A stretch of 64,000 nucleotides of DNA from Leifsonia sp. 1010 (GTDB lineage: Bacteria > Actinomycetota > Actinomycetes > Actinomycetales > Microbacteriaceae): positions 1,798,001 to 1,862,000 of the forward strand of contig NZ_JAVDSL010000001.1 in assembly GCF_031455295.1 (NCBI RefSeq), read 5' to 3'. The notes beneath the pieces were generated by a model. The model was not told where the DNA came from and did not search any database. It worked only from the letters and a program-made list of their open reading frames with translations. The position numbers and the translations under genes were made by a program. Of the stretch, positions 1 to 64,000 are shown one piece after another (the first letter of the stretch is position 1; the number at the start of each line of letters is the position of its first letter).

Positions 1-1
1 C

Positions 2-1159
2 GCGGAGGCGAGCGGTGAGGTCACCTACGGCGGCGAGTTCCTCCGCTGGTTCTCGGAGGAGGCCGTCCGCATCTCCGGCCGCTATGGGAGCAACCCGGAG
101 GGCACCGGGCGCATGATCGTCTCGCAGCATCCCGTCGGCCCGTGCTTCCTCATCACCCCGTGGAACTTCCCCCTCGCGATGGCGACGCGGAAGATCGCAC
201 CGGCGCTCGCCGCGGGCTGCACGGTCGTCATCAAGCCGGCGGAGCTGACGCCGCTGACCACGCTCTACTTCGCCAAGCTGCTGGAGGATGCGGGACTCCC
301 CGGCGGCGTGCTCAACGTTGTCACGACGACGACCTCCGGCAAGGTGTCCGCTCCGATCATCGCCGACCCGCGGTTGCGGAAGCTGTCGTTCACCGGCTCG
401 ACGGAGGTCGGCCGAAAACTGCTGCAGCAGGCGTCCGAGAACGTGCTCCGCACCTCCATGGAGCTCGGCGGCAACGCGCCGTTCGTCGTATTCGACGACG
501 CCGACCTCGACAAGGCGGTCGACGGCGCGATGCTGGCCAAGTTCCGCAACATCGGCGAGGCCTGCACAGCGGCCAACCGGTTCATCGTTCACGAAGACGT
601 CGCCGACGAGTTCGCTCGACGCGTGACCGAGCGCGTGAACGGCCTGAAGGTCGGCCGCGGGACCGACGACGGCGTCACCATCGGCCCCCTCATCAACGAG
701 GACGCGATCGACAAGGCGTCGGAGCTGCTCCAGGACGCGGTCAGCCGCGGCGCATCCGTGCTCACCGGCGGCTCGCGTGTCGGCGGGACGGGCACCTTCT
801 TCGAGCCGACGGTCGTGACCGACGTCCGCGCGGGCAGCGAGATCCTCCGCCAGGAGATCTTCGGGCCGGTGCTGTCGATCATCCGCTTCTCCGACGAGGA
901 CGAGGCGGTGCGGCTCGCGAACGACACCGAGTACGGGCTCGTCTCGTACGTGTTCACGAAGGATCTGGCGCGCGGGCAGCGGATGATCGAACGCCTCGAG
1001 ACGGGCATGATGGGCCTCAACGTCGGCGTCGTCTCCAACGCGGCGGCCCCGTTCGGCGGAGTGAAGCAGTCCGGACTGGGACGCGAGGGCGGTTTCGAGG
1101 GCATCCACGAATACCTGAACACGAAGTACACGCTCACCCCGAACCCGTTCGGAGCCTGA
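2..1159 (+). CDS. gabD: NAD(P)-dependent succinate-semialdehyde dehydrogenase-like aldehyde dehydrogenase, 5' truncated by window edge
   Basis: The reading frame is open from base 2, so the true start lies outside the window; about 385 codons remain of a usual ~480. The family oxidises an aldehyde (typically succinate semialdehyde) to the acid. Visible hallmarks are [10 protein letters not shown] early in the fragment, the catalytic glutamate in MELGGNAP (codon 461-463), the nucleophilic cysteine in GEACTAANR (codon 563-565) and the C-terminal [15 protein letters not shown]. The TGA is one base before the ATG of the thiolase, so the genes are co-transcribed. Substrate is uncertain: the link to thiolase and an SDR could mean another aldehyde from acyl degradation. 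Confidence 0.88.
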
Positions 1160-1160
1160 G

Positions 1161-2351
1161 ATGGCGCTGTCCGAAGCGGTCATCGTCGACGTCGTCCGCA
1201 CGCCCTCCGGGCGCGGCAAGCCGGACGGCGAGCTGTCCGACATCCATCCGGCCGACCTCCTGGCCGGCGTGCTGCTCGAACTGGTGGGGCGCACCGGCAT
1301 CGATCCCGCCATCGTCGACGACGTGATCGGTGGATGCGTCACCCAGTCGGGCGAGCAGGCCGGCAACATCACCCGGACGGCGGTGCTGAGTGCGGGGTTC
1401 CCCGAGAGCGTCCCCGCGGTGACGATCGACCGGCAGTGCGGCTCCAGCCAGCAGGCCGCGGCGTTCGCGGCGCAGGGCGTGATGTCGGGGGCGTACGACG
1501 TGGTGATCGCCTGCGGTGTCGAGTCGATGAGCCGCGCGCCGATGGGGTCGAACGTGCAGGGCGCATCCCTCGGCGGCGAACTGCTGAAGACGCGGTACCC
1601 GGACGGACTGGTGAACCAGGGCGTCGCCGCGGAACTGATCGCCGACCGCTGGGGTTTCAGCCGGGCGCAGCTCGACGACTACGCCGCGGACTCGCACGGC
1701 CGCGCTGCCTGGGCCGCGGCGAGCGGCGCGTTCGAGGGGGAGCTTGTCGGAGTCCCCACGCCCGACTCCGGCAGCGTCGTCGCGGACGAGACCATCCGTC
1801 CGGGGACGACCGTCGAGAAGCTGGCGCAGCTGCAGCCGGTGTTCCGCACCGACCGCCTGGCGGAGCGCTTCCCGCAGCTCGAGTGGCGCATCACCGCGGG
1901 CAACTCGTCGCCCCTGACCGACGGCGCCTCCGCCGCCCTGATCATGAGCGCGGATGCGGCCAAGCGGCTGGGCCTGCGTCCGCGCGCCCGATTCCACTCG
2001 TTCGCCGTCGCCGGGAGCGACCCGTTGCTGATGCTGACCGGCATCCTTCCCGCCACCCGAAAGCTGCTCGACCGCAGCGGGGTGCGGATGGACGAGATCG
2101 ACGCGTACGAGGTCAACGAAGCGTTCGCGCCCATCCCTCTGCTCTGGCGCGAGGAGTTCGACGCGGACCCGTCGCGGCTCAACCCGCACGGTGGGGCGAT
2201 CGCGCTCGGGCATGCGCTCGGCTCGTCCGGCACGCGCCTGCTGGCGACGCTGCTCAACGAGGTCGAGTCGCGCGGCGGGCGCTACGGCCTGCAGACCATG
2301 TGCGAGGGCGGCGGCACCGCCAACGCGACCCTCATCGAAGTCCTGCGCTGA
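1161..2351 (+). CDS. Acetyl-CoA C-acyltransferase (thiolase)
   Basis: A 396-residue thiolase, full length for the family, that cleaves 3-ketoacyl-CoA or condenses acetyl-CoA. Cys93 in DRQCGSSQQA is the acyl-accepting nucleophile, His351 lies in NPHGGAIALGHALG and Cys381 in MCEGGGTAN is the catalytic base. The GGGxA loop is intact. It starts one base after the aldehyde dehydrogenase stop and is followed 45 bp later by a short-chain dehydrogenase. The trio looks like a beta-oxidation-type or ketoacid degradation operon. A degradative rather than biosynthetic role is inferred from this context. Confidence 0.92.
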   Translation: MALSEAVIVDVVRTPSGRGKPDGELSDIHPADLLAGVLLELVGRTGIDPAIVDDVIGGCVTQSGEQAGNITRTAVLSAGFPESVPAVTIDRQCGSSQQAAAFAAQGVMSGAYDVVIACGVESMSRAPMGSNVQGASLGGELLKTRYPDGLVNQGVAAELIADRWGFSRAQLDDYAADSHGRAAWAAASGAFEGELVGVPTPDSGSVVADETIRPGTTVEKLAQLQPVFRTDRLAERFPQLEWRITAGNSSPLTDGASAALIMSADAAKRLGLRPRARFHSFAVAGSDPLLMLTGILPATRKLLDRSGVRMDEIDAYEVNEAFAPIPLLWREEFDADPSRLNPHGGAIALGHALGSSGTRLLATLLNEVESRGGRYGLQTMCEGGGTANATLIEVLR

Positions 2352-2396
2352 CCGCGCATCGACGCAACGGCCCACAGAACGACACGAAGGAGAACC

Positions 2397-3158
2397 ATGC
2401 AGCTCGACGGATGCTCGGCCATCGTCACCGGCGGAGCCAGCGGACTCGGAAACGCCACCGCGCGCGCACTCACCGAGGCGGGCGCCCGTGTCGTCATCCT
2501 CGACCTCCCCAGCTCGGAGGGCGAGAAGGCCGCGATCGCCCTCGGCCCCGGCGCACGGTTCATCGCCGCGGATGTCACCGACGAGGCACAGGTGCAGGCG
2601 GCGGTGGACACCGCATCAGGTCTCGCCCCGCTGCGCGTCGTCGTCAACTGCGCAGGCATCGCCACTGCCGAGAAGGTGCTGGGTCGCGACGGCGTCATCC
2701 CGCTCGAGCACTTCGAGCGCGTGATCCGCGTGAACCTGATCGGCACGTTCAACGTCGTGCGCCTCGCGGCTGCTGCGATCGCGCAGACCGAGCCGGTCGG
2801 TGAGGAGCGCGGCGTGATCGTCAACACGGCGTCGGTGGCCGCGTTCGACGGCCAGATCGGCCAGCCGGCCTATTCCGCGTCGAAGGGTGGGGTCGCGGCC
2901 ATGACGCTGCCGTTGGCGCGGGAGTTCGCGCGCAGTCTCATCCGCGTCATGACGATCGCGCCGGGGATCTTCGAGACCCCGATGATGGCCGGGTTGCCGC
3001 AGGCGGCGCAGGACTCATTGGCCGCGCAGGTGCCGCATCCCTCGCGGCTCGGCCGGCCGGCGGAGTATGCCGCGCTGGTGCGCGCGATCGTCGAGAACCC
3101 GATGCTCAACGGGGAGACGATCCGCCTCGACGGCGCGATCCGGATGCAGCCCAAGTAA
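2397..3158 (+). CDS. SDR-family 3-hydroxyacyl-CoA dehydrogenase (HSD17B10-like)
   Basis: A 253-residue classical short-chain dehydrogenase. It has the TGGASGLG nucleotide-binding loop near residues 11-18, the NCAG motif, a catalytic serine in VNTASVAAF, the YSASKGG catalytic Tyr-Lys pair and [10 protein letters not shown] after it. The family closest by these motifs is the type-2 3-hydroxyacyl-CoA dehydrogenase, which oxidises 3-hydroxyacyl-CoA with NAD, the step before thiolase. A good Shine-Dalgarno (GAAGGAGAACC) precedes the ATG. It is the last gene of the operon and ends just before a long inverted repeat. Other SDR substrates cannot be excluded. Confidence 0.85.
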
Positions 3159-3176
3159 TCCGAGCGCCCGACCTCC

Positions 3177-3246
3177 CGCCAACAGCTCCTGAGTTTTTCG
3201 GCCGCATGGCGGGGTGTCGCGCGGAAAAACTCAGGAGCTGTTGGCG
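3177..3246. repeat. Long perfect inverted repeat between convergent genes
   Basis: Arms of 23 bp (3177-3199 and 3224-3246) are exact reverse complements around a 24-nt loop. The T5/A5 tracts are at the loop-proximal end of the arms, so this is not a standard hairpin-plus-U-tail terminator. It lies between the SDR gene and the oppositely oriented ramB and may still end transcription from both sides. Confidence 0.85.
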
Positions 3247-3274
3247 TGGGTCGGGGGCAGCGGAGGCAGGCGCG

Positions 3275-4729
3275 TCAGGCGCCCGAGTGCGCCTCCAGGA
3301 ACGCGTAGACGTCGGAGTCGTCGACGCCCGGGAACGACCCGGACGGCAGCGGCGACAGGATGTGCGCGTGCAGCCGCGCGCTCGGCCACGCCTTGCCCGC
3401 CCAGCGTCCGGACAGCGTCGCGGGCGGACGCTTGCAGCACGACTCGTCGGGGCAGCGCGACTCGGCGCGCACGGTCGTTTCGCGGCCGCGGAACCACTTC
3501 GCCTCATCGAACGGCACGCCGACGCTGATCGAGAAGCCGCCCTCCGCGGTCGTCCCGGTCTGCGTCGCACACCAGTACGTGCCGGCCGGGGTGTCGGTGT
3601 ACTGGTACAGCTCCGTGGTCCGGTTGGTGTGGGTGAACGCCGTCCGCGCTCCCCATTTCCGGCAGACGACCTGCCCCTCGATGGACCCGGTCACATCCGT
3701 CGGCAGCGGGAGCCCGTCGTTCTCGTAGCCCTTGTACAGCGCTCCGTCGTCGCCGACGCGGAGGAAGTGCATCGTCATGTCGAGGTGGCTGGTCGCCAGG
3801 TTCGTCAGCCGGAGCGCGGCCGCCTCGTGGGTGACACCGAAGGCGTCGCGGAAGTCCTCCACGGCGAGGTCCTTGTCCTTCTTCGCCTGCTGCAGGAAGG
3901 CGACGGCGGCCTCGCGCGGCATGAGGCAGCAGGCAGCGAAATAGTTGATCTCCAGCCGCTGCCGGAGGAAGTCCGCGTACGACGCAGGGCGGGTATGCCC
4001 GAGCAGCCGGTGCGCCATCGCCTGGAGCGCCATCGATCGGAGGCCGTGGCCACCGGGAATCGACGCGGGCGGCAGGTAGATCCGCCCGTTCTCAAGGTCG
4101 GTGATCGACCGCGCCGACCGGGGGAGATCGTTGACGTAGATGAGCTCGAAGCCCAGCTGCTCGGCCATGACGCTGACCTCGCGGTGCGTCAGGGCTCCGC
4201 GGACATGGCCCGACGCCCGGACCCGCTGCTCCGCGAGCTCCTCGATCTCGGGCATGTAGTTGTGCTGGGCGCGCATCCGCTCGCGCAGTTCGGTGTTCGC
4301 CCGCCGGGCCTCCTCGGGCGTCGCGATCGCCTCGCTCGCACGCCGGCTCAGTTCGCGGTGCAGGCCGACGATGGCCCGGAGCGTCTCGGTCGGGGTGCCC
4401 TTGGTCGGCTTGACCGTCGGCAGCCCGAGCGAGGCGTACAGCGGGCCGCGCTGCGCCCGGGCGAGCTCGATCTCGAGGGCGGCGCGCTCGTCCGGCGGCT
4501 CGGCCGACAGGAGGTCGGCCGGCTGGACGCCGAGCGCGGCGGCGAGCGAACTCAGCAACGAGATGCGGGGTTCGCGCTTGCCGTTCTCGATCAGCGACAG
4601 CTGGCTGGCGGCGACGCCGGCCGCCGCGCCCAGGTCGTCGAGGGTCATGCCGCGCCGGGTGCGGAAGTGCCGGATGCGGTGGCCGAGCGTGGCGAGGTCG
4701 ATGTCGCCCGTGTCCACGGGAGTGCTCAT
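3275..4729 (-). CDS. ramB: RamB-like XRE-family regulator with IrrE-like and ScfR domains
   Basis: A 484-residue regulator of the short-chain fatty acyl (ScfR/RamB) type. Residues 14-70 form an XRE helix-turn-helix (ASQLSLIENGKREP). Residues 160-280 form an IrrE-like segment with NYFAACCLMPREA. The metallopeptidase HExxH is degenerate (AMAHRLLGH, 237-245), so it is unlikely to be a protease. A C-terminal domain carries Cys426, Cys431 and Cys432. In corynebacteria RamB represses acetate and glyoxylate genes in response to carbon source. Here it is divergent from pckG, which suggests control of gluconeogenesis. The ATG follows TATCGT by 6 nt, so the mRNA is probably leaderless. Target and effector are inferred. 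Confidence 0.85.
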   Translation of the reverse strand: MSTPVDTGDIDLATLGHRIRHFRTRRGMTLDDLGAAAGVAASQLSLIENGKREPRISLLSSLAAALGVQPADLLSAEPPDERAALEIELARAQRGPLYASLGLPTVKPTKGTPTETLRAIVGLHRELSRRASEAIATPEEARRANTELRERMRAQHNYMPEIEELAEQRVRASGHVRGALTHREVSVMAEQLGFELIYVNDLPRSARSITDLENGRIYLPPASIPGGHGLRSMALQAMAHRLLGHTRPASYADFLRQRLEINYFAACCLMPREAAVAFLQQAKKDKDLAVEDFRDAFGVTHEAAALRLTNLATSHLDMTMHFLRVGDDGALYKGYENDGLPLPTDVTGSIEGQVVCRKWGARTAFTHTNRTTELYQYTDTPAGTYWCATQTGTTAEGGFSISVGVPFDEAKWFRGRETTVRAESRCPDESCCKRPPATLSGRWAGKAWPSARLHAHILSPLPSGSFPGVDDSDVYAFLEAHSGA

Positions 4730-4735
4730 CGCTTC

Positions 4736-4754
4736 ACGATAGCGAAAGATTCGC
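4736..4754 (-). promoter_or_regulatory. ramB -10 box with adjacent palindrome
   Basis: On the minus strand TATCGT (4741-4736) lies 6 nt before the ramB ATG, which fits a leaderless start. Directly upstream, GCGAA-AGA-TTCGC (4742-4754) is a perfect 5-3-5 palindrome within the -35/-10 spacer, a fitting place for autorepression. A weaker CAGG-N6-CCTG lies at about 4763-4776. Binding by RamB is inferred. Confidence 0.55.
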
Positions 4755-4844
4755 GATTCTTACAGGGAAAATCCTGGCCACAACCTCCGGAACCTCGCGG
4801 ATGCTGGAGGTGACTCCACTTCTTACGACGAAAAGGACTCCGTC

Positions 4845-6677
4845 ATGAGCATCGCCGAGCTGACCCTCACCGACACGGCCCCGTCCGACGGGATGGACGC
4901 CGTGCGCGCCTGGGTCGACGACATCGCCGCCCTCACGCAGCCGGACGAGGTCGTCTGGTGCGACGGCTCCCTCGCCGAGACCGACCGGCTGACCAAGCAG
5001 CTCGTCGCGGAGGGCAAGCTCATCCGGCTGAACCCCGAATGGCGGCCCAACAGCTTCCTCGCGCGCACCGACCCCGGCGATGTCGCCCGGGTCGAGGACC
5101 GCACGTTCATCTGCTCGGAGGACGAGACGGACGCCGGCCCGACGAACAACTGGCGGGAGCCCGACGCGATGCGCGCCGAACTCCGCGAGGTGTTCGCGGG
5201 GAGCATGCGCGGGCGGACGATGTACGTCGTCCCGTTCTCGATGGGACCGGTCGGCGGCCCGATCTCGCAGGTCGGTATCCAGCTCACCGACTCGGCGTAT
5301 GTGGCCGTGAGCCTCGGGATGATGACCCGCGTCACCGAGACCGTGCTCGACCTGATCTCGGCCGGGCAGCCGTGGGTTCCGACCGTGCACAGCGTCGGCT
5401 TCCCGCTCGTCGACGCCGACGGGACCCGACGCGACGATGTGCCGTGGCCGTGCAACACGACCAAGTACATCGTGCAGTTCCCGGAGACCAGGGAGGTCTG
5501 GTCGTACGGCTCGGGATACGGCGGCAACGCCATCCTCGCGAAGAAGTGCTTCGCCCTGCGGATCGCGTCGGTGATGGCGCGCGACGAGGGCTGGCTGGCC
5601 GAGCACATGCTCATCATCAAGGTGACGTCGCCCGAGGGCCGCGTCTTCCACTTCGCCGCGGCGTTCCCGTCGGCGTGCGGCAAGACGAACCTGGCGATGC
5701 TGCAGCCGAGCATCCCGGGCTGGACGGTCGAGACCATCGGCGACGACATCGCGTGGCTGCGCCCGGGCCCGGACGGCCGGCTGCGCGCGATCAACCCGGA
5801 GGCGGGCTTCTTCGGCGTCGCGCCGGGCACCGGCGAGAGCACGAACCGCACGGCGGTCGAGACGCTGTGGGGCAACACGATCTTCACCAACGTGGCACTG
5901 CGCGACGACGGCGACGTCTGGTGGGAGGGACTGACCGACGAGCCGCCTGCCCACCTGATCGACTGGGAGGGGAAGGACTGGACGCCCGACAGCGGTCGCC
6001 CGGCCGCGCATCCGAACTCCCGCTTCACCGTGAGCGCCGCACAGTGCCCGTCCATCGCCGACGACTGGGATGCCTTCGACGGCGTGCCGATCGACGCGAT
6101 CCTGTTCGGCGGACGGCGCGCGACGAACGTCCCGCTCGTGGCGCAGGCGCGTGACTGGCGTCACGGCGTGTTCATCGGGGCGACGATCTCTTCGGAGCGC
6201 ACCGCCGCGGCAGAGGGGACGGTCGGCGAGCTCCGGCGCGACCCGTTCGCGATGCTGCCGTTCTGCGGCTACAACATGGCCGACCACTGGGCGCACTGGC
6301 TGGAGATGGGGGAGCGGCTCGGGGAGCACGCGCCGGCCGTGTTCCAAGTGAACTGGTTCCGCATGGGAGACGACGGGCGCTTCCTGTGGCCGGGCTTCAG
6401 CGAGAATTCCCGCGTGATCGAGTGGATCGCTCGGCGTGTGGAGGGGAGTGCCGGAAGCGTCACGACGCCGATCGGGCAGCTGCCGGTGGTGGAGGAGCTG
6501 GACCTGGAGGGCCTTGACCTGCCGGAGGACGACGTGGCAGCCCTGTTCGAGGTCGACCCGCAGAGCTGGCTCGCGGAGTGCGACCTGACGGACGAGTTCT
6601 TCGCCCGTTTCGGCTCCCGCGTCCCGGCCGCCCTCCGCGCCGAACTCGCCTCCCTCCGTTACCACCTGCGCGCCTGA
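4845..6677 (+). CDS. pckG: Phosphoenolpyruvate carboxykinase (GTP)
   Basis: A 610-residue GTP-type PEPCK, the usual length. It converts oxaloacetate and GTP to PEP and CO2 in gluconeogenesis. The kinase-1a loop [13 protein letters not shown] centres on residue ~280 (Cys278, Lys280, Thr281). Further hallmarks are [43 protein letters not shown] and [10 protein letters not shown]. The start is supported by AAAAGGA 8 nt upstream. It is divergent from ramB across 115 bp, so carbon-source control is likely. A strong bidirectional hairpin follows it. Confidence 0.97.
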
Positions 6678-6684
6678 CCGCCCC

Positions 6685-6750
6685 CCGTCGAGTACGCAAA
6701 AACTGCACGCAATCCGAGTGGATCGCGTGCAGTTTTTGCGTACTCGACGG
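6685..6750. terminator. Bidirectional intrinsic terminator (26-bp perfect arms)
   Basis: Arms 6685-6710 and 6725-6750 are exact reverse complements with a 14-nt loop. The inner CTGCACGC/GCGTGCAG stem is bracketed by A5 on the left and T5 on the right, so it makes a hairpin plus U-tract in both directions. It sits between the convergent pckG and ABC exporter genes. Confidence 0.88.
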
Positions 6751-6761
6751 TGGGGGGAAGC

Positions 6762-8753
6762 TCAGACGAGGAGTTGGTGCTTGGCGAGGTCGCGGTAGAG
6801 CGGCGTGGTCTCGACGAGCTCGGAGTGCGTGCCGCTGCCGATGACGCGGCCGTGGTCGAGCACCACGATCTGGTCGGAGTCGACCACCGTGGACAGCCGG
6901 TGCGCGATCACGAGCAGCGTGCGGTCCTCCGCCACGGCGTCGATCGCCTCCCGCATCAGCTGCTCGTTGCGCCCGTCGAGGCTCGACGTCGACTCGTCGA
7001 GAAGCAGGACGGGCGGAGCGGCCAGCAGCGCACGCGCGATCGCGAGACGCTGGCGTTCGCCGCCGGAGAGCATGATGCCGTCCTCCCCGACGGGTGCGCC
7101 GAGGCCGAGCTCGCTGCGCTCCAGCACCTCGGTCAGGTTGACGGCGTGCAGGACGTCGATGCACTCCTGGTCGGTCGCGTCCGGCGCGGCCAGCGTCAGG
7201 TTGTCGCGCAGCGAGCCGGCCAGCACGGGCGCGTCCTGCTCGACATAGCCGATCTGGGAGCGGAGGCTGACGCGGTCGAGGGTGCGCACGTCCATCCCGC
7301 CGAAGCGCACCTCGCCCGCCTGCGGGTCGTAGAACCGCTCGACGAGCGCGAGGATGGTCGACTTGCCCGCACCGGACGGCCCGACGAGCGCCGTCCGCTT
7401 GCCGCGCGGGACACGGAAGCTGACGCCCTGGAGCACTCCGCCGTGCCGCTGCGTGCCCTTGTCCGAGCCGGCTCCGGCCGCGGCCTCCGCCTCGGCGACG
7501 ACGTCCGCTCCGGTCAGCGCCTCGAACGCGAGTCGCTCCGGTGTCGGCTGCTCGGGCGTCTGCTGCTGGCCGCCGCCGCTGGCCGGGCGGGAGCCATCCG
7601 CCGTATCCTCCGGCGCGGTGCCCTCCGGATACGCGAACCGCACGTCCACGAACTCGATCGCGGGCGCCTCCGGCGCGAGCGCTTCGTTCGCGGCGCCGAC
7701 GGTCAGGGCCAGCGGCGCGATGTCGCGGTCGTGCTGGTCCTCGGTCGGCAGGTCGAGGATCTCCTGGATGCGGCCCAGCGCCCCGAGCGCCGAGTTGACC
7801 GCCGCGATGGCGCCGAACGCCTGTCCGAGCGGCAGGATCATCATGAACAGGAACAGGATGAACGCGACCAGGTTCGCGACCGTGATGGCTCCGCTGGCGA
7901 CGCGGAAGCCGCCGACGCCGAGCACGACCAGGAACGACACCTGCATCGCGATGCCTGCCACGGGGACGACGAGCGCCGAGATCTTCGCGACCCGGATGCC
8001 CATCCGCCAGGCTCCGGTCGCGTCCTCGTCCACCGCAGCGATCTCGCGCTCGGTCGCGTTGGAGGCCCGGATGGTCCGCACCGAGCTGATCGCCCGCTCG
8101 ACAGCGGCGGCCAGGTCGCCGACCTTGTTCTGCGCCTTCTGGCTCGCGACACGGATGCGGCCGGAGAGCAGCACGACGACGACGATGGAGACGGCCACGA
8201 CGAGCACGGTGAGTCCGAGCAGCACCGGGTCGATGATGAGCATCGCGATCAGAGCGCCGATGAACGTGAGCGCCCCGCCGATCGCCTCGACCAGACCCTG
8301 CGTCAGGACGGCACGCAGCAGCGTGGTGTCCGACCCGACCCGGGAGACCAGGTCGCCCGTGCGCCGGGTGTCGAACTCGCTGATCGGCAGCCGCAGCAGC
8401 CGCCCGACGAGCTTGCGCCGAGACGACAGCACGACGCCTTCGCCGGTGCGCTGCAGCAGGTAGTGCTGGTACCCCGAGATGATCCCGGAGATCACCACGA
8501 GGGCGATGAGGCCCCACACCAGGCCGCCGAGCGGCTCCTGCTTCCCGACCACCTCGATGACCTGGCTGACCAGGAGCGGCTGGGCGAGGCTCGCCGCGGC
8601 GCCCAGGATGCTGAGCACGATGACGAAGGCGAGGACACGCTTGTGCTCCAGCAGGTACGGGAGCAGCTGCGAGAACCGCGCGCGGGGGCCGGCGTCGTCG
8701 GTGGGCCGTCCGAAGCCGCGACGGCGGCGGGCGGGGGCTGACGTGGTGGACAT
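6762..8753 (-). CDS. ABC exporter, fused transmembrane and ATP-binding domains
   Basis: A 663-residue half-transporter of the multidrug/lipid exporter type. The N-terminal ~300 residues are a six-helix ABC transmembrane domain (with DLVSRVGSDTTLLR). The C-terminal ATPase has Walker A GPSGAGKST, signature LSGGERQRLAIARAL and Walker B VLLLDESTSSLD. About 55 Ala/Gly/Gln/Pro-rich residues are inserted between the YPEG A-loop strand and the Walker A, which is unusual. I chose the ATG at 8753 because GGAG lies 9 nt upstream and longer versions would overlap the HTH gene ending at 8806. It probably forms an operon with that gene. Substrate unknown. Confidence 0.87.
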   Translation of the reverse strand: MSTTSAPARRRRGFGRPTDDAGPRARFSQLLPYLLEHKRVLAFVIVLSILGAAASLAQPLLVSQVIEVVGKQEPLGGLVWGLIALVVISGIISGYQHYLLQRTGEGVVLSSRRKLVGRLLRLPISEFDTRRTGDLVSRVGSDTTLLRAVLTQGLVEAIGGALTFIGALIAMLIIDPVLLGLTVLVVAVSIVVVVLLSGRIRVASQKAQNKVGDLAAAVERAISSVRTIRASNATEREIAAVDEDATGAWRMGIRVAKISALVVPVAGIAMQVSFLVVLGVGGFRVASGAITVANLVAFILFLFMMILPLGQAFGAIAAVNSALGALGRIQEILDLPTEDQHDRDIAPLALTVGAANEALAPEAPAIEFVDVRFAYPEGTAPEDTADGSRPASGGGQQQTPEQPTPERLAFEALTGADVVAEAEAAAGAGSDKGTQRHGGVLQGVSFRVPRGKRTALVGPSGAGKSTILALVERFYDPQAGEVRFGGMDVRTLDRVSLRSQIGYVEQDAPVLAGSLRDNLTLAAPDATDQECIDVLHAVNLTEVLERSELGLGAPVGEDGIMLSGGERQRLAIARALLAAPPVLLLDESTSSLDGRNEQLMREAIDAVAEDRTLLVIAHRLSTVVDSDQIVVLDHGRVIGSGTHSELVETTPLYRDLAKHQLLV

Positions 8754-8805
8754 GACGGTGTCTCCGTTCGGGGAGGAGGAGGGGCGTCGGGATCGTTGCT
8801 TTGCG

Positions 8806-9021
8806 CTAACTCCGACCGTACTTCTTGTGAACTGCCTGTTTGCTGACACCGAGGGCGAGCGCGATCAGCTGCCAGGTCGCGTTGGCGTTGCGGGCGCGGC
8901 GCACGGCGACCGCCTCGAGTCGGTCGAGCTCGCGGTGCATCTTCGCGATCGCGCGGAGGGCGACGATGGGGTCGGCGGAGTCGGCGTCGCCGGCCAGGGT
9001 CTGCAGCGTTCCGGAGTCCAT
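8806..9021 (-). CDS. Small helix-turn-helix protein, putative local repressor
   Basis: A 71-residue protein if translated from the ATG at 9021; in-frame ATGs exist at 9033 and 9057. The N-terminal half is charged and helical (IAKMHRELDRLEAVAVRRAR) and the C-terminus is a helix-turn-helix (IALALGVSKQAVHKKYG). Start 9021 is preferred because a near-consensus promoter ends 7 nt before it and no Shine-Dalgarno is present. It sits between an ABC exporter 52 bp downstream and the divergent ABC-2 exporter operon. Its promoter contains two palindromes that it may bind itself. Function is inferred from the fold and position. Confidence 0.7.
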   Translation of the reverse strand: MDSGTLQTLAGDADSADPIVALRAIAKMHRELDRLEAVAVRRARNANATWQLIALALGVSKQAVHKKYGRS

Positions 9022-9024
9022 GGC

Positions 9025-9068
9025 GTCAACCATAGTTGACCCCGGGCGCACCGTCAACCTGGATTGAC
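9025..9068 (-). promoter_or_regulatory. Promoter of the small HTH gene with two 16-bp operator-like palindromes
   Basis: On the minus strand TTGACG (9057-9052), a 17-bp spacer, TATGGT (9034-9029), then 7 nt to the ATG at 9021. GTCAAC-CATA-GTTGAC (9025-9040) overlaps the -10 and GTCAA-N6-TTGAC (9053-9068) overlaps the -35. The two sites start 28 bp apart. This arrangement suits repression, probably by the gene product. Confidence 0.75.
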
Positions 9069-9103
9069 TTCTCCTGACCCCTCCGAATGTCCCCGGTCGC
9101 GGC

Positions 9104-9109
9104 TACAGT
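9104..9109 (+). promoter_or_regulatory. -10 box of the ABC-2 exporter operon, leaderless type
   Basis: TACAGT lies 8 nt upstream of the ATG at 9118 and no Shine-Dalgarno precedes that ATG. No clear -35 is seen. The palindromes at 9025-9068 lie 36 or more bp upstream and could also affect this operon. Confidence 0.5.
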
Positions 9110-9117
9110 GCTGAACT

Positions 9118-10044
9118 ATGCCGACGCCCGTCATCGCCGCCCGAGATCTGGTCAAGAAGTACAAGGACTTCCCGGCCGTCGACGGCGTGAGCTTCGAGGT
9201 GGAGCCGGGGGAGTCGTTCGGGCTCCTCGGGCCGAACGGCGCGGGCAAGTCCACCACGATGCGCATGATCGGCGCGGTCTCCACCCGCACCGCCGGCTCG
9301 CTGAGCATCCTCGGTCTCGATCCCGACACCTACGGGCCCGAGATCCGGTCGCAGCTCGGCGTTGTTCCACAGGCGGACAACCTCGACACCGAGCTCCGCG
9401 TGCGCGACAACCTCATCGTCTACGGGCGATACTTCGGCCTGCCGTCCTCCCGCGTGCGTGCGCGGGCGGACGAGCTCCTCGCCTTCGCGCAGCTCGAAGA
9501 CAAGGCGAAGGCGAAAGTCGACGATCTCTCCGGCGGGATGAAGCGCCGGCTCACCATCGCCCGCGCACTCATCAACGACCCGCGCATCCTGCTTCTCGAC
9601 GAACCGACGACCGGCCTCGACCCGCAGGCGCGCCACATCCTCTGGGACCGCCTCTTCCGCCTCAAGGAGCAGGGCACGACTCTGGTGCTGACCACGCACT
9701 ACATGGATGAGGCCGAGCAGCTCTGCGACCGCCTGGTCGTCGTCGACAAGGGCACCATCATGGCGGAGGGCTCGCCGGCGGCCCTGATCCGCGAGTACTC
9801 CACCCGGGAGGTGCTCGAGGTCCGTTTCGGCTCGGAGCGCAATGCGGAGGTCGCGGAGCGCCTCGACGGCATCGGCGACCGCATCGAGGTGCTGCCCGAC
9901 CGCATCCTCGTCTACAGCGACGACGGCGAGGCCGAGCTCGTGCGCATCGCCGAGCGCGGCCTGCACCCGCTGACGAGCCTGGTGCGACGGTCGAGCCTCG
10001 AGGACGTGTTCCTCCGGCTCACCGGACGGAGCCTGATCGAATGA
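9118..10044 (+). CDS. ABC-2 type exporter ATP-binding protein (DrrA/NodI-like)
   Basis: A 308-residue ATPase. It has Walker A GPNGAGKST near residue 40, Q-loop VPQADNLD, signature LSGGMKRRLTIARAL, Walker B LLLDEPTTGLDP and switch histidine in LTTHYMDEAEQ. A C-terminal extension of ~80 residues is typical of the daunorubicin-resistance/NodI group, which energises export of drugs, lipids or glycans with ABC-2 permeases. It overlaps the first permease by ATGA and two permeases follow. The gene is divergent from the small HTH regulator, so a drug-responsive pump is plausible. The substrate cannot be read from sequence. Confidence 0.92.
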   Translation: MPTPVIAARDLVKKYKDFPAVDGVSFEVEPGESFGLLGPNGAGKSTTMRMIGAVSTRTAGSLSILGLDPDTYGPEIRSQLGVVPQADNLDTELRVRDNLIVYGRYFGLPSSRVRARADELLAFAQLEDKAKAKVDDLSGGMKRRLTIARALINDPRILLLDEPTTGLDPQARHILWDRLFRLKEQGTTLVLTTHYMDEAEQLCDRLVVVDKGTIMAEGSPAALIREYSTREVLEVRFGSERNAEVAERLDGIGDRIEVLPDRILVYSDDGEAELVRIAERGLHPLTSLVRRSSLEDVFLRLTGRSLIE

Positions 10045-10922
10045 GCGTGGCAGTCGGCCCCGCCGGGGGAGCGGCCGGCGATCCCGGCCCCGAGGCCCGC
10101 GCCGAGGCGCGGGAGGCGCTCGCCGCGGCCGCGCGACCGCGGCGCTTCGGCGCCTGGTACGTGGCCGAGCACCGCTTCCGGGTGATGCGCTCGTACCTGC
10201 AAACCGTGCTGGTCACCGGGTTCGGTAACCCGCTGCTGTATCTGCTCGCGATGGGCCTCGGGCTCGGCTCGCTGGTCAGCGCCAACATGGGCCCGAACGC
10301 CGTGGACGGCGTGAGTTACCTCGCTTTCGTCGCTCCCGCGCTCCTCTGCACGGCCGCGGTCACCGTGGCGAGCGAGGAGTTCACCTACCCGATCATGCTC
10401 GGGTTCAAGTGGAACCCGACCTTCTACGGCATCAACGCCTCCCCGATCTCGCCCGGCCAGATCATCGACGGCGTCGTCATCGCCGTGGTCGCCCGCATCC
10501 TGGGCACGAGTGCCATCTACTTCGCGTTCATGGTGCTGTTCGGCGCGGTCCCGAGTCCGTGGGGCTGGGTCAGCATCCTGGTCGGCACTCTGGGCGGCCT
10601 CGCCTTCGGCGCGCCGATCATGGCGTACGTGGCGACGCTGGAGCAGGACACCGGCCAGATCGCCATGCTGATGCGGTTCGTCCTGCTGCCGATGAGCCTG
10701 TTCTCGGGCACGTTCTTCCCGCTGTCCTCGATGCCGCCCTTCCTGCAGTGGATCGGGTGGATCTCGCCGCTCTGGCACTCCACCGAGCTGAGCCGCGTGT
10801 TCACCTACGGAATGAGCGAGCCGCTCTGGCTCTCTGTCGTCCACGTCGTGTACCTCGCCGCGCTCTTCGTCGCGTTCTGGCTGTGGAGCCGCCGCATCGC
10901 CGCGAGGAGGTTGAACAAGTGA
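10041..10922 (+). CDS. ABC-2 type exporter permease (first of two)
   Basis: A 293-residue inner-membrane permease with six predicted membrane segments after a ~40-residue Ala/Arg-rich cytoplasmic N-terminus. The ABC-2 pattern is seen in FVAPALLCTAAV and the MSLFSGTFFPLSSMP loop near the C-terminus. The start overlaps the ATPase stop by ATGA, and its own stop overlaps the second permease start (GTGA). It is homologous to the following gene by layout, so the exporter is probably a heterodimer of the two permeases. Confidence 0.88.
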   Translation: MSVAVGPAGGAAGDPGPEARAEAREALAAAARPRRFGAWYVAEHRFRVMRSYLQTVLVTGFGNPLLYLLAMGLGLGSLVSANMGPNAVDGVSYLAFVAPALLCTAAVTVASEEFTYPIMLGFKWNPTFYGINASPISPGQIIDGVVIAVVARILGTSAIYFAFMVLFGAVPSPWGWVSILVGTLGGLAFGAPIMAYVATLEQDTGQIAMLMRFVLLPMSLFSGTFFPLSSMPPFLQWIGWISPLWHSTELSRVFTYGMSEPLWLSVVHVVYLAALFVAFWLWSRRIAARRLNK

Positions 10923-11749
10923 CCGCGACCGACCAGCGTCTCGCCGCCTCCACAGCGCGCCCGCGCGCGATGCGTGCGCTTTACGCCGGCAACGCCCGCT
11001 CCGTGATGCAGCGCGGCTGGTCCGCCACGCGCAGCACCAACTGGCTGGTGATCGTCTCGGGCTTCTTCGAGCCGATCTTCTACCTGCTGTCGCTCGGGAT
11101 CGGCTTCGGGGCGCTCGTCGGCGACGTGCAGACCTCGTCCGGTCAGACGGTGCCGTACGCGGCCTTCATCGCTCCGGCGCTGCTCGCCACCGCGGCGATG
11201 AACGGCGCCGTGTACGACTCCACCTGGAACGTCTTCTTCAAGATGCACTTCGCGAAGCTGTACGAGGGGATGCTGGCCACCTCGCTCGGGCCGCTCGACG
11301 TGGCGCTGGGCGAGATCCTGCTTGCCCTCCTGCGCGGCGCGCTGTACGCGCTCGGCTTCATGCTGGTGATGCAGGCGCTCGGACTCAACCTGTCGTGGTG
11401 GGCCCTGCTCGCGCTGCCCGCGGTGCTGCTCATCGCGTTCGGCTTCGCCAGCTTCGGGATGGGCATCACCAGTTACATGAAGACGTTCCAGCAGATGGAC
11501 TGGATCAACTTCATCCTGCTGCCCATGTTCCTGCTGTCGGCGACCTTCTACCCGATCACCGTGTACCCCGAAGCGATCCAGGTGATCATCAAGGCGCTCC
11601 CGCTATGGCACGGCGTCGAGCTGGTCCGTGGTCTCACCACGGGCATGGTCGACTGGGGGATGCTGTGGCACGTCCTGTACTTCCTGGTCATGATCCTGCT
11701 CGGCCTGATTCTGACCACCCGGCGCCTGCGCGCTCTCTTCCTCGACTGA
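10919..11749 (+). CDS. ABC-2 type exporter permease (second of two)
   Basis: A 276-residue permease. I place the start at the GTG at 10919, which overlaps the previous TGA and has GAGGAGG 8-9 nt upstream; the open frame extends further upstream without meaning. Membrane segments run from LVIVSGFFEPIFYLLSLGIG to the C-terminal FLVMILLGLILTTRRL, with the ABC-2 loop FLLSATFYPITVYP. It pairs with the preceding permease and ATPase as a three-gene exporter. It ends 21 bp before a convergent symporter gene. Confidence 0.88.
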   Translation: MTATDQRLAASTARPRAMRALYAGNARSVMQRGWSATRSTNWLVIVSGFFEPIFYLLSLGIGFGALVGDVQTSSGQTVPYAAFIAPALLATAAMNGAVYDSTWNVFFKMHFAKLYEGMLATSLGPLDVALGEILLALLRGALYALGFMLVMQALGLNLSWWALLALPAVLLIAFGFASFGMGITSYMKTFQQMDWINFILLPMFLLSATFYPITVYPEAIQVIIKALPLWHGVELVRGLTTGMVDWGMLWHVLYFLVMILLGLILTTRRLRALFLD

Positions 11750-11770
11750 AACGGCGAGAGACCGAGCGCG

Positions 11771-13165
11771 TCAGCTCACGTTGTCGGTGAAGTCGATGTC
11801 GCGCGTCTCCTTCGAGAGCAGGAGGGCGATCAGCGTCAGCACACCGGCGAGAGACAGGTAGACGCCGACCCAGAATGTGCTGCCGTCCGCGAGCGTCCAC
11901 AGCCACACCGCGATGGTCGGCGCGACGGCCGCGCCGAGCACGCTGGACAGGTTGTAGGAGATCGCCGAACCGGTGTAGCGGACGTTGGTCGGGAACAGCT
12001 CGGGCAGCTCCGCGCCCATCGGCCCGAAGGTGAGTCCCATCAGCGTGAAGCCGATGATGAGGAGCGCCATCGTGCCGACCGTGCCGCCCGCGAACAGCGG
12101 GACGAACAGCAGACCGAACACGATGATCCCCAGGGTGACCCAGATCAGCGTCTTGCGACGGCCGAAGCGCTCGGCGAGCGGACCGGCGACCAGCGTGAAG
12201 ATGCCGAAGAACACGACACCGATGATGAGCATGATGAGGAAGTCGTTGCGGCTGTAGCCGAGGCCGGGCACGAAGGTCGACGCGTCGAAGGGCTTTCCGG
12301 CCTTCTCCGCCGCGGCCTGAGCCTGCTGGGCGGACGCCGCCGTGGTGCCGTAGGTCAGCGTGAACGCCGTCATCAGGTAGAAGAGCACGTACGTGGCCAG
12401 CATGATGAAGGTGCCGAGCACGATCTGCCACCAGCTGGTGCGGAAGACGCGGGCGAGGGGAAGCTTGGCCACCTCGCCGGTGTCGACGACCTTCTGGAAC
12501 GCCGGGGTCTCGACGAGCTTCAGCCGCACGTACAAGCCGACGATGACGAGCACCGCGCTCAGGAGGAACGGGATGCGCCAGCCCCAGGCGGCGAAGGCGT
12601 CGGGGGAGATCGTCAGGCTGAGGATGAGGAACAGCACATTGGCGACGATGAAGCCGATGGGAGCGCCGAGCTGCGGGAAGGTCCCGTAGATCGCGCGCTT
12701 GCCGGCCGGGGCGTTCTCGGTGGCGAGCAGCGCGGCGCCGCTCCACTCACCGCCGAGCCCGAGGCCCTGGCAGAACCGCATCACCACGAGGAGGAACGGC
12801 GCCCAGAACTCCCAGCCCGTCACCTGCGCGGTCGGGAGGCACCCGATGAGGACGGTGGCGATGCCCATGGTGAGCAGCGAGCCGACGAGCGTTCCCTTGC
12901 GGCCGATCCTGTCGCCGAAGTGGCCGAACAGGATGGAGCCGACCGGCCGCGCGATGAAGGCGACGCCGAAAACGGCGAACGACGACAGCAGGGCGGTCGT
13001 CGGGTTCTCGTTGGTGAAGAACAGTGCGGGGAACACCAGGACTGCGGCGGTCGCGTAGACGTAGAAGTCGTAGAACTCGATCGACGTGCCGATGAGGCTG
13101 GCAAGGATGACGCGCCCGCGGGTGTTCGCGGGTGCCGGCGTGGTGACGGGGGCCGTCGTAGACAT
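11771..13165 (-). CDS. MFS metabolite:proton symporter (MHS family)
   Basis: A 464-residue major facilitator with twelve predicted helices. The opening GTSIEFYDFYVYATAA and GHFGDRIGRKGTL loop are typical of the MHS group, which imports dicarboxylates, shikimate or osmolytes with protons. The ATG at 13165 is chosen because the protein then begins a few residues before the first helix like its relatives; 36 upstream codons in frame are Arg/Pro-rich and not family-like. It stands alone, convergent with the exporter operon. The substrate is unknown. Confidence 0.86.
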   Translation of the reverse strand: MSTTAPVTTPAPANTRGRVILASLIGTSIEFYDFYVYATAAVLVFPALFFTNENPTTALLSSFAVFGVAFIARPVGSILFGHFGDRIGRKGTLVGSLLTMGIATVLIGCLPTAQVTGWEFWAPFLLVVMRFCQGLGLGGEWSGAALLATENAPAGKRAIYGTFPQLGAPIGFIVANVLFLILSLTISPDAFAAWGWRIPFLLSAVLVIVGLYVRLKLVETPAFQKVVDTGEVAKLPLARVFRTSWWQIVLGTFIMLATYVLFYLMTAFTLTYGTTAASAQQAQAAAEKAGKPFDASTFVPGLGYSRNDFLIMLIIGVVFFGIFTLVAGPLAERFGRRKTLIWVTLGIIVFGLLFVPLFAGGTVGTMALLIIGFTLMGLTFGPMGAELPELFPTNVRYTGSAISYNLSSVLGAAVAPTIAVWLWTLADGSTFWVGVYLSLAGVLTLIALLLSKETRDIDFTDNVS

Positions 13166-13321
13166 GCGTGTGGAGAGCTTCCGGTGAAGGCGAGAGAGGC
13201 CGCATGGCGTGCGCGGCGTCGGTCGGGCGGAAGGCGCGCGTGGGCGGGAGGTCGGAACGCGCTTGTGGCGCACCTTCTACCCTATGCGGCCTGGGCGGGG
13301 CCGCCGAATCGGTGTGCTCGC

Positions 13322-13327
13322 TACGCT
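13322..13327 (+). promoter_or_regulatory. -10 box, leaderless type
   Basis: TACGCT lies 7 nt before the ATG at 13335. A GAGGGG just before the ATG is too close to act as a good Shine-Dalgarno. Confidence 0.45.
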
Positions 13328-13334
13328 GAGGGGC

Positions 13335-13763
13335 ATGGAAACACTCTTCGCCGTGCTGCACGTCGTGACCGCCGTCTTCATCGTCGGTCCGATGGCCATC
13401 CTTCCCATGACGGCGATGCGCGCCGTCCGCGCGGGCGACGCCCGTCAGGTCGAGACGCTCGCGAAGTCGACCAACCTGCTGTCGCTGCTGTCCCTGCTGG
13501 TCGTGCTGTTCGGGTTCGGCGTCATGGGGCTGGCGGACAAGAAGTACGACCTCAGCGTGACGACGCCGTGGATCCTGTGGTCGATCATCCTCTACGTCGT
13601 CGCCCTGGCGCTGACCCTGTTTGTCGTCGTGCCGGCGATGCGCCGCGCCGCCGAGGCGCTGCGCGACGGCACCGCGTCCCGGTACCCGCAGATCGCCGCG
13701 GGATCGGGGGTCGCGAGCCTGCTGCTTCTCGCGGTGGTCGTGCTCATGGTCTGGAAGCCGTAG
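13335..13763 (+). CDS. Small integral membrane protein of unknown role (DUF2269-like)
   Basis: A 142-residue protein with four predicted membrane helices: VLHVVTAVFIVGPMAILPM, LLSLLSLLVVLFGFGVMGL, WILWSIILYVVALALTLFVVV and SGVASLLLLAVVVLMVW. The first helix carries a histidine, as in DUF2269-type predicted membrane proteins. The start ATG at 13335 immediately precedes the first helix. It is monocistronic, divergent from the MHS symporter across 170 bp. I do not recognise a function. Confidence 0.75.
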   Translation: METLFAVLHVVTAVFIVGPMAILPMTAMRAVRAGDARQVETLAKSTNLLSLLSLLVVLFGFGVMGLADKKYDLSVTTPWILWSIILYVVALALTLFVVVPAMRRAAEALRDGTASRYPQIAAGSGVASLLLLAVVVLMVWKP

Positions 13764-13859
13764 CCGCATCCCCTCGCTGCGCGCTCCGCTCTTGACGCGG
13801 GGCGCGCATTCTTCTACTCTCGTATTCAACAGAATGATTGATAAACGAAACGGTTGATC

Positions 13860-14216
13860 ATGCAGGATGAGGACGGTCTCGACCGGGCGTTCGCCGCCCT
13901 GGCGGATCCGGTGCGCCGGGCGATCGTCGCCCGCCTCAGCCGGGGTCCGGCGACGGTGAACGAGCTGGCGGAGCCGTTCGACATCACCCTGCAGGCGGTG
14001 TCGCGGCACATCGCCGTGCTCGAGGCGGCCGGCCTCGTCTCGCGAACGCGGGAGGCTCAGCGTCGCCCCGTCCATCTCGATGCCGCAGCGCTCGAGCGCC
14101 TCACCTCCTGGATCGACCGCTACCGGCTCGAGGCGGAGTCGCGTTACCGCCGCCTCGACGCCGTCCTCACCCACCAGCAGACCAGCAGCACCCCGAACAG
14201 GGAGAAGAGATCATGA
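13860..14216 (+). CDS. ArsR-family winged-helix regulator
   Basis: A 118-residue ArsR/SmtB-type regulator: AFAALADPVRRAIVARLSRG followed by the recognition helix ITLQAVSRHIAVLEAAGLV. There is no CxC metal site, so it is not a classical metal sensor. Start is the ATG at 13860 (a TTG lies two codons upstream); no clear Shine-Dalgarno. The upstream AT-rich stretch has repeated TTGAT and CAAC/GTTG elements (13826-13859) that may be its operator. It heads a four-gene operon with SRPBCC, reductase-like and VOC proteins, a common pairing in which ArsR represses the SRPBCC gene. Confidence 0.85.
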   Translation: MQDEDGLDRAFAALADPVRRAIVARLSRGPATVNELAEPFDITLQAVSRHIAVLEAAGLVSRTREAQRRPVHLDAAALERLTSWIDRYRLEAESRYRRLDAVLTHQQTSSTPNREKRS

Positions 14217-14695
14217 GCAACCCCGTCGTCATCGAAGCCGTGCCGGGTACGTCGTACGCCGACCTCACCCGGGAGTTCGACGCTCCCGCAGCGGCCGTCT
14301 TCCGCGCCCACGCCGACCGCGATTCGTTCGCCGAGTGGATCGGCCCGCGCAGCCTCAGCACCACCATCACCGAGTGGGACTTCCGAACCGGCGGCGCGTA
14401 CGCCTACGAGCAGCGCGACACCGACGGATCCGTCTACGCGTTCCGCGGCGTGTTCCACAGCGTCGTCGAGAACGAGCTGATCATCCAGACGTTCGAGTAC
14501 GTCGGGATGCCGGACGAGGTGGCGCTCGAGCGCATGCGCTTCGAGGAGCTGCCGGACGGCCGATCCCGCCTGTCCGCCCGGTCGGTCATGAGCTCGCGCG
14601 AAGCGCTCGAGAGCATGATCGAGAACGGGATGGAGTACGGCGTCCGTGAGGGATACGAGAAGCTCGACGAACTGCTGCTCCGGCACGGTGCGTGA
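14213..14695 (+). CDS. SRPBCC (AHSA1-type) domain protein
   Basis: A 160-residue START/Bet v1-like protein of the AHSA1 group: LTREFDAPAAAVFRAHAD, FAEWIGP, FRTGGAYAYEQRD, FRGVFHSV and the C-terminal GMEYGVREGYEKLDELL helix. The fold makes a hydrophobic pocket for small ligands; the exact role is unknown. It overlaps the ArsR gene by ATGA and has GGGAGAAGAG before the ATG. The pair is likely regulated together by the ArsR protein. Confidence 0.87.
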   Translation: MSNPVVIEAVPGTSYADLTREFDAPAAAVFRAHADRDSFAEWIGPRSLSTTITEWDFRTGGAYAYEQRDTDGSVYAFRGVFHSVVENELIIQTFEYVGMPDEVALERMRFEELPDGRSRLSARSVMSSREALESMIENGMEYGVREGYEKLDELLLRHGA

Positions 14696-14723
14696 GCGGA
14701 TGAGCGAAGGAAGGGAACGGACC

Positions 14724-15362
14724 ATGGGCACGACCTATCTCCACGCGGTGGCGTCGCTCGACGGCTTCATCGCCGACGACAACGACGATGTCGGACCGCT
14801 GCACGACTGGTACTTCAACGGCGACCATCCACTCGACGTGGAAGACCATCCCGAGGTGCACAGTGGTCCGTTCCGAGTCTCCGCGGCCTCGGTCGACTAC
14901 GTCAGCGGCATATGGTCGCGGCAGAGCGCGCTCGTCATCGGCCGTCGGCTCTTCGATCTCACGAACGGATGGGAGGGGCACCCTCCGGCGAGTGATCACG
15001 TGGTGGTCGTCTCGCACCGCCCGAAGCCGGACGGCTGGCATCCGGAGGCGTCGTACCACTTCGTCGACTCGGTGGAGGGCGCCGTGGCGCTCGCCCAGGA
15101 GCTCGCCGGCGACGGCGAGGTCGGCGTCACCGCCGGCGACATCGGTGGCCAGGCCCTCGCGCTTGGTCTCATCGACTACGTCGCAATGGATCTGGTGCCC
15201 GCCGTGTTCGGAAGCGGCAAGCGCTACTTCGGATCGTTCACGGGCGGACCGCTCGTGCTCGACGATCCGGACGTCGTGATCCAGGGGGAGCGTGTGCTGC
15301 ACCTGCGTTACCCGGTGCGCCGCGGACCCGCGTCGCCGAACACCGACCAGGAGGCATCATGA
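14724..15362 (+). CDS. Dihydrofolate reductase-fold family protein
   Basis: A 212-residue protein of the RibD C-terminal/DHFR-like superfamily: opening TYLHAVASLDGFIADDND, VIGRRLFDLTNGW, and GDIGGQALALGLIDY near residue 145. These proteins probably bind NADPH; most are not true DHFR and the substrate is unknown. The ATG at 14724 follows AAGGAAGGGA; an in-frame ATG at 14700 is less well placed. It is third in the ArsR operon and overlaps the next gene by ATGA. Confidence 0.83.
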   Translation: MGTTYLHAVASLDGFIADDNDDVGPLHDWYFNGDHPLDVEDHPEVHSGPFRVSAASVDYVSGIWSRQSALVIGRRLFDLTNGWEGHPPASDHVVVVSHRPKPDGWHPEASYHFVDSVEGAVALAQELAGDGEVGVTAGDIGGQALALGLIDYVAMDLVPAVFGSGKRYFGSFTGGPLVLDDPDVVIQGERVLHLRYPVRRGPASPNTDQEAS

Positions 15363-15772
15363 CGATCGCCAATCCCACCCCGCCCGTCCCCGCCGGGGCG
15401 ATGATGCTCGAACTGGTGATGCTGCCGGTGACGGACATCGACCGCTCCATCGAGTTCTACCGGGACAGCGTCGGCTTCACGCTGGATGTGGATGTGCGCC
15501 CGGCCGACGGCGTCCGCGTCGTCCAGCTGACACCGCCGGGTTCGTACTGCTCGGTCACGATGACGAGCGGGATCGGGCAGGCGCCGTCGAAGCCCGGCTC
15601 TGTACGCGGCCTGCATCTCGTCGTCGCCGACATCGGGGCGGCGCGCGCGGCCCTCGTCGAGCGCGGGGTCGACGTGTCGCCGGTCCAGGACATGGGGGGC
15701 GTGTTCTATGCCTGGTTCGCCGACCCCGACGGAAACACGTGGGCGCTCCAGCACATGCCCTGGCGGGCATAG
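15359..15772 (+). CDS. VOC-superfamily (glyoxalase/bleomycin-resistance-like) protein
   Basis: A 137-residue single-domain VOC protein. Paired beta-alpha-beta units run from MLELVMLPVTDIDRSIEFY to a second half ending FYAWFADPDGNTWALQH. The family includes glyoxalases, dioxygenases and antibiotic-binding proteins; metal ligands cannot be assigned with confidence here. It follows AGGAGG and overlaps the reductase-like gene. It is the last gene of the ArsR operon and is convergent with ribH. Confidence 0.85.
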   Translation: MTIANPTPPVPAGAMMLELVMLPVTDIDRSIEFYRDSVGFTLDVDVRPADGVRVVQLTPPGSYCSVTMTSGIGQAPSKPGSVRGLHLVVADIGAARAALVERGVDVSPVQDMGGVFYAWFADPDGNTWALQHMPWRA

Positions 15773-15777
15773 ACCGG

Positions 15778-15791
15778 AGCGCCCAGGCGCT
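15778..15791. terminator. Short hairpin between convergent VOC and ribH genes
   Basis: AGCGCC-CA-GGCGCT is a 6-bp perfect stem in the 37-bp convergent gap. It has no T-tract, so terminator activity is only a guess. Confidence 0.3.
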
Positions 15792-15809
15792 TCGTCGTCG
15801 CGGTACGCC

Positions 15810-16286
15810 TCAGGCCCGCAGCGAGCGGAGGGCGACGGCGGTCGCGAGCGCTGCGTGAGCGGCCTCGGCGCCCTTGTCCTCCTTGGAATCCTCGAAGCCG
15901 GCGCGATCGAGGCCCTGGGCCTCGTCGTCGAGCGTCAGCACGCCGAATCCGACGGGCTTGCCGGTGTCGATCGCGACCCGGGTGAGGCCGTCGGTCGCGG
16001 CGGCCGACACGTACTCGAAGTGCGGGGTGCCGCCCCGGATGATCACGCCGAGCGCGACCACTGCATCCGCGCCCGCTTCCAGCGCGGCCTTGGAGACGAC
16101 GGGCAGCTCGAAGCTGCCGGGAACACGGACGAGCGTGTGGGTCGCGCCCGACGCATCCAAGGTCCGCTTCGCGCCGGCGATGAGGCCCTCGCTGATCGTC
16201 TCGTGCCAGCTGCCGGCGACGACGACGACGTTCAGGCCGCTCCCGTCGATCCGCTCCTCGGCGTTCGGGGCTCCCGCTCCGCTCAT
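15810..16286 (-). CDS. ribH: 6,7-dimethyl-8-ribityllumazine synthase
   Basis: A 158-residue lumazine synthase, full length. It condenses 5-amino-6-ribitylamino-uracil with dihydroxybutanone phosphate in riboflavin synthesis. Hallmarks are [39 protein letters not shown] (with the catalytic histidine) and [11 protein letters not shown]. Its ATG overlaps the ribBA stop by ATGA, making it the last gene of the rib operon controlled by the upstream FMN riboswitch. Confidence 0.97.
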
Positions 16287-17584
16287 CGTGCAGTCCTCTC
16301 CGCCGCGAGTCCCGCGGCCGTCTCGGTGGTCGGGGACACCGGGTTGATGTCTCCGATCGCGTGACCCATGCGGTCGCGCTTGGTCTCCAGGTAGCCCTCG
16401 TTGAAGGCGCCGACGCCGACGACGAGCGGAACGCGCTCCTCCACCTCGATGCCGTGCTCCTCCAGCTGGCGCACCTTCTCGGGGTTGTTGGTCAGCAGAC
16501 GCACCGACTCGATGCCGAGATCCTGCAGGATGGCCGTGGCCGCCCCGTAGTCGCGGGCGTCGATCGGGAGGCCGAGGGCGAGGTTGGCGTCGAGCGTGTC
16601 GAGCCCCTCCTCCTGCAGCTTGTACGCGCGCAGCTTGTTGATCAGGCCGATGCCGCGGCCCTCGTGCCCGCGCAGGTAGACGACGACGCCGCCCTCCCGC
16701 TGGATGGTGTCGAGCGCGGCGTCGAGCTGCGGCCCGCACTCGCACTTCAGCGAGCCGAACGCCTCACCGGTCAGGCACTCCGAGTGGACGCGGATCAGCG
16801 TGCCCTCGCGCTGCGGGTTGCCGGCCACGATGGCGACGTGGTCCGCGCCCGTCATGCGGTCGCGGTAGGCGCGCATGCGGAACGGCCCGTGCGTCGTCGG
16901 AACGGTGGTCTCGACCTCGAAGATCACCCGGGAGGTCTCGGGGATGGGCGTCACCGTCTCCAGCGGCTGGTCGCAGTGGAACTCCTGCAGGTACGCGATG
17001 AGCGCCTCGATCGTGACGACGAGAACTCCCTCGCGCTGACCCAGCTCGATGAGGCCGGGGAGGCGCATCATCTCGCCGTCGTCGGCGACGATCTCGGCGA
17101 TGGCGCCGACCGGCGTCATCCCCGCGAGCTTGAGCAGATCGACCGCGGCCTCGGTGTGCCCGTCGCGCTCGCGGACTCCGCCTTCCACCGCACGGAGCGG
17201 AAGGATGTGACCCGGCCGGTGCAGGCTCGACGGCGTCGAGTCCAGGTCGGCGAGCACGCGGAGGGTGTGCGCGCGGTCGGCCGCGCTGATGCCGGTGGAG
17301 AGGCGGTTGGCCGCATCCACGCTGACCGTGTAGTTGGTGCCGCGGTCGTCCTCGTTGTGGGCGACCATCACGGGCAGCTCGAGACGGTCGGCGATCTCGT
17401 TCGTCATCGGCGCGCAGATGAAGCCGGACGAGTTCTTCACCGTCCAGGCGATCCACTCCTGGCTCGCCAGCTCGGCGGCGAGCAGGACGTCGCCCTCGTT
17501 CTCACGGCTCTCGTTGTCGACGACGATGACCGGCCGGCCGGCGCGCAGCTCCGTGAGGGCCTCGGGGATGGTGGCCAGGCTCAT
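16283..17584 (-). CDS. ribBA: Bifunctional 3,4-dihydroxy-2-butanone-4-phosphate synthase / GTP cyclohydrolase II
   Basis: A 433-residue fusion. Residues 1-205 are the DHBP synthase with [22 protein letters not shown] and the [10 protein letters not shown] stretch. Residues 210-410 are GTP cyclohydrolase II with [19 protein letters not shown] (zinc cysteines) and [12 protein letters not shown]. It supplies both branches of riboflavin synthesis. The start overlaps the ribE stop and the end overlaps ribH, both ATGA, so translation is coupled. Confidence 0.97.
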
Positions 17585-18210
17585 GATGCGCTCCGTTCGC
17601 TCAGTGCCGGTTCGAGCGCCAGCATGCGCTCCACATGACGGGCCAGGATGTCCGTCTCGATGTTGACCCTGTCGCCCACGACGCGCTCGCCGAGGGTCGT
17701 CGCGGCCAGCGTCTCGGGGATCAGCGAGACCTCGAACCAGCCGTCGTCGCGTCCGCCACCCACGGCGCTGACCGTGAGGGAGACGCCGTCGATCGCGATC
17801 GAACCCTTGCGTGCGACCAGCGGCGCGTGCTCGGGGTCGAGGCTCAGCCGCACGACGCGCCAGGCGCTGCCGTCGGTGATCGCCAGCACGGTCGCCGTGC
17901 CGTCGATGTGGCCTTGGACGATGTGCCCGCCGAGGCGGTCGCCCACCTGCGCCGCGCGCTCCAGGTTGACCCGGCGGCCCGGCTGGACGCCGTCGAGGGT
18001 GCTGATCGCGAGTGTCTCGGCCATCACATCCGCCGTGAACGTCTCGGTGTCCTTGTCGATGACCGTCAGGCAGACGCCGCTGACCGAGATGGAGTCGCCG
18101 TGCCGGGCGTCGCTGACGGCCAGCGGTCCGCGCACGGTGACGCGCGCCGCGTCGTCGGTGTGCTCGACGGCGGTGATCTCGCCCAGCTCTTCGATGATTC
18201 CTGTGAACAT
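17581..18210 (-). CDS. ribE: Riboflavin synthase alpha subunit
   Basis: A 209-residue riboflavin synthase made of two lumazine-binding barrels: MFTGIIEELGEI at the N-terminus with SVSGVCLTV, and the repeat IVQGHIDGTATV with SIAIDGVSLTV. It dismutates two lumazines to riboflavin. The ATG at 18210 matches the invariant MFTGII start. It is preceded by ribD with a 5-bp gap and overlaps ribBA. Confidence 0.97.
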   Translation of the reverse strand: MFTGIIEELGEITAVEHTDDAARVTVRGPLAVSDARHGDSISVSGVCLTVIDKDTETFTADVMAETLAISTLDGVQPGRRVNLERAAQVGDRLGGHIVQGHIDGTATVLAITDGSAWRVVRLSLDPEHAPLVARKGSIAIDGVSLTVSAVGGGRDDGWFEVSLIPETLAATTLGERVVGDRVNIETDILARHVERMLALEPALSERSAS

Positions 18211-18215
18211 GATCG

Positions 18216-19322
18216 TCAGCCCTCCTGGCCGGTGGGAATCGGGGGTGTGGGGAAGATGTCGGCGCCGGCCACGTCGACGCGGTCGGCTCGATCTGCGGCG
18301 GTGCGGGGTGCGCCGTCCGGGACGGGGACGGCGCGGATGAGAAGGTCGCCGCCGAGCCGCTCGACGTCGATCACGCGCAGGCGCCGCTGGTCGGCGATCG
18401 TCTCGACACCGAGGTCGCCGAGGGCGACCCGGGGGCCGCCGAGGAGCGTGGGCGCGAGGTAGATCGCGTACTCGTCGACGAGGCCGGCGGCGACGAAGGC
18501 GCTCGCCAGCGTCGGACCGCCCTCGACGTAGACCCGCCGGAAGCCGCGCTGGTGGAGGTCTGCGACCACCTCGTCCAGGTCGTGCGTTCCCTCGAAGATG
18601 ACCGGGTTGGGGTGACGGAACACCGCAGCGTCCTTCGGGATGGCGCGGGTGCCCACCACGACCGGCGTCGGCTGGGTGCCCATCAGCTCGCCCGCGTCGC
18701 CCCGCGCCGTGAGGCTCGGGTCGTCGGCGAGCACTGTCCCGGTGCCGACGACGATGGCGTCGGACGCCTCCCGCTGCTCGTGCACGCGCTGGCGGGCCGC
18801 CGCGCCGGTGATCCACTTGCTAGTTCCGTCGGCCGCCGCGGCGCGGCCGTCGAGGCTGCTCGCCCACTTCACGACGATGTACGGCCGGCCGAGCCGGGCG
18901 GCGGTCAGCCAGTCGCCCAGGAAGGCGTCGATCTCGTCACGCAGCACGCCGCCGACCACCTCGACACCGGCCTCGCGGAGGCGCTGGGCGCCGCCGCTGG
19001 AGTGGTGCCCCGGATCGTCGGTCCCGTAGACCACACGCGCGACGCCCGCCTCGATGAGGGCCTCGGAGCACGGGCCGGTGTGGCCCCAGTGGTTGCACGG
19101 CTCGAGCGTGACGACGGCCGTCGCCCCGCGAGCGCCGCCCTCGGGCAGCTGGCTCAGCGCATCCACTTCGGCGTGCGCCGTGCCGACACCGCGGTGCCAG
19201 CCCTCGGCGAGCACACGGCCTTCGGCGTCGAGGATGATGCAGCCGACCCGCGGGTTCACGCCCGTGGCGGGACCGTTCGCGGCGAGCTCGAGAGCCGTGC
19301 GCATGGGGGCTTCCCACGTCAT
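18216..19322 (-). CDS. ribD: Bifunctional deaminase/reductase of riboflavin synthesis
   Basis: A 368-residue RibD. The N-terminal deaminase has HAEVDAL and the zinc motif TLEPCNHWGHTGPC. The C-terminal reductase has VVKWASSLDGRAAA, SDAIVVGTGTVLADDP and VEGGPTLASAF. It carries out the second and third steps from GTP. I choose the ATG at 19322 (an alternative is 19304), which leaves a ~75-nt stretch after the FMN riboswitch. A GGATGG lies a few bases upstream as a weak ribosome site. It heads the rib operon. Confidence 0.95.
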   Translation of the reverse strand: MTWEAPMRTALELAANGPATGVNPRVGCIILDAEGRVLAEGWHRGVGTAHAEVDALSQLPEGGARGATAVVTLEPCNHWGHTGPCSEALIEAGVARVVYGTDDPGHHSSGGAQRLREAGVEVVGGVLRDEIDAFLGDWLTAARLGRPYIVVKWASSLDGRAAAADGTSKWITGAAARQRVHEQREASDAIVVGTGTVLADDPSLTARGDAGELMGTQPTPVVVGTRAIPKDAAVFRHPNPVIFEGTHDLDEVVADLHQRGFRRVYVEGGPTLASAFVAAGLVDEYAIYLAPTLLGGPRVALGDLGVETIADQRRLRVIDVERLGGDLLIRAVPVPDGAPRTAADRADRVDVAGADIFPTPPIPTGQEG

Positions 19323-19396
19323 CCCGTTGCCATCCTGTCTCTCGTCGAGACGTGTCGCCGGGGTCGCGTGGGCGCCAGCCCATACAGGCTGCCCAC

Positions 19397-19546
19397 CGTG
19401 CTTCCTCCCATCCGGACTGAGCGAGCGGGCGTTCGCCTGCACGCATTACCGTCGGTGCCGGAATTCCACCGGCTCAGCAGGACGCCTGGGCGTCCCGCTC
19501 GCGGACTGTCACCGCCGGTTCGGACTTTCACCGACCCCGGAGCACG
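19397..19546 (-). promoter_or_regulatory. FMN riboswitch (RFN element)
   Basis: On the minus strand the conserved blocks follow in order: GGGGTCGGTGAAAGTCCG, then ACCGGCGGTGACAGTCCGC, GAGCCGGTGGAATTCC, ACCGACGGTAAT and GTCCGGATGGGAGGAAGCAC. The P1 helix pairs 19541-19546 with 19397-19402. It lies before ribD and should reduce expression of the whole rib operon when FMN is plentiful. After it, GTGGGC...GCCCAC and GTCTC-GACGA-GAGAC hairpins (about 19330-19396) may form the expression platform. Confidence 0.96.
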
Positions 19547-19559
19547 TATTTCGTTGTCG

Positions 19560-19565
19560 AGTCTA
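19560..19565 (-). promoter_or_regulatory. Likely -10 box of the rib operon
   Basis: TAGACT on the minus strand lies about 13 nt before the first riboswitch base, which suits transcription starting just upstream of P1. No good -35 is seen; TTGATC lies immediately upstream of it and is too close. Confidence 0.45.
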
Positions 19566-19614
19566 GATCAACGCGCCGACGCGCCGTCTATTCCCGGTCG
19601 CGTGCGACGTCGCA

Positions 19615-20640
19615 TTACGCGGCGGCGACGGCCGCGGGCTCGGCGGCTGACTCCAACGGGGCGGGCTGCGTCAGCTGTACGAGCGCCCGTGCCGTCCCCT
19701 CGTCGACGATCAGATCGGTGATCAGCCCGGCGGCGAGGGCGCCACGGAGGCTGTGGACCTTGGACGGGCCGGAGACGATGCAGACCCGGCGCGGCACGCG
19801 CTTGATCAGGTCGATGTCCGGGCCGCTGGCGCGTTCGTTCAGAGGGATGCCGTGGTGGCTGCCGTCCTCGCGGAAGAAGACGGTCGCGACGTCGCCGACC
19901 ACACCGGACTCGTCGAGCGACGTGTAGTCGGCCTGGTCGAGGTAGCCGCCGGCGTAGACGTGCGAGCGCACCTCCGAGAACGGGGAGCCGAGACCGAACA
20001 GGGCGACATCCATGCGCTCCTGGATGTCGAGGATGCGCCGGGTGCTCCGCTCGCGCCACATGGCGATCTTGGTCTGCGGGTCGTCGAAGAGGGCCGGCAC
20101 CGGGAACTCCTGGATGGTTCCCGAATACGTGTCGCCGAACCGGCGCAGGATCTCGGACGCGTAGAGCACGCCGGTCGTATAGGTGTTGCCCGCCCCGTTG
20201 AGCTGCACGAACTCGACATTGTGCAACTCCTTCGGGATGAGGTGCCGGCTCAGGGCGCTCATGGTCGAGCCCCACGCGATCCCCACGGTCTGGTTGGAGT
20301 CGATGAACCGGTCGAGAATTCGTGCAGCCGAGATGGCGACGCGCTCCAGACGGTCGACATCGCTGATCGCGCTCGGCATGGGGACGATGTGCGCGGCGAT
20401 GCCGTATCGCTCGTGGATCGTCTGCTGGATGCGGCTCGCGCCCTCGTGCGGTTCGGCGATCTGGATGGTGACGAGTCCGGACGCGCGCGCGTAGCTCAGC
20501 AGCCGGGAGACGCTGGAGCGCGACGTGTGCATCTCGTGCGCGATCGCCTCCATCGTGAGGTCCTGCATGTAGTAGAGGTGGCCGGCCTTGAGGGCGTCGC
20601 GGACCTTGTCGGGCAGGTGCTCGGTGTCGGGCTGGGGCAT
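19615..20640 (-). CDS. SorC/DeoR-type sugar-binding regulator of the glycerol operon
   Basis: A 341-residue SorC-family regulator. The N-terminal helix-turn-helix is MEAIAHEMHTSRSSVSRLL. The sugar-phosphate binding domain shows VGIAWGSTMSALSRHL, LNGAGNTYTTG, ALFGLGSP and FFREDGSHHGIPLN. The ATG at 20640 has AAGGAGG 7 nt upstream, an unusually good ribosome site. It is divergent from glpD across 145 bp containing one TGCAC-N4-GTGCA palindrome, with another before glpF. It is therefore the likely regulator of glycerol use; a phosphorylated glycerol intermediate as effector is inferred. Confidence 0.87.
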   Translation of the reverse strand: MPQPDTEHLPDKVRDALKAGHLYYMQDLTMEAIAHEMHTSRSSVSRLLSYARASGLVTIQIAEPHEGASRIQQTIHERYGIAAHIVPMPSAISDVDRLERVAISAARILDRFIDSNQTVGIAWGSTMSALSRHLIPKELHNVEFVQLNGAGNTYTTGVLYASEILRRFGDTYSGTIQEFPVPALFDDPQTKIAMWRERSTRRILDIQERMDVALFGLGSPFSEVRSHVYAGGYLDQADYTSLDESGVVGDVATVFFREDGSHHGIPLNERASGPDIDLIKRVPRRVCIVSGPSKVHSLRGALAAGLITDLIVDEGTARALVQLTQPAPLESAAEPAAVAAA

Positions 20641-20691
20641 TCGGGGCCTCCTTCTCGTTCGGCACGTTCTCTTCAAGCGGATGGGGGCGGG

Positions 20692-20705
20692 TGCACGTAT
20701 GTGCA
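20692..20705. promoter_or_regulatory. Operator-like palindrome upstream of glpD
   Basis: TGCAC-GTAT-GTGCA is a perfect palindrome, matched by the site before glpF. Its centre is about 41.5 bp upstream of TATAGC (20740-20745), a candidate -10 for glpD. A second short palindrome GTGCCGGCAC lies at 20724-20733. Binding by the divergent SorC-type regulator is inferred. Confidence 0.7.
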
Positions 20706-20785
20706 TCGAGCTTGATCGAAGTTGTGCCGGCACGAAAACTATAGCTGCACCACCACCCCACACGAGTAGCAATCAGGAGAAGACC

Positions 20786-22525
20786 GTGACGACGAAGTCG
20801 ACCACCCGCACCGAGGTCCAGCGCCTCCGCGAACGCCCCCGAGCACAGGTGCTCGTCGTCGGCGGCGGCATCAACGGACTCGGCACCTTCCGCGACCTCG
20901 CCCTGCAGGGCGTCGACGTGATCCTCGTCGAGCGCAACGACTTCGTCTCCGGCGCATCGGCGGCCTCGAGCCACATGATCCACGGCGGCATCCGCTACCT
21001 CGAGAACGGCGAGTTCCGCCTGGTTAAGGAGTCGGTGACGGAGCGCAACGGCCTGCTCAAGATCGCGCCGCACTACGTGAAGCCCCTCGAGACCACCATC
21101 CCGATCTTCTCCACCTTCTCCGGCATCCTCGCGGCCCCGCTCCGCTTCCTCACCCACAAGCAGGGCAAGCCGAAGGAGCGCGGCGCGTTCCTCATCAAGA
21201 CCGGCCTGACGATCTACGACTCCTTCTCGCGTGACGGCGGCTCGGTGCCGCGCCACAGGTTCCACGGCCGCAAGAAGTCGCTGGAGACGCTGCCGGCGCT
21301 CAACCCGGACCTCAAGTACACCGCCACGTACTTCGACGCCTCGGTGCACGACCCGGAGCGTCTGGCCCTCGACGTCCTGGCTGACGGTCTCGCGGCCGGT
21401 CCGCACGCCCGTGCCGTCAACTACGTCGAGGCGATCGGTACGCGCGACGGCGGCGTGCTGGTGCGCGACCGCGAGACCGGCGAGGAGTTCACCATCACGG
21501 CGGAGGTCGTCGTCAACGCCTCCGGCCCGTGGACCGACCTGACGAACGAGGCGCTCGGACAGGAGACGAGCTACATGGGCGGCACCAAGGGGTCGCACAT
21601 CGTGCTCGACAACCCCGAGCTGCTGGAGGCCTGCCAGGGTCGTGAGATGTTCTTCGAGAACAACGACGGCCGCATCGTCCTCATCTACCCTCTCAAGGGT
21701 CGCGTCATGGTCGGGACGACCGACATCGACGCCGACATGTCCGGGCGCGCGGTCATCACCGAGGACGAGATCGACTACTTCATCGAACTGGTCTCGCACG
21801 TTTTCCCACGCATCCCGGTCACCCGCGACCAGATCGTCTACACCTTCTCCGGCGTCCGCCCGCTGCCGCACCACGACGACACCGCTCCCGGCTTCGTCTC
21901 GCGCGACTATCGGATCGTGCCCGGCACGGTCGCGGGCCTCGGCGACACCACGGTGCTCAGCCTGGTCGGCGGCAAGTGGACGACGTTCCGTGCGCTCAGC
22001 GAGCACCTCGCCAACGAGACGCTGAAGGCACTCGGCGCGACCCGCACCGTCCAGACCCTCGGACTGCCGATCGGCGGCGGCGCGGGCTTCCCGACCACTC
22101 CGCAGGCGGAGCGCGACTGGATCGCCCGCTACGGCGCGGACGTGGGGGATGAGCGGGCGGCCACGCTGCTGCACCGCTACGGCACCAAGGCCACGTATGT
22201 CCTCGACGCGATCGCCGGCTGGGATGGGGACGACACCCCGCTCGCCGCAGCGCCCTCGTACTCTCGTGCCGAGATCGACCACGTCGTGCGCAGCGAGCAC
22301 GTCGTGCACCTCGACGACGTCTTCCTGCGACGCACGAGCCTCGCGTTCACCGGCGCGGTCACTCTCGAGCTCGTGCACGAGATCGCCGAAATAACGGCAA
22401 ACGCGCTCGGATGGTCGCCAAATCGGCGCGCGGAGGAGGAAGATTCGTTCGTAGCGGACCTCGCCGACGCCCACCGGGTGCAGTTGAAGTCGGGAGACGG
22501 GAGCGAAGCCGCGGCGCTTCGATAA
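20786..22525 (+). CDS. glpD: Aerobic glycerol-3-phosphate dehydrogenase
   Basis: A 579-residue FAD enzyme that oxidises glycerol-3-phosphate to dihydroxyacetone phosphate at the membrane and passes electrons to quinone. The FAD loop VVGGGINGLGTFRDLAL, the SHMIHGGIRYLENGEF stretch and VVNASGPWTD and GGKWTTFRALSEHL motifs are present. A C-terminal helical DUF-type cap follows. The start is the GTG at 20786 with AGGAGA 6 nt upstream. An operator palindrome lies in its promoter, and its TAA touches the second palindrome before glpF. Confidence 0.95.
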   Translation: MTTKSTTRTEVQRLRERPRAQVLVVGGGINGLGTFRDLALQGVDVILVERNDFVSGASAASSHMIHGGIRYLENGEFRLVKESVTERNGLLKIAPHYVKPLETTIPIFSTFSGILAAPLRFLTHKQGKPKERGAFLIKTGLTIYDSFSRDGGSVPRHRFHGRKKSLETLPALNPDLKYTATYFDASVHDPERLALDVLADGLAAGPHARAVNYVEAIGTRDGGVLVRDRETGEEFTITAEVVVNASGPWTDLTNEALGQETSYMGGTKGSHIVLDNPELLEACQGREMFFENNDGRIVLIYPLKGRVMVGTTDIDADMSGRAVITEDEIDYFIELVSHVFPRIPVTRDQIVYTFSGVRPLPHHDDTAPGFVSRDYRIVPGTVAGLGDTTVLSLVGGKWTTFRALSEHLANETLKALGATRTVQTLGLPIGGGAGFPTTPQAERDWIARYGADVGDERAATLLHRYGTKATYVLDAIAGWDGDDTPLAAAPSYSRAEIDHVVRSEHVVHLDDVFLRRTSLAFTGAVTLELVHEIAEITANALGWSPNRRAEEEDSFVADLADAHRVQLKSGDGSEAAALR

Positions 22526-22539
22526 TGCACGAACGTGCA
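22526..22539. promoter_or_regulatory. Operator-like palindrome between glpD and glpF
   Basis: TGCAC-GAAC-GTGCA starts right after the glpD TAA. With flanks it is ATGCAC-N4-GTGCAT. It matches the site upstream of glpD in all ten arm bases. Its centre is about 42.5 bp upstream of the glpF -10 box, nearly the same spacing as for glpD. Confidence 0.72.
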
Positions 22540-22550
22540 TGACACGGTTC

Positions 22551-22580
22551 TTGTCACGGTGGGCGTGACCGCAATAGCGT
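22551..22580 (+). promoter_or_regulatory. Promoter of glpF-glpK
   Basis: TTGTCA (22551-22556), an 18-bp spacer and TAGCGT (22575-22580). A start near 22587 would give a ~70-nt leader with a normal ribosome site. The operator palindrome lies 11 bp upstream of the -35, a position more usual for activation than for blocking. Confidence 0.6.
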
Positions 22581-22657
22581 TCAAATGCCCACCCTGACAA
22601 GAGCCTCACCAGAACGCACAACAGGGTGCGGGTCAACTGAACAACTGGAAGGTCAAC

Positions 22658-23434
22658 GTGGACAATATCGGTGTAGATTTCCTGTCCGAGCTGGTAGGCA
22701 CAGCGATGCTGCTCCTGCTCGGTACCGGTGTCGTGGCGAACGTCGCCCTCATCAAGAACAAGGGCTTCAACGGCGGGTTCCTGATGGTCAACTTCGGTTG
22801 GGGCCTCGCGGTGTTCGCGGGTGTGATCGTCGCCTACAACTCCGGTGCGCACCTGAACCCGGCTGTGACGCTCGGTCTCGTCGCCAACGGCGCCAAGACG
22901 TTCGGATCGGCGGCGGCGCACACGCTGGTGCCGGTGAACTTCATCACGGTGCTGCTGTACATCCTGGCTCAGCTGATCGGTGCCATCATCGGCGCCGTCC
23001 TCACCTACCTGGCGTACAAGCGGCACTTCGACGAGGAGCCGGACCCCGCGAACAAGCTCGGCGTCTTCTCGACCGGCCCCGCCATCCGCAGCTACGGCTG
23101 GAACCTGGTCACCGAGATCATCGGCACCTTCGTCCTGGTCTTCGTGGTGATCGCCTTCGGCCACCAGCCCGGTCAGGCGGCCGGTCTCGCCGCCCTCGGC
23201 GCGCTGCCCGTCGCCCTGCTCGTGGTCGGCATCGGTGCCAGCCTCGGTGGTCCGACCGGGTACGCCATCAACCCTGCCCGTGACCTCGGTCCGCGCATCG
23301 CCCACGCCTTCCTCCCGATCAAGGGCAAGGGCTCGAGCGACTGGGCGTACTCGTGGGTCCCGGTCGTCGGGCCGATCATCGGCGGTCTGGCCGCCGGATG
23401 GCTCGCGCTGCTGCTCCTCCCCATCCTCAAGTGA
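22658..23434 (+). CDS. glpF: Glycerol uptake facilitator (aquaglyceroporin)
   Basis: A 258-residue MIP channel with six membrane helices and two NPA half-helices: GAHLNPAVTLG and YAINPARDLGPR. The aspartate after NPAR in the second motif is typical of glycerol facilitators rather than water-only channels. The start is a GTG at 22658 with GGAAGG upstream. It has its own promoter and operator after glpD, then glpK follows after a hairpin. Confidence 0.95.
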   Translation: MDNIGVDFLSELVGTAMLLLLGTGVVANVALIKNKGFNGGFLMVNFGWGLAVFAGVIVAYNSGAHLNPAVTLGLVANGAKTFGSAAAHTLVPVNFITVLLYILAQLIGAIIGAVLTYLAYKRHFDEEPDPANKLGVFSTGPAIRSYGWNLVTEIIGTFVLVFVVIAFGHQPGQAAGLAALGALPVALLVVGIGASLGGPTGYAINPARDLGPRIAHAFLPIKGKGSSDWAYSWVPVVGPIIGGLAAGWLALLLLPILK

Positions 23435-23439
23435 CATCG

Positions 23440-23470
23440 GGGGCCGGCCGGGAGTGATCCCGCCGGCCCC
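23440..23470 (+). terminator. GC-rich hairpin between glpF and glpK
   Basis: GGGGCCGGC (23440-23448) pairs with GCCGGCCCC (23462-23470), extended by an inner GGGA/TCCC with one bulge. There is no T-tract. It may attenuate, or protect glpF mRNA ends, rather than stop transcription fully, because glpK has only its ribosome site after it. Confidence 0.45.
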
Positions 23471-23506
23471 TCCCCGTTCCACCCCCAAAGAACAAAGGAG
23501 TTACCT

Positions 23507-25027
23507 ATGGCCGACTACGTCGTCGCCATCGATCAGGGCACGACCAGCACCCGGGCGATCATCTTCGACAAGTCCGGGTCGATCGTCTCGACCGGGCAGC
23601 TGGAGCACGAGCAGATCTTCCCGAAGGCCGGCTGGGTCGAGCACAACCCGATCGAGATCTGGAACAACACCCGCGAGGTCATCGGCCAGGCGCTCTCCAA
23701 GGCCGACCTGACCCGCCACGACATCGCGGCGGTCGGCATCACCAACCAGCGCGAGACCGCGGTGGTCTGGGACAAGAACACCGGCGAGCCGGTCTACAAC
23801 GCCATCGTCTGGCAGGACACCCGCACACAGCCGATCGTCGACCGCCTGGCGGCCGACGGCGGCACCGAGCGCTTCAAGCAGATCGTCGGCCTTCCGCTGG
23901 CGACCTACTTCTCGGGCACGAAGATCGTGTGGATCCTGGAGAACGTCGAGGGCGCCCGCGAGCGCGCCGAGGCGGGAGACCTGCTGTTCGGCACGACCGA
24001 CACCTGGGTGCTCTGGAACCTCACGGGCGGCCCGGACGGCGGTGTCCACGCCACCGACGTGACCAACGCCTCCCGCACGCTGTTCATGGACCTCGAGACG
24101 CTGACCTGGCGTGACGACATCCTCGAGGTGTTCGGCGTTCCGAAGTCGATGCTCCCCGCGATCAAGAGCTCGTCCGAGGTCTACGGTCAGGTCGAGGCGT
24201 CCAGCCTCCTCCGCGAGGTGCCGGTCGCGGGCATCCTCGGCGACCAGCAGGCCGCGACGTTCGGCCAGGCCGCGTTCGACACCGGCGAGTCCAAGAACAC
24301 GTACGGCACCGGCAACTTCCTCATCTTCAACACCGGTGAGGAGATCGTCCACTCGAAGAACGGTCTGCTGACGACCCTCGGCTACAAGCTCGGTGACGCG
24401 GCGCCGCACTACGCGCTGGAGGGCTCGATCGCGGTCACCGGCTCGCTGGTGCAGTGGCTGCGCGACAACCTCGGGATCATCTCGAGCGCTCCGGAGATCG
24501 AGGAGCTCGCCAAGACGGTCGACGACAACGGCGGTGCGTACTTCGTGCCGGCGTTCTCTGGCCTGTTCGCGCCGTACTGGCGTGCGGATGCGCGCGGTGC
24601 GCTCGTCGGCCTCACGCGCTACGTGAACAAGGGCCACATCGCCCGTGCGGTGCTGGAGGCCACGGCCTTCCAGACCCGCGAGGTGCTGGATGCCGTCAAC
24701 GCGGACTCCGGCGTCGACCTCACGGAGCTCAAGGTCGACGGCGGCATGATCGCCAACAACCTGCTCATGCAGTTCCAGGCCGACATCCTCGGCGTCCCCG
24801 TGGTCCGTCCGGTCGTCGCTGAGACGACCGCCCTCGGTGCCGCGTACGCTGCGGGCCTCGCGGTCGGGTTCTGGTCGGACCTCGACGACCTGCGCAAGAA
24901 CTGGCAGGAGGACAGCCGCTGGACGCCGAACATGGAGCCGGAGGAGCGCGAGCGTCAGCTCCGTCTCTGGAAGAAGGCCGTCACGAAGACCTTCGACTGG
25001 GTCGACGACGACGTGCGCAACGCCTGA
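23507..25027 (+). CDS. glpK: Glycerol kinase
   Basis: A 506-residue FGGY kinase that phosphorylates glycerol with ATP. It begins [18 protein letters not shown], and shows [16 protein letters not shown], the ATP-site [11 protein letters not shown] and the C-terminal [21 protein letters not shown] signature. AAAGGAG lies 7 nt before the ATG. With glpF and glpD it makes the complete uptake and oxidation route from glycerol to dihydroxyacetone phosphate. A terminator hairpin follows. Confidence 0.97.
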
Positions 25028-25042
25028 GCCCGTCCCTCACCA

Positions 25043-25078
25043 CGAAGCGCCGTCCGGCATCCGCCGGGCGGCGCTTCG
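25043..25078 (+). terminator. Intrinsic terminator after glpK
   Basis: A 16-bp stem (25043-25058 with 25063-25078, one G:T pair) and ATCC loop is followed by GGCGTTTT. It ends the glp operon. Confidence 0.9.
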
Positions 25079-25115
25079 GCGTTTTGAACTCTGGTCTGGT
25101 GTCACATCCGATCAC

Positions 25116-25121
25116 TAACGT
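25116..25121 (+). promoter_or_regulatory. -10 box of the RelA/SpoT-S1 gene, leaderless type
   Basis: TAACGT lies 7 nt before the ATG at 25129. There is no Shine-Dalgarno worth the name, so the mRNA probably begins at the start codon. Confidence 0.55.
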
Positions 25122-25128
25122 TGGAAGC

Positions 25129-26067
25129 ATGCCACATCAGCTCACTCATCAGCTCGTCGAGAACCTCTACGCGGCCCGTCATCGCCAATGGAACAGCGCG
25201 AGGACTAGCGTCGAGAACTTCCTGAGCGATCTGTGCCACGAGCTGCTCGAAGGCGAGGACCCGTACAGGTTGAAAGTCACGGGGAGGATCAAGGACGCGC
25301 AGCGAGCCTTTGAGAAGGCGCAACGCAAGCTGCCGTCGGGCATGGAACTCGCGAGCATGGACGACGTCACCGACGTCGTCAAGGACATCGTCGGAGTGAA
25401 ACTGCTGTGCAAGACGTTGCGCGATTCGGACCTGGCAGTCGAAGCGATTACGGCGAGGTGTACCGCGCCGGGAAGTGTCATCCGATTTCACAATCCCGAC
25501 GAGAACGAGGACTACGTCGCGACACCGAAGCCGAGTGGGTACCGCGCACGCCACCTTCTTCTCGAGCTGGATGTCGCCGGCCGGGACTCGCGGATCGTAG
25601 TCGTGGAGGTGCAGGTCAAGACGATGCTGCAGGACGCGTGGGGCGAGCTGACGCACGAAGACCTGTACAAGTCCGGACCGCTCGTCCCGTCGTCCCATCA
25701 CGGTGACCTGGCCCGCACCATGGCCGGGCTCCTGTGGGAGGTCGACCAGCTGGCCGACATCATCGCCCGCCAGACCGACAGCCGCATGCAGCCGACCCTG
25801 GAAGAGACACAGCCGGGTGCGACTGCCGACGCTAACGACCGGATCGTAGAGGTCACCCACACCGGCGCTCGATACGCGCTCGCCACGGACGATCAGGGCC
25901 GTCGCGGGCTCATCCCCGCGGTCGTGATCAGGGATCTTGTGGCGCCTAGAAGACACATCAATGTCGACGACTACGTCTCCGTCGGCCAGAGATTGACCGT
26001 TCAAGCCGTCGATACCGGTGACGGCTACTACTTCCACCCGCTCAAGCCGGACGAGCTCAGCTCATGA
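25129..26067 (+). CDS. RelA/SpoT synthetase-domain protein fused to an S1-like OB domain
   Basis: A 312-residue protein. Residues 40-185 match the (p)ppGpp synthetase fold: GRIKDAQRAFEKA (Arg53, Lys55), VGVKLLCKTL, PKPSGYRARH (Tyr138, His142), EVQVKT (Glu160) and DAWGELTHEDLYK. These residues suggest an active pyrophosphate transfer domain. No HD hydrolase domain is present. Residues ~236-305 (VEVTHTGARYALA, GRRGLIPAVVI, DDYVSVGQRLTVQAVDTG) look like an S1/OB nucleic-acid-binding domain instead of the TGS-ACT tail of full Rel enzymes. The gene is alone, between the glp terminator and a convergent HAD gene, and its codon use is less GC-biased than its neighbours, which hints at transfer. Whether it is an alarmone synthetase or a toxic SAS with self-neutralising domain is open. 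Confidence 0.75.
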   Translation: MPHQLTHQLVENLYAARHRQWNSARTSVENFLSDLCHELLEGEDPYRLKVTGRIKDAQRAFEKAQRKLPSGMELASMDDVTDVVKDIVGVKLLCKTLRDSDLAVEAITARCTAPGSVIRFHNPDENEDYVATPKPSGYRARHLLLELDVAGRDSRIVVVEVQVKTMLQDAWGELTHEDLYKSGPLVPSSHHGDLARTMAGLLWEVDQLADIIARQTDSRMQPTLEETQPGATADANDRIVEVTHTGARYALATDDQGRRGLIPAVVIRDLVAPRRHINVDDYVSVGQRLTVQAVDTGDGYYFHPLKPDELSS

Positions 26068-26086
26068 GTGCGTCGCACCGCGGCGT

Positions 26087-26818
26087 TCAGGCCAGGAGAG
26101 GAACGAGCTCGGCGAGGGAGGCGATGGTGCGAACGCCGGCGGTGGCCGCGTCGAGTTCGTCTTCGGGGGACGGCACGGCGTTGCGACGGTTGAGCCAGAC
26201 GCCGGTGAGACCGGCTCGTGCGCTGGCGATCGCATCCGTGCGGAGCCGGTCGCCGACATACGCGGCCTGATCCGCGCGAACGCCGAAGGCGCCGCACGCG
26301 GCGTGGAAGATCGCCGAGTCGGGCTTGGCCACGCCGACCTCGCCGGACGCGATCAGGTGCTCCATGCGAGCGTCGAGTCCGACCGCCTCCACCTTCCGGC
26401 CCTGGAAGGCCAGGTCGCCGTTGGTGATGAGGCCGAAGCGCACGCCGGGGAGGGCAGCCTGGAGGGCGTCCAGGGCCGGGAGGGCGTCGTCGTGCAGCGA
26501 CCAGGCGGCCACGTAGTGCTCGAAGTAGTCGGCGAACCAGGCGCTCGCCTGGGCGTCGTCCAGCTCGACCCCGTGCCGGGCCGCGAAGTCGCGGGCGCGC
26601 GCCTGCCGCTGACCCTCGAAGTCGAGGCGGCCGGCGAGGTACGAGTGGTAGTGCTCCTCCTCGAGGTCGTGCCAGAGCGTCACGACCTCGTCCGCTTCGG
26701 CGGTGCCGTAGGGCGGTCCGAGGCTCTCGGCATACCGCAGGATGCCGGCCTCGACGGCCGTCCGGTGCGCGAACAGGGTGTCGTCGAGGTCGAACAGGAC
26801 GACACGGATGTCGCTCAC
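26087..26818 (-). CDS. HAD-superfamily hydrolase (YjjG/2-haloacid dehalogenase-like)
   Basis: A 243-residue HAD phosphatase. Motif I is VVLFDLDDTLFAHR, motif II LITNGDL, the conserved lysine is in GVAKPD and motif III is YVGDRLRTD. The helical cap lies between motifs I and II. The start is the GTG at 26818, overlapping the stop of the GNAT gene (GTGA), which matches the family N-terminus. Its substrate is likely a small phosphorylated metabolite or nucleotide; this is not determinable here. Confidence 0.88.
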   Translation of the reverse strand: MSDIRVVLFDLDDTLFAHRTAVEAGILRYAESLGPPYGTAEADEVVTLWHDLEEEHYHSYLAGRLDFEGQRQARARDFAARHGVELDDAQASAWFADYFEHYVAAWSLHDDALPALDALQAALPGVRFGLITNGDLAFQGRKVEAVGLDARMEHLIASGEVGVAKPDSAIFHAACGAFGVRADQAAYVGDRLRTDAIASARAGLTGVWLNRRNAVPSPEDELDAATAGVRTIASLAELVPLLA

Positions 26819-27408
26819 GCCGGAACCTGCACGAACGAGACATCGGGCCAGTCGCCCGCAGGGCGCCCTGCGTCCTGCGGCAGGAGGGTGCCACGCCACT
26901 CGTCGAACCGCTCGCCCCGCTGTTCGGCGCCGCCGGGCACGATGCCGTCCCACCGGAAGCCGGCTCGTCGGGCGACGGCGGCGCTGGCGGCGTTCCCGGC
27001 GAGAGCGCGCCACACCAGCTTGCGCAGCGCCAAGCCGTTCGGAGCCGGGGCGAAACCGTAGTCGACGACCAGAGCGGTGGCCTCGGACATGATGCCCTTC
27101 CCGCGGGCCTCCGGCGCCATCCAGTAGCCGATCTCGCCCTGGTGCTCGCGGATATCGCCGATGCTGATCATGCCGAGCAGCACGTCATCGACACGGACCG
27201 CCCACGTGCAGACCCGGCCGCTCGCCCAGCCGTCGGGAACCACGCTCGTCACGAATCCCACGGCGTTCTCACGCGTGTACGGCGACGGCACGGTCGTCCA
27301 GCGAGCGATCGCCGGGTCGGCGCAGACGTCGGCGATCCGGTCGACATCCGCGTGCCCGGGCGTCGACAGCGTCACCCGCGCGCCCGTCAGGACGACCGGC
27401 GCCGGCAT
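26815..27408 (-). CDS. GNAT-family N-acetyltransferase (RimJ/RimL-like)
   Basis: A 197-residue acetyltransferase: VVLTGARVTLSTPGHADVDRI opening, GEIGYWMAPEARGKGIMSEA as the acetyl-CoA binding motif A, and LRKLVWRALAGNAASAAVARRAGF as motif B. RimJ/RimL relatives acetylate ribosomal protein N-termini or small molecules. Its start shares a base with the trpS stop (TGATG) and its end overlaps the HAD gene, so the three are co-transcribed. Confidence 0.88.
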   Translation of the reverse strand: MPAPVVLTGARVTLSTPGHADVDRIADVCADPAIARWTTVPSPYTRENAVGFVTSVVPDGWASGRVCTWAVRVDDVLLGMISIGDIREHQGEIGYWMAPEARGKGIMSEATALVVDYGFAPAPNGLALRKLVWRALAGNAASAAVARRAGFRWDGIVPGGAEQRGERFDEWRGTLLPQDAGRPAGDWPDVSFVQVPA

Positions 27409-28418
27409 CAGCGGGCTCGCCGGAGGAAGCCGATGCGCTCGTACGCCTTCTCGAGGGTGCCCTCCGCGACCTCGCTCGCGCGCTCGGCGTTGACCGCGAG
27501 GATGCGGTCGAGCTCGGCGGGGTCGGCGAGCAGGTCGAGCGCGCGCTGGCGGACGGGAGCGAACTCCTCGACCACCACCTCCACGAGGCCCTTCTTGAAG
27601 TCGCCGTAGCCCTTGCCCTCGTACTCCAGCTCGACGGACTCGATCGATCGGCCGCTGAGCGCGGAGAAGATCGAGAGCAGGTTGGAGATGCCCGGCTTGC
27701 CCTCGCGGTCGAACGAGACGACGCCGTCGGTGTCGGTGACCGCGCGCATGATCTTCTTGCGGGTCACATCCGGCTCGTCGAGCATCCAGATGATGCCGGC
27801 GCCCGACTCGGCGGACTTCGACATCTTCGACTCCGGGTTCTGGAGGTCGTAGATGCGTGCGCTGTCCTTCAGGATCATCGCCTGCGGCACGACGAACGTC
27901 TGGCCGAAGCGGCTGTTGAAGCGCTCGGCCAGGTCGCGCGTCAGCTCGACATGCTGGCGCTGGTCGTCGCCCACAGGCACGATCTCGGTGTCGTAGAGCA
28001 GGATGTCCGCAGCCATCAGCACCGGGTACGCGAAGAGCCCGACCGAGGTCGCGTCGGCGCCCTGCTTCTGCGACTTGTCCTTGAACTGCGTCATCCGCGA
28101 CGCCTCGCCGAAGCCGGTGATCGTGTTCAGCACCCAGGCCAGCTGCGCGTGCGCGGGCACGTGGGACTGCACGTAGAGGGTGGAGGCGGACGGGTCGATC
28201 CCGGCGGCGATGTACTGCGCCGCCGTTCGGCGCGTCTTCTCGCGCAGTTCGGCGGGATCCTGCGCCACCGTGATGGCGTGCAGGTCGACGACGGAGAAGA
28301 ACGCGTCGTGCGTGCTCTGCAGCTCCTTCCACTGCAGGAGGGCGCCGATGTAGTTGCCGAGGTGCAGCGAGTCGGCCGATGGCTGCATGCCGGAGTAGAG
28401 GCGGGGGAGTGTCGTCAT
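27408..28418 (-). CDS. trpS: Tryptophanyl-tRNA synthetase
   Basis: A 336-residue class I synthetase, the normal bacterial length. The HIGH-like motif is [15 protein letters not shown], the tryptophan-site DLHAITV and [15 protein letters not shown] are present, and the KMSKS loop is [10 protein letters not shown]. The ATG at 28418 fits the usual N-terminus LYSGMQPSA. It is followed without a gap by the GNAT and HAD genes. Confidence 0.97.
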
Positions 28419-28462
28419 GGTTCTGCTTTCGAAATCTGGAGGGATGCGGAGGCTTCGGGCCG

Positions 28463-29299
28463 TCAGAGCGCGTAGTCGACGACCACAGGCGTGTGGTCCG
28501 ACCATCGCTCGTCGTAGGCGGCCGCACGGTCGACCGACCAGCCCGTGACCCGCTCCGCGAGTGCGGGGGTCGCCAGCTGGTAGTCGATGCGCCATCCGGT
28601 GTCGTTGTCGAACGCCTTGCCGCGCCACGACCACCATGTGTAGGGCCCCTCGACCTCGCCCGCGTGCTTGCGGACGATGTCGACCCAGCCGAGACCGGCG
28701 CCGGCGTTGTACGCCGGGTCTCCTTCGGCGCCGAGGATGCGGTCGAAGTACTCGCGCTCCTCCGGCAGGAAGCCGGCGCGCCTGACGTTGCCCTTCCAGT
28801 TGCGGATGTCGAGCGTGCGGTGACCGACGTTGAGGTCGCCCATCACGACCGCGAGCTCGTTGTGCTTCTGCAGCTCGGGGAGCCGCGCCTCCATCGCGTC
28901 GAGGAAGCGGTACTTCTCGGTCTGCTTCTCTGTGCCCGCCTCGCCCGAGTGGACATAGGCGCTGACCACGGTGATCACCGTGCCGCCGACCTCGTAGTCG
29001 GCCTCCAGCCACCGGCCCGCGCTGTCGAATTCGCTGGGGCCGAGCTCTACCCGGTGGATGGATGCGCGGTGCCTGCTCGCGATCGCGACGCCCGCGCGGC
29101 CCTTGGCGGTGGCGGGGTCGTGGACGATGTCCCACTCGTCGCCGAGGAGCTCCTGGAGGTCTTCGGACGAGGCCCGGACCTCCTGGATGGCGAGGACGTC
29201 GACGTCGCGCCCATCGAGCCAGGCGCCCATGCCCTTGCGGAAGGCGGCGCGGATGCCGTTGGCGTTGATCGTGGCGATGCGCAAGCGACTCGAGGGCAT
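28463..29299 (-). CDS. xthA: Exodeoxyribonuclease III / AP endonuclease
   Basis: A 278-residue exonuclease III family protein used in base excision repair. Catalytic motifs are [17 protein letters not shown] (metal glutamate), [12 protein letters not shown] (active-site Asp/Asn) and WRIDYQL with the terminal [10 protein letters not shown] (catalytic His). It starts 6 nt after TAGGCT and is likely leaderless. It lies 44 bp upstream of trpS in the same direction. Confidence 0.94.
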
Positions 29300-29305
29300 G
29301 CTTCC

Positions 29306-29311
29306 AGCCTA
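29306..29311 (-). promoter_or_regulatory. -10 box of xthA, leaderless type
   Basis: TAGGCT on the minus strand, 6 nt before the ATG at 29299; no Shine-Dalgarno lies between them. Confidence 0.55.
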
Positions 29312-29332
29312 CCGGGGGCGGCCGACACCGGT

Positions 29333-30562
29333 TCAGCCGACCGGTTGTCCGTCGAGGAGGTCGTTCAGCCGCTGCTCCGCGCGGGCGACGCGACGCTGCG
29401 CGGGAAGCCGGGAGAACCAGCGCGCCGTCGCTAGATCGTCCTGCGCCTGCGCCAGCTCCGAGCGGGCGACGAGCACGCGCGCCTCGTGCTCGGCCGCCGC
29501 ACGCTCCGCGGCCGCCTCCTCCGGCGTGACGGCGCGCGGCGAGAGACCGCTGTCGAACATCCCGATCGCGATCCACGACGCCGACAGCAGGATGACGCGC
29601 GAGATGAGGTTGAACCACAGCAGGAGACCGATGAAGACGGCGAAGGTCGCCAGCAGCGGGTTCTTGTACGCGCCGCGGAGCAGCAGACCGCCCAGGGCGC
29701 TCAAGCCGGCGAGCACGAGTGCGCCCAGCAGCGCGCCGAAGAAGAGATTGCGCCAGGGGATCGCCACCCGGGACATGACGCGGAACATCGCGCCGAGGGT
29801 CACGATGTTGAGCGCGACCGACACCACCAGGCCCGAGAACCGCGCGACGGCGTTGGTCCAGAAGGAGTCGGCCGACAGCCCGGCGAGGTCGAGAAGGAGC
29901 GTCAGGGCCTGGGTGCTGATGATGGTGAGCAGCGCCGACAGCACGAACAGCACGCCGAAGATGAGCGCCAGCCCCAGGTCGCGCACCTTCTGGAGCACGT
30001 AACTCGTGGTGTCGCGGCTGAGACGGAACACCGCCCGGACCGCCTGTCGCGTGTAGTAGAGCCAGCCGATCGCGGTCCAGATCAGGCCGATGGCGGCGAT
30101 CACGCCCGTCCAGCCGAAGGAGGAGGCGTTGCGCAGCTGCTCCTGCGGGATGACCCCGACCGTTGCGCTCGTCTCGATCAGCCCGGGAACCGTCCGGTTG
30201 ATCAGGGCCACGAGCGCGTCGAACACCGCCTCGTTGCCGGCGAGCCAGTAGCTCGCGACGGAGAACCCCACCCACACGGCGGCGAACACGGCGAACAGCG
30301 ACTGGTAGCCCATCCCGGCGGCGCGCAGATTGCCATCCGAATACGAGTAGTTGATGTACACGCGGTACGGGCGCAAAGCCTTGACCCACTTCGCCCAGAC
30401 GGAGACGCGCGCCACGGGCCGCTCGAACCGGCGCACCAGGGGGTCGGCACGCTCCACCAGGCGCTCTCGCAGCGACTCGTCGGCCTCCGGCTCCACGTTG
30501 CCCGCGGCGCGCTGGAGGTCCGGCTCCGGTGGAGACGGCTCGCCTCGGGACTTCTTGGCCAC
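29333..30562 (-). CDS. YihY/BrkB-family inner membrane protein
   Basis: A 409-residue membrane protein of the YihY (BrkB) family. About 75 charged N-terminal residues are followed by [20 protein letters not shown] and five or six further helices, including the diagnostic [22 protein letters not shown] charged, coiled C-terminus of ~80 residues is Ala/Glu/Arg-rich. The family was once annotated as RNase BN in error, and its role is unsettled. The start is a GTG 6 nt after TATCCT. Confidence 0.88.
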
Positions 30563-30568
30563 GCCGTC

Positions 30569-30593
30569 AGGATAGCGAGCGGCCGTGCCGCTC
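30569..30593 (-). promoter_or_regulatory. Promoter of the YihY gene with upstream palindrome
   Basis: TATCCT (30574-30569, minus strand) lies 6 nt before the GTG start. Just upstream, GAGCGG-N5-CCGCTC (30577-30593) is a perfect palindrome. It could be an operator in the spacer or the terminator of the preceding gene; the sequence does not decide. Confidence 0.45.
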
Positions 30594-30657
30594 GGAGATG
30601 CACGACGGCAGACGAGCGAGAGGGTCCAAGGCCGGGAGAGGGCGGTTACCGGCCCGC

Positions 30658-31002
30658 TCAGGTGGCCAAGGAGGGGTCGGCCACGCTCGCAGCGATGCCG
30701 ATAGCGATGACCACCGCATACAGGAGACCAATGAGGAGGCCCAGCGCGAGGAAGCAGTAGCCGACGATCACGCCGGCCAGTGCGAGTCCGCGGCCGTTCT
30801 CGCCGGTGCGTTTGATCTGGCCGAAAGCGATGTGCCCGCAGATCACAGCGGCGATAGGAAACACGAATGCCGTGACGAGCGAGACGACCGCCAGGACGTT
30901 GGTCCCCGCCGGTGCGGCGCCATAGGTGTACGGCGGATGTGGCGGGTGAACCGGCCGCGGCGGCTGCTGGGCCTGCTGTCGGTGCTGATCGACAGTGCTC
31001 AT
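30658..31002 (-). CDS. DUF4190-type small membrane protein
   Basis: A 114-residue protein. The first 33 residues are Pro/Gln/His-rich and disordered. Two hydrophobic segments follow (VLAVVSLVTAFVFPIAAVI and LALAGVIVGYCFLALGLLIG) around HIAFGQIKRTGENGRGLA, the DUF4190 pattern. AGGAG lies 6 nt before the ATG. It follows the next gene by 8 bp and shares its transcript. No function is known. Confidence 0.82.
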   Translation of the reverse strand: MSTVDQHRQQAQQPPRPVHPPHPPYTYGAAPAGTNVLAVVSLVTAFVFPIAAVICGHIAFGQIKRTGENGRGLALAGVIVGYCFLALGLLIGLLYAVVIAIGIAASVADPSLAT

Positions 31003-31010
31003 GGTGTCTC

Positions 31011-31391
31011 CTAACGGGCGACGCTGACGGCGAGGACGCCGGCGCGCTGTAGTGCCGAGTGGATGGCGTTCGCCGTTTCCTGGAACGCCCTGTTGACCTT
31101 GGCCGCTCCGACAGCGCCGCCCTTGAGCGCCCCCGCCGTCATGTCGCGGTTCAGGCGTGCCACCAGGTGGCTCTCTGCGTCCACCATCAACTCGACAAGG
31201 AACGTCACCTGAAACTTGCTGCCGGCCAGCGCGCCAAGCAGCAAGGTCATCCCGATGCTCCCGCGCTTCGCGAGAAGTCCGCCTTTCGGCGTGGCTGAGA
31301 CGGAGAATCCCTGAGCTTCCAGGGCGGAGGCGACCAGACGTCGTCCAGCGTCGTGGTCACCCAGCAGGATGAAGTCGTGTGCAGCGGGCAT
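31011..31391 (-). CDS. Hypothetical protein of unknown function
   Basis: A 126-residue protein with an alpha/beta look: FILLGDHDAGRRLVASALEAQGFSV, then GLLAKRGSIGMTLLLGALAG, FLVELMVDAE and a C-terminal helical NRAFQETANAIHSALQ. No signal peptide is clear; one hydrophobic segment (TLLLGALAG) is short. I do not recognise the family. The ATG at 31391 has GGAAG upstream; a GTG some 18 codons earlier is possible. It forms a two-gene unit with the DUF4190 gene. Confidence 0.65.
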   Translation of the reverse strand: MPAAHDFILLGDHDAGRRLVASALEAQGFSVSATPKGGLLAKRGSIGMTLLLGALAGSKFQVTFLVELMVDAESHLVARLNRDMTAGALKGGAVGAAKVNRAFQETANAIHSALQRAGVLAVSVAR

Positions 31392-31476
31392 GGTCTTCCA
31401 TTCGGGTAGGGTGCGCCAAGGGTCGGCCTCGGCAGTCGTCACTACATATAGACGGCAAAGCACCCCGGATATGACG

Positions 31477-31508
31477 CGAGCCCCGGACGCAAGTGCGCTC
31501 GGGGCTCG
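31477..31508 (-). terminator. Hairpin after sdhB
   Basis: CGAGCCCCG (31477-31485) pairs with CGGGGCTCG (31500-31508), a 9-bp GC-rich stem beginning 21 bp after the sdhB stop. There is no T-tract, as is common in this group. Confidence 0.6.
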
Positions 31509-31528
31509 GAGTCGGGATGGGTGGCGGT

Positions 31529-32290
31529 CTACGGACGGCCGCGCATGATCGCCTGCTTCACCTCGGCGATCGCCTGCGTGACCTGGATGCCGCGCGGGCA
31601 GGCGTCGGTGCAGTTGAAGGTCGTGCGGCAGCGCCACACGCCCTCCTTGTCGTTGAGGATGTCGAGGCGCACCTGCGAGTTGTCGTCGCGCGAGTCGAAG
31701 ATGAAGCGGTGCGCGTTGACGATGGCGGCCGGGCCGAAGTACTGGCCGTCGGTCCAGAACACCGGGCAGGACGACGTGCACGCGGCGCAGAGGATGCACT
31801 TCGTGGTGTCGTCGAAGCGAGCGCGGTCGGCCACCGACTGGACGCGCTCCTTGCCCTTCTCCGGCTTGGAGTTCGCGACGAGGAACGGCTGCACCTCGCG
31901 GTACGACTCGAAGAAGGGCTCCATGTCGACGATGAGGTCCTTCTCGAGCGGCAGGCCCTTGATCGCCTCGACGTAGATCGGCTTCGAGATGTCGAGGTCC
32001 TTAATCAGCGTCTTGCAGGCGAGGCGGTTGCGGCCGTTGATGCGCATGGCGTCCGATCCGCAGATGCCGTGCGCGCACGAGCGGCGGAAGGTCAGCGAGC
32101 CGTCCTGCTCCCACTTGATCTTGTGGAGGGCGTCGAGGATGCGGTCGGTCGGGTACAGCTCGACGTCGAAGTCCTGCCAGCGCGGTTCCGTGTCCACGTC
32201 CGGGTCGAAGCGGCGGATGATGAGCGTGACGGTGAACGACTCGACCGGGGCCTCGGGGGCCGGGGGAGTCTCGAGCACGGCGTTCGACAT
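31529..32290 (-). CDS. sdhB: Succinate dehydrogenase iron-sulfur subunit
   Basis: A 253-residue iron-sulfur subunit of complex II. The 2Fe-2S cluster ligands lie in RRSCAHGICGSDAM with CKTL, and the 4Fe-4S and 3Fe-4S clusters in CILCAACTSSCPVFW and CRTTFNCTDACPRGI. It passes electrons from SdhA to quinone. The start overlaps the sdhA stop. It is last in sdhCDAB. Confidence 0.97.
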   Translation of the reverse strand: MSNAVLETPPAPEAPVESFTVTLIIRRFDPDVDTEPRWQDFDVELYPTDRILDALHKIKWEQDGSLTFRRSCAHGICGSDAMRINGRNRLACKTLIKDLDISKPIYVEAIKGLPLEKDLIVDMEPFFESYREVQPFLVANSKPEKGKERVQSVADRARFDDTTKCILCAACTSSCPVFWTDGQYFGPAAIVNAHRFIFDSRDDNSQVRLDILNDKEGVWRCRTTFNCTDACPRGIQVTQAIAEVKQAIMRGRP

Positions 32291-34092
32291 CAGTACTTCC
32301 TCTCCATCGGCTGGTAGCGGGTCACCACGACGGGCTTCCAGTCGAGCGTGATGTGGTCTGCGGCGTCCGACGAGTGCGGGTCGCCGGTGAGATAGGCCAT
32401 GGTGTGCTTCATGTAGTTCTCGTCGTCGCGCTTCGGGAAGTCGTCGCGCATGTGGCCTCCACGCGACTCCTTGCGGTTGCGCGCGGAGTAGACGACGACC
32501 TCGGCGAGGTCGAGCAGGAAGCCGAGCTCGACGGCCTCCAGCAGGTCGGTGTTGTAGCGCTTGCCCTTGTCCTGCACCTGTACGTTGCGGTAGCGGTCGC
32601 GCAGCTCATGGATGGTCTGCGTGACCTGGGCGAGCGACTCGTCGGTGCGGAACACCTGGGCGTTCCGGTCCATCTCGTCCTGCAGCTCCTTGCGGATGGC
32701 GGCGATGCGCTCCGTGCCGGTCGAAGTACGCAGTTCGTCGATCATGCGGCGGACGGCGCCGGCCGGGTCCTCCGGCAGCGGGACGGCCTCGGCGGTCTTG
32801 ACGTACTCCACCGCGTTGTTGCCCGCTCGCTTGCCGAAGACGTTGATGTCGAGCAGCGAGTTGGTGCCCAGACGGTTCGAGCCGTGCACGGACACGCAGG
32901 CGCACTCGCCTGCGGCGTAGAGGCCCGGGACGACGGTGGTGTTGTCGCGCAGCACCTCGGCGGCGGTGTTCGTCGGGATGCCGCCCATGGCGTAGTGCGC
33001 GGTCGGCATCACGGGAACGGGCTCGACCACCGGGTCGACGCCGAGGTAGGTGCGGGCGAACTCGGTGATGTCGGGGAGCTTCGTCTCCAGCACCTCGGCG
33101 CCCAGGTGCGTGCAGTCGAGCAGCACGTAGTCCTTGTGCGGACCGGCGCCGCGTCCCTCAGCGACCTCCTGGACCATGCAGCGGGCGACGATGTCGCGCG
33201 GCGCGAGGTCCTTGATCGTGGGGGCGTAGCGCTCCATGAACCGCTCGCCGGAGGCGTTGCGGAGGATGGCGCCCTCGCCTCGGGCGCCCTCGGTGAGGAG
33301 GATGCCGAGGCCGGCGAGGCCGGTCGGGTGGAACTGGAAGAACTCCATGTCCTCCAGCGGCAGGCCCTTGCGCCAGATGATGCCGACGCCGTCGCCGGTG
33401 AGGGTGTGGGCGTTGGAGGTGGTCTTGTAGATCTTGCCGAAGCCGCCGGTGGCGAAGATGATCGCCTTCGAGTGGAAGACGTGCAGCTCACCGGTCGACA
33501 GCTCGTAGGCGACGACGCCGGCCGGCTGGGGCACCCCGTCGACCTCGTTCATGATCACGTCGAGCACGTAGAACTCGTTGAAGAAGTTGATGCCGAGCTT
33601 GACGCAGTTCTGGAACAGCGTCTGCAGGATCATGTGCCCGGTGCGGTCGGCGGCGTAGCACGCCCGGCGGACCGGAGCCTTGCCGTGATCGCGGGTGTGG
33701 CCGCCGAAGCGGCGCTGGTCGATCTTGCCCTCGGGGGTCCGGTTGAACGGCAGGCCCATGTTCTCGAGGTCGATGACCGCGTCGATGGCCTCCTTGGCGA
33801 GGATCTCCGCCGCGTCCTGGTCGACGAGGTAGTCGCCGCCCTTGACGGTGTCGAAGGTGTGCCACTCCCAGCTGTCCTCCTCGACGTTCGCCAGGGCTGC
33901 GGCCATGCCGCCCTGCGCCGCACCCGTGTGGGAGCGCGTCGGGTAGAGCTTCGAGATCACGGCGGTGCGGGCGTGGGGCCCCGCCTCGATCGCCGCGCGC
34001 ATCCCGGCGCCGCCGGCGCCGACGATGACGATGTCGAACTCGTGGTAGTGGACGCCGTCGATGACGGTGGATTCAGTAGCTTCTGTTGTCAC
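32290..34092 (-). CDS. sdhA: Succinate dehydrogenase flavoprotein subunit
   Basis: A 600-residue flavoprotein. FAD loop [17 protein letters not shown], the covalent-flavin histidine in [36 protein letters not shown] and [21 protein letters not shown] are present. It oxidises succinate to fumarate at the membrane. It follows sdhD by 40 bp and shares bases with sdhB, so the operon is tight. Confidence 0.97.
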
Positions 34093-34132
34093 AGGGTTTC
34101 CGTGTCGATTCGTCGCTGGTCGGGAGGCGGGG

Positions 34133-34576
34133 TCAGCGAGCCGGGCAGAAGGACGGCAGGTCGGCGGCAGCGGCGCCGGCCGGGCACGGGTCGAACGTGA
34201 AGATCACGAGCGTTCCGAGCACGATCAGCACGACGACCGCGGCGAGGACGGCCCACTTCAGGATGCGGTTCACGACCCGGTTGTACGCGTAGTCGTTGAC
34301 GAGCGTCCGCATCCCGTTGCCGCCGTGGATCATGGCGAGCCACAGCATCAGGAGGTCCCAGACCTGCCAGAAGAGCGTCGCGTACTTGCCGGCGACGAAG
34401 GCGAAGTCGATCTGCTTGACGCCGTCGCCGAGGACGAGGTTGATCAGCAGGTGGCCGAAGATGAGGATCACGAGCAGGACGCCCGAGAACCGCATGTAGA
34501 TCCAGCCCCACTTCTCCCAATTCTTGCCGCGGGAGGATCGGGCTGCGGGGGTGCGCGGCGCCTCGATGGTCGTCAC
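34133..34576 (-). CDS. sdhD: Succinate dehydrogenase hydrophobic membrane anchor
   Basis: A 147-residue anchor with three membrane helices: [44 protein letters not shown] and [19 protein letters not shown]. The histidine in ILIFGHLL or in AMIHGGNG is a likely heme ligand. A C-terminal tail with two cysteines follows the last helix. It lies one base after sdhC. Confidence 0.92.
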
Positions 34577-34577
34577 G

Positions 34578-34994
34578 TCAGTTCACCTCCGAGAAGATGT
34601 GGACGAGCTGGACGGGCACGAAGCCGGCCATCAGGATCACCCAGAGCGCGATGACGATCCAGAACATGACCTTCTGGTACTTGACGCCCTTGCTCCAGAA
34701 GTCGATCAGGATGATGCGGATGCCGTTGAAGGCGTGGAACACGATGGCCGCGACGAGGGCGATCTCGCCGAGTCCCATGATCGGGTTCTTGTAGGTGCCG
34801 ATCACCGCGTTATAGGCCTCGGGGCTCACGCGGATGAGCGACGTGTCCAGGATGTGGACGAGAAGGAAGAAGAAGATGGCGACGCCGGTGATGCGGTGGA
34901 GGACCCACGACCACATCCCCTCACGGCCACGGTACAGAGTTCCGCCGGGCCGGGTCTTGGCCGGCTGCAGGGTCCCTGTCGCTTGGTCTGACAC
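34578..34994 (-). CDS. sdhC: Succinate dehydrogenase cytochrome b556 subunit
   Basis: A 138-residue anchor. YRGREGMWSWVLHRITGVAIFFFLLVHI is the typical first helix with heme-region histidines, followed by GLGEIALVAAIVFHAFNGIR and a third helix. The GTG at 34994 is chosen since GGAGGG lies ~8 nt upstream and longer forms have an atypical N-terminus. It is the first gene of sdhCDAB; the promoter lies in the divergent region with the small gene at 35156. Confidence 0.93.
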   Translation of the reverse strand: MSDQATGTLQPAKTRPGGTLYRGREGMWSWVLHRITGVAIFFFLLVHILDTSLIRVSPEAYNAVIGTYKNPIMGLGEIALVAAIVFHAFNGIRIILIDFWSKGVKYQKVMFWIVIALWVILMAGFVPVQLVHIFSEVN

Positions 34995-35047
34995 GGACAA
35001 CCCTCCCTGGTTGCTGATCGCTGATGCGGCGCGGTGAGCGCAGCGCC

Positions 35048-35053
35048 AGTCTA
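35048..35053 (-). promoter_or_regulatory. Candidate -10 box of sdhCDAB
   Basis: TAGACT on the minus strand, about 54 bp upstream of the sdhC start. No good -35 is visible. The 20-bp palindrome centre lies about 60 bp upstream of the implied start. Confidence 0.4.
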
Positions 35054-35092
35054 TGCCGGGTGGGGTCCAGCCGCCTCTTAGGGTGACCTCAG

Positions 35093-35112
35093 TTATCTCG
35101 ATGTCGAGATAA
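35093..35112. promoter_or_regulatory. Perfect 20-bp palindrome in the sdhC / 35156 divergent region
   Basis: TTATCTCGA-TG-TCGAGATAA has 9-bp perfect arms. Its form resembles MarR-family boxes such as the MhqR box TATCTCGAATTCGAGATA of Bacillus. No MarR gene lies in this window, so the regulator would act from elsewhere. Confidence 0.7.
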
Positions 35113-35142
35113 CCCGCCCTGTACGCCGGGATCGGCCGGGCG

Positions 35143-35148
35143 TACCGT
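35143..35148 (+). promoter_or_regulatory. -10 box of the small gene at 35156, leaderless type
   Basis: TACCGT lies 7 nt before the ATG at 35156, with no ribosome site. The 20-bp palindrome is centred about 53 bp upstream of the start. Confidence 0.5.
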
Positions 35149-35155
35149 CCACGCC

Positions 35156-35380
35156 ATGACACAGGACGAACCGATCATGCAGGGAAGCACCGACGCGACG
35201 GACGAGAGCAAGGTCGCCGGCATCGTCGAGCAGGTCCGGGCGGACATGCAGTTGCGGGGCTCCGAGGACAGCGAGCGGCTGCTGAAGCAGCGTCTCGACG
35301 AGACGGGCATCCAGCTTCCGCAGGAGGAGATCTCGCGGCTGGTCGCCGAGATCCAGAACGGCCCGTCGGTCGTCGACTGA
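35156..35380 (+). CDS. Small hypothetical protein, 74 residues
   Basis: A soluble, acidic, helical small protein with no membrane segment: KVAGIVEQVRADMQLRG, ERLLKQRLDETGIQLP and EEISRLVAEIQNG. I do not recognise it. Start 35156 is chosen from the TACCGT-N7-ATG arrangement; an ATG at 35177 is the alternative. It is divergent from sdhCDAB and convergent with manC, so it is a separate unit. Its promoter has the MhqR-like palindrome, which suggests a stress-linked role, but this is inference. Confidence 0.6.
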   Translation: MTQDEPIMQGSTDATDESKVAGIVEQVRADMQLRGSEDSERLLKQRLDETGIQLPQEEISRLVAEIQNGPSVVD

Positions 35381-35396
35381 CCGACCGGCCGACCGG

Positions 35397-36536
35397 CTAG
35401 AGCACGTCGGTGGAACCGGTGATCTTCAGCGCGTCCACCACCGACTTCACCCGCTGGGCGTTCTCGCTGGTGGTGACGAGCAGTGCGTCCGGGGTGTCGA
35501 CGACGACGATGTCCTTGACGCCGATCAGGCTGATCACCCGCTTGCTCTGACTCACGACGATTCCGCTCGACGAATCGGAGAGCACCCGGGCGTTCTCGCC
35601 GAGGATGGCGAGGTCCGACTTGCGGCCCCCGGAGTTGAGCTTCGCGAGCGAGGCGAAGTCGCCCACGTCGTCCCAGTCGAAGTAGCCGGGGATGACGGCA
35701 AGTCTGCCTGCGGCGGCCGCGGGCTCCGCGACCGTGTAGTCGATGGCGATCTTCTCGAGCTCGGGCCAGATCCGGTCGACGGCCGGGCCGCGGGTCGCGG
35801 GGTCGTCCCAGGCCTCCGCCAGCTCCAGGAGCCCGGCGAGCAGCTTCGGCTTGTTGCGGCCGATCTCCTCCAGGAGCTTGTCGGCGCGCGAGATGAACAT
35901 GCTCGCGTTCCACAGGTACGAGCCGTTCGCCAGGTAGCGCTCGGCGGTCTGCAGGTCGGGCTTCTCCTTGAAGGAGTCGACCGCCAGCGCGCTCGGGGCG
36001 CCGGCGATCTCGAGGCGCTCGCCGTAGTGGATGTAGCCGAACCCGACGGCGGGCTCCGTCGGCTGGATGCCGATGGTCGTGATGTAGCCCGCGCGCGCAG
36101 AGGCGGCCGCCTCGCGCACCGCCGACTGGAAGAGCGGCAGGTTGTTGATCACGTGGTCCGCGGCGAACGAGCCGATGATCACGCCGGGCTCCCGGCGCTC
36201 CAGGATGGCGGCGGCGAGGCCGATGGCCGCGGTGGAGTCGCGCGGCTCGGACTCCAGCACGACGTTCGGGTCGGTGAGCGACGGCAGCTGCTGCTCGACG
36301 GCGGCGCGGTGGGCGCGGCCGGTGACGACCATGATGCGCTGTTCGCCCGAGAGAGGAGCGAGGCGGTCCCAGGTGTCGCGCAGGAGCGTCTGGCCCGAGC
36401 CGGTCAGATCGTGCAGGAACTTCGGGGCGTCGGCGCGTGACAGGGGCCACAGCCGCGAACCGATGCCGCCGGCCGGGATCACGCTGTAGAAGCGCTCGAT
36501 GGGCGGGCCCTGTGTGATCCTGCGCTTCTGAGTCAT
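35397..36536 (-). CDS. manC: Mannose-1-phosphate guanylyltransferase
   Basis: A 379-residue nucleotidyltransferase. It makes GDP-mannose from mannose-1-phosphate and GTP. The signature PAGGIGSRLWPLSR is followed by FLHDLTG, SFAADHVI, FKEKPD and WNASMFI, with the C-terminal beta-helix fragment ending at residue 379 and no isomerase domain. The ATG at 36536 is 6 nt after TATCCT, likely leaderless. It is divergent from a GT4 mannosyltransferase that can use its product. Confidence 0.93.
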   Translation of the reverse strand: MTQKRRITQGPPIERFYSVIPAGGIGSRLWPLSRADAPKFLHDLTGSGQTLLRDTWDRLAPLSGEQRIMVVTGRAHRAAVEQQLPSLTDPNVVLESEPRDSTAAIGLAAAILERREPGVIIGSFAADHVINNLPLFQSAVREAAASARAGYITTIGIQPTEPAVGFGYIHYGERLEIAGAPSALAVDSFKEKPDLQTAERYLANGSYLWNASMFISRADKLLEEIGRNKPKLLAGLLELAEAWDDPATRGPAVDRIWPELEKIAIDYTVAEPAAAAGRLAVIPGYFDWDDVGDFASLAKLNSGGRKSDLAILGENARVLSDSSSGIVVSQSKRVISLIGVKDIVVVDTPDALLVTTSENAQRVKSVVDALKITGSTDVL

Positions 36537-36542
36537 GCCGAA

Positions 36543-36548
36543 AGGATA
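36543..36548 (-). promoter_or_regulatory. -10 box of manC, leaderless type
   Basis: TATCCT on the minus strand, 6 nt before the ATG at 36536. Confidence 0.55.
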
Positions 36549-36598
36549 GCGAGCGTCGCCGGACACCGGCTGTTCACGGTGACGACACCGGCGCCGCC

Positions 36599-36604
36599 TA
36601 GCGT
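36599..36604 (+). promoter_or_regulatory. -10 box of the GT4 gene, leaderless type
   Basis: TAGCGT, 6 nt before the ATG at 36611. Both divergent genes here start 6 nt after their -10 box within 75 bp. Confidence 0.55.
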
Positions 36605-36610
36605 TGCGGC

Positions 36611-37780
36611 ATGCGGGTCGCAGTGGTCAGCGAGAGCTTCCTCCCCACCGTCAACGGGGTCACGACGAGTGTGCTGCGGGTCCTCGACCATCTGGCGGCC
36701 GAGGGGCACGACGCGATCGTCATCTGTCCGGATGCGGGGGCTCCGGCGGACTACAACGGGTTCCGCATCCACCAGGTGCCGTCGGTCGCGTACCGCCAGT
36801 TCCCGGTCGGGCTGCCGAGCCCCCAGGTTCAGCGCATCCTCGCCGGCTTCGGCCCCGACGTGCTGCACGCCGCCTCTCCGTTCTTCCTGGGGGCCCAGGC
36901 GATCGCGGCGGCCAACCGGATGGGCGTCCCCTCTGTCGCGATCTACCAGACGGACGTCGCCGGTTTCGCCCGCCGCAACGGGCTGGGCGTCACCTCGGCC
37001 ATCGCCTGGAAGTACGTCCGCTGGGTGCACGAGGGCGCCGACCTCACGCTGGCGCCGTCGGCGGCGAGCGAGTACGACCTCCGCACGGCCGGCGTCACCC
37101 GGGTCGCCCGCTGGGGACGCGGTGTCGACCTCGTGCGGTACCACCCCAATAAGAGGAGGACGCCGGCGGCGGTCGCCCTGCGCGAGCGTCTCTCGCCGGA
37201 CGGCGAGACGGTCGTCGGCTACGTCGGCCGCATCGCTCCAGAGAAGCAGGTGGAACGGCTGCGCGCACTCCGCGGGATCGGCGGAGTGTCGCTCGCGATC
37301 GTCGGGGACGGCCCGTCGCGCGACGCCGTTGCCCGCGAGCTCCGCGGCATCCCGGTGACCTGGCTGGGCCGGCTCGGCGGTGAAGACCTCGCTGCCGCCT
37401 ACGCCGCCTTCGACGTCTTCGCGCACACCGGCTCCGAGGAGACCTTCGGGCAGACGGTGCAGGAGGCTCACGCGTCGGGACTGCCGGTGGTCGCGCCGCG
37501 CGCGGGCGGCCCGATCGACCTCGTCGAGCATGGCGTGGACGGGCTGCTGTTCCGCCCATCCGACGACCGCGCCCTCCGCGCCGCCGTCTCGATGCTCGTC
37601 CACGACGGCGCCCTGCGCCGCCGCATGGGGGAGGCCGGACGCCGTGCCGTGCTCGGACGCAGGTGGGATGTCGTGTGCGGCGAGCTGACGCGTCACTACG
37701 AGCGCGTCATCCTCGACGCCGTCGCCGCCGTGGATGTCACCCGCGTCCAGCGTCCGGAGGGGTCGCGAGCGTACAGTTAG
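36611..37780 (+). CDS. GT4-family glycosyltransferase, probable GDP-mannose-dependent alpha-mannosyltransferase
   Basis: A 389-residue GT-B enzyme. It opens RVAVVSESFLPTVNGVTTSV with the acceptor-site glycines, and shows YQTDVAGFARRNGL, WGRGVDLVRYHP, VGYVGRIAPEKQVE and the nucleotide-sugar motif TGSEETFGQTVQEAHASGLPVVAP. The opening motif is like that of MgtA/PimB mannosyltransferases of actinobacterial glycolipid synthesis. Its position opposite manC supports GDP-mannose as donor. The acceptor is unknown. Confidence 0.87.
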   Translation: MRVAVVSESFLPTVNGVTTSVLRVLDHLAAEGHDAIVICPDAGAPADYNGFRIHQVPSVAYRQFPVGLPSPQVQRILAGFGPDVLHAASPFFLGAQAIAAANRMGVPSVAIYQTDVAGFARRNGLGVTSAIAWKYVRWVHEGADLTLAPSAASEYDLRTAGVTRVARWGRGVDLVRYHPNKRRTPAAVALRERLSPDGETVVGYVGRIAPEKQVERLRALRGIGGVSLAIVGDGPSRDAVARELRGIPVTWLGRLGGEDLAAAYAAFDVFAHTGSEETFGQTVQEAHASGLPVVAPRAGGPIDLVEHGVDGLLFRPSDDRALRAAVSMLVHDGALRRRMGEAGRRAVLGRRWDVVCGELTRHYERVILDAVAAVDVTRVQRPEGSRAYS

Positions 37781-37844
37781 GTGGCCCCTCGGGCCGTCCT
37801 GAACTCGTGTCGACTCGACGTCGTCCGGACCACGGAGGTGACTT

Positions 37845-38978
37845 ATGGCCAACCAGAACCGACGCGGCATCCCGATGCCCTTCGTGACGCGCACCCGCCG
37901 GGTCGACCCTCCCTCTCCGGCCGTGGCCGCGCCGCCCGTCGAGACCCACCCGGGGCGGCGCAGCATGGTCGACAGCGCGATCTACGCCGACGGCGTCCGC
38001 GTCGCCTCGCCGACCTCCCTCGCCGAGACCTACGCAGCACTCGACCGCACCCCGGGCGGGGTCGCCTGGATCGGCCTCTACCGGCCGAGCGAGCAGGAGC
38101 TGCTCTCGCTGTCCGAGGAGTTCAACCTCCACCCGCTGGCGATCGAGGACGCCATCGTCGCCCACCAGCGCCCCAAGCTGGAGCGCTACGACACCGTCCT
38201 CTTCGTCGTGCTCAAGGCCGCGAACTACCTGGACGTGCCGGAGGAGGTCGACTTCGGCGAGCTGCACCTCTTCGTCGGACGCAACTTCGTCATCACGGTC
38301 CGCCACAGCGAGTCGCCGGACCTCTCGCACGTCCGGCAGAGGATGGAGGGCGAGCCGGAGCTGCTCGCGCTCGGGCCGCAGGCCATCCTCTACGCGATCA
38401 TCGACGCGGTGGTGGATGCGTACAGCCCGGTCGTCGCGGGTCTCGCCAACGACATCGACGAGATCGAGACGCAGGTGTTCGGCGGAGACGCCTTGGTCTC
38501 CCGCCGCATCTACGAGCTGTCCCGGGAGGTCATCGACTTCCAGCGGGCGACGCATCCCCTCTCGGCGGTCATGCTGGCGCTCGAGCGCGGCTCGGCCAAG
38601 TACGGCGTGACGCAGGAGCTCGAGCGCCGGCTGCGCGACGTCGCCGACCACCTCACGCAGGTCAATGAGCGGGTGGACGGGTTCCGCTACCTGCTGCGCG
38701 ACATCCTGACGGTGAACTCGACTCTCGTCTCCGAGAGACAGAACGAAGAGATGACACGGTTGGCGCACTCCAGCAACCGGCAGGGCGAGGAGGTCAAGAA
38801 GATCTCCTCATGGGCGGCCATCCTGTTCGCGCCGTCGCTCATCGCCGGCATCTACGGCATGAACTTCACGCACATGCCGGAGTTGTCCTGGCCGTTGGGG
38901 TACCCGCTCGCGGTCCTGGCGATGCTCGGGCTGAGCGGTCTGCTGTACTCCATCTTCAAGCGGCGCGGCTGGCTCTGA
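37845..38978 (+). CDS. corA: CorA-type magnesium transporter
   Basis: A 377-residue CorA. A ~310-residue soluble, helical cytoplasmic part is followed by two C-terminal helices with the selectivity motif YGMNFTHMPE at residue ~337. The cytoplasmic C-terminus KRRGWL is basic as expected. CGGAGGTGA lies before the ATG. It conducts magnesium, possibly cobalt or nickel. It stands alone between the GT4 gene and the nucleoside locus. Confidence 0.93.
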   Translation: MANQNRRGIPMPFVTRTRRVDPPSPAVAAPPVETHPGRRSMVDSAIYADGVRVASPTSLAETYAALDRTPGGVAWIGLYRPSEQELLSLSEEFNLHPLAIEDAIVAHQRPKLERYDTVLFVVLKAANYLDVPEEVDFGELHLFVGRNFVITVRHSESPDLSHVRQRMEGEPELLALGPQAILYAIIDAVVDAYSPVVAGLANDIDEIETQVFGGDALVSRRIYELSREVIDFQRATHPLSAVMLALERGSAKYGVTQELERRLRDVADHLTQVNERVDGFRYLLRDILTVNSTLVSERQNEEMTRLAHSSNRQGEEVKKISSWAAILFAPSLIAGIYGMNFTHMPELSWPLGYPLAVLAMLGLSGLLYSIFKRRGWL

Positions 38979-39033
38979 GCATCCTCCCCGAATGGGGGCC
39001 GGGCTGCTCGAATGAGCACGTGCCAACCGGGTG

Positions 39034-39048
39034 AGCGTTTGTAACGCT
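39034..39048. promoter_or_regulatory. Operator-like palindrome upstream of the BMP lipoprotein
   Basis: AGCGTT-TGT-AACGCT is a perfect 6-3-6 palindrome, ~110 bp before the start codon. TAACGT near 39100 is a possible -10. The form is like LacI-family sites, but the regulator is unknown. Confidence 0.5.
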
Positions 39049-39155
39049 TGCATGAAGAACCCGGATTTTCGAACGGAGTGGTTCGTCACATTCGGTAACG
39101 TGAACCGCAGAAGCCTGCGATTACCCGCGCGGCTACGCATCTTGGAGGAACAACC

Positions 39156-40238
39156 TTGTCAATCACAGCCCGAAAGGCCGGACTCCTCGGCCTCGCGGCG
39201 GTCGGCGTCATGTCGCTGCTCGCTGCCTGCTCGGCTGCCCCGTCGGACAGCTCGTCCGGTGGCGCCGCCAAGAGCGACTTCCTGCCCTGCATGGTCTCCG
39301 ACTCCGGTGGATTCGACGACCACTCGTTCAACCAGCTCGGCTACGAGGGTCTGCAGCAGGCCGCGAAGTCGCTCGACGTGAAGTACAAGCAGGCGGAATC
39401 GAAGAGCGAGAACGACTTCTCTCCGAACATCCAGAGCATGGTCGACGCCAACTGCAACCTCGTCGTGACGGTCGGCTTCCTTCTCAAGGACGCGACGGAG
39501 AAGGCCGCGAAGGCCAACCCGGACGTCGACTTCGCGATCATCGACGACAACGAGATCCAGGCGAAGAACGTCAAGCCGATCATCTTCGACACGGCCCAGG
39601 CCGCGTTCCTGGCCGGCTATGCAGCCGCCAGCTACTCGAAGACCGGCATCGTCGGCACCTTCGGCGGAATGCAGATCCCGACGGTCACCATCTTCATGGA
39701 CGGCTTCGCCGACGGTGTGAAGTACTTCAACGATCAGAAGGGCAAGTCGGTCAAGGTCGTCGGCTGGGACGTCGACAAGCAGAACGGCCTCTTCACGGGT
39801 GGCTTCGACGCCAACGAGACCGCGAAGAACACCGCTCAGGGCATCATCGACCAGAACGCCGACGTCATCATGCCGGTCGGCGGCCCGATCTACCAGTCGG
39901 CCGCTCAGGCGATCAAGGACTCCGGCAAGCCGATCGCGATGATCGGTGTCGACGCCGACGTCTACGAGTCCGACCCGACCGTGAAGGACCTGCTCCTCAC
40001 CTCGGTCATGAAGGGCATGAAGCCGGCGACCGACGACGTCGTGACCCAGGCGGCCAAGGACAAGTTCGACAGCAGCCCGTACGTGGGCACGCTGAAGAAC
40101 GACGGCGTGGGCATCGCCCCGTTCCACGACTTCGAGTCGAAGGTCGACTCGGGTCTGCAGGGTGAGCTCGACAAGATCAAGGCCGGCATCATCGACGGCT
40201 CGATCAAGGTCACCTCGCCCTCGTCGCCCAAGCAGTAA
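39156..40238 (+). CDS. BMP-family nucleoside-binding lipoprotein of an ABC importer
   Basis: A 360-residue exported lipoprotein. The signal peptide ends at lipobox LLAAC (Cys25), then a Ser/Gly linker and the BMP fold: CMVSDSGGFDDHSFNQLGYEGL, VTVGFLLKDA, FLAGYAAASYSKTGIVGTFGG and DGFADGVKYF. Relatives (PnrA, BmpA) bind purine nucleosides. The start is a TTG at 39156 with GGAGGA 6 nt upstream, which is rare but well supported. It precedes the matching ABC ATPase and two permeases, so it is the capture protein of that importer. Confidence 0.92.
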   Translation: MSITARKAGLLGLAAVGVMSLLAACSAAPSDSSSGGAAKSDFLPCMVSDSGGFDDHSFNQLGYEGLQQAAKSLDVKYKQAESKSENDFSPNIQSMVDANCNLVVTVGFLLKDATEKAAKANPDVDFAIIDDNEIQAKNVKPIIFDTAQAAFLAGYAAASYSKTGIVGTFGGMQIPTVTIFMDGFADGVKYFNDQKGKSVKVVGWDVDKQNGLFTGGFDANETAKNTAQGIIDQNADVIMPVGGPIYQSAAQAIKDSGKPIAMIGVDADVYESDPTVKDLLLTSVMKGMKPATDDVVTQAAKDKFDSSPYVGTLKNDGVGIAPFHDFESKVDSGLQGELDKIKAGIIDGSIKVTSPSSPKQ

Positions 40239-40258
40239 CAGCGACGAGAACGCTCGAC

Positions 40259-40288
40259 GGGGAGGTCAGCCACGGCTGGCCTCCCCGT
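40259..40288 (+). terminator. Hairpin between the BMP lipoprotein and its ATPase gene
   Basis: A 14-bp stem (40259-40272 with 40275-40288, one mismatch or G:T) is followed by TTCCGTTCC. It probably reduces read-through so that the abundant lipoprotein is made in excess over the membrane parts. Confidence 0.75.
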
Positions 40289-40310
40289 TCCGTTCCACCC
40301 CCGCCTTCCT

Positions 40311-40354
40311 TGCTCATCTGAGCACACACTGACATCTGCGCAGGAAGGTAGGGT
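40311..40354 (+). promoter_or_regulatory. Candidate promoter of the nucleoside importer operon with palindrome
   Basis: TGCTCA-TC-TGAGCA (about 40311-40324) is a perfect palindrome. TAGGGT (about 40349-40354) is a candidate -10 some 95 bp before the ATPase ATG. The -35 is weak. Confidence 0.4.
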
Positions 40355-40450
40355 TGAGGATGCGCGACGAGGCCACCAGCCGTTCCGCGTGCCCCTCCTC
40401 ACAAAGGCTCTTCGCTCCCCCCGGGCGAGTAGAGAAGGAAACCCACCCGA

Positions 40451-41971
40451 ATGAAGCTCGAACTCCGCGGGATCACCAAACGGTTCGGTCCCCTGGTCGC
40501 GAACAACCACATCGATCTGACCGTCGAACCCGGTGAGATCCACTGCCTGCTCGGCGAGAACGGTGCAGGCAAGTCCACCCTCATGAACGTGCTCTACGGG
40601 TTCTACCAGCCCGACGAGGGCGAGATCCTGCTCGACGACGTCGTCCAGCACTTCGCCGGCCCGGGCGACGCCATGAAGGCCGGAATCGGCATGGTGCACC
40701 AGCACTTCATGCTCATCCCCGTGTTCACCGTCGCGGAGAACGTCATGCTCGGTCACGAGCAGACCAAGTTCGGCGGCCGGCTCGACCTCAACGCCGCCCG
40801 GGCGAAGGTCCGGGAGATCTCCGCCCGCTTCGGCTTCGACGTCGACCCGGACGCGCTGGTCGAGGACCTCCCGGTGGGCGTCCAGCAGCGCGTGGAGATC
40901 ATCAAGGCGCTGTCGCAGGATGCCAAGGTGCTGGTCTTCGACGAGCCGACGGCCGTGCTGACGCCGCAGGAGACCGACGAGCTCATGGCGATCATGCGCC
41001 AGCTCAAGGAGCAGGGCACCGCGATCGTCTTCATCACGCACAAGCTGCGCGAGGTCCGCGAGGTGGCCGACCGCATCACGGTCATCCGGCTCGGCAAGGT
41101 GATCGGCGAGGCCCAGCCCACCGCCACCAACGTCGAACTCGCGTCGATGATGGTCGGCCGTGCGGTCTCGCTCACGGTGGACAAGAAGCCGGCGAGCCCC
41201 GGCGCCCCGGCGCTCGTCGTCAAAGACCTCTCGGTGATCGACCCGATCGGGCAGATCGTCGTGAACAACGTGAGCTTCGAGGTGGCCGCCGGTGAGATCC
41301 TCGCGATCGCCGGCGTTCAGGGCAACGGCCAGACCGAGTTGACGGAGGCGATCATCGGCCTCCAGTCGCGTGTGCAGGGCCAGATCCTGCTCGACGGGAA
41401 GCCGATCCAGGGCCACAGCGTCCGCAAGGTGCTCGACGAGGGTGTCGGGTTCGTGCCGGAGGACCGCAACGAGGACGGCCTGGTGGGAGAGTTCTCCATC
41501 CAGGAGAACCTGATGCTCGACCGCTCGACGAGCGACCCGTTCGTGAAGGCGGGAAACATCCAGTTCTCCTACCTCAAGCAGTTCGCCGAGGAGAAGGTGC
41601 GCGAGTTCGACGTGCGCACGCAGTCCATCGACGAGAAGGTTGGCCGGCTCTCCGGCGGCAACGCGCAGAAGGTGGTGCTCGCCCGGGAGCTCAGCCGGGA
41701 GCTGCGGCTCTTCGTCGCGGCGCAGCCGACGCGCGGCCTGGACGTCGGCTCGATCGAGTTCGTGCACAAGCGCATCGTCGAGACCCGGGATGCGGGCATC
41801 CCCGTGATCGTGGTGTCGACCGAACTCGACGAGGTCGCCGCCCTCGCCGACCGCATCGCGGTGATGTACCGCGGAGGAATCGTAGGAATCGTGCCGGGCG
41901 ACACACCACGTGACGTGCTCGGCCTCATGATGGCCGGCGAGTCGCCGGAGCAGGCAGGAGCAGCAGCATGA
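40451..41971 (+). CDS. Nucleoside ABC importer ATPase with two nucleotide-binding domains
   Basis: A 506-residue double ATPase like NupO/RbsA. The first domain has Walker A LLGENGAGKST, a VGVQQRVEIIKAL signature and LVFDEPTAVLTPQE. In the second domain the Walker A is degenerate (AGVQGNGQTELTE), as is usual for this family, and the signature is LSGGNAQKVVLAREL. It energises nucleoside import with the BMP lipoprotein. It overlaps the first permease by ATGA. Confidence 0.94.
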   Translation: MKLELRGITKRFGPLVANNHIDLTVEPGEIHCLLGENGAGKSTLMNVLYGFYQPDEGEILLDDVVQHFAGPGDAMKAGIGMVHQHFMLIPVFTVAENVMLGHEQTKFGGRLDLNAARAKVREISARFGFDVDPDALVEDLPVGVQQRVEIIKALSQDAKVLVFDEPTAVLTPQETDELMAIMRQLKEQGTAIVFITHKLREVREVADRITVIRLGKVIGEAQPTATNVELASMMVGRAVSLTVDKKPASPGAPALVVKDLSVIDPIGQIVVNNVSFEVAAGEILAIAGVQGNGQTELTEAIIGLQSRVQGQILLDGKPIQGHSVRKVLDEGVGFVPEDRNEDGLVGEFSIQENLMLDRSTSDPFVKAGNIQFSYLKQFAEEKVREFDVRTQSIDEKVGRLSGGNAQKVVLARELSRELRLFVAAQPTRGLDVGSIEFVHKRIVETRDAGIPVIVVSTELDEVAALADRIAVMYRGGIVGIVPGDTPRDVLGLMMAGESPEQAGAAA

Positions 41972-43260
41972 CGGGGACGCCCACGTCCGGCCAGCCCGTG
42001 GCGCCGGCCCAGCCCGTGGGGCCCGGGAAGCCGGCCCCGGCGGGCGAGGAGCCCTCGCGCTGGAACCAGGCGGTCCGCGAGATCATGAGCGGGCCCGTGG
42101 TCATCTCGATCCTCGCGGTCGTCCTCGCTCTGGTCGTCGGCGCCATCCTCATCGCGGTCACCGACCCGGAGGTGCAGCGCGCGGCGGGCTACTTCTTCGC
42201 CCGGCCCGGCGACACGTTCGCCGCCATCTGGACGTCGGTCTCCGACGCGTACGTCTCGATGTTCCAGGGTGCGATCTACAACTTCCGCCGACCGTCGTTC
42301 AGCGCGGGGATCCGACCGCTGACCGAGACGCTCACCTTCGCCACTCCGCTGATCGTGAGCGGTCTCGGCGTCGCGCTGGCGTTCCGCGTCGGCCTGTTCA
42401 ACATCGGTGGTCAGGGGCAGATCCTCATCGCCGCCGCCGCATCCGCCTGGGTCGGTTTCTCGTTCGACCTGCCGCCGGTCATCCACCTGGTGCTCGCCGT
42501 CGTCGCAGGCATCGTCGGCGGAGCGATCTGGGCGGGCATCGTCGGCCTGCTGAAAGCGCGGACCGGCGCGCACGAGGTGATCGTCACGATCATGCTCAAC
42601 TACATCGCGTTCTACCTCATCTCGTACATGCTGCGCACGCAGGGGCTTCTGCAGGCACCGGGGTCGAACAACCCGAAGGCGCCGGCGGTGCACGCCAACG
42701 CGGTCTTCCCGCCGCTGCTCGGAGCTCAGTACAACCTCACCTGGGCCTTCGTGCTCGTGATCGGCGCGACGGTCTTCGTCTGGTGGCTGATCAACCGGTC
42801 GAGCCTCGGCTTCCGCTTCCGCGCGGTGGGTGAGAACCCGAACGCCGCACGGGTCGCGGGCATCAACGTCAAGAACGTGTACGTCTACGCCATGCTCATC
42901 GCCGGTGGACTGATCGGCATCACCGGCGCCAGCCAGGCGCTCGGGGTCTTCCCGCAGGGCATCAGCTCCGGTGTGGATGCGGGCATCGGCTTCGACGCGA
43001 TCACGGTCGCGCTGCTCGGTCGGTCGCGGCCGTGGGGTGTGTTCATCGCCGGCCTCCTCTTCGGAGCCCTCAAGGCCGGTGGGTACACCATCCAGGCGGC
43101 GAACGACATCCCGATCGACATCGTGCTGATCCTGCAGTCCCTCATCGTCCTCTTCGTCGCCGCGCCGCCGCTCGTGCGCGCGATCTTCCGCCTGCCCGCT
43201 CCGGGGAGCACTCCCCGGAGACAGCGCCCCATCGTCACGAAGGAGGTGGCGGCCAAGTGA
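41968..43260 (+). CDS. Nucleoside ABC importer permease (first)
   Basis: A 430-residue permease of the BPD_transp_2 (Rbs/Nup) type. A Pro-rich cytoplasmic N-terminus (~35 residues) precedes a helix VVISILAVVLALVVGAIL and eight or nine more. The family motif FRVGLFNIGGQGQILIAAA and the coupling loop AVGENPNAARVAGINV are clear. The start overlaps the ATPase stop and the end overlaps the second permease (GTGA). Confidence 0.93.
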   Translation: MTGTPTSGQPVAPAQPVGPGKPAPAGEEPSRWNQAVREIMSGPVVISILAVVLALVVGAILIAVTDPEVQRAAGYFFARPGDTFAAIWTSVSDAYVSMFQGAIYNFRRPSFSAGIRPLTETLTFATPLIVSGLGVALAFRVGLFNIGGQGQILIAAAASAWVGFSFDLPPVIHLVLAVVAGIVGGAIWAGIVGLLKARTGAHEVIVTIMLNYIAFYLISYMLRTQGLLQAPGSNNPKAPAVHANAVFPPLLGAQYNLTWAFVLVIGATVFVWWLINRSSLGFRFRAVGENPNAARVAGINVKNVYVYAMLIAGGLIGITGASQALGVFPQGISSGVDAGIGFDAITVALLGRSRPWGVFIAGLLFGALKAGGYTIQAANDIPIDIVLILQSLIVLFVAAPPLVRAIFRLPAPGSTPRRQRPIVTKEVAAK

Positions 43261-44549
43261 GCACCACCGCCCCCGTCGTTCCCGATTCCTCGCCGATCGT
43301 CCTGGAGAAGGCGGAGATCCGATCCTGGAAGGCGCCGATCGCGTTCGGCATCTTCGTGCTGGTCAGCCTCATCCTGTTCTTCGGGTTCTCCCGGCACGGC
43401 GAGAGCACGTTCCGCTTCTCGGAGAAGTCGGATGCCGTCCGGCTGCCCACGCTGACGGTCGACAGCTTCGTCACCACCACGGTCGTGACCATCTTGCTGA
43501 TCGTGCTCACCCTGTGGAGCGCGTACCTCTCCTATCGCGCACGCAGGACGCCGATCTGGGTCGTCATCGTCTTCTCGCTGCTGTTCATGTTCGGCTTCCT
43601 GACCTGGGCCGACTCGGGCAGCCCGTACCCGGTTCCGGTGACGGGCCTCCTGCTCGGCACGATCAGCCTCGCGGTCCCGCTGGTGTTCGGCGCGCTCGGC
43701 GGCGTCGTCTCCGAGCGCGGCGGCGTGGTGAACGTGGCCATCGAGGGCCAGCTGCTCGCCGGCGCATTCGTCTCCGCGATGACGGCGACGCTCACCGGAA
43801 GCTGGGTCGTCGGTCTCATCGCCGCGATGGTCGCCGGTGTGCTGGTGTCGTTCCTCCTCGGTGCGTTCGGGATCAAGTACCTCGTCGACCAGGTGATCGT
43901 CGGCGTCGTGCTCAACGTCCTCGTCGTCGGCATCACGAGCTTCCTCTACTCGAAGGTGCTCGCGGGCGACCCGCAGCTGCTCAACCACCCGCCGCGCCTG
44001 CCGAACTGGCCGATCCCCGTGCTCAGCGAGATCCCGATCGTCGGCAAGGTGCTGTTCGACCAGTCGATCATCGAGTACCTCATGTACATCGCCGTGTTCC
44101 TGGTCTGGTTCGGCCTGTTCAAGACGCGCTGGGGGCTCCGGCTCCGTTCGGTCGGCGAGCACCCTGAGGCGGCGGACACGGTCGGCATCAAGGTCAACAG
44201 CACCCGGTTCTGGAACGTCTCGCTCGCGGGCGCCATCGCGGGCCTGGGTGGCGCGTACTACACGCTCGGCTCGGTCGGCGCCTTCTCGAAGGAGATGACC
44301 GCCGGTCAGGGCTTCATCGCCCTCGCCGCCGTGATCTTCGGGCGCTGGGACCCGATCAAGGCCACCCTCGCCGCCCTGCTGTTCGGCTTCGCCACGAACC
44401 TGCAGAACGTGCTCAGCACCATCGGATCGCCGGTGCCGAGCGAGTTCATGCTGATGCTCCCGTACGTCGTGACGATCCTCGCCGTGGCCGGTCTCGTCGG
44501 CATCTCGCGCGCCCCCGCGGCGGACGGAAAGCCGTACATCAAGTCATGA
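43257..44549 (+). CDS. Nucleoside ABC importer permease (second)
   Basis: A 430-residue permease starting at the GTG at 43257, with AAGGAGG upstream inside the previous gene. The motif SERGGVVNVAIEGQLLAGAF and the coupling loop SVGEHPEAADTVGIKV match the NupQ-type partner. About 110 N-terminal residues with extra helices precede the core. It overlaps the cytidine deaminase gene by ATGA, which ties uptake to salvage. Confidence 0.93.
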   Translation: MSTTAPVVPDSSPIVLEKAEIRSWKAPIAFGIFVLVSLILFFGFSRHGESTFRFSEKSDAVRLPTLTVDSFVTTTVVTILLIVLTLWSAYLSYRARRTPIWVVIVFSLLFMFGFLTWADSGSPYPVPVTGLLLGTISLAVPLVFGALGGVVSERGGVVNVAIEGQLLAGAFVSAMTATLTGSWVVGLIAAMVAGVLVSFLLGAFGIKYLVDQVIVGVVLNVLVVGITSFLYSKVLAGDPQLLNHPPRLPNWPIPVLSEIPIVGKVLFDQSIIEYLMYIAVFLVWFGLFKTRWGLRLRSVGEHPEAADTVGIKVNSTRFWNVSLAGAIAGLGGAYYTLGSVGAFSKEMTAGQGFIALAAVIFGRWDPIKATLAALLFGFATNLQNVLSTIGSPVPSEFMLMLPYVVTILAVAGLVGISRAPAADGKPYIKS

Positions 44550-44983
44550 GCACCGTGGATCAGGACCCCGATTCGATCGACTGGGATGCGCTGCGCTCCG
44601 CCGCGACGGAGGCCATGTCGCACGCGTACGTCCCGTACTCGAAGTTCCCGGTCGGCGCGGCCGCGCTCGTGGACGACGGCCGGATCGTGAGCGGCTGCAA
44701 CGTCGAGAACGCCAGTTACGGCGTGACGCTGTGCGCCGAATGCGGGCTCGTCTCGTCGCTCGCGATGACCGGCGGCGGCCACCTCGTCGCGTTCACGTGC
44801 GTGAACGGAGACGGCGACATCCTGATGCCGTGCGGCCGCTGCCGCCAGTTGCTCTACGAGCACTCGGCGGAGGGGATGCTGCTCGAGACGGTCTCCGGCA
44901 TCCGCACCATCGACCAGGTGCTGCCCGACGCTTTCGGGCCGCGCCAGCTCGCCGCCTACGCGGCCGAGCACGACAACGACTGA
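44546..44983 (+). CDS. cdd: Cytidine deaminase
   Basis: A 145-residue homotetramer-type enzyme that converts cytidine and deoxycytidine to uridine forms. The zinc site is Cys63 with catalytic Glu65 (TLCAECG), and Cys96, Cys99 in MPCGRCRQ. NVENASYG binds substrate. It begins within the permease stop and is followed 16 bp later by deoA, so the deaminated product can be phosphorolysed next. Confidence 0.96.
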   Translation: MSTVDQDPDSIDWDALRSAATEAMSHAYVPYSKFPVGAAALVDDGRIVSGCNVENASYGVTLCAECGLVSSLAMTGGGHLVAFTCVNGDGDILMPCGRCRQLLYEHSAEGMLLETVSGIRTIDQVLPDAFGPRQLAAYAAEHDND

Positions 44984-44999
44984 ACAGAGGAACACCTTC

Positions 45000-46307
45000 G
45001 TGACCGACCGTGCAGGAGAGGTCGAGGCGTTCGACGCCGTCGACCTGATCAGGACCAAGCGCGACCGCGGCGAGCTGAGCACCGCCGAGATCGACTGGCT
45101 CGTCGACGCGTACACCCGCGGCTATGTCGGCGACGAGCAGATGTCGGCGATGACCATGGCGATCTTCCTCAACGGGATGACGCGCCGCGAGATCAAGGAC
45201 CTCACGCTCGCGATGATCGCGTCGGGCGAGCGGATGGACTTCTCGGGACTCGGCAAGCCGACCGCTGACAAGCACTCCACCGGCGGCGTCGGCGACAAGA
45301 TCACGCTGCCGCTCATGCCGCTCGTCGCGACGTTCGGCGTCGCCGTGCCGCAGCTGTCCGGACGTGGTCTCGGTCACACCGGCGGCACCCTCGACAAGCT
45401 CGAGAGCATCCCCGGCTGGCGGGCGAACCTCAGCAACGAGGAGATGTTCGCCCAGCTGCGCAACGAGGGCGGCGTCATCTGCGCGGCCGGGTCGGGGCTC
45501 GCTCCGGCGGACGGCAAGCTCTACGCGCTGCGCGACATCACCGGGACGGTCGAAGCCATCCCGCTGATCGCGTCCTCGATCATGTCGAAGAAGATCGCCG
45601 AGGGCACCGGTGCCCTGGTGCTCGACGTGAAGTTCGGCTCCGGTGCGTTCCTCAAGGACATCGAGCGCTCGCGCGAGCTCGCCCGCACGATGGTCGAGCT
45701 CGGCCGGGATGCCGGCGTCGCCACCTCCGCTCTGCTCACGGACATGAACGTCCCGCTCGGTCTCGCGATCGGCAACGCGAACGAGGTCCGCGAGTCGGTG
45801 GAGGTGCTCGCCGGCGGCGGCCCCGCCGACATCGTCGAGCTGACCGTCGCGCTCGCCCGCGAGATGCTGACCCTCGCCGGACGCCCGGACGAGGACGTCG
45901 AGGCGGCACTGAAGGACGGCCGCGCCATGGACAAATGGCGCGAGGTCATCCGTGCTCAGGGCGGCGATCCGGATGCCGCGCTGCCCGTTGCGAAGGAGAC
46001 GCACACCGTCGTCGCCGAGCAGGACGGCATCCTGGTCGAGCAGCAGGCGCTGCCCTTCGGCATCGCCGCCTGGCGGCTCGGCGCCGGACGCGCGCGCAAA
46101 CAGGACCCGGTGCAGCACGCGGCGGGGATCGACCTTCACGCGAAGCCCGGCGACGAGGTCCGGGCCGGTCAGCCGCTGTTCACCCTGTCGGCGGACGAGC
46201 CCGCCCGGTTCGAGCGCGCACTCGAGGCTCTGGAGGGCGCCTACCGGATCGCCGCCCCCGGCACCGCGTACGAGCGCGGCCCGCTGATCGCCGACCGCAT
46301 CGCCTAG
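45000..46307 (+). CDS. deoA: Thymidine phosphorylase
   Basis: A 435-residue pyrimidine nucleoside phosphorylase that splits thymidine or uridine to base and (deoxy)ribose-1-phosphate. The signature DKHSTGGVGDKITLPLMP, SGRGLGHTGGTLDKLE and KFGSGAFLKD are present, with the glycosyltransferase-like helical N-terminus. The start is a GTG with AGAGGA 8 nt upstream. Its TAG stop forms part of the -10 box for the adenosine deaminase gene. Confidence 0.96.
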   Translation: MTDRAGEVEAFDAVDLIRTKRDRGELSTAEIDWLVDAYTRGYVGDEQMSAMTMAIFLNGMTRREIKDLTLAMIASGERMDFSGLGKPTADKHSTGGVGDKITLPLMPLVATFGVAVPQLSGRGLGHTGGTLDKLESIPGWRANLSNEEMFAQLRNEGGVICAAGSGLAPADGKLYALRDITGTVEAIPLIASSIMSKKIAEGTGALVLDVKFGSGAFLKDIERSRELARTMVELGRDAGVATSALLTDMNVPLGLAIGNANEVRESVEVLAGGGPADIVELTVALAREMLTLAGRPDEDVEAALKDGRAMDKWREVIRAQGGDPDAALPVAKETHTVVAEQDGILVEQQALPFGIAAWRLGAGRARKQDPVQHAAGIDLHAKPGDEVRAGQPLFTLSADEPARFERALEALEGAYRIAAPGTAYERGPLIADRIA

Positions 46308-46310
46308 GGT
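46305..46310 (+). promoter_or_regulatory. -10 box of add, made partly of the deoA stop codon
   Basis: TAGGGT begins with the TAG stop of deoA and lies 7 nt before the add ATG at 46318. Thus add may have its own leaderless mRNA. Confidence 0.5.
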
Positions 46311-46317
46311 TGGACTC

Positions 46318-47436
46318 ATGAGCGACGCCTGGAACGAGTACACGCTGGCCGACGGCACGGAGATCCGCCCGCTGCCGAAGGTCTCCCTCCACGACCACCT
46401 CGACGGCGGACTCCGGCCCGCCACGGTGATCGAGCTGGGCCAGGAGATCGGGCTGGAGCTGCCGGCGCAGGATGCGACCGAGCTGGGCCGCTGGTTCGGC
46501 GAGAAGTCGAACTCGGGCTCGCTCGTCGAGTACCTGAAGACCTTCGACCTGACGACCGCCGTGATGCAGACCCGTGAGGGCCTGGTCCGGGTCGCCCGGG
46601 AGTCGGTGCAGGATCTGGGCGCCGACGGCGTCGTGTACGGCGAGCTCCGCTGGGCTCCCGAGCAGCACCTCGCCGGCGGTCTCAGCCTGGACGAGACCGT
46701 CGAGGCCGTTCAGGAGGGCATCGAGCAGGGCATCGACGACGTCCGCGGTGCCGGGGGACGCATCCGCATCGGTCAGCTCGTCACCGCCATGCGCCACAAC
46801 GACCGCGGCCTCGAGATCGCCGAGCTCGCCGTACGCCACCGCGACCGTGGCGTGGTCGGCTTCGACATCGCCGGCGCCGAGGCGGGTTTCCCCGCCTCCA
46901 ACCACCGCGCCGCCTTCGACTACCTGGCGTCGCAGTTCTTCCCGGCGACCGTCCACGCGGGCGAAGCCGACGGCCTCGACAGCATCCGCAGCGCACTCCT
47001 CGACGGCCGCGCGCTGCGCCTCGGCCACGGCGTGCGCCTGGCAGAGGACATCACGGTGGAGCGCCAGGACGACGAGAACACGTACGTGACCCTCGGCACG
47101 CTCTCGCAGTGGGTCAAGGACCGCGAGATCGCCCTCGAGACGAGCCCGACGTCGAACCTCCAGACCGGCGCCATCGCCGCGTGGGGTGACGACATCCTGG
47201 ATCACCCGTTCGACCTGCTCTACCAGCTGGGCTTCCGCGTCACCGTCAACACCGACAACCGCCTGATGAGCGGCACGACGCTGACCCGCGAGCTGAGCAT
47301 CCTCGCCGACGCGTTCGCCTACGACCGCACCGACCTGGAGATCTTCCAGCTCAACGCCGCGGCCGCATCCTTCCTGCCTCTGGAGGAGCGCGAAGAGCTC
47401 TCAGAGATCATCACAGCGGGTTTCGAGGGTTCGTAA
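46318..47436 (+). CDS. add: Adenosine deaminase
   Basis: A 372-residue metal-dependent deaminase. KVSLHDHLDGGLRP holds the first metal histidines, TVHAGEAD the third with the catalytic glutamate, LGHGVRL the conserved histidine and NTDNRLMSGTTL the final aspartates. It turns adenosine into inosine, a substrate for the purine nucleoside phosphorylase at 51522. It is 10 bp after deoA. Confidence 0.95.
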   Translation: MSDAWNEYTLADGTEIRPLPKVSLHDHLDGGLRPATVIELGQEIGLELPAQDATELGRWFGEKSNSGSLVEYLKTFDLTTAVMQTREGLVRVARESVQDLGADGVVYGELRWAPEQHLAGGLSLDETVEAVQEGIEQGIDDVRGAGGRIRIGQLVTAMRHNDRGLEIAELAVRHRDRGVVGFDIAGAEAGFPASNHRAAFDYLASQFFPATVHAGEADGLDSIRSALLDGRALRLGHGVRLAEDITVERQDDENTYVTLGTLSQWVKDREIALETSPTSNLQTGAIAAWGDDILDHPFDLLYQLGFRVTVNTDNRLMSGTTLTRELSILADAFAYDRTDLEIFQLNAAAASFLPLEEREELSEIITAGFEGS

Positions 47437-47448
47437 CCCCTCGGGCGT

Positions 47449-47454
47449 TACGCT
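47449..47454 (+). promoter_or_regulatory. -10 box of the PTS IIA gene, leaderless type
   Basis: TACGCT, 6 nt before the ATG at 47461. Confidence 0.5.
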
Positions 47455-47460
47455 GAAGAT

Positions 47461-47919
47461 ATGTCACTGCCACCGCTGCCTGATTCCGCCATCACCGTCG
47501 GCGCGCACGCCGCCGACTGGCGTGAGGCGGTCGAGCTGGCAGGGCAGGCGCTGGCGCGCTCCGGTGCGACGGAACAGGGCTACGCGCAGCGGATGATCCA
47601 GGTCATCGAGGAGTTCGGCGCCTACATCGTCATCGCTCCGGGCCTCGCTCTCGCGCACGCGCGGCCGGGGCCGGACGTGAACGCGGACGGGCTCTCCGTC
47701 GTCACACTCGACGAGCCGGTGGTCTTCGGGCACCCCCACAACGACCCGGTCTCCGTCGTCCTCGGGCTGGCCGTCTCGACGCCGGAGGCTCATGTGACGA
47801 GCGTCGCCGAGCTTGCGAATGTGTTCAACGACCCGGAGGCGATCCCGGCTCTGGCCGCGGCGACCGACGTGGCCGACGTGCAGCGCATCCTCACGGTCAG
47901 CGAGGAGGCCTCGCGGTGA
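47461..47919 (+). CDS. PTS sugar transporter subunit IIA (ascorbate/UlaC-like)
   Basis: A 152-residue EIIA of the mannitol/ascorbate class. The phospho-accepting residue is His66 in VIAPGLALAHARPG. The segment GQALARSGATEQGYAQRMI matches the UlaC-type. It would pass phosphate from HPr to the IIB that overlaps it by GTGA. No IIC membrane permease is encoded next to it or anywhere in this window. Confidence 0.88.
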   Translation: MSLPPLPDSAITVGAHAADWREAVELAGQALARSGATEQGYAQRMIQVIEEFGAYIVIAPGLALAHARPGPDVNADGLSVVTLDEPVVFGHPHNDPVSVVLGLAVSTPEAHVTSVAELANVFNDPEAIPALAAATDVADVQRILTVSEEASR

Positions 47920-48188
47920 AGATCGTCGCCATCTGCGGCGTCGGCGTCGGCACGTCCGGCATCCTCAAGGTCAACGCCGAACGCGTGCTCGACCGGCTGG
48001 GCATCGACGCGGACGTCACGGCGTCCGACGCGGCCAACATCGCCGAGGCAGCCTCCGACGCGCAGGTCGTGCTCACCTCGCCGGAGCTCGTCGACCGCAT
48101 CGGTCGCACGAACGCCGATGTGATCGTGGTGGAGAACTACTTCGATCTGGACGAGCTGGAGCGCAAGCTCGACGAAGCGCTCGGCTGA
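47916..48188 (+). CDS. PTS sugar transporter subunit IIB (ascorbate/lactose-like)
   Basis: A 90-residue EIIB. KIVAICGVGVGTSGILK is the phosphocysteine loop with Cys7. The rest is an alpha/beta domain ending DLDELERKLDEALG. The start is a GTG overlapping the IIA stop. Together they form a phospho-relay pair that lacks its IIC, so they either serve a permease encoded elsewhere or have a regulatory role. Confidence 0.9.
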   Translation: MKIVAICGVGVGTSGILKVNAERVLDRLGIDADVTASDAANIAEAASDAQVVLTSPELVDRIGRTNADVIVVENYFDLDELERKLDEALG

Positions 48189-48189
48189 C

Positions 48190-48492
48190 TCAGCCCTGCA
48201 GCAGGGCCTCGACGAGCCCGGGGAAGCGCTCGTCCAGCTCGTCCCGGCGCAGCTGGATCTCGTGCGTGCGGCCGGAGACGATGGTGCGCGTGACGCCGGC
48301 TTCGCGCAGCGTCTTGAAGTGATGCGCCATGGTCGACTTCTGGACGTCGACGCCCCATTCGGTCATGGACTTGGGATGCGGGCGGCCGTCCGCGAGGACC
48401 CGGACGATCTGCAGCCGGATGGGGTCGGCGAGGGCGCGCAGCACATCCACGAGCTGCACATCCGCCATGGCGGGCGCGGGGTAATCGGTCAT
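48190..48492 (-). CDS. ArsR-family repressor of the divergent MFS pump
   Basis: A 100-residue winged-helix protein: LVDVLRALADPIRLQIVRVLADG, then QKSTMAHHFKTLREAGVTRT as recognition helix and wing. No metal-binding cysteines. The ATG at 48492 has GGTGAG upstream; an ATG at 48513 is possible. It is divergent from the MFS gene across 50 bp, with an ATTGTT-N12-AACAAT operator over the pump promoter. A drug or small-molecule-responsive repressor is the likely role. Confidence 0.85.
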   Translation of the reverse strand: MTDYPAPAMADVQLVDVLRALADPIRLQIVRVLADGRPHPKSMTEWGVDVQKSTMAHHFKTLREAGVTRTIVSGRTHEIQLRRDELDERFPGLVEALLQG

Positions 48493-48501
48493 CTCACCAC
48501 A

Positions 48502-48561
48502 ATTGTTTGACAAGCATCGAACAATAGTCGTACCGTAACGGTATGACGTTCATCGAACAAT
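48502..48561. promoter_or_regulatory. ArsR operator and MFS promoter
   Basis: TTGACA (48507-48512), an 18-bp spacer and TACCGT (48531-48536) lie 6 nt before the MFS ATG. ATTGTT (48502-48507) and AACAAT (48520-48525) form an inverted repeat over the -35 and spacer. The 11-mer CATCGAACAAT occurs at 48515-48525 and again at 48551-48561 inside MFS codons 3-7. This is a repressor-type layout. Confidence 0.78.
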
Positions 48562-49730
48562 CGTACCGCAGGACGCTCCCCGCTCTGCTGGTGCTCGCCC
48601 TCGCCCTGTTCGTCGTCGGCACGAACGCGTTCGTGATCGCGGGCCTCCTGCCGCGCGTCGGCGCGAGCATTGGCGCGACGGCGACCCAGGTCAGCTGGTC
48701 GATCACCACCTACTCGCTGGTCGTGGCGGTCGCCGCACCGGCCGTCTCCATCCTCCTTCCGCGCGTGCCGCGCGCGACTCTCATGGCCGCCGGACTCGCG
48801 GTCTTCGCGATCGGGACGGCCGCCTCGGCGCTCGCCCCCGACCTCCCGGTGTTCATCGCCGGACGCACCTTCTCCGGCCTCGGGGGTGCCGCCCTGGTAC
48901 CGACGGCCACCGCCGCTGCCGCCTCGCTCGCCCGGCCGGGCAAGCGTGGACAGGCCCTCGCGATCGTGGGAGCCGGTTTCACGCTGGCCACGGCGGTCGG
49001 GTCGCCGCTCGGCACCGCCCTCGGCGGCGTCGCGGGCTGGCGCTTCGCGCTCTGGTGCATCGTCGGGATCGCCGTGGTGCTCGTCGTGGCCATCCCGCTC
49101 GTCGTTCGCGGCGTGCCCGTCCCCGCCGCCGTCAGCCTGCGCCGCCGGCTCGCGCCCCTGGCCGACCTCCGTATCGTCGCGCCGCTCGGGACCACGCTGC
49201 TCATGGTCGCCGGCTTCAACGTCGTCTACATCTTCTCGGCGGCCGTGACCCGCGCCTCCACCGGCGGCTCGGGGGCGCTTCTCGCCATCCTGCTTCTCGC
49301 TTACGGGGTCGCCGGGGTGGCAGGCAATTCGTTCGCCGGTCCGCTCACCGACCGCTTCGGCAGCAGGATCGTCGCGATCGTCGCCCTCGCCGGTCAAGCC
49401 GTGATGCTGGTGGTCCTCGCGTTCGCGGAAGCCTCCTTCGTGGCCTCCGTGATCGTGTTCGCCCTCTGGGGCGTCGCGGCGTTCGCCATCGCCATCCCGG
49501 TGCAGCACCGCCTCGTCCACGTCGACCCGGAGAGCTCGGCTCTCGCGCTGTCGTGGTACTCGACGGCGATGTACGTGGGGATCGCGATCGCCCCACCGAT
49601 CGGAGCGTTCGCCTTGGCCGCGGGAGGGGCCGTGGCCGTCCCCTTGGCCGGTGCCCTGGTCACTCTGGGAGCGCTCGGCGTCTTCGTCGTCGGCTACCTG
49701 GCTCGGGCTCCGCGCGCTGTGACCGTCTGA
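48543..49730 (+). CDS. MFS efflux transporter (DHA1/AraJ-like)
   Basis: A 395-residue, twelve-helix drug:proton antiporter. LALALFVVGTNAFVIAGLLP, VSWSITTYSLVVAVAAP and GRTFSGLGGAALVPTATAAA are typical of the DHA1 group, with FAGPLTDRFGSR in the second half. It is under a near-consensus leaderless promoter covered by an ArsR operator. The substrate is unknown. Confidence 0.9.
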   Translation: MTFIEQSYRRTLPALLVLALALFVVGTNAFVIAGLLPRVGASIGATATQVSWSITTYSLVVAVAAPAVSILLPRVPRATLMAAGLAVFAIGTAASALAPDLPVFIAGRTFSGLGGAALVPTATAAAASLARPGKRGQALAIVGAGFTLATAVGSPLGTALGGVAGWRFALWCIVGIAVVLVVAIPLVVRGVPVPAAVSLRRRLAPLADLRIVAPLGTTLLMVAGFNVVYIFSAAVTRASTGGSGALLAILLLAYGVAGVAGNSFAGPLTDRFGSRIVAIVALAGQAVMLVVLAFAEASFVASVIVFALWGVAAFAIAIPVQHRLVHVDPESSALALSWYSTAMYVGIAIAPPIGAFALAAGGAVAVPLAGALVTLGALGVFVVGYLARAPRAVTV

Positions 49731-49745
49731 GGCGGCCCGAACGAG

Positions 49746-49781
49746 TCTGGCGCGGCCCTGTCGATACAGGACCGCGCCAGA
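49746..49781. terminator. Bidirectional terminator between MFS and phosphohexomutase genes
   Basis: A 16-bp stem (49746-49761 with 49766-49781, one G:T position) and a CGAT loop in a convergent gap. Confidence 0.85.
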
Positions 49782-49803
49782 GCGTCGTCGGCGGACGCCG
49801 GGA

Positions 49804-51525
49804 TCAGGCGACGAGCGAGCGCATCGCCTCGGCCAGTGCGGCGACCCGGGCGGTCGCGGTCCGCCGGCGCTCCTCGACCGTGCCCTCGTCGCTCGAGGCG
49901 TCGATGTAGATCTTGAGCTTGGGCTCAGTTCCGCTGGGGCGGACCATGACACGGGAGCCGTCCTCCAGCAGGATGCGCAGCACGTCGCTCGGAGGCAGAC
50001 CGCCGAAGCCGTCGCGCAGGTCGTCGATCTGCGTCACGCGCACCTCACCCAGGTGGCTGGGCGGTGTGGAGCGCAGCGCCGCCATGATCTCGCCGATCCG
50101 CGAGAGATCCGTCACCCGGAGCGAGATCTGGTCGCTCGCGAAGAAACCGAACCGCTCGGCGAAGGCCTCCAGGCGTCCGGCGATCGTGACGCCGTCCGCG
50201 GCGAGCCCGTTCGCCAGATCGAGCAGGGCGACGGCGGCCGAGATGCCGTCCTTGTCGCGGACGGTATCCGGGTTCACCAGATACCCCAGCGCCTCCTCGT
50301 AGCCGTAGACGAGGCCGGGAGCGCGGGAGACCCACTTGAAGCCGGTGAGGGTGTCCGCGAAGTCGAGCCGGTACGCGTGTGCGACCGCGGCCAGGGCGGG
50401 CGACGAGACGACCGAGCAGGCCAGCGTCCCGAAGGCGCCGCGCTCATCCGCTCGCTCGACAGCGATCTCGGCGGCGCGCCAGCCGAGCAGCGCGCCGACC
50501 TCATTGCCGGAGAGCCGCCGGTACCCGTCGGGAGTAGAGGGGTCGGGAACGGCGACGGCGAGCCGGTCGGCGTCCGGGTCGTTGGCGATCACCAGGTCGG
50601 CCCCGGCCTCGCGGGCGGTCTGGAACGACAGGTCCATCGCCCCGGGCTCCTCGGGGTTCGGGAACGCGACGGTCGGGAAGGCGGGATCCGGATCGATCTG
50701 CGCCGACACTGGGGTGGGGGAGGCGAACCCGGCCCGCGCGAACACCTCGCGCGCGGTGCGCCAGCCGACGCCGTGCATCGCGGTGTAGACGAACGACACC
50801 GCATCGCGCGGGGTCTCGGTGACCGCCACCGCGACGGTCGCGTCGATGTAGGCCTGCTCGACGTCGTCGGGGGCGATCTCGTAGCGGTCGGAGCGCGGCA
50901 GGTCGGCCACGCTGCCCCGGGCGACATCGAGAATGTGGGCGGCGATCTCGGCGTCGACCGGCGAGACGATCTGCGAGCCGTTGTCCTCGCCGCCGAGATA
51001 GACCTTGTAGCCGTTGTCGTTCGGCGGGTTGTGGCTGGCGGTCACCATGACGCCGGCGCTCACATCCAGATGCCGGACCGCGAACGCGAGCACCGGTGTC
51101 GGCAGGAGGCGGGGGAGCAGCACGGCACGGATGCCCGCACCGGCCATCAGCTCGGCGGTGTCGCGGGCGAAGACATCCGAGTTCTTGCGTCCGTCGTAGC
51201 CGATCACGACCGACGGCGTTCCGCCCTCGGCGTGCTCCAGCAGCCAGCGTGCGAAGCCCGCGGCCGCCTGGGCCACGAGCACGCGGTTCATGCGGTTGGG
51301 GCCGGCGGCGATGGCGCCGCGCAGACCGGCCGTTCCGAACGCGAGCCGCTCGTCGAACCGCGAGTGCAGGTCGGCGATCGCCTCGGCCGAGCCGGCCTCG
51401 GCGGCGACGATGAGCGCATCCAGCTCGTCGCGGGTCTCCGGGTCGGGGTCCTGGGCCATCCAGGCACGGGCCTCGGCGAGGAGCTCCGGGGTGTCCTTCT
51501 TGGTGGACGTCGCGTTGTCGGTCAC
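49804..51525 (-). CDS. Phosphohexomutase / probable phosphopentomutase
   Basis: A 573-residue alpha-D-phosphohexomutase of the long PGM2-type. The phosphoserine loop is VMVTASHNPPNDNG, the metal loop NDPDADRLA, the sugar loop GYEEALGY and the phosphate-binding RPSGTEPKLKIY. It starts at a GTG overlapping the purine nucleoside phosphorylase stop (GTGA). In that setting it probably isomerises ribose-1- and deoxyribose-1-phosphate to 5-phosphates, while phosphoglucomutase or phosphomannomutase action is also possible. Confidence 0.9.
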   Translation of the reverse strand: MTDNATSTKKDTPELLAEARAWMAQDPDPETRDELDALIVAAEAGSAEAIADLHSRFDERLAFGTAGLRGAIAAGPNRMNRVLVAQAAAGFARWLLEHAEGGTPSVVIGYDGRKNSDVFARDTAELMAGAGIRAVLLPRLLPTPVLAFAVRHLDVSAGVMVTASHNPPNDNGYKVYLGGEDNGSQIVSPVDAEIAAHILDVARGSVADLPRSDRYEIAPDDVEQAYIDATVAVAVTETPRDAVSFVYTAMHGVGWRTAREVFARAGFASPTPVSAQIDPDPAFPTVAFPNPEEPGAMDLSFQTAREAGADLVIANDPDADRLAVAVPDPSTPDGYRRLSGNEVGALLGWRAAEIAVERADERGAFGTLACSVVSSPALAAVAHAYRLDFADTLTGFKWVSRAPGLVYGYEEALGYLVNPDTVRDKDGISAAVALLDLANGLAADGVTIAGRLEAFAERFGFFASDQISLRVTDLSRIGEIMAALRSTPPSHLGEVRVTQIDDLRDGFGGLPPSDVLRILLEDGSRVMVRPSGTEPKLKIYIDASSDEGTVEERRRTATARVAALAEAMRSLVA

Positions 51526-52355
51526 AGGGCCTCCACGATCTGGGCGAGAAGGGCGCTGATCACCGGCTCCGCGGCACGACCGGCGTCGATGACCTCCTGG
51601 TGGCTGAGCGGTGTCTTCTGGATGCCGGCCGCCAGGTTGGTGATGAGCGACATGCCCAGGATCTCCATGCCCGCCTGCCGGGCGGCGATCGCCTCGAGTG
51701 CTGTCGACATCCCGACGATGTGACCGCCGATGGTCTTGGCCATCTGGACCTCGGCCGGCGTCTCGTAGTGCGGACCGCGGAACTGCGTGTACACGCCCTC
51801 GTCGAGGGTGGGATCGATGTTCCGGGCGAGAGCGCGAAGACGCGGAGAGTAGAGGTCGGTGAGGTCGATGAAGGTCGCGCCCTCGAGCGGGGAGTCCGCC
51901 GTGAGGTTGATGTGGTCGGAGATGAGGACGGGCGTGCCCGGCTTCCAGTGCTCCTTGATGCCGCCCGCTCCGTTGGTGAGCACCATCGTGGTCGCTCCGG
52001 CGGCCGCTGCGGTGCGGACGCTGTGGACGACCCGGCGCACGCCGTGCCCTTCGTAGTAGTGGGTGCGCGCGCCGATGACCAGCGCGTGCTTGCCGTTCGG
52101 CAGGCGGATGGAGCGCAGCGTTCCGACGTGGCCCTCGAGTGCCGGCTTGCTGAAGCCGACGATCTCGGTGGCGGGGACGGTGGCGACGGTCTCGCCGATC
52201 AGATCGGCGGCACGGCCCCAGCCGCTGCCCAGCGTGAGCGCGATGTCGTGGCGCTCGACGCCCGTCTTCTCGGCGAGCTGGCCCGCGGCCTCCCGCGCGA
52301 CCTCGAACGGGTCGGCAGAGGGGTCGTCGAGCGGGTTCGTGATGGATTCCAGCAT
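51522..52355 (-). CDS. Purine-nucleoside phosphorylase
   Basis: A 277-residue trimeric-type phosphorylase. LTLGSGWGRAADLIG, ARTHYYEGHG, TNGAGGIKEHWKPG and GPHYETPAEVQ, GMSTALEAIAARQ make up the phosphate and purine sites. It cleaves inosine and guanosine to base and ribose-1-phosphate. It is co-transcribed with the mutase and complements the adenosine deaminase. The ATG is 6 nt after TAGAGT. Confidence 0.95.
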   Translation of the reverse strand: MLESITNPLDDPSADPFEVAREAAGQLAEKTGVERHDIALTLGSGWGRAADLIGETVATVPATEIVGFSKPALEGHVGTLRSIRLPNGKHALVIGARTHYYEGHGVRRVVHSVRTAAAAGATTMVLTNGAGGIKEHWKPGTPVLISDHINLTADSPLEGATFIDLTDLYSPRLRALARNIDPTLDEGVYTQFRGPHYETPAEVQMAKTIGGHIVGMSTALEAIAARQAGMEILGMSLITNLAAGIQKTPLSHQEVIDAGRAAEPVISALLAQIVEAL

Positions 52356-52361
52356 GGACCA

Positions 52362-52367
52362 ACTCTA
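52362..52367 (-). promoter_or_regulatory. -10 box of the purine nucleoside phosphorylase gene, leaderless type
   Basis: TAGAGT on the minus strand, 6 nt before the ATG at 52355. Confidence 0.55.
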
Positions 52368-52439
52368 CTGAGCGGCCGGCTTTCCACAGGCTCGTCGCCG
52401 AATGCGCATCGGTGCACCCCATACGGAAGAATGGAGCGC

Positions 52440-53873
52440 ATGGCGTACGAATTCGAGCGGAAACAGCGCATCGCGGTCCTCGGCGGCGGTCCCGGCGGTT
52501 ACGAGGCGGCACTCGCGGGCGCACAACTCGGCGCCGACGTGACCCTGGTCGAGCGTTCGGGGGTCGGCGGGTCCGCCGTCATCACCGACGTGGTTCCCTC
52601 GAAGAGCCTCATCGCCACCGCCGAGGCGACCAATTCGCTCGCCGAGGCGGCCGACCTCGGCGTCCAGTTCTTCTCCCGCGGTGAGACGGGCAAGCCGGTG
52701 CGCCCCGAGATCGCCGTCAACCTCGCCGCGGTCAACAAGCGGTTGATGGGCCTCGCCCGCCAGCAGTCGGAGGACATGCGCGCCGAGCTCGTGCGCGCGG
52801 GCGTCCGCATCGTGACCGGAGAGGGCCGGCTCGACGGCTCGAGCGCGATCATCGTCTCCACCTCCAAGGATTCCGGCACCGACTTCGACCGGGTGGAGGC
52901 CGACACGATCGTCGTCGCCGTCGGCGCCCGTCCCCGGGTGCTGCCCTCCGCGGTGCCGGACGGGGAGCGCATCCTCACCTGGACCCAGCTGTACGACCTG
53001 CAGACGGTGCCCTCGCATCTCATCGTCGTGGGCTCTGGTGTCACCGGCGCCGAGTTCGCGTCGGCGTACACGGCGCTCGGGTCCAAGGTGACGCTTATCT
53101 CTTCGCGCGATCAGGTGCTCCCGGGCGAGGACGCGGATGCGGCGCACGTCATCGAGAACGTCTTCAAGCGCAACGGCATGCAGGTCCTCTCGAAGTCGCG
53201 TGCCGAGTCCGTCGTCCGCACCGAGGACGGCGTCGTCGCCACACTCACCGACGGGCGCACGATCGAGGGGTCGCACTGCCTCATGGCCGTGGGCTCCGTT
53301 CCCAACACCTCGGGCATCGGGCTCGAGGAGGCCGGAGTGCAGGTGACCAACTCGGGGAACATCCGGGTCAACCGGGTCGCGCGCACCTCCATCCCGAACA
53401 TCTACGCCGCCGGCGACTGCTCCGACTCCCTCCCGCTCGCCTCGGTCGCGTCGATGCAGGGCCGCACTGCCGTGTTCCACGCGATGGGCGACGCGGTCAA
53501 TCCGATCGAGCTGCGCAACGTCAGCTCCAACATCTTCACCCAGCCCGAGATCGCGACGGTCGGCTGGAGCCAGAAGCAGATCGAGGAGGGCATCGCGCAG
53601 GGCGACATCTACAAGCTGCCCCTCAAGTCCAACCCGCGCGCCAAGATGCTCGGCATCCGCGACGGTTTCGTGAAGCTCTTCGCCCGCACCGGATCCGGCA
53701 CCGTGATCGGCGGCGTCATCGTCGCCCCGCGGGCGTCGGAGCTGATCTTCCCCCTCGCTCTCGCCGTGGAGCAGCGTCTGACGGTGGATCAGGTGGCGCG
53801 TGCGTTCACGGTGTACCCGTCCCTCTCCGGCTCTATCACCGACGCAGCGCGCGCGATGCACATCGTGCTCTGA
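52440..53873 (+). CDS. lpdA: NAD(P)H-quinone dehydrogenase, lipoamide-dehydrogenase-like
   Basis: A 477-residue flavoprotein of the disulfide-reductase fold: FAD loop VLGGGPGGYEAALAGAQLG, NAD loop VVGSGVTGAEFASAY and FAD-binding YAAGDCSDSLPLA. The redox disulfide CxxxxC is absent (VGGSAVITDVVPSKS) and the C-terminal His-Glu pair is replaced by TVYPSLSGS. This is the pattern of mycobacterial LpdA, which reduces quinones rather than lipoamide. Start 52440 or 52431 are both possible. It has no dehydrogenase complex genes nearby. Confidence 0.9.
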   Translation: MAYEFERKQRIAVLGGGPGGYEAALAGAQLGADVTLVERSGVGGSAVITDVVPSKSLIATAEATNSLAEAADLGVQFFSRGETGKPVRPEIAVNLAAVNKRLMGLARQQSEDMRAELVRAGVRIVTGEGRLDGSSAIIVSTSKDSGTDFDRVEADTIVVAVGARPRVLPSAVPDGERILTWTQLYDLQTVPSHLIVVGSGVTGAEFASAYTALGSKVTLISSRDQVLPGEDADAAHVIENVFKRNGMQVLSKSRAESVVRTEDGVVATLTDGRTIEGSHCLMAVGSVPNTSGIGLEEAGVQVTNSGNIRVNRVARTSIPNIYAAGDCSDSLPLASVASMQGRTAVFHAMGDAVNPIELRNVSSNIFTQPEIATVGWSQKQIEEGIAQGDIYKLPLKSNPRAKMLGIRDGFVKLFARTGSGTVIGGVIVAPRASELIFPLALAVEQRLTVDQVARAFTVYPSLSGSITDAARAMHIVL

Positions 53874-53888
53874 CGGGAGGGCCGGGGG

Positions 53889-55844
53889 ATGGAGGTCGGG
53901 CTCGTCATCGGAGTGCTCGCGGTGCTCACCATCGCGGCGGCGACGACCTTCGGGCCGCGGTTCGGCGTCGCTTCGCCGTTGATCCTGGTGGTCATCGGCA
54001 TCCTCGTGAGCCTGCTGCCGTTCGTCCCGGCGATCGAGCTCGAGCCCGAGTGGATCCTCGCCGGGGTGCTCCCACCACTGCTGTACTCGGCGTCCGTGTC
54101 CATGCCGGCCATGAACTTCCGGCGCGAGTTCGGGGCGATCGGCGGGCTCTCCGTCCTGCTGGTGATCGTGAGTTCCGTCCTGCTCGGGCTGTTCTTCGCG
54201 TGGGTCATCCCGGGGCTGGGGCTCGGCTGGGGTATCGCCCTCGGTGCCATCGTCAGCCCCACCGACGCCGTCGCCACCGGGATCGTCAAACGGGCGGGCG
54301 TCTCGCCGCGCGTCGTCGCCATCCTCGAGGGCGAGAGCCTGCTGAACGACGCGACCGCGCTGGTGCTGCTGCGCGCCGCGGTGGCCGCGGCCGGTGCGTC
54401 GTTCACCCTCGGCGCGGTGACGCTGTCCTTCGTGTACTCGGTGCTCGTCGCCGTCGTCTTCGGCGGGGTCGTCGGCTGGCTGAACCTGATCGTCCGCGCC
54501 CGGGTGAAGGACGCGACGGTCAACACGGTCATCTCGTTCACCGTGCCGTTCCTCGCCTCGATCCCGGCCGAGGCGCTCGGGGCGTCGGGCCTCGTGGCCG
54601 CCGTCGTCGCCGGGCTCGTGACCGGCAGCCGCGCGCCGCGCGTGCTCTCGCCGGAGCACCGGTTGTCGGACGCGCAGAACTGGCGCACGGTCGAGCTCAT
54701 CCTCGAGGGGCTCATCTTCCTGACGATGGGCTTGGAGCTGTTCGGCATCGTGCAGGACGTGCAGGACGACCACTCCGGCGTGGGCCCTGCCATCGGTGTC
54801 GCCGCGGGCGCGCTCGTGCTCACCATCCTGGTGCGCGCGGCGTTCGTCGCGCCGCTGCTCGCTCTGCTCGCCCGTCGCAGTAAGCGGGGGCAACGGATCC
54901 GGCCACGCCTGGAGCAATTGCAGGAGCACCTGACCGATCCGGAAGCGGTGCGGCGCGGCATCGCCGAGCGCCTTGCCAAGCCGGGGGAGCAGCGGGCGCT
55001 CGCCGCCGGCCCGTCGGCGTTCGACGGGGATGCGGGCGACGTCGGAGACGAGTCCGGCGCGGGATCGGGTGCCGACGTGCCGGCGGATGCTGCGCCCGAC
55101 GCTGCCGCCGTTGCGTCGTCTGCGGTCCCGGCGACCGTGGTCCCCGATCCGGCGTTTCCGGACCCGGCCTTCCCGGACCCGGCCTTCCCGGACCGCGCCT
55201 TCGGCGACTCCGAGGGCCGTCGCCCGATCTCGCCCAAGCAGGCCGAACGGCGTCGTCGCCGGCTCGCGCGTCGCGGCATCCCGACGGTCGAGAACCTGAC
55301 GCGCTTCGGCACACGCCTCCGACGGCTTCTCGCCGACATCGAGTACTTCACGGGTGCGCCGCTCGGCTGGCGCGAGGGCACCATCGTGGTGTGGGCGGGG
55401 ATGCGCGGCGCGGTAACCGTCGCGGCCGCACAGTCGCTGCCCGGCGAGACCCCGGGGCGATCGGTCCTCGTGCTCATCGCCTTCCTCGTGGCTGCCGGCT
55501 CCCTGCTGCTCCAGGGCGGCACTCTCGGCCTCGTGCTCAAGGCCGTGAAGCCCGCGGCGGCTGACCCGGAGGCCGAGCGGCTGGAACGGCGCAAGCTGAT
55601 GGAGCTCCTCTACGAGGCGGCGAAGACCGTCCCGGTGCCGAAGACCACCGAGCGCACGCCGGAGGCGTTCGCCGAGCACAAGAAGGCGCGCCTCGCCCAG
55701 CTGCGTGCCCAGCGCGACGCCCTCCTCGACGCGCGCGACGACGGCGCCTTCAGCGCCGACGTCCTCGCCGGCGCTCTGAGCAACCTCGACGCCGACGAGA
55801 TCAGCATCGACCTGAAGGGCGACCCCACGGAGGCCACCGGCTGA
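53889..55844 (+). CDS. CPA1-family cation:proton antiporter with long repeat-bearing loop
   Basis: A 651-residue antiporter. N-terminal helices include VLPPLLYSASVSMPAMNFRR, AIVSPTDAVATGIVKRAG and EGESLLNDATALVLLRAAV, the conserved ion-site regions. About 165 residues (~325-490), acidic and Ala/Pro-rich with four PDPAF/PDRAF repeats, interrupt the membrane domain before the last helices (VVWAGMRGAVTVAAAQSLP). A ~90-residue soluble tail follows. It exchanges sodium or potassium for protons; the loop is unusual. GGGAGGG precedes the ATG. Confidence 0.88.
   Translation: MEVGLVIGVLAVLTIAAATTFGPRFGVASPLILVVIGILVSLLPFVPAIELEPEWILAGVLPPLLYSASVSMPAMNFRREFGAIGGLSVLLVIVSSVLLGLFFAWVIPGLGLGWGIALGAIVSPTDAVATGIVKRAGVSPRVVAILEGESLLNDATALVLLRAAVAAAGASFTLGAVTLSFVYSVLVAVVFGGVVGWLNLIVRARVKDATVNTVISFTVPFLASIPAEALGASGLVAAVVAGLVTGSRAPRVLSPEHRLSDAQNWRTVELILEGLIFLTMGLELFGIVQDVQDDHSGVGPAIGVAAGALVLTILVRAAFVAPLLALLARRSKRGQRIRPRLEQLQEHLTDPEAVRRGIAERLAKPGEQRALAAGPSAFDGDAGDVGDESGAGSGADVPADAAPDAAAVASSAVPATVVPDPAFPDPAFPDPAFPDRAFGDSEGRRPISPKQAERRRRRLARRGIPTVENLTRFGTRLRRLLADIEYFTGAPLGWREGTIVVWAGMRGAVTVAAAQSLPGETPGRSVLVLIAFLVAAGSLLLQGGTLGLVLKAVKPAAADPEAERLERRKLMELLYEAAKTVPVPKTTERTPEAFAEHKKARLAQLRAQRDALLDARDDGAFSADVLAGALSNLDADEISIDLKGDPTEATG
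55143..55202 (+). repeat. Four 15-bp tandem repeats coding PDPAF
   Basis: Codons 419-438 of the antiporter read PDPAF three times and PDRAF once; the two middle units are identical at the DNA level. Such in-frame repeats can change number by slippage. Confidence 0.9.
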
Positions 55845-56058
55845 CGCGTGCCGCTGGCCGGCCCGCGAAACGGAGGTGTTTCCGCCGGTTTCCCCTTCCG
55901 ATCTCCTCCGGTCGTGGCGTTCCGGCGGCGTGTCGGCTCCGATCTCCTCCCTTCCGTCCTCCGGGACGCGAGGTGTCCACAGTCGACACCCGAGGGGATC
56001 TCTCCACAGATCGCCCCCGTCCGTCCTGACGGCAGGCGCCCTTCCGCAGGATGGGGAT

Positions 56059-56916
56059 ATGGATTGGATGACGGAACTCACTCGCCTCGGCGGCGCAGCG
56101 TCGCTCGGCCAACTGAAGGAGGCCGGGGCACGAGGGCACATCCTGTCCGCCGCCGTCCGCGAGGGTCGCCTGGTGCGGCCGCGGAACGGCCGCTATGCCC
56201 TTCCCGGAATCGGTGAGGCCGCGCTCACGGCGCTGCGGACCGGTGGCCGCCTGGCGTGCGTCACCGCCGCGCGCACATACGGTCTGTGGGGCGGAAGGGA
56301 CGAGCGGACGCATCTGCTGATCCCTCCGCATGCGGGGCGCTCAGCGGCCGTCGATGATCGGACAGTCCGTCATTGGCGTCCCGCGGAACGGCACCACGAA
56401 GTGTGGCGGGTCTCACTGGCCGATTGTCTCCGCAGCGTCGTGCGGTGCGCAGACGAAGAGACCGCCGTCGCCGTGCTCGATACGGCGATTTCGAGTGGCC
56501 AGATGACCCGGCATCGGCTGCGACGGATCTTCGCGGATGAACCGCTGCAATCCAGGAACATCGCCAAACGCGCACGGCCAGGGTCCGACTCGGGTGTCGA
56601 ATCCGTGCTGCGTCAGCGTCTCACCGCCCGCGGACATATCGTCGAGCAGCAACTGGCCGTCGACGGAGTAGGTCGGGTGGACGCCCGCGTGGATGGCGTG
56701 CTCTATCTGGAGATCGACGGCTTCGAGTTCCACGCCGATCGCGAAGCGTTCGAGCGCGATCGCCGCCGCGATGTGGTCATGACGCTGAGGGGTCTGCCGA
56801 GATTGCGGCTGACGGCGCGTCAGGTGCTTCGGAGCCCGGAGGCGACGGTGGCGACCGTCGAGGAGTTGCTCGGGTCGCTGGAAAGGGAGGAGTTCCGTCG
56901 TGCGGCGGCGGGATGA
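56059..56916 (+). CDS. AbiEi-like N-terminal domain with DUF559 nuclease-like C-terminus
   Basis: A 285-residue protein. The N-terminus (LGGAASLGQLKEAGARGHIL, GRLVRPRNGRYALPG) is the winged-helix type of AbiEi family antitoxins. The C-terminus (GVLYLEIDGFEFHADREAFERDRRRD, then MTLRGLPRLRLTARQVL) matches DUF559, a Vsr-like PD-(D/E)xK fold with Asp, Glu and Asp seen. It is common and solitary in actinobacteria. No AbiEii toxin is adjacent, so a true toxin-antitoxin pair is unlikely. Start 56059 is the best-fitting ATG, without a clear ribosome site. Confidence 0.8.
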   Translation: MDWMTELTRLGGAASLGQLKEAGARGHILSAAVREGRLVRPRNGRYALPGIGEAALTALRTGGRLACVTAARTYGLWGGRDERTHLLIPPHAGRSAAVDDRTVRHWRPAERHHEVWRVSLADCLRSVVRCADEETAVAVLDTAISSGQMTRHRLRRIFADEPLQSRNIAKRARPGSDSGVESVLRQRLTARGHIVEQQLAVDGVGRVDARVDGVLYLEIDGFEFHADREAFERDRRRDVVMTLRGLPRLRLTARQVLRSPEATVATVEELLGSLEREEFRRAAAG

Positions 56917-56920
56917 CGCG

Positions 56921-56969
56921 CGAAAGGGAGGAGCTTCCGGCCGGGTGTCGGCGGTGCTCCTCCCTTTCG
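56921..56969. repeat. Inverted repeat after the AbiEi/DUF559 gene
   Basis: Arms CGAAAGGGAGGAGC (56921-56934) and its exact complement (56956-56969) flank a 21-nt loop. A near-copy of the left arm lies at 56881-56897 inside the gene end. The convergent position suggests a terminator. Confidence 0.75.
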
Positions 56970-57030
56970 GAAGGTGGTTGGCGGCGGGCCGGGCGCGCGT
57001 GATGGCGCGGCTCGGGAGACGGACGCCGGT

Positions 57031-57084
57031 GTCAGACGACGCGGTGGTGTTCGACGATGCGGTGGTGTTCGACGATGCGGTGGT
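57031..57084. repeat. 18-bp tandem repeat at the 3' end of the carboxylase gene
   Basis: Three 18-bp units in a row (GTTCGACGATGCGGTGGT type, one variant starting GTCAGACGAC) end at the stop codon of the carboxylase, whose last codons form a partial fourth unit. It is six codons per unit. Confidence 0.9.
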
Positions 57085-57085
57085 G

Positions 57086-58849
57086 TCAGACGATGTTGAG
57101 CAGCAGGTGGCCCGACGAGACCGTCTCGCCGACGCTCGCGTTGATGCCGGAGACGGTGCCGTCCTTGTGGGCGGTCAGCGGCTGCTCCATCTTCATGGCC
57201 TCGAGCACGAGCACCAGGTCGCCCTTGACGACCAGGTCGCCGTCGGCGACGGCGACCTTCACCACGGTCGCCTGCATGGGAGCGGTGACGGAGTCGCCGG
57301 TGGCCGTGTCGACCGCGTGCGCGGCGCCGCGGCGGCGCGGAGCGGGCGCTCCGGACGGCTCGCCGGCACCACCACTGAGGAGCCGAGCAGGGAGGGAGAC
57401 CTCGATGCGCTTGCCCTCGACCTCGACGACGACGTTGCTGCGACGCTCAGCGGCGGGCTGGTCGCCGAGCTCGCCCGACCACGGCTCGATCTCGTTGACC
57501 CACTCGGTCTCGATCCAGCGGGTGTAGACGGAGAACGGCTCGCCGTCCTGAGGTGCGAAGGCCGGGTCGCGCACGATGGCGCGGTGGAAGGGGAGGACGG
57601 TCGGGAGGCCCGCCACCTCGAACTCGTCCAGCGCGCGACGGGAGCGCTCGAGGGCCTCCTCGCGGCTGGCACCGGTCACGATGAGCTTGGCCAGCATGGA
57701 GTCGAACGAGCCACTGATCACGTCGCCCGCCTGGATGCCGCTGTCGACGCGGACGCCGGGGCCGCTGGGGGCCTTGAACACGTGGACGGGCCCAGGGGAG
57801 GGGATGAAGCCGCGGCCGGCGTCCTCACCGTTGATGCGGAACTCGAACGAGTGGCCGCGGGGGGCCGGGTCGTCGTAGTCGAGCTCGCCGCCCTCGGCGA
57901 GTCGGAACTGCTCGCGGACGAGATCGATGCCGGTGACCTCTTCGGAGACGCAGTGCTCGACCTGAAGGCGGGTGTTCACCTCGAGGAAGGAGACGGTGCC
58001 GTCCTTGCCGATGAGGAACTCGCACGTCCCGGCGCCCTGGTAGCCGACCTCTTTGAGGATGGCCTTGGACGACGAGTAGAGCTTCTCGGTCTGCTCGGGG
58101 GTCAGGAACGGCGCGGGCGCCTCCTCGACGAGCTTCTGGTGGCGGCGCTGCAGCGAGCAGTCGCGGGTGGAGACGACGACGACGTTGCCGTAGGCGTCCG
58201 CGAGGCACTGGGTCTCGACGTGACGCGGCTGGTCGAGGTACTTCTCGACGAAGCACTCGCCCCGGCCGAAGGCGGCGATCGCCTCACGCGTGGCCGACTC
58301 GAACAGCTCCGCTACTTCCTCACGGGCGCGGGCGACCTTCAGGCCGCGGCCGCCGCCGCCGAACGCCGCCTTGATGGCGACGGGGAGGCCGTAGACGTCG
58401 ACGAAGTCGAGCACCTCAGCGGCGTCCTTGACCGGATTGAGGGTTCCGGGGGCCAGCGGCGCGCCCACCTTCTCGGCGACGTGACGCGCCGAGACCTTGT
58501 CGCCCAGGCGCTCGATGGCGTCAGGGGAGGGGCCGATCCAGGTCAGCCCGGCATCGATGACGGCGCGGGCGAAGTCTGCGTTCTCGGCAAGGAAGCCGTA
58601 ACCCGGGTGCACGGCGTCCGCGCCGGAGCGGCGCGCGACCGACAGGAGCTTGTCGATGACGAGGTACGTCTCGGCGCTCGTGGTCCCGTCCAGCGCGTAC
58701 GCCTCGTCAGCGAGGCGGACGTGGAGGGCGTCCCGGTCCTGGTCCGCGTATACGGCGACGGAGGCGATCCCGCTGTCCTTCGCCGCACGGATGACGCGGA
58801 CGGCGATCTCGCCGCGGTTGGCGATCAAAACCTTGGTGATACGTGGCAC
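57086..58849 (-). CDS. Acyl-CoA carboxylase alpha subunit (biotin carboxylase plus BCCP)
   Basis: A 587-residue fusion typical of actinobacteria (AccA3-like). Residues 1-450 are a biotin carboxylase with [30 protein letters not shown] and [18 protein letters not shown]. The C-terminus is a biotin carrier domain with EAMKMEQPL, where Lys553 takes biotin. It carboxylates biotin for acetyl- or propionyl-CoA carboxylases, with beta subunits encoded elsewhere. The start is a GTG; TAGGCT lies 8 nt upstream. It is followed by an 18-bp tandem repeat. Confidence 0.95.
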
Positions 58850-58943
58850 AGTTCCCTAGCCTATTGCTCGAAATCGGAGTCGATTTGGGCGATCCCCACA
58901 AAAATGGGCGACCGAAGACTCCGGCAGCCTACAACGCCTTGCG

Positions 58944-59582
58944 TCAGTGGCCGCGGTTCCAGAGCGAAGTCCACGACACGCCCAGCTCGCGAACGAGCTC
59001 CCGCAGCGTCGAGAGGGAGAGCCCCACCACGGTGCTCGGATCGCCGTCCACCCGCGTGATGAAGGGACCACCGAGGCTGTCGATCGTGAACGATCCCGCA
59101 ACCTCGAGCGGCTCGCCGCTCGCCACGTAGGCGTCGATCTCGTCGTCGGTGACGTCCGCGAACGTGACGGAGGCGACGGCGGTCGCGCCGGCCGCGGCGT
59201 TCTCCCGCCCGTCGCGGTGGTCGATGAGCCAGTGGCCGGAATGGAGCGTCCCCGTGCGTCCGCGTTGCTGCATCCACCGCTCGCGGGCGACCTCGGGCAG
59301 GTGGGGCTTGCCGTGGATGGCGCCGTCGATCGCGAAGGCCGAGTCGCCGCCCAGGATCAGGCCGTCGATCGGCTCACCGTCCAGGGTGCCGCGCACCGCC
59401 TCCGCCTTCAGCCGAGCGAGGAACTGGACCATCGCGTCGGCGCTCAGCGGGCCGTGCTCGGCCTCCGCTGCGGCGACGGCCGCCGGTTCGTCGACGTGCG
59501 AAGGGACGACCACCGGCTCGACGCCGGCGGCGCGCAGCAACGCGAGGCGGGCGGGCGAGGTGGAGGCGAGGTAGAGGCGCAT
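58944..59582 (-). CDS. maf: Maf-family nucleotide pyrophosphatase
   Basis: A 212-residue Maf protein. RLYLASTSPARLALLRAAGV opens the fold; ILGGDSAFAIDGAIHGKP, the invariant GSFTIDSLGGPFI and GDPSTVVGLSL follow. Family members hydrolyse dTTP, UTP and modified nucleotides and are linked to cell division. It lies upstream of the carboxylase gene and is divergent from the RNA methyltransferase across 24 bp. Confidence 0.93.
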   Translation of the reverse strand: MRLYLASTSPARLALLRAAGVEPVVVPSHVDEPAAVAAAEAEHGPLSADAMVQFLARLKAEAVRGTLDGEPIDGLILGGDSAFAIDGAIHGKPHLPEVARERWMQQRGRTGTLHSGHWLIDHRDGRENAAAGATAVASVTFADVTDDEIDAYVASGEPLEVAGSFTIDSLGGPFITRVDGDPSTVVGLSLSTLRELVRELGVSWTSLWNRGH

Positions 59583-59606
59583 GGTCACCTGTGGGATGCT
59601 CGAAGG

Positions 59607-60899
59607 ATGCCCCAGAAGGACGAGGTCGAACTCGACATTACCAACGTGGCCCACGGCGGGGTGTTCGTCGCACGCCATGAAGGCCGGGTCGTCTTCGTGC
59701 CCGACACGATGCCGGACGAGCGGGTGCGCGTCCGCATCGCGGACACCAGCCACGAGCGGTTCTGGCGCGGAGAGGTCGTGGAGGTCGTCGAGCCCGCACC
59801 GGAACGGCAACCGCACGTGTGGGGAGCCGCTGCCATCGAGCGCCGTCCCGCCGATCGTGCGGGCGGCGCCGAGTTCGGGCACATCCGCCTCGAGCACCAG
59901 CGTGAGCTGAAGCGCCGCGTGATCGAAGACGCGCTGCAACGCACCGCCAAGCTGTCCGCCGACGCCATCGCCACGGCAGGGGTGGACGGAGAACGGGTCC
60001 GGGTGGAGGCGGTGGACGGCGAGACGGTCGACGGCACCGGATGGCGCACCCGCGTCCGCCTGCAGGTCGACGGCACCGGCCGCCTCGGTCCGTACGCTCA
60101 GCGCTCCCACACCGTCATCCCCGTCACCGACCTGCCCCTCGCGACCGACGCCGTCCAAGAGGCCACCCCGTTCGGGCAGCTGTTCCCCGGAGCCGAGTCG
60201 GTCGATGTCGTCGCCACCGGGCTCGGCGCCTCGCATGTGCTCGTCAACGACAAGCCCGTACGCTCCGGCCGCCGGAACGTCCGCCCGCGGCGCCGCCCCG
60301 TCCCCATCCGCGAGCGCGTCGGAGACCGCGAGTTCCGCCTGGACGCACGCGGCTTCTGGCAGGTGCACCGCGGCGCGGCGCAGACCCTGACGAGCGCGGT
60401 GCAGTCCGCTGTCGACGAGGCGCTCTTCGACCCCCGCGCGGCGAACCTCGACCTGTACGGCGGCGTCGGCCTCCTCGCGGCCGCTCTGGGCGACCGCTTC
60501 GGCTCGACGCTCCGCATCACCTCCGTCGAGAGCGACGAGGCCGCAACCGACGACGCGGCCGAGAACCTCGCCGACTGGGTCGGCGCCTCGGCGATCACCG
60601 ACCGTGTCGAGCGTTACGTCACCCGGCTCGCGGGCGAGGCATCGGCGGCCGAGCGCGCCCGGCTCCGTGCCGCGACGGTCGTGCTCGACCCGCCCCGCTC
60701 CGGGGCCGGTCGCGAGGTCGTCGACGCGATCGCCTCCCTCTCGCCCGCCCAGGTGGTCTACGTCGCCTGCGATCCCGTCGCGCTGGCCCGCGACCTCGCC
60801 TTCTTCGCGGGGCGCGGCTACGACCTGCGCGGGATGCGCGCCTTCGACCTCTTCCCGAACACCCACCACGTCGAAGCCGTCGCCACCCTCACCCGCTGA
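59607..60899 (+). CDS. Class I SAM-dependent RNA methyltransferase (TrmA/RlmC/D family)
   Basis: A 430-residue m5U-type methyltransferase. A TRAM domain (ELDITNVAHGGVFVARHEGRV) comes first. FWQVHRGAAQTLTSAV, NLDLYGGVGLLAAAL, VVLDPPRSGAG and VYVACDPVALARDL (nucleophilic cysteine) with DLFPNTHHVEAV are the catalytic core. The N-terminal 4Fe-4S cysteine cluster of RlmD is absent. The start at 59607 is 24 bp from the divergent maf gene. The target uridine cannot be told from sequence. Confidence 0.9.
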   Translation: MPQKDEVELDITNVAHGGVFVARHEGRVVFVPDTMPDERVRVRIADTSHERFWRGEVVEVVEPAPERQPHVWGAAAIERRPADRAGGAEFGHIRLEHQRELKRRVIEDALQRTAKLSADAIATAGVDGERVRVEAVDGETVDGTGWRTRVRLQVDGTGRLGPYAQRSHTVIPVTDLPLATDAVQEATPFGQLFPGAESVDVVATGLGASHVLVNDKPVRSGRRNVRPRRRPVPIRERVGDREFRLDARGFWQVHRGAAQTLTSAVQSAVDEALFDPRAANLDLYGGVGLLAAALGDRFGSTLRITSVESDEAATDDAAENLADWVGASAITDRVERYVTRLAGEASAAERARLRAATVVLDPPRSGAGREVVDAIASLSPAQVVYVACDPVALARDLAFFAGRGYDLRGMRAFDLFPNTHHVEAVATLTR

Positions 60900-60931
60900 C
60901 GCGCTGACCCGCTGACCCGGCGACCCGCTGA
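60892..60931 (+). repeat. Five 8-bp tandem repeats over a stop codon
   Basis: CCCGCTGA units (with CGCGCTGA and CCCGGCGA variants) run head to tail. The first contains the methyltransferase stop TGA, and the 8-bp period puts TGA in each of the three frames. Confidence 0.85.
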
Positions 60932-61028
60932 CCGACTGGCGCGCGGGCGCGCCGTCGCGCGTCGACGACCGAGCCCGCGCACCCGGACGCGCTGGCGCCC
61001 GGACGACCGTCCGCATGCATTCACCCCC

Positions 61029-61034
61029 TACGAT
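61029..61034 (+). promoter_or_regulatory. -10 box of the response regulator gene, leaderless type
   Basis: TACGAT, 7 nt before the ATG at 61042. Confidence 0.5.
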
Positions 61035-61041
61035 GGTCAAC

Positions 61042-61701
61042 ATGGTGCGGGTGGCAATCGTCGATGATCACGAGTCCGTGCGTCTCGGGCTGAAGGCGGC
61101 CTGCCAGGACGCCGGGTACGACGTGATCGTCACCGCGCCCACGGTGGACGACTTCGTCGCCCAGCTCGGCTCGCAGGAATGCGACGTGGTCGTCCTCGAC
61201 CTGTCCCTGGGCGACGGCTCGAAGGTGACCGACAACGTCAAGCGGGCCCAGGCGACCGGGGCCGCTGTGCTGGTGCACAGCATCGCCGACCGCGTCGCGA
61301 GCGTTCGCGAGGCGCTCGCCGCCGGAGCTGCAGGCGTCATCCCGAAGTCATCGCCCACCACCACCGTCATCAGCGCCATCGCCACCGTCGCCCGCGGCGA
61401 CGTCCTGAACAACCTCGAGTGGGCGACGGCGATCGACGCCGACAGCGACTTCGCCAAAGCGCAGCTCGGGCGTCGCGAGCGCGACGTCCTCCACCTATAC
61501 GCCTCCGGACTCCCCCTGAAGGCGGTCGCCGCCCAGCTGGGAATCGCGAACTCCACCGCCCGCGAATACCTCGACCGCATCCGCGTGAAATACGTGGAGG
61601 TCGGCCGGCCGGCGCCGACGAAGGTGGACCTCCTCCGACGCGCCGTGGAGGACGGCATCCTTCCCGGGCTCGACCCCGAGACGGGCAATGAGCGCTCCTA
61701 G
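61042..61701 (+). CDS. LuxR-type (NarL-like) response regulator
   Basis: A 219-residue two-component regulator. The receiver has DDHESVRLG and phosphate-accepting Asp53 in VVLDLSLGDG, with Lys in VIPKSS. The C-terminal LuxR helix-turn-helix is LGRRERDVLHLYASGLPLKAVAAQLGI and further. The ATG at 61042 is chosen from the promoter spacing; ATGs at 61033 and 61015 lie in frame. It overlaps the sensor gene by 14 bp, and its target is unknown. Confidence 0.92.
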   Translation: MVRVAIVDDHESVRLGLKAACQDAGYDVIVTAPTVDDFVAQLGSQECDVVVLDLSLGDGSKVTDNVKRAQATGAAVLVHSIADRVASVREALAAGAAGVIPKSSPTTTVISAIATVARGDVLNNLEWATAIDADSDFAKAQLGRRERDVLHLYASGLPLKAVAAQLGIANSTAREYLDRIRVKYVEVGRPAPTKVDLLRRAVEDGILPGLDPETGNERS

Positions 61702-63013
61702 CGGGGTTCGCCCCGGGGCGCCGCTCGAACCGGCCAAGCCCCGCAACCCCCTCAGCCGGGCGCGGATCGAGCGCATCTCCGACCGGACCGTGTCGGCCTT
61801 CGGGCTCGTCTTCGGCCTGCAGACCCTGCCGACGGCCCTCGGTCAGCTCAGCGCCCTCCGCGAACCGTGGGGTGCCGTCTGGATGATCGTCGTGTTCGGC
61901 GGCCTCGCCCTCACCGTGATCCTGGCGATCGTGCAGCGCGGGGTGAAGATCGCGATGGGCGTCCTGTCCATCCTGTACCTCGCCGCCATCGTCACGTGGC
62001 CGCTGCTCGTCCGCGACCCGAGCGCGTTCAGTTCGGACAAGCCGTGGCTGTGGTTCCTCTGCTCGGTGTTCACCGCGTTCGCCGCGGTCGCCTACCCGCT
62101 CTGGCTCGCGATCGTGTACACCTTCGTCGCCCCCATCGCCTACGGCGTCGTCCGGGCCCTGCCCGCCGGCGGCGGCGTCGGGTTCGAGCTGGCGGCGCTC
62201 GACACCATCTACGCCGTCATCCTGGGCGGTGTCATCCTCGCGATCATCGCCATGATGCGGCAGGCGTCCAGCGCCGTGGACGCGGCCCAGAGCCAGGCTC
62301 TCGCGCGCTACGCCACGGCTGTCCGCCAGCACGCCACCGAGGTGGAGCGCGTGCAGGTCGACGCCATCGTCCACGACAGCGTTCTGACGACCCTCCTCTC
62401 GGCCGCGTCCGCCCGGTCGCCGGAGCAGAAGGAGCTCGCCGCCGCGATGGCCGCCGATGCGATCGGGCACCTCCACGCGGCCGAGGCGTCGACTCCGGAG
62501 GACCAGTCCCTCGTCGGCCTCAGCCAGCTCGCTGAGCGGCTGGCGACCTCCGCCAACGCCTTCTCGTCGCCGTTCGCCGTCGAGGTGCGCGACGTCGAGG
62601 TGCACATGCTGCCCGTGAATGTCGCGGAGGCGGTCTACTCGGCTGCCGTCCAGGCGATGGTGAACAGCATGCAGCACGCCGGCGGCCCGGAGGTGCACCG
62701 CAGCCTGTCGATCCGCGGGGGCGGCCCCGCGGCCACCGTCGAGATCATCGTCGGCGACGACGGACGCGGGTTCACCGAGGCGGAGGTCCCGGCGGAGCGG
62801 CTCGGCCTGCGGATCAGCATCCGCGACCGTCTGGCCAAGGTGGGTGGCCGTGCGAACATCCGCTCGGAGCCGGGTGAGGGAACGACGGTCACGATCCTCT
62901 GGCCCTCAGCCGAGCCGCAGCCCGTCGGTGCGCAGGCGCCCGGAGCAGCGCGCTCCGACCAGCAGGGGTCCTTCGCCCCGCGTGAGCCCCGCGAGACGGA
63001 GGCGGCGGAGTGA
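61688..63013 (+). CDS. Membrane sensor kinase with degenerate dimerisation box
   Basis: A 441-residue membrane protein with four to six helices in the first 190 residues, a coiled linker, His229 in AIVHDSVLTTLLSAA (a likely phospho-site, not a standard HisKA_3 motif) and a GHKL ATPase (AVQAMVNSMQHAGG, VGDDGRGF, GEGTTVTILWP). It is the partner of the overlapping response regulator. The stop overlaps the next gene by GTGA. The signal is unknown. Confidence 0.85.
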   Translation: MSAPSGVRPGAPLEPAKPRNPLSRARIERISDRTVSAFGLVFGLQTLPTALGQLSALREPWGAVWMIVVFGGLALTVILAIVQRGVKIAMGVLSILYLAAIVTWPLLVRDPSAFSSDKPWLWFLCSVFTAFAAVAYPLWLAIVYTFVAPIAYGVVRALPAGGGVGFELAALDTIYAVILGGVILAIIAMMRQASSAVDAAQSQALARYATAVRQHATEVERVQVDAIVHDSVLTTLLSAASARSPEQKELAAAMAADAIGHLHAAEASTPEDQSLVGLSQLAERLATSANAFSSPFAVEVRDVEVHMLPVNVAEAVYSAAVQAMVNSMQHAGGPEVHRSLSIRGGGPAATVEIIVGDDGRGFTEAEVPAERLGLRISIRDRLAKVGGRANIRSEPGEGTTVTILWPSAEPQPVGAQAPGAARSDQQGSFAPREPRETEAAE

Positions 63014-64000
63014 TCACCCTCAACCGCGTCCTCTTCCTGATTCTCGGCGCGCTCTTCTCCGCCTATCATCTGTTCCTCGCGCTGTCGTCGTTGTGGATGC
63101 CGCGCTCCGCCGGTCCGATCGTCGTCGCGATGGTGCTCTACGGCGTCGCGACGGTGATGAGCCTGTGGCCGACCAGCCCGACGAAGATGCCGCTCTGGCT
63201 CGCCGCGTTCGACCTCGCTGTGTGCGTCGTCATCCCGATCCTCGTGACGAGCCAGCTGGACGCGTCGAAGGACAACGGGTACGCCACGTGGTACGTCGCC
63301 GCGGTCGGAACGCTGATGACCATCTGCGCGGTCCGTCGGCAGCAGATCGTCGCGTGGGCCGGGGTCGCCTTCCTCGCCGTGCAGACGGTCGTCTGGGCCG
63401 GTCTCGGCGCACTCGCCGGGTTGGGCGTCATCGGGTCGGTCGTGTGGGTCGGTGTGGCCGTCGTGATCTCCGGCTCGCTCGCGAAGGCCGGCCGGGACGC
63501 CCTCCAGTTCGCTCGAGCAGAGCGCGAGGCGACCGAATGGCAGGCCGCGCAGGAGGCGCACGTCATGGAGCGCCAGCTGCGCCTCCGGCAGACGTATCGC
63601 GTCGCCGCCCCGATGCTCGCAGAGATCGTGCGTCGCGGGGGAGACCTCACCGAGGCGGAGCGCCGCGAGTGCCGCTACCTGGAGGGTGCGATCCGCGACG
63701 AGATCCGCGGACGCCGCCTGCTCAATGACGACGTCAGGCGCGAGGTGATGGACGCCCGTCGCCGCGGTGTCGTCGTTAGCCTGCTCGACGAGGGCGGTAT
63801 CGACGACCTCGACCAGCGCGGCCTCGAGACCGTGCTGCGGCGACTGGCGGACGCCATTCGCGGGACGACCACGGACAAGCTGATCATCCGGACCGTCCCC
63901 CGGTCGTCGAAGACCGCGGTGACGGTGGTCGGCCTGCGGATGTCGGACGACGGCGCGGCGAACGCGCTCGGCGCGGAGTCGGAGGACGACGAGGTCGACC
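63010..64000 (+). CDS. Membrane protein next to the two-component system, 3' truncated by window edge
   Basis: Open from a GTG at 63010 to the window end, so at least 330 residues. Five or six hydrophobic segments fill the first ~165 residues; a charged coiled part follows (ARAEREATEWQAAQEAHVMERQ), then a soluble domain without a clear signature. The layout (membrane part, coil, soluble part) is like a sensor, and the gene is coupled to the kinase by GTGA. I do not recognise a GHKL or kinase motif before the edge. It may be an accessory sensor or partner. Confidence 0.7.
   Translation, partial: MITLNRVLFLILGALFSAYHLFLALSSLWMPRSAGPIVVAMVLYGVATVMSLWPTSPTKMPLWLAAFDLAVCVVIPILVTSQLDASKDNGYATWYVAAVGTLMTICAVRRQQIVAWAGVAFLAVQTVVWAGLGALAGLGVIGSVVWVGVAVVISGSLAKAGRDALQFARAEREATEWQAAQEAHVMERQLRLRQTYRVAAPMLAEIVRRGGDLTEAERRECRYLEGAIRDEIRGRRLLNDDVRREVMDARRRGVVVSLLDEGGIDDLDQRGLETVLRRLADAIRGTTTDKLIIRTVPRSSKTAVTVVGLRMSDDGAANALGAESEDDEVD

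Follow-up and report, generated by a model that had tools for sequence, protein, structure and literature searches.

A RelA_SpoT-domain protein with a conserved S1-like C-terminal domain in a variable gene spot of Leifsonia sp. 1010

A stretch of 64,000 nucleotides of the Leifsonia sp. 1010 genome (the window) contains a lone gene whose N-terminal part was recognised, from the letters alone, as a (p)ppGpp-synthetase-type domain and whose C-terminus was taken for an S1/OB fold. The locus raises the question of whether the product is a small alarmone synthetase (SAS) that senses RNA, or a toxSAS-like defence factor that is held off by its own tail. The control of SASs is mostly ascribed to transcription or nucleotides, and if this tail is conserved subfamily-wide, it would couple alarmone synthesis directly to the state of RNA or ribosomes, independently of the Rel-ribosome pathway.

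Domain layout and active site of the synthetase

The gene was confirmed as a sequence feature (Table 1), and its start codon agrees with that of a 60%-identical relative found in another genome of the genus (G007). The Pfam scan of the 312-aa protein gave RelA_SpoT (PF04607) as the sole match, with 55.8 bits over residues 52–182 against a gathering cut-off of 27, and the HD, TGS and ACT domains were absent. The HMM search suggested by the sequence-only reading therefore bore out its view of a RelA_SpoT synthetase that has none of these domains, and the protein has the composition of an SAS, namely RelA_SpoT in the absence of an HD hydrolase. The same genome (G000, 3.88 Mb) also encodes a 756-aa Rel and an ordinary SAS of the actRel type, which makes the window gene its third RelA_SpoT gene. 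The conserved helical segment that follows the synthetase domain sits where RelP and RelQ have their C-terminal helices and, by analogy with these proteins (PMC11782079), residues 187–217 may have a role in oligomerisation.

Table 1. Position of the synthetase gene, its parts and the neighbouring features in the window
Feature	Position	Strand	Basis
Putative S1-tailed small alarmone synthetase, whole gene, 312 aa	25129..26067	+	ORF and Pfam
RelA_SpoT synthetase domain, residues 52–182	25282..25674	+	Pfam, RelP/RelQ chains, invariance
Conserved helical segment, residues 187–217	25687..25779	+	53% mean identity in clade A
Variable linker, residues 218–237	25780..25839	+	13% mean identity
S1-like C-terminal domain, residues 238–306	25840..26046	+	Profile comparisons, tail-HMM search, Foldseek
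glpK, bounds the variable gene spot on the left	23507..25027	+	
HAD-like gene, convergent, bounds the variable gene spot on the right	26087..26884	-	
15-bp inverted repeat (hairpin) after glpK	25044..25077	+	Read from sequence
TAACGT, -10-like hexamer	25116..25121	+	Read from sequence; 7 nt before ATG

The synthetase domain contains R53, K55, K63, D86, a G-loop of P133-K134-x-S136-G137-Y138-R139, H142, E160, Q162, H176 and Y180. The five residues from which the enzyme type had been read (Arg53, Lys55, Tyr138, His142 and Glu160) were indeed present and were found invariant in all 30 clade-A members of the protein family. When the ATP and Mg ligands named for SaRelP (PMC5794853) were traced in the alignment, R78, K80, K88, D107, E174 and H190 corresponded to R53, K55, K63, D86, E160 and H176 of the window protein, and the G-loop Tyr (Y151) and the RelP-type Pro (P146) to Y138 and P133; each of these is invariant in 30/30 clade-A members. 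Thus, the ATP, Mg and G-loop residues of RelP and RelQ are kept, but the counterpart of R112 is a Lys. This residue 91 (window 25399–25401) is Lys in all 30 clade-A members; at this place RelP (R112), RelQ, actRel and CapRel carry an Arg, the second of those that stack on adenine. The presence of P133 suggests an ordered, RelP-like G-loop, as can be inferred from the RelQ H111P result (PMC5794853). On the acceptor side K134, R139 and H142 are retained, and so is the H-xxx-YK segment of RelP and RelQ, which CapRel does not have. The nearest PDB chains to the window protein were YwaC/RelP and YjbM/RelQ, and the clade-A profile matched RelP at 4.5e-22, RelQ at 1e-17 and CapRel at 5e-8, with FaRel2 reaching E 0.09 only. 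RelP and RelQ differ from the window protein in having no S1-like tail. Together, these features suggest that the window protein is probably an enzymatically active small alarmone synthetase. Its N-terminal domain would take pyrophosphate from ATP and attach it to the 3'-OH of an acceptor nucleotide, with GDP or GTP as the likeliest candidates, and the resident Rel could remove the product provided that it has retained the usual hydrolase half.

In clade B (e.g. L064:1483–2397), the His that contacts the ATP ribose in RelP is replaced with Glu in 20 of the 20 members and the next Tyr with Phe, and the activity of this clade is possibly altered or lost. The possibility that the synthetase domain is catalytically dead or altered and serves as a nucleotide sensor could draw on this Glu and on Lys91 in place of the adenine-stacking Arg throughout clade A, but the Mg ligands, the catalytic Glu and the G-loop Tyr are invariant in clade A, and we consider this possibility improbable. 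An acceptor other than a nucleotide was also weighed, as FaRel2, CapRel, PhRel and PhRel2 of the same superfamily pyrophosphorylate tRNA-CCA (PMC11559606). An enzyme of this kind would pyrophosphorylate an RNA 3' end, and an S1-like tail would suit it by presenting the RNA substrate. However, the active-site segment and the acceptor-side basic residues are RelP/RelQ-like and not CapRel-like, and such a toxin is unlikely to be kept on the chromosome without an antitoxin, which makes an RNA-modifying activity improbable.

The S1-like tail and its possible partners

The C-terminal tail was compared by hhalign with the S1 domains of ribosomal protein S1 and PNPase from the same genome, and scores of 30–33 (probability 80–87) were obtained, whereas the maximum score in 300 column shuffles was 17.2. 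A tail-only HMM was run over 297 genomes of the order; beyond the family it matched in 33 genomes (E 8e-5 to 1e-3), at model positions 24–74 and nearly always in ORFs of 740–890 aa, and all five of the proteins checked among these matches were PNPase. No protein outside the family in these 297 genomes carries the tail strongly. The earlier claim of an S1-like C-terminus has thus held. Residues from about 255 to 297 can be aligned with the S1 domain of PNPase from actinobacteria, and the alignment takes in both the insert that follows strand three and the subsequent V-x-D-x-V-x-VGQ; PNPase differs in having RNase PH and KH domains, and the window tail lacks the His that is canonical for S1 as well as the basic residues at the C-terminus. 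The clade-B tails alone scored only 10 against S1 and reached a probability of 97 against the clade-A tails, and the S1 link of clade B is therefore indirect.

The proposed search with S1 models succeeded in part, as the similarity was found by profile-profile and tail-HMM comparison and the Pfam S1 model itself was not reached. The isolated tail gave nothing above the Pfam cut-offs, with S1 and SH3-like families as weak matches; Pfam S1 was matched by 1 of 24 tails (E 0.12) and SH3_9 by 5 of 24 (best 0.038). An NCBIfam match to 'pppGpp_PNP' (E 0.043) was rejected as a sign of alarmone chemistry, as it represents the S1 of PNPase only, and the partial matches that the tail profile made to calmodulin and MglB were judged to be chance. 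The structure prediction was likewise of mixed value. AlphaFold modelled the full-length protein from one sequence at pLDDT 36 and the tail at a low-confidence pLDDT of 52; with the latter model, the strand order fits a five-stranded OB barrel, and the first folds listed by Foldseek were the OB/S1 folds of eIF2-alpha, ribosomal S1, PNPase, exosome and cold-shock proteins, a list that by itself carries little weight as support for S1. Judged by the profile comparisons, the tail is an S1-like domain resembling the RNA-contacting S1 of PNPase, and RNA sensing by it is possible.

The conservation of the tail was determined in 12 diverse clade-A members, where the mean identity was 48.6% for the synthetase domain, 53.0% for the following helix, 13.0% for the linker and 49.3% for the tail. 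Conservation of the tail equals that of the enzyme, and the tail is therefore under a similar constraint. Caution on RNA binding is needed because the tail is net acidic (9 K/R and 12 D/E) and the usual S1 His is lost, its position being taken by Pro263. In addition, S1 domains that bind RNA have aromatic positions which are only partly kept in the tail, and the conserved tail aromatics are few (Y249, Y301 and F302). The tail carries GLIPA, and domains 1 and 2 of the ribosomal protein S1 of the same genome carry GVIPS and GFLPA, respectively; the GLxHxS of ribosomal S1 domains 3–4 and PNPase is not found in the window tail. The S1 domains 1–2 of ribosomal protein S1 are thought to act in ribosome docking through protein-protein contacts. 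The S1-like tail of the SAS may accordingly be a module for protein-protein contact or oligomerisation and not an RNA binder. The acidic charge, the GLIPA resemblance and the few conserved aromatics all speak for such a module, but the closest sequence kin of the tail are the PNPase S1 domains, which contact RNA, and we hold it to be a credible though doubtful explanation.

The explanation that we prefer, at a probability of about one half, is a small alarmone synthetase from a separate subfamily, in which the conserved S1-like domain sets the place and time of synthesis through RNA or through an RNA-bound or ribosomal partner. The PNPase-type S1/OB-like domain, carried on a flexible linker, would govern where and when the enzyme works by contacting one of these. 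A precedent for control by RNA is RelQ, which is catalytically passive when bound to RNA (PMC5794853). This explanation is favoured because the RelA_SpoT match lies over the cut-off, the active site is kept, the tail is S1-like, the tail and enzyme are equally conserved, and the loci examined in the genus g91 (see below) are chromosomal and syntenic. It is weakened by Lys91 in place of R112, the acidic tail, Pro263, the weak Pfam S1 matches and the low confidence of the AlphaFold models.

Phylogeny and distribution of the family

In the tree of synthetase domains, clades A and B clustered together (93/86); actRel and RelQ shared a different branch (98/85), and CapRel-SJ46 was far removed, with the finer branching order limited by long branches. 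The proposed phylogeny against toxSAS families covered CapRel-SJ46, the sole toxSAS in the tree. RelQ thus groups with actRel and not with the window family, and clades A and B do not belong to actRel. The actRel of the same genome (G000:C1:494923), which represents the common actinobacterial SAS, shares the RelA_SpoT domain and about 30% identity over residues 50–216, but it has no S1 tail, falls into a separate supported clade and occurs in 28/28 genomes of the genus as against 2 for the window gene. A nucleic-acid-related domain on an actinobacterial SAS is known from RelZ of Mycobacterium smegmatis, a dual-domain RNase HII-synthetase; its partner domain (DUF429/RNase HII) is N-terminal, unlike the C-terminal S1 of the window protein. 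The 2011 survey recognised 12 SAS subgroups and noted actRel with DUF429 as the only multidomain case (PMC3153485), and the synthetase-S1 architecture is not described among them. No report of an alarmone synthetase joined to an S1 domain was found in the open-licence literature.

Whole-genome profile searches recovered close to 90 relatives of full length, all of them actinobacterial. Within the genus, the gene occurs in 2 of 28 genomes (those of the window and G007), and an ordinary synthetase match was obtained in all 28. The 299 genomes of the taxonomic family gave no relative beyond these two at E 1e-30; at the level of the order, a full-length relative was found in 29 of 396 genomes including that of the window, the class-wide search added G1300, and the phylum-wide sample yielded no further relatives. 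The pattern scans of genome contigs found no relatives and those of viral contigs only two distant synthetase-only loci. The tblastn searches of plasmids and phages gave synthetase-domain matches only, none covering 80%, and near-identical plasmid DNA was confined to glpK. The family apparently represents a patchily spread, distinct and undescribed actinobacterial SAS subfamily, as judged from these searches.

The distribution differed in one genus (g91), where 38 of 57 genomes hold both A and B at separate loci (e.g. L088 and L070 in G427), four have one divergent copy only and 15 have none; a canonical A or B alone was found in none of the 57. In the g91 copies examined, A mostly adjoins a Pyr_redox_2 gene and B an xthA-like nuclease gene, the gene order is conserved, and the loci are chromosomal and syntenic. 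The ordinary chromosomal distribution, which the sequence-only reading had named as speaking against its proposal, was thus seen in part, in these 38 genomes, while the family is sporadic and rare outside g91. The pairing may be a clade effect or reflect a functional pair, and its strictness in one genus raises the question of a two-component synthetase. In such a two-gene system, clade A would read the RNA or ribosome state and clade B, having lost the His, would be a regulatory partner, with stray A copies spreading via exchangeable spots and perhaps acting as RNA-triggered growth brakes or in defence; we regard this scheme as speculative and rather unlikely.

Genomic setting and the question of defence

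The window gene is a lone unit, as had been noticed from the letters; it follows the glpK hairpin, is convergent with the HAD-like gene and has no co-directional partner. The hairpin, which also occurs in the sister genome G021, was unflagged in the terminator scan; it is a probable terminator that parts glpK from the synthetase gene. The suggestion of a leaderless mRNA was supported by the -10-like TAACGT and by the lack of a Shine-Dalgarno sequence at normal distance before the ATG, and in the G007 relative TATAGC precedes the ATG by 9 nt. A leaderless mRNA is plausible, and it remains inferential because no promoter emerged from the sigma-70 consensus scan. The Rfam search gave no match. 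The milder codon bias was evident from a GC3 of 0.805, compared with 0.88–0.95 in the six neighbours measured and 0.942 in the G007 copy.

In this genus, the interval between glpK and HAD is a spot of gene exchange. In nine genomes the two genes are directly adjacent with a gap under about 150 bp, many others have an LCP gene between them, and some hold further genes. The contents of the interval (window 25028–26086 and L197, L198, L201 and L204) include genes for an LCP protein, a GH106 rhamnosidase-like protein, DUF2306 and unknown products in different species. Between the window and G007, the identity is 60% for the synthetase, 76% for HAD and 95% for glpK; this contrast, together with the GC3 values of the two copies, fits with gene exchange at the spot and amelioration in G007, repeated loss being a possible alternative.

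The toxSAS proposal was examined with reference to CapRel-SJ46, a fused toxSAS (PDC-S33) that shares with the window protein a synthetase and a C-terminal domain on one chain and the G-loop Tyr. The tail of CapRel-SJ46 is, however, a variable pseudo-zinc-finger with a YXXY motif and its C-terminal sensor is the least conserved part of the protein (PMC9712102), whereas the window tail is S1-like and, being as conserved as the synthetase, does not behave as a hypervariable sensor; YXXY is absent from the whole 312-aa protein. With PADLOC, the window protein matched PDC-S33 at 51.6 bits over residues 44–171, that is, in the synthetase only and without the pseudo-zinc-finger, as compared with 71 for the actRel of the same genome and 290 for CapRel-SJ46 at full length. 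The match was rejected as defence evidence because the actRel control scored higher. No antitoxin-like partner was found in the window, and none recurs among the relatives examined. In locus L086:8282–14456 (G569), a clade-A synthetase gene shares 4 bp with a NUDIX gene, after which come a PLD-helicase resembling type IV restriction enzymes and an ATPase with DUF4143 (PDC-S01); this locus lies in a defence island, and a defence context therefore exists at least once. A toxic pyrophosphokinase silenced by its own tail and freed by a phage trigger would agree with that island, with the integrase or recombinase genes beside other relatives, with the rarity of the gene in the genus and its exchangeable spot, and with its atypical GC3. 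The distance from CapRel in the tree, the PADLOC score below that of actRel, the absence of YXXY, the conserved tail, the lack of a recurring partner and the presence of syntenic copies on the chromosome of most g91 genomes argue against such an effector, which we consider unlikely. The window protein is probably not a phage-defence toxin by these comparisons, and the self-inhibited defence factor of the sequence-only reading was not upheld.

The nearest relative genome, G021, in which HAD is about 94% identical, carries at the exact site of the window gene (L208:1156–2286) an unrelated gene of ~255 aa without Pfam or PADLOC match, whose product combines a membrane-like segment at its N-terminus with a GPTHLGDGDLVNNG stretch.
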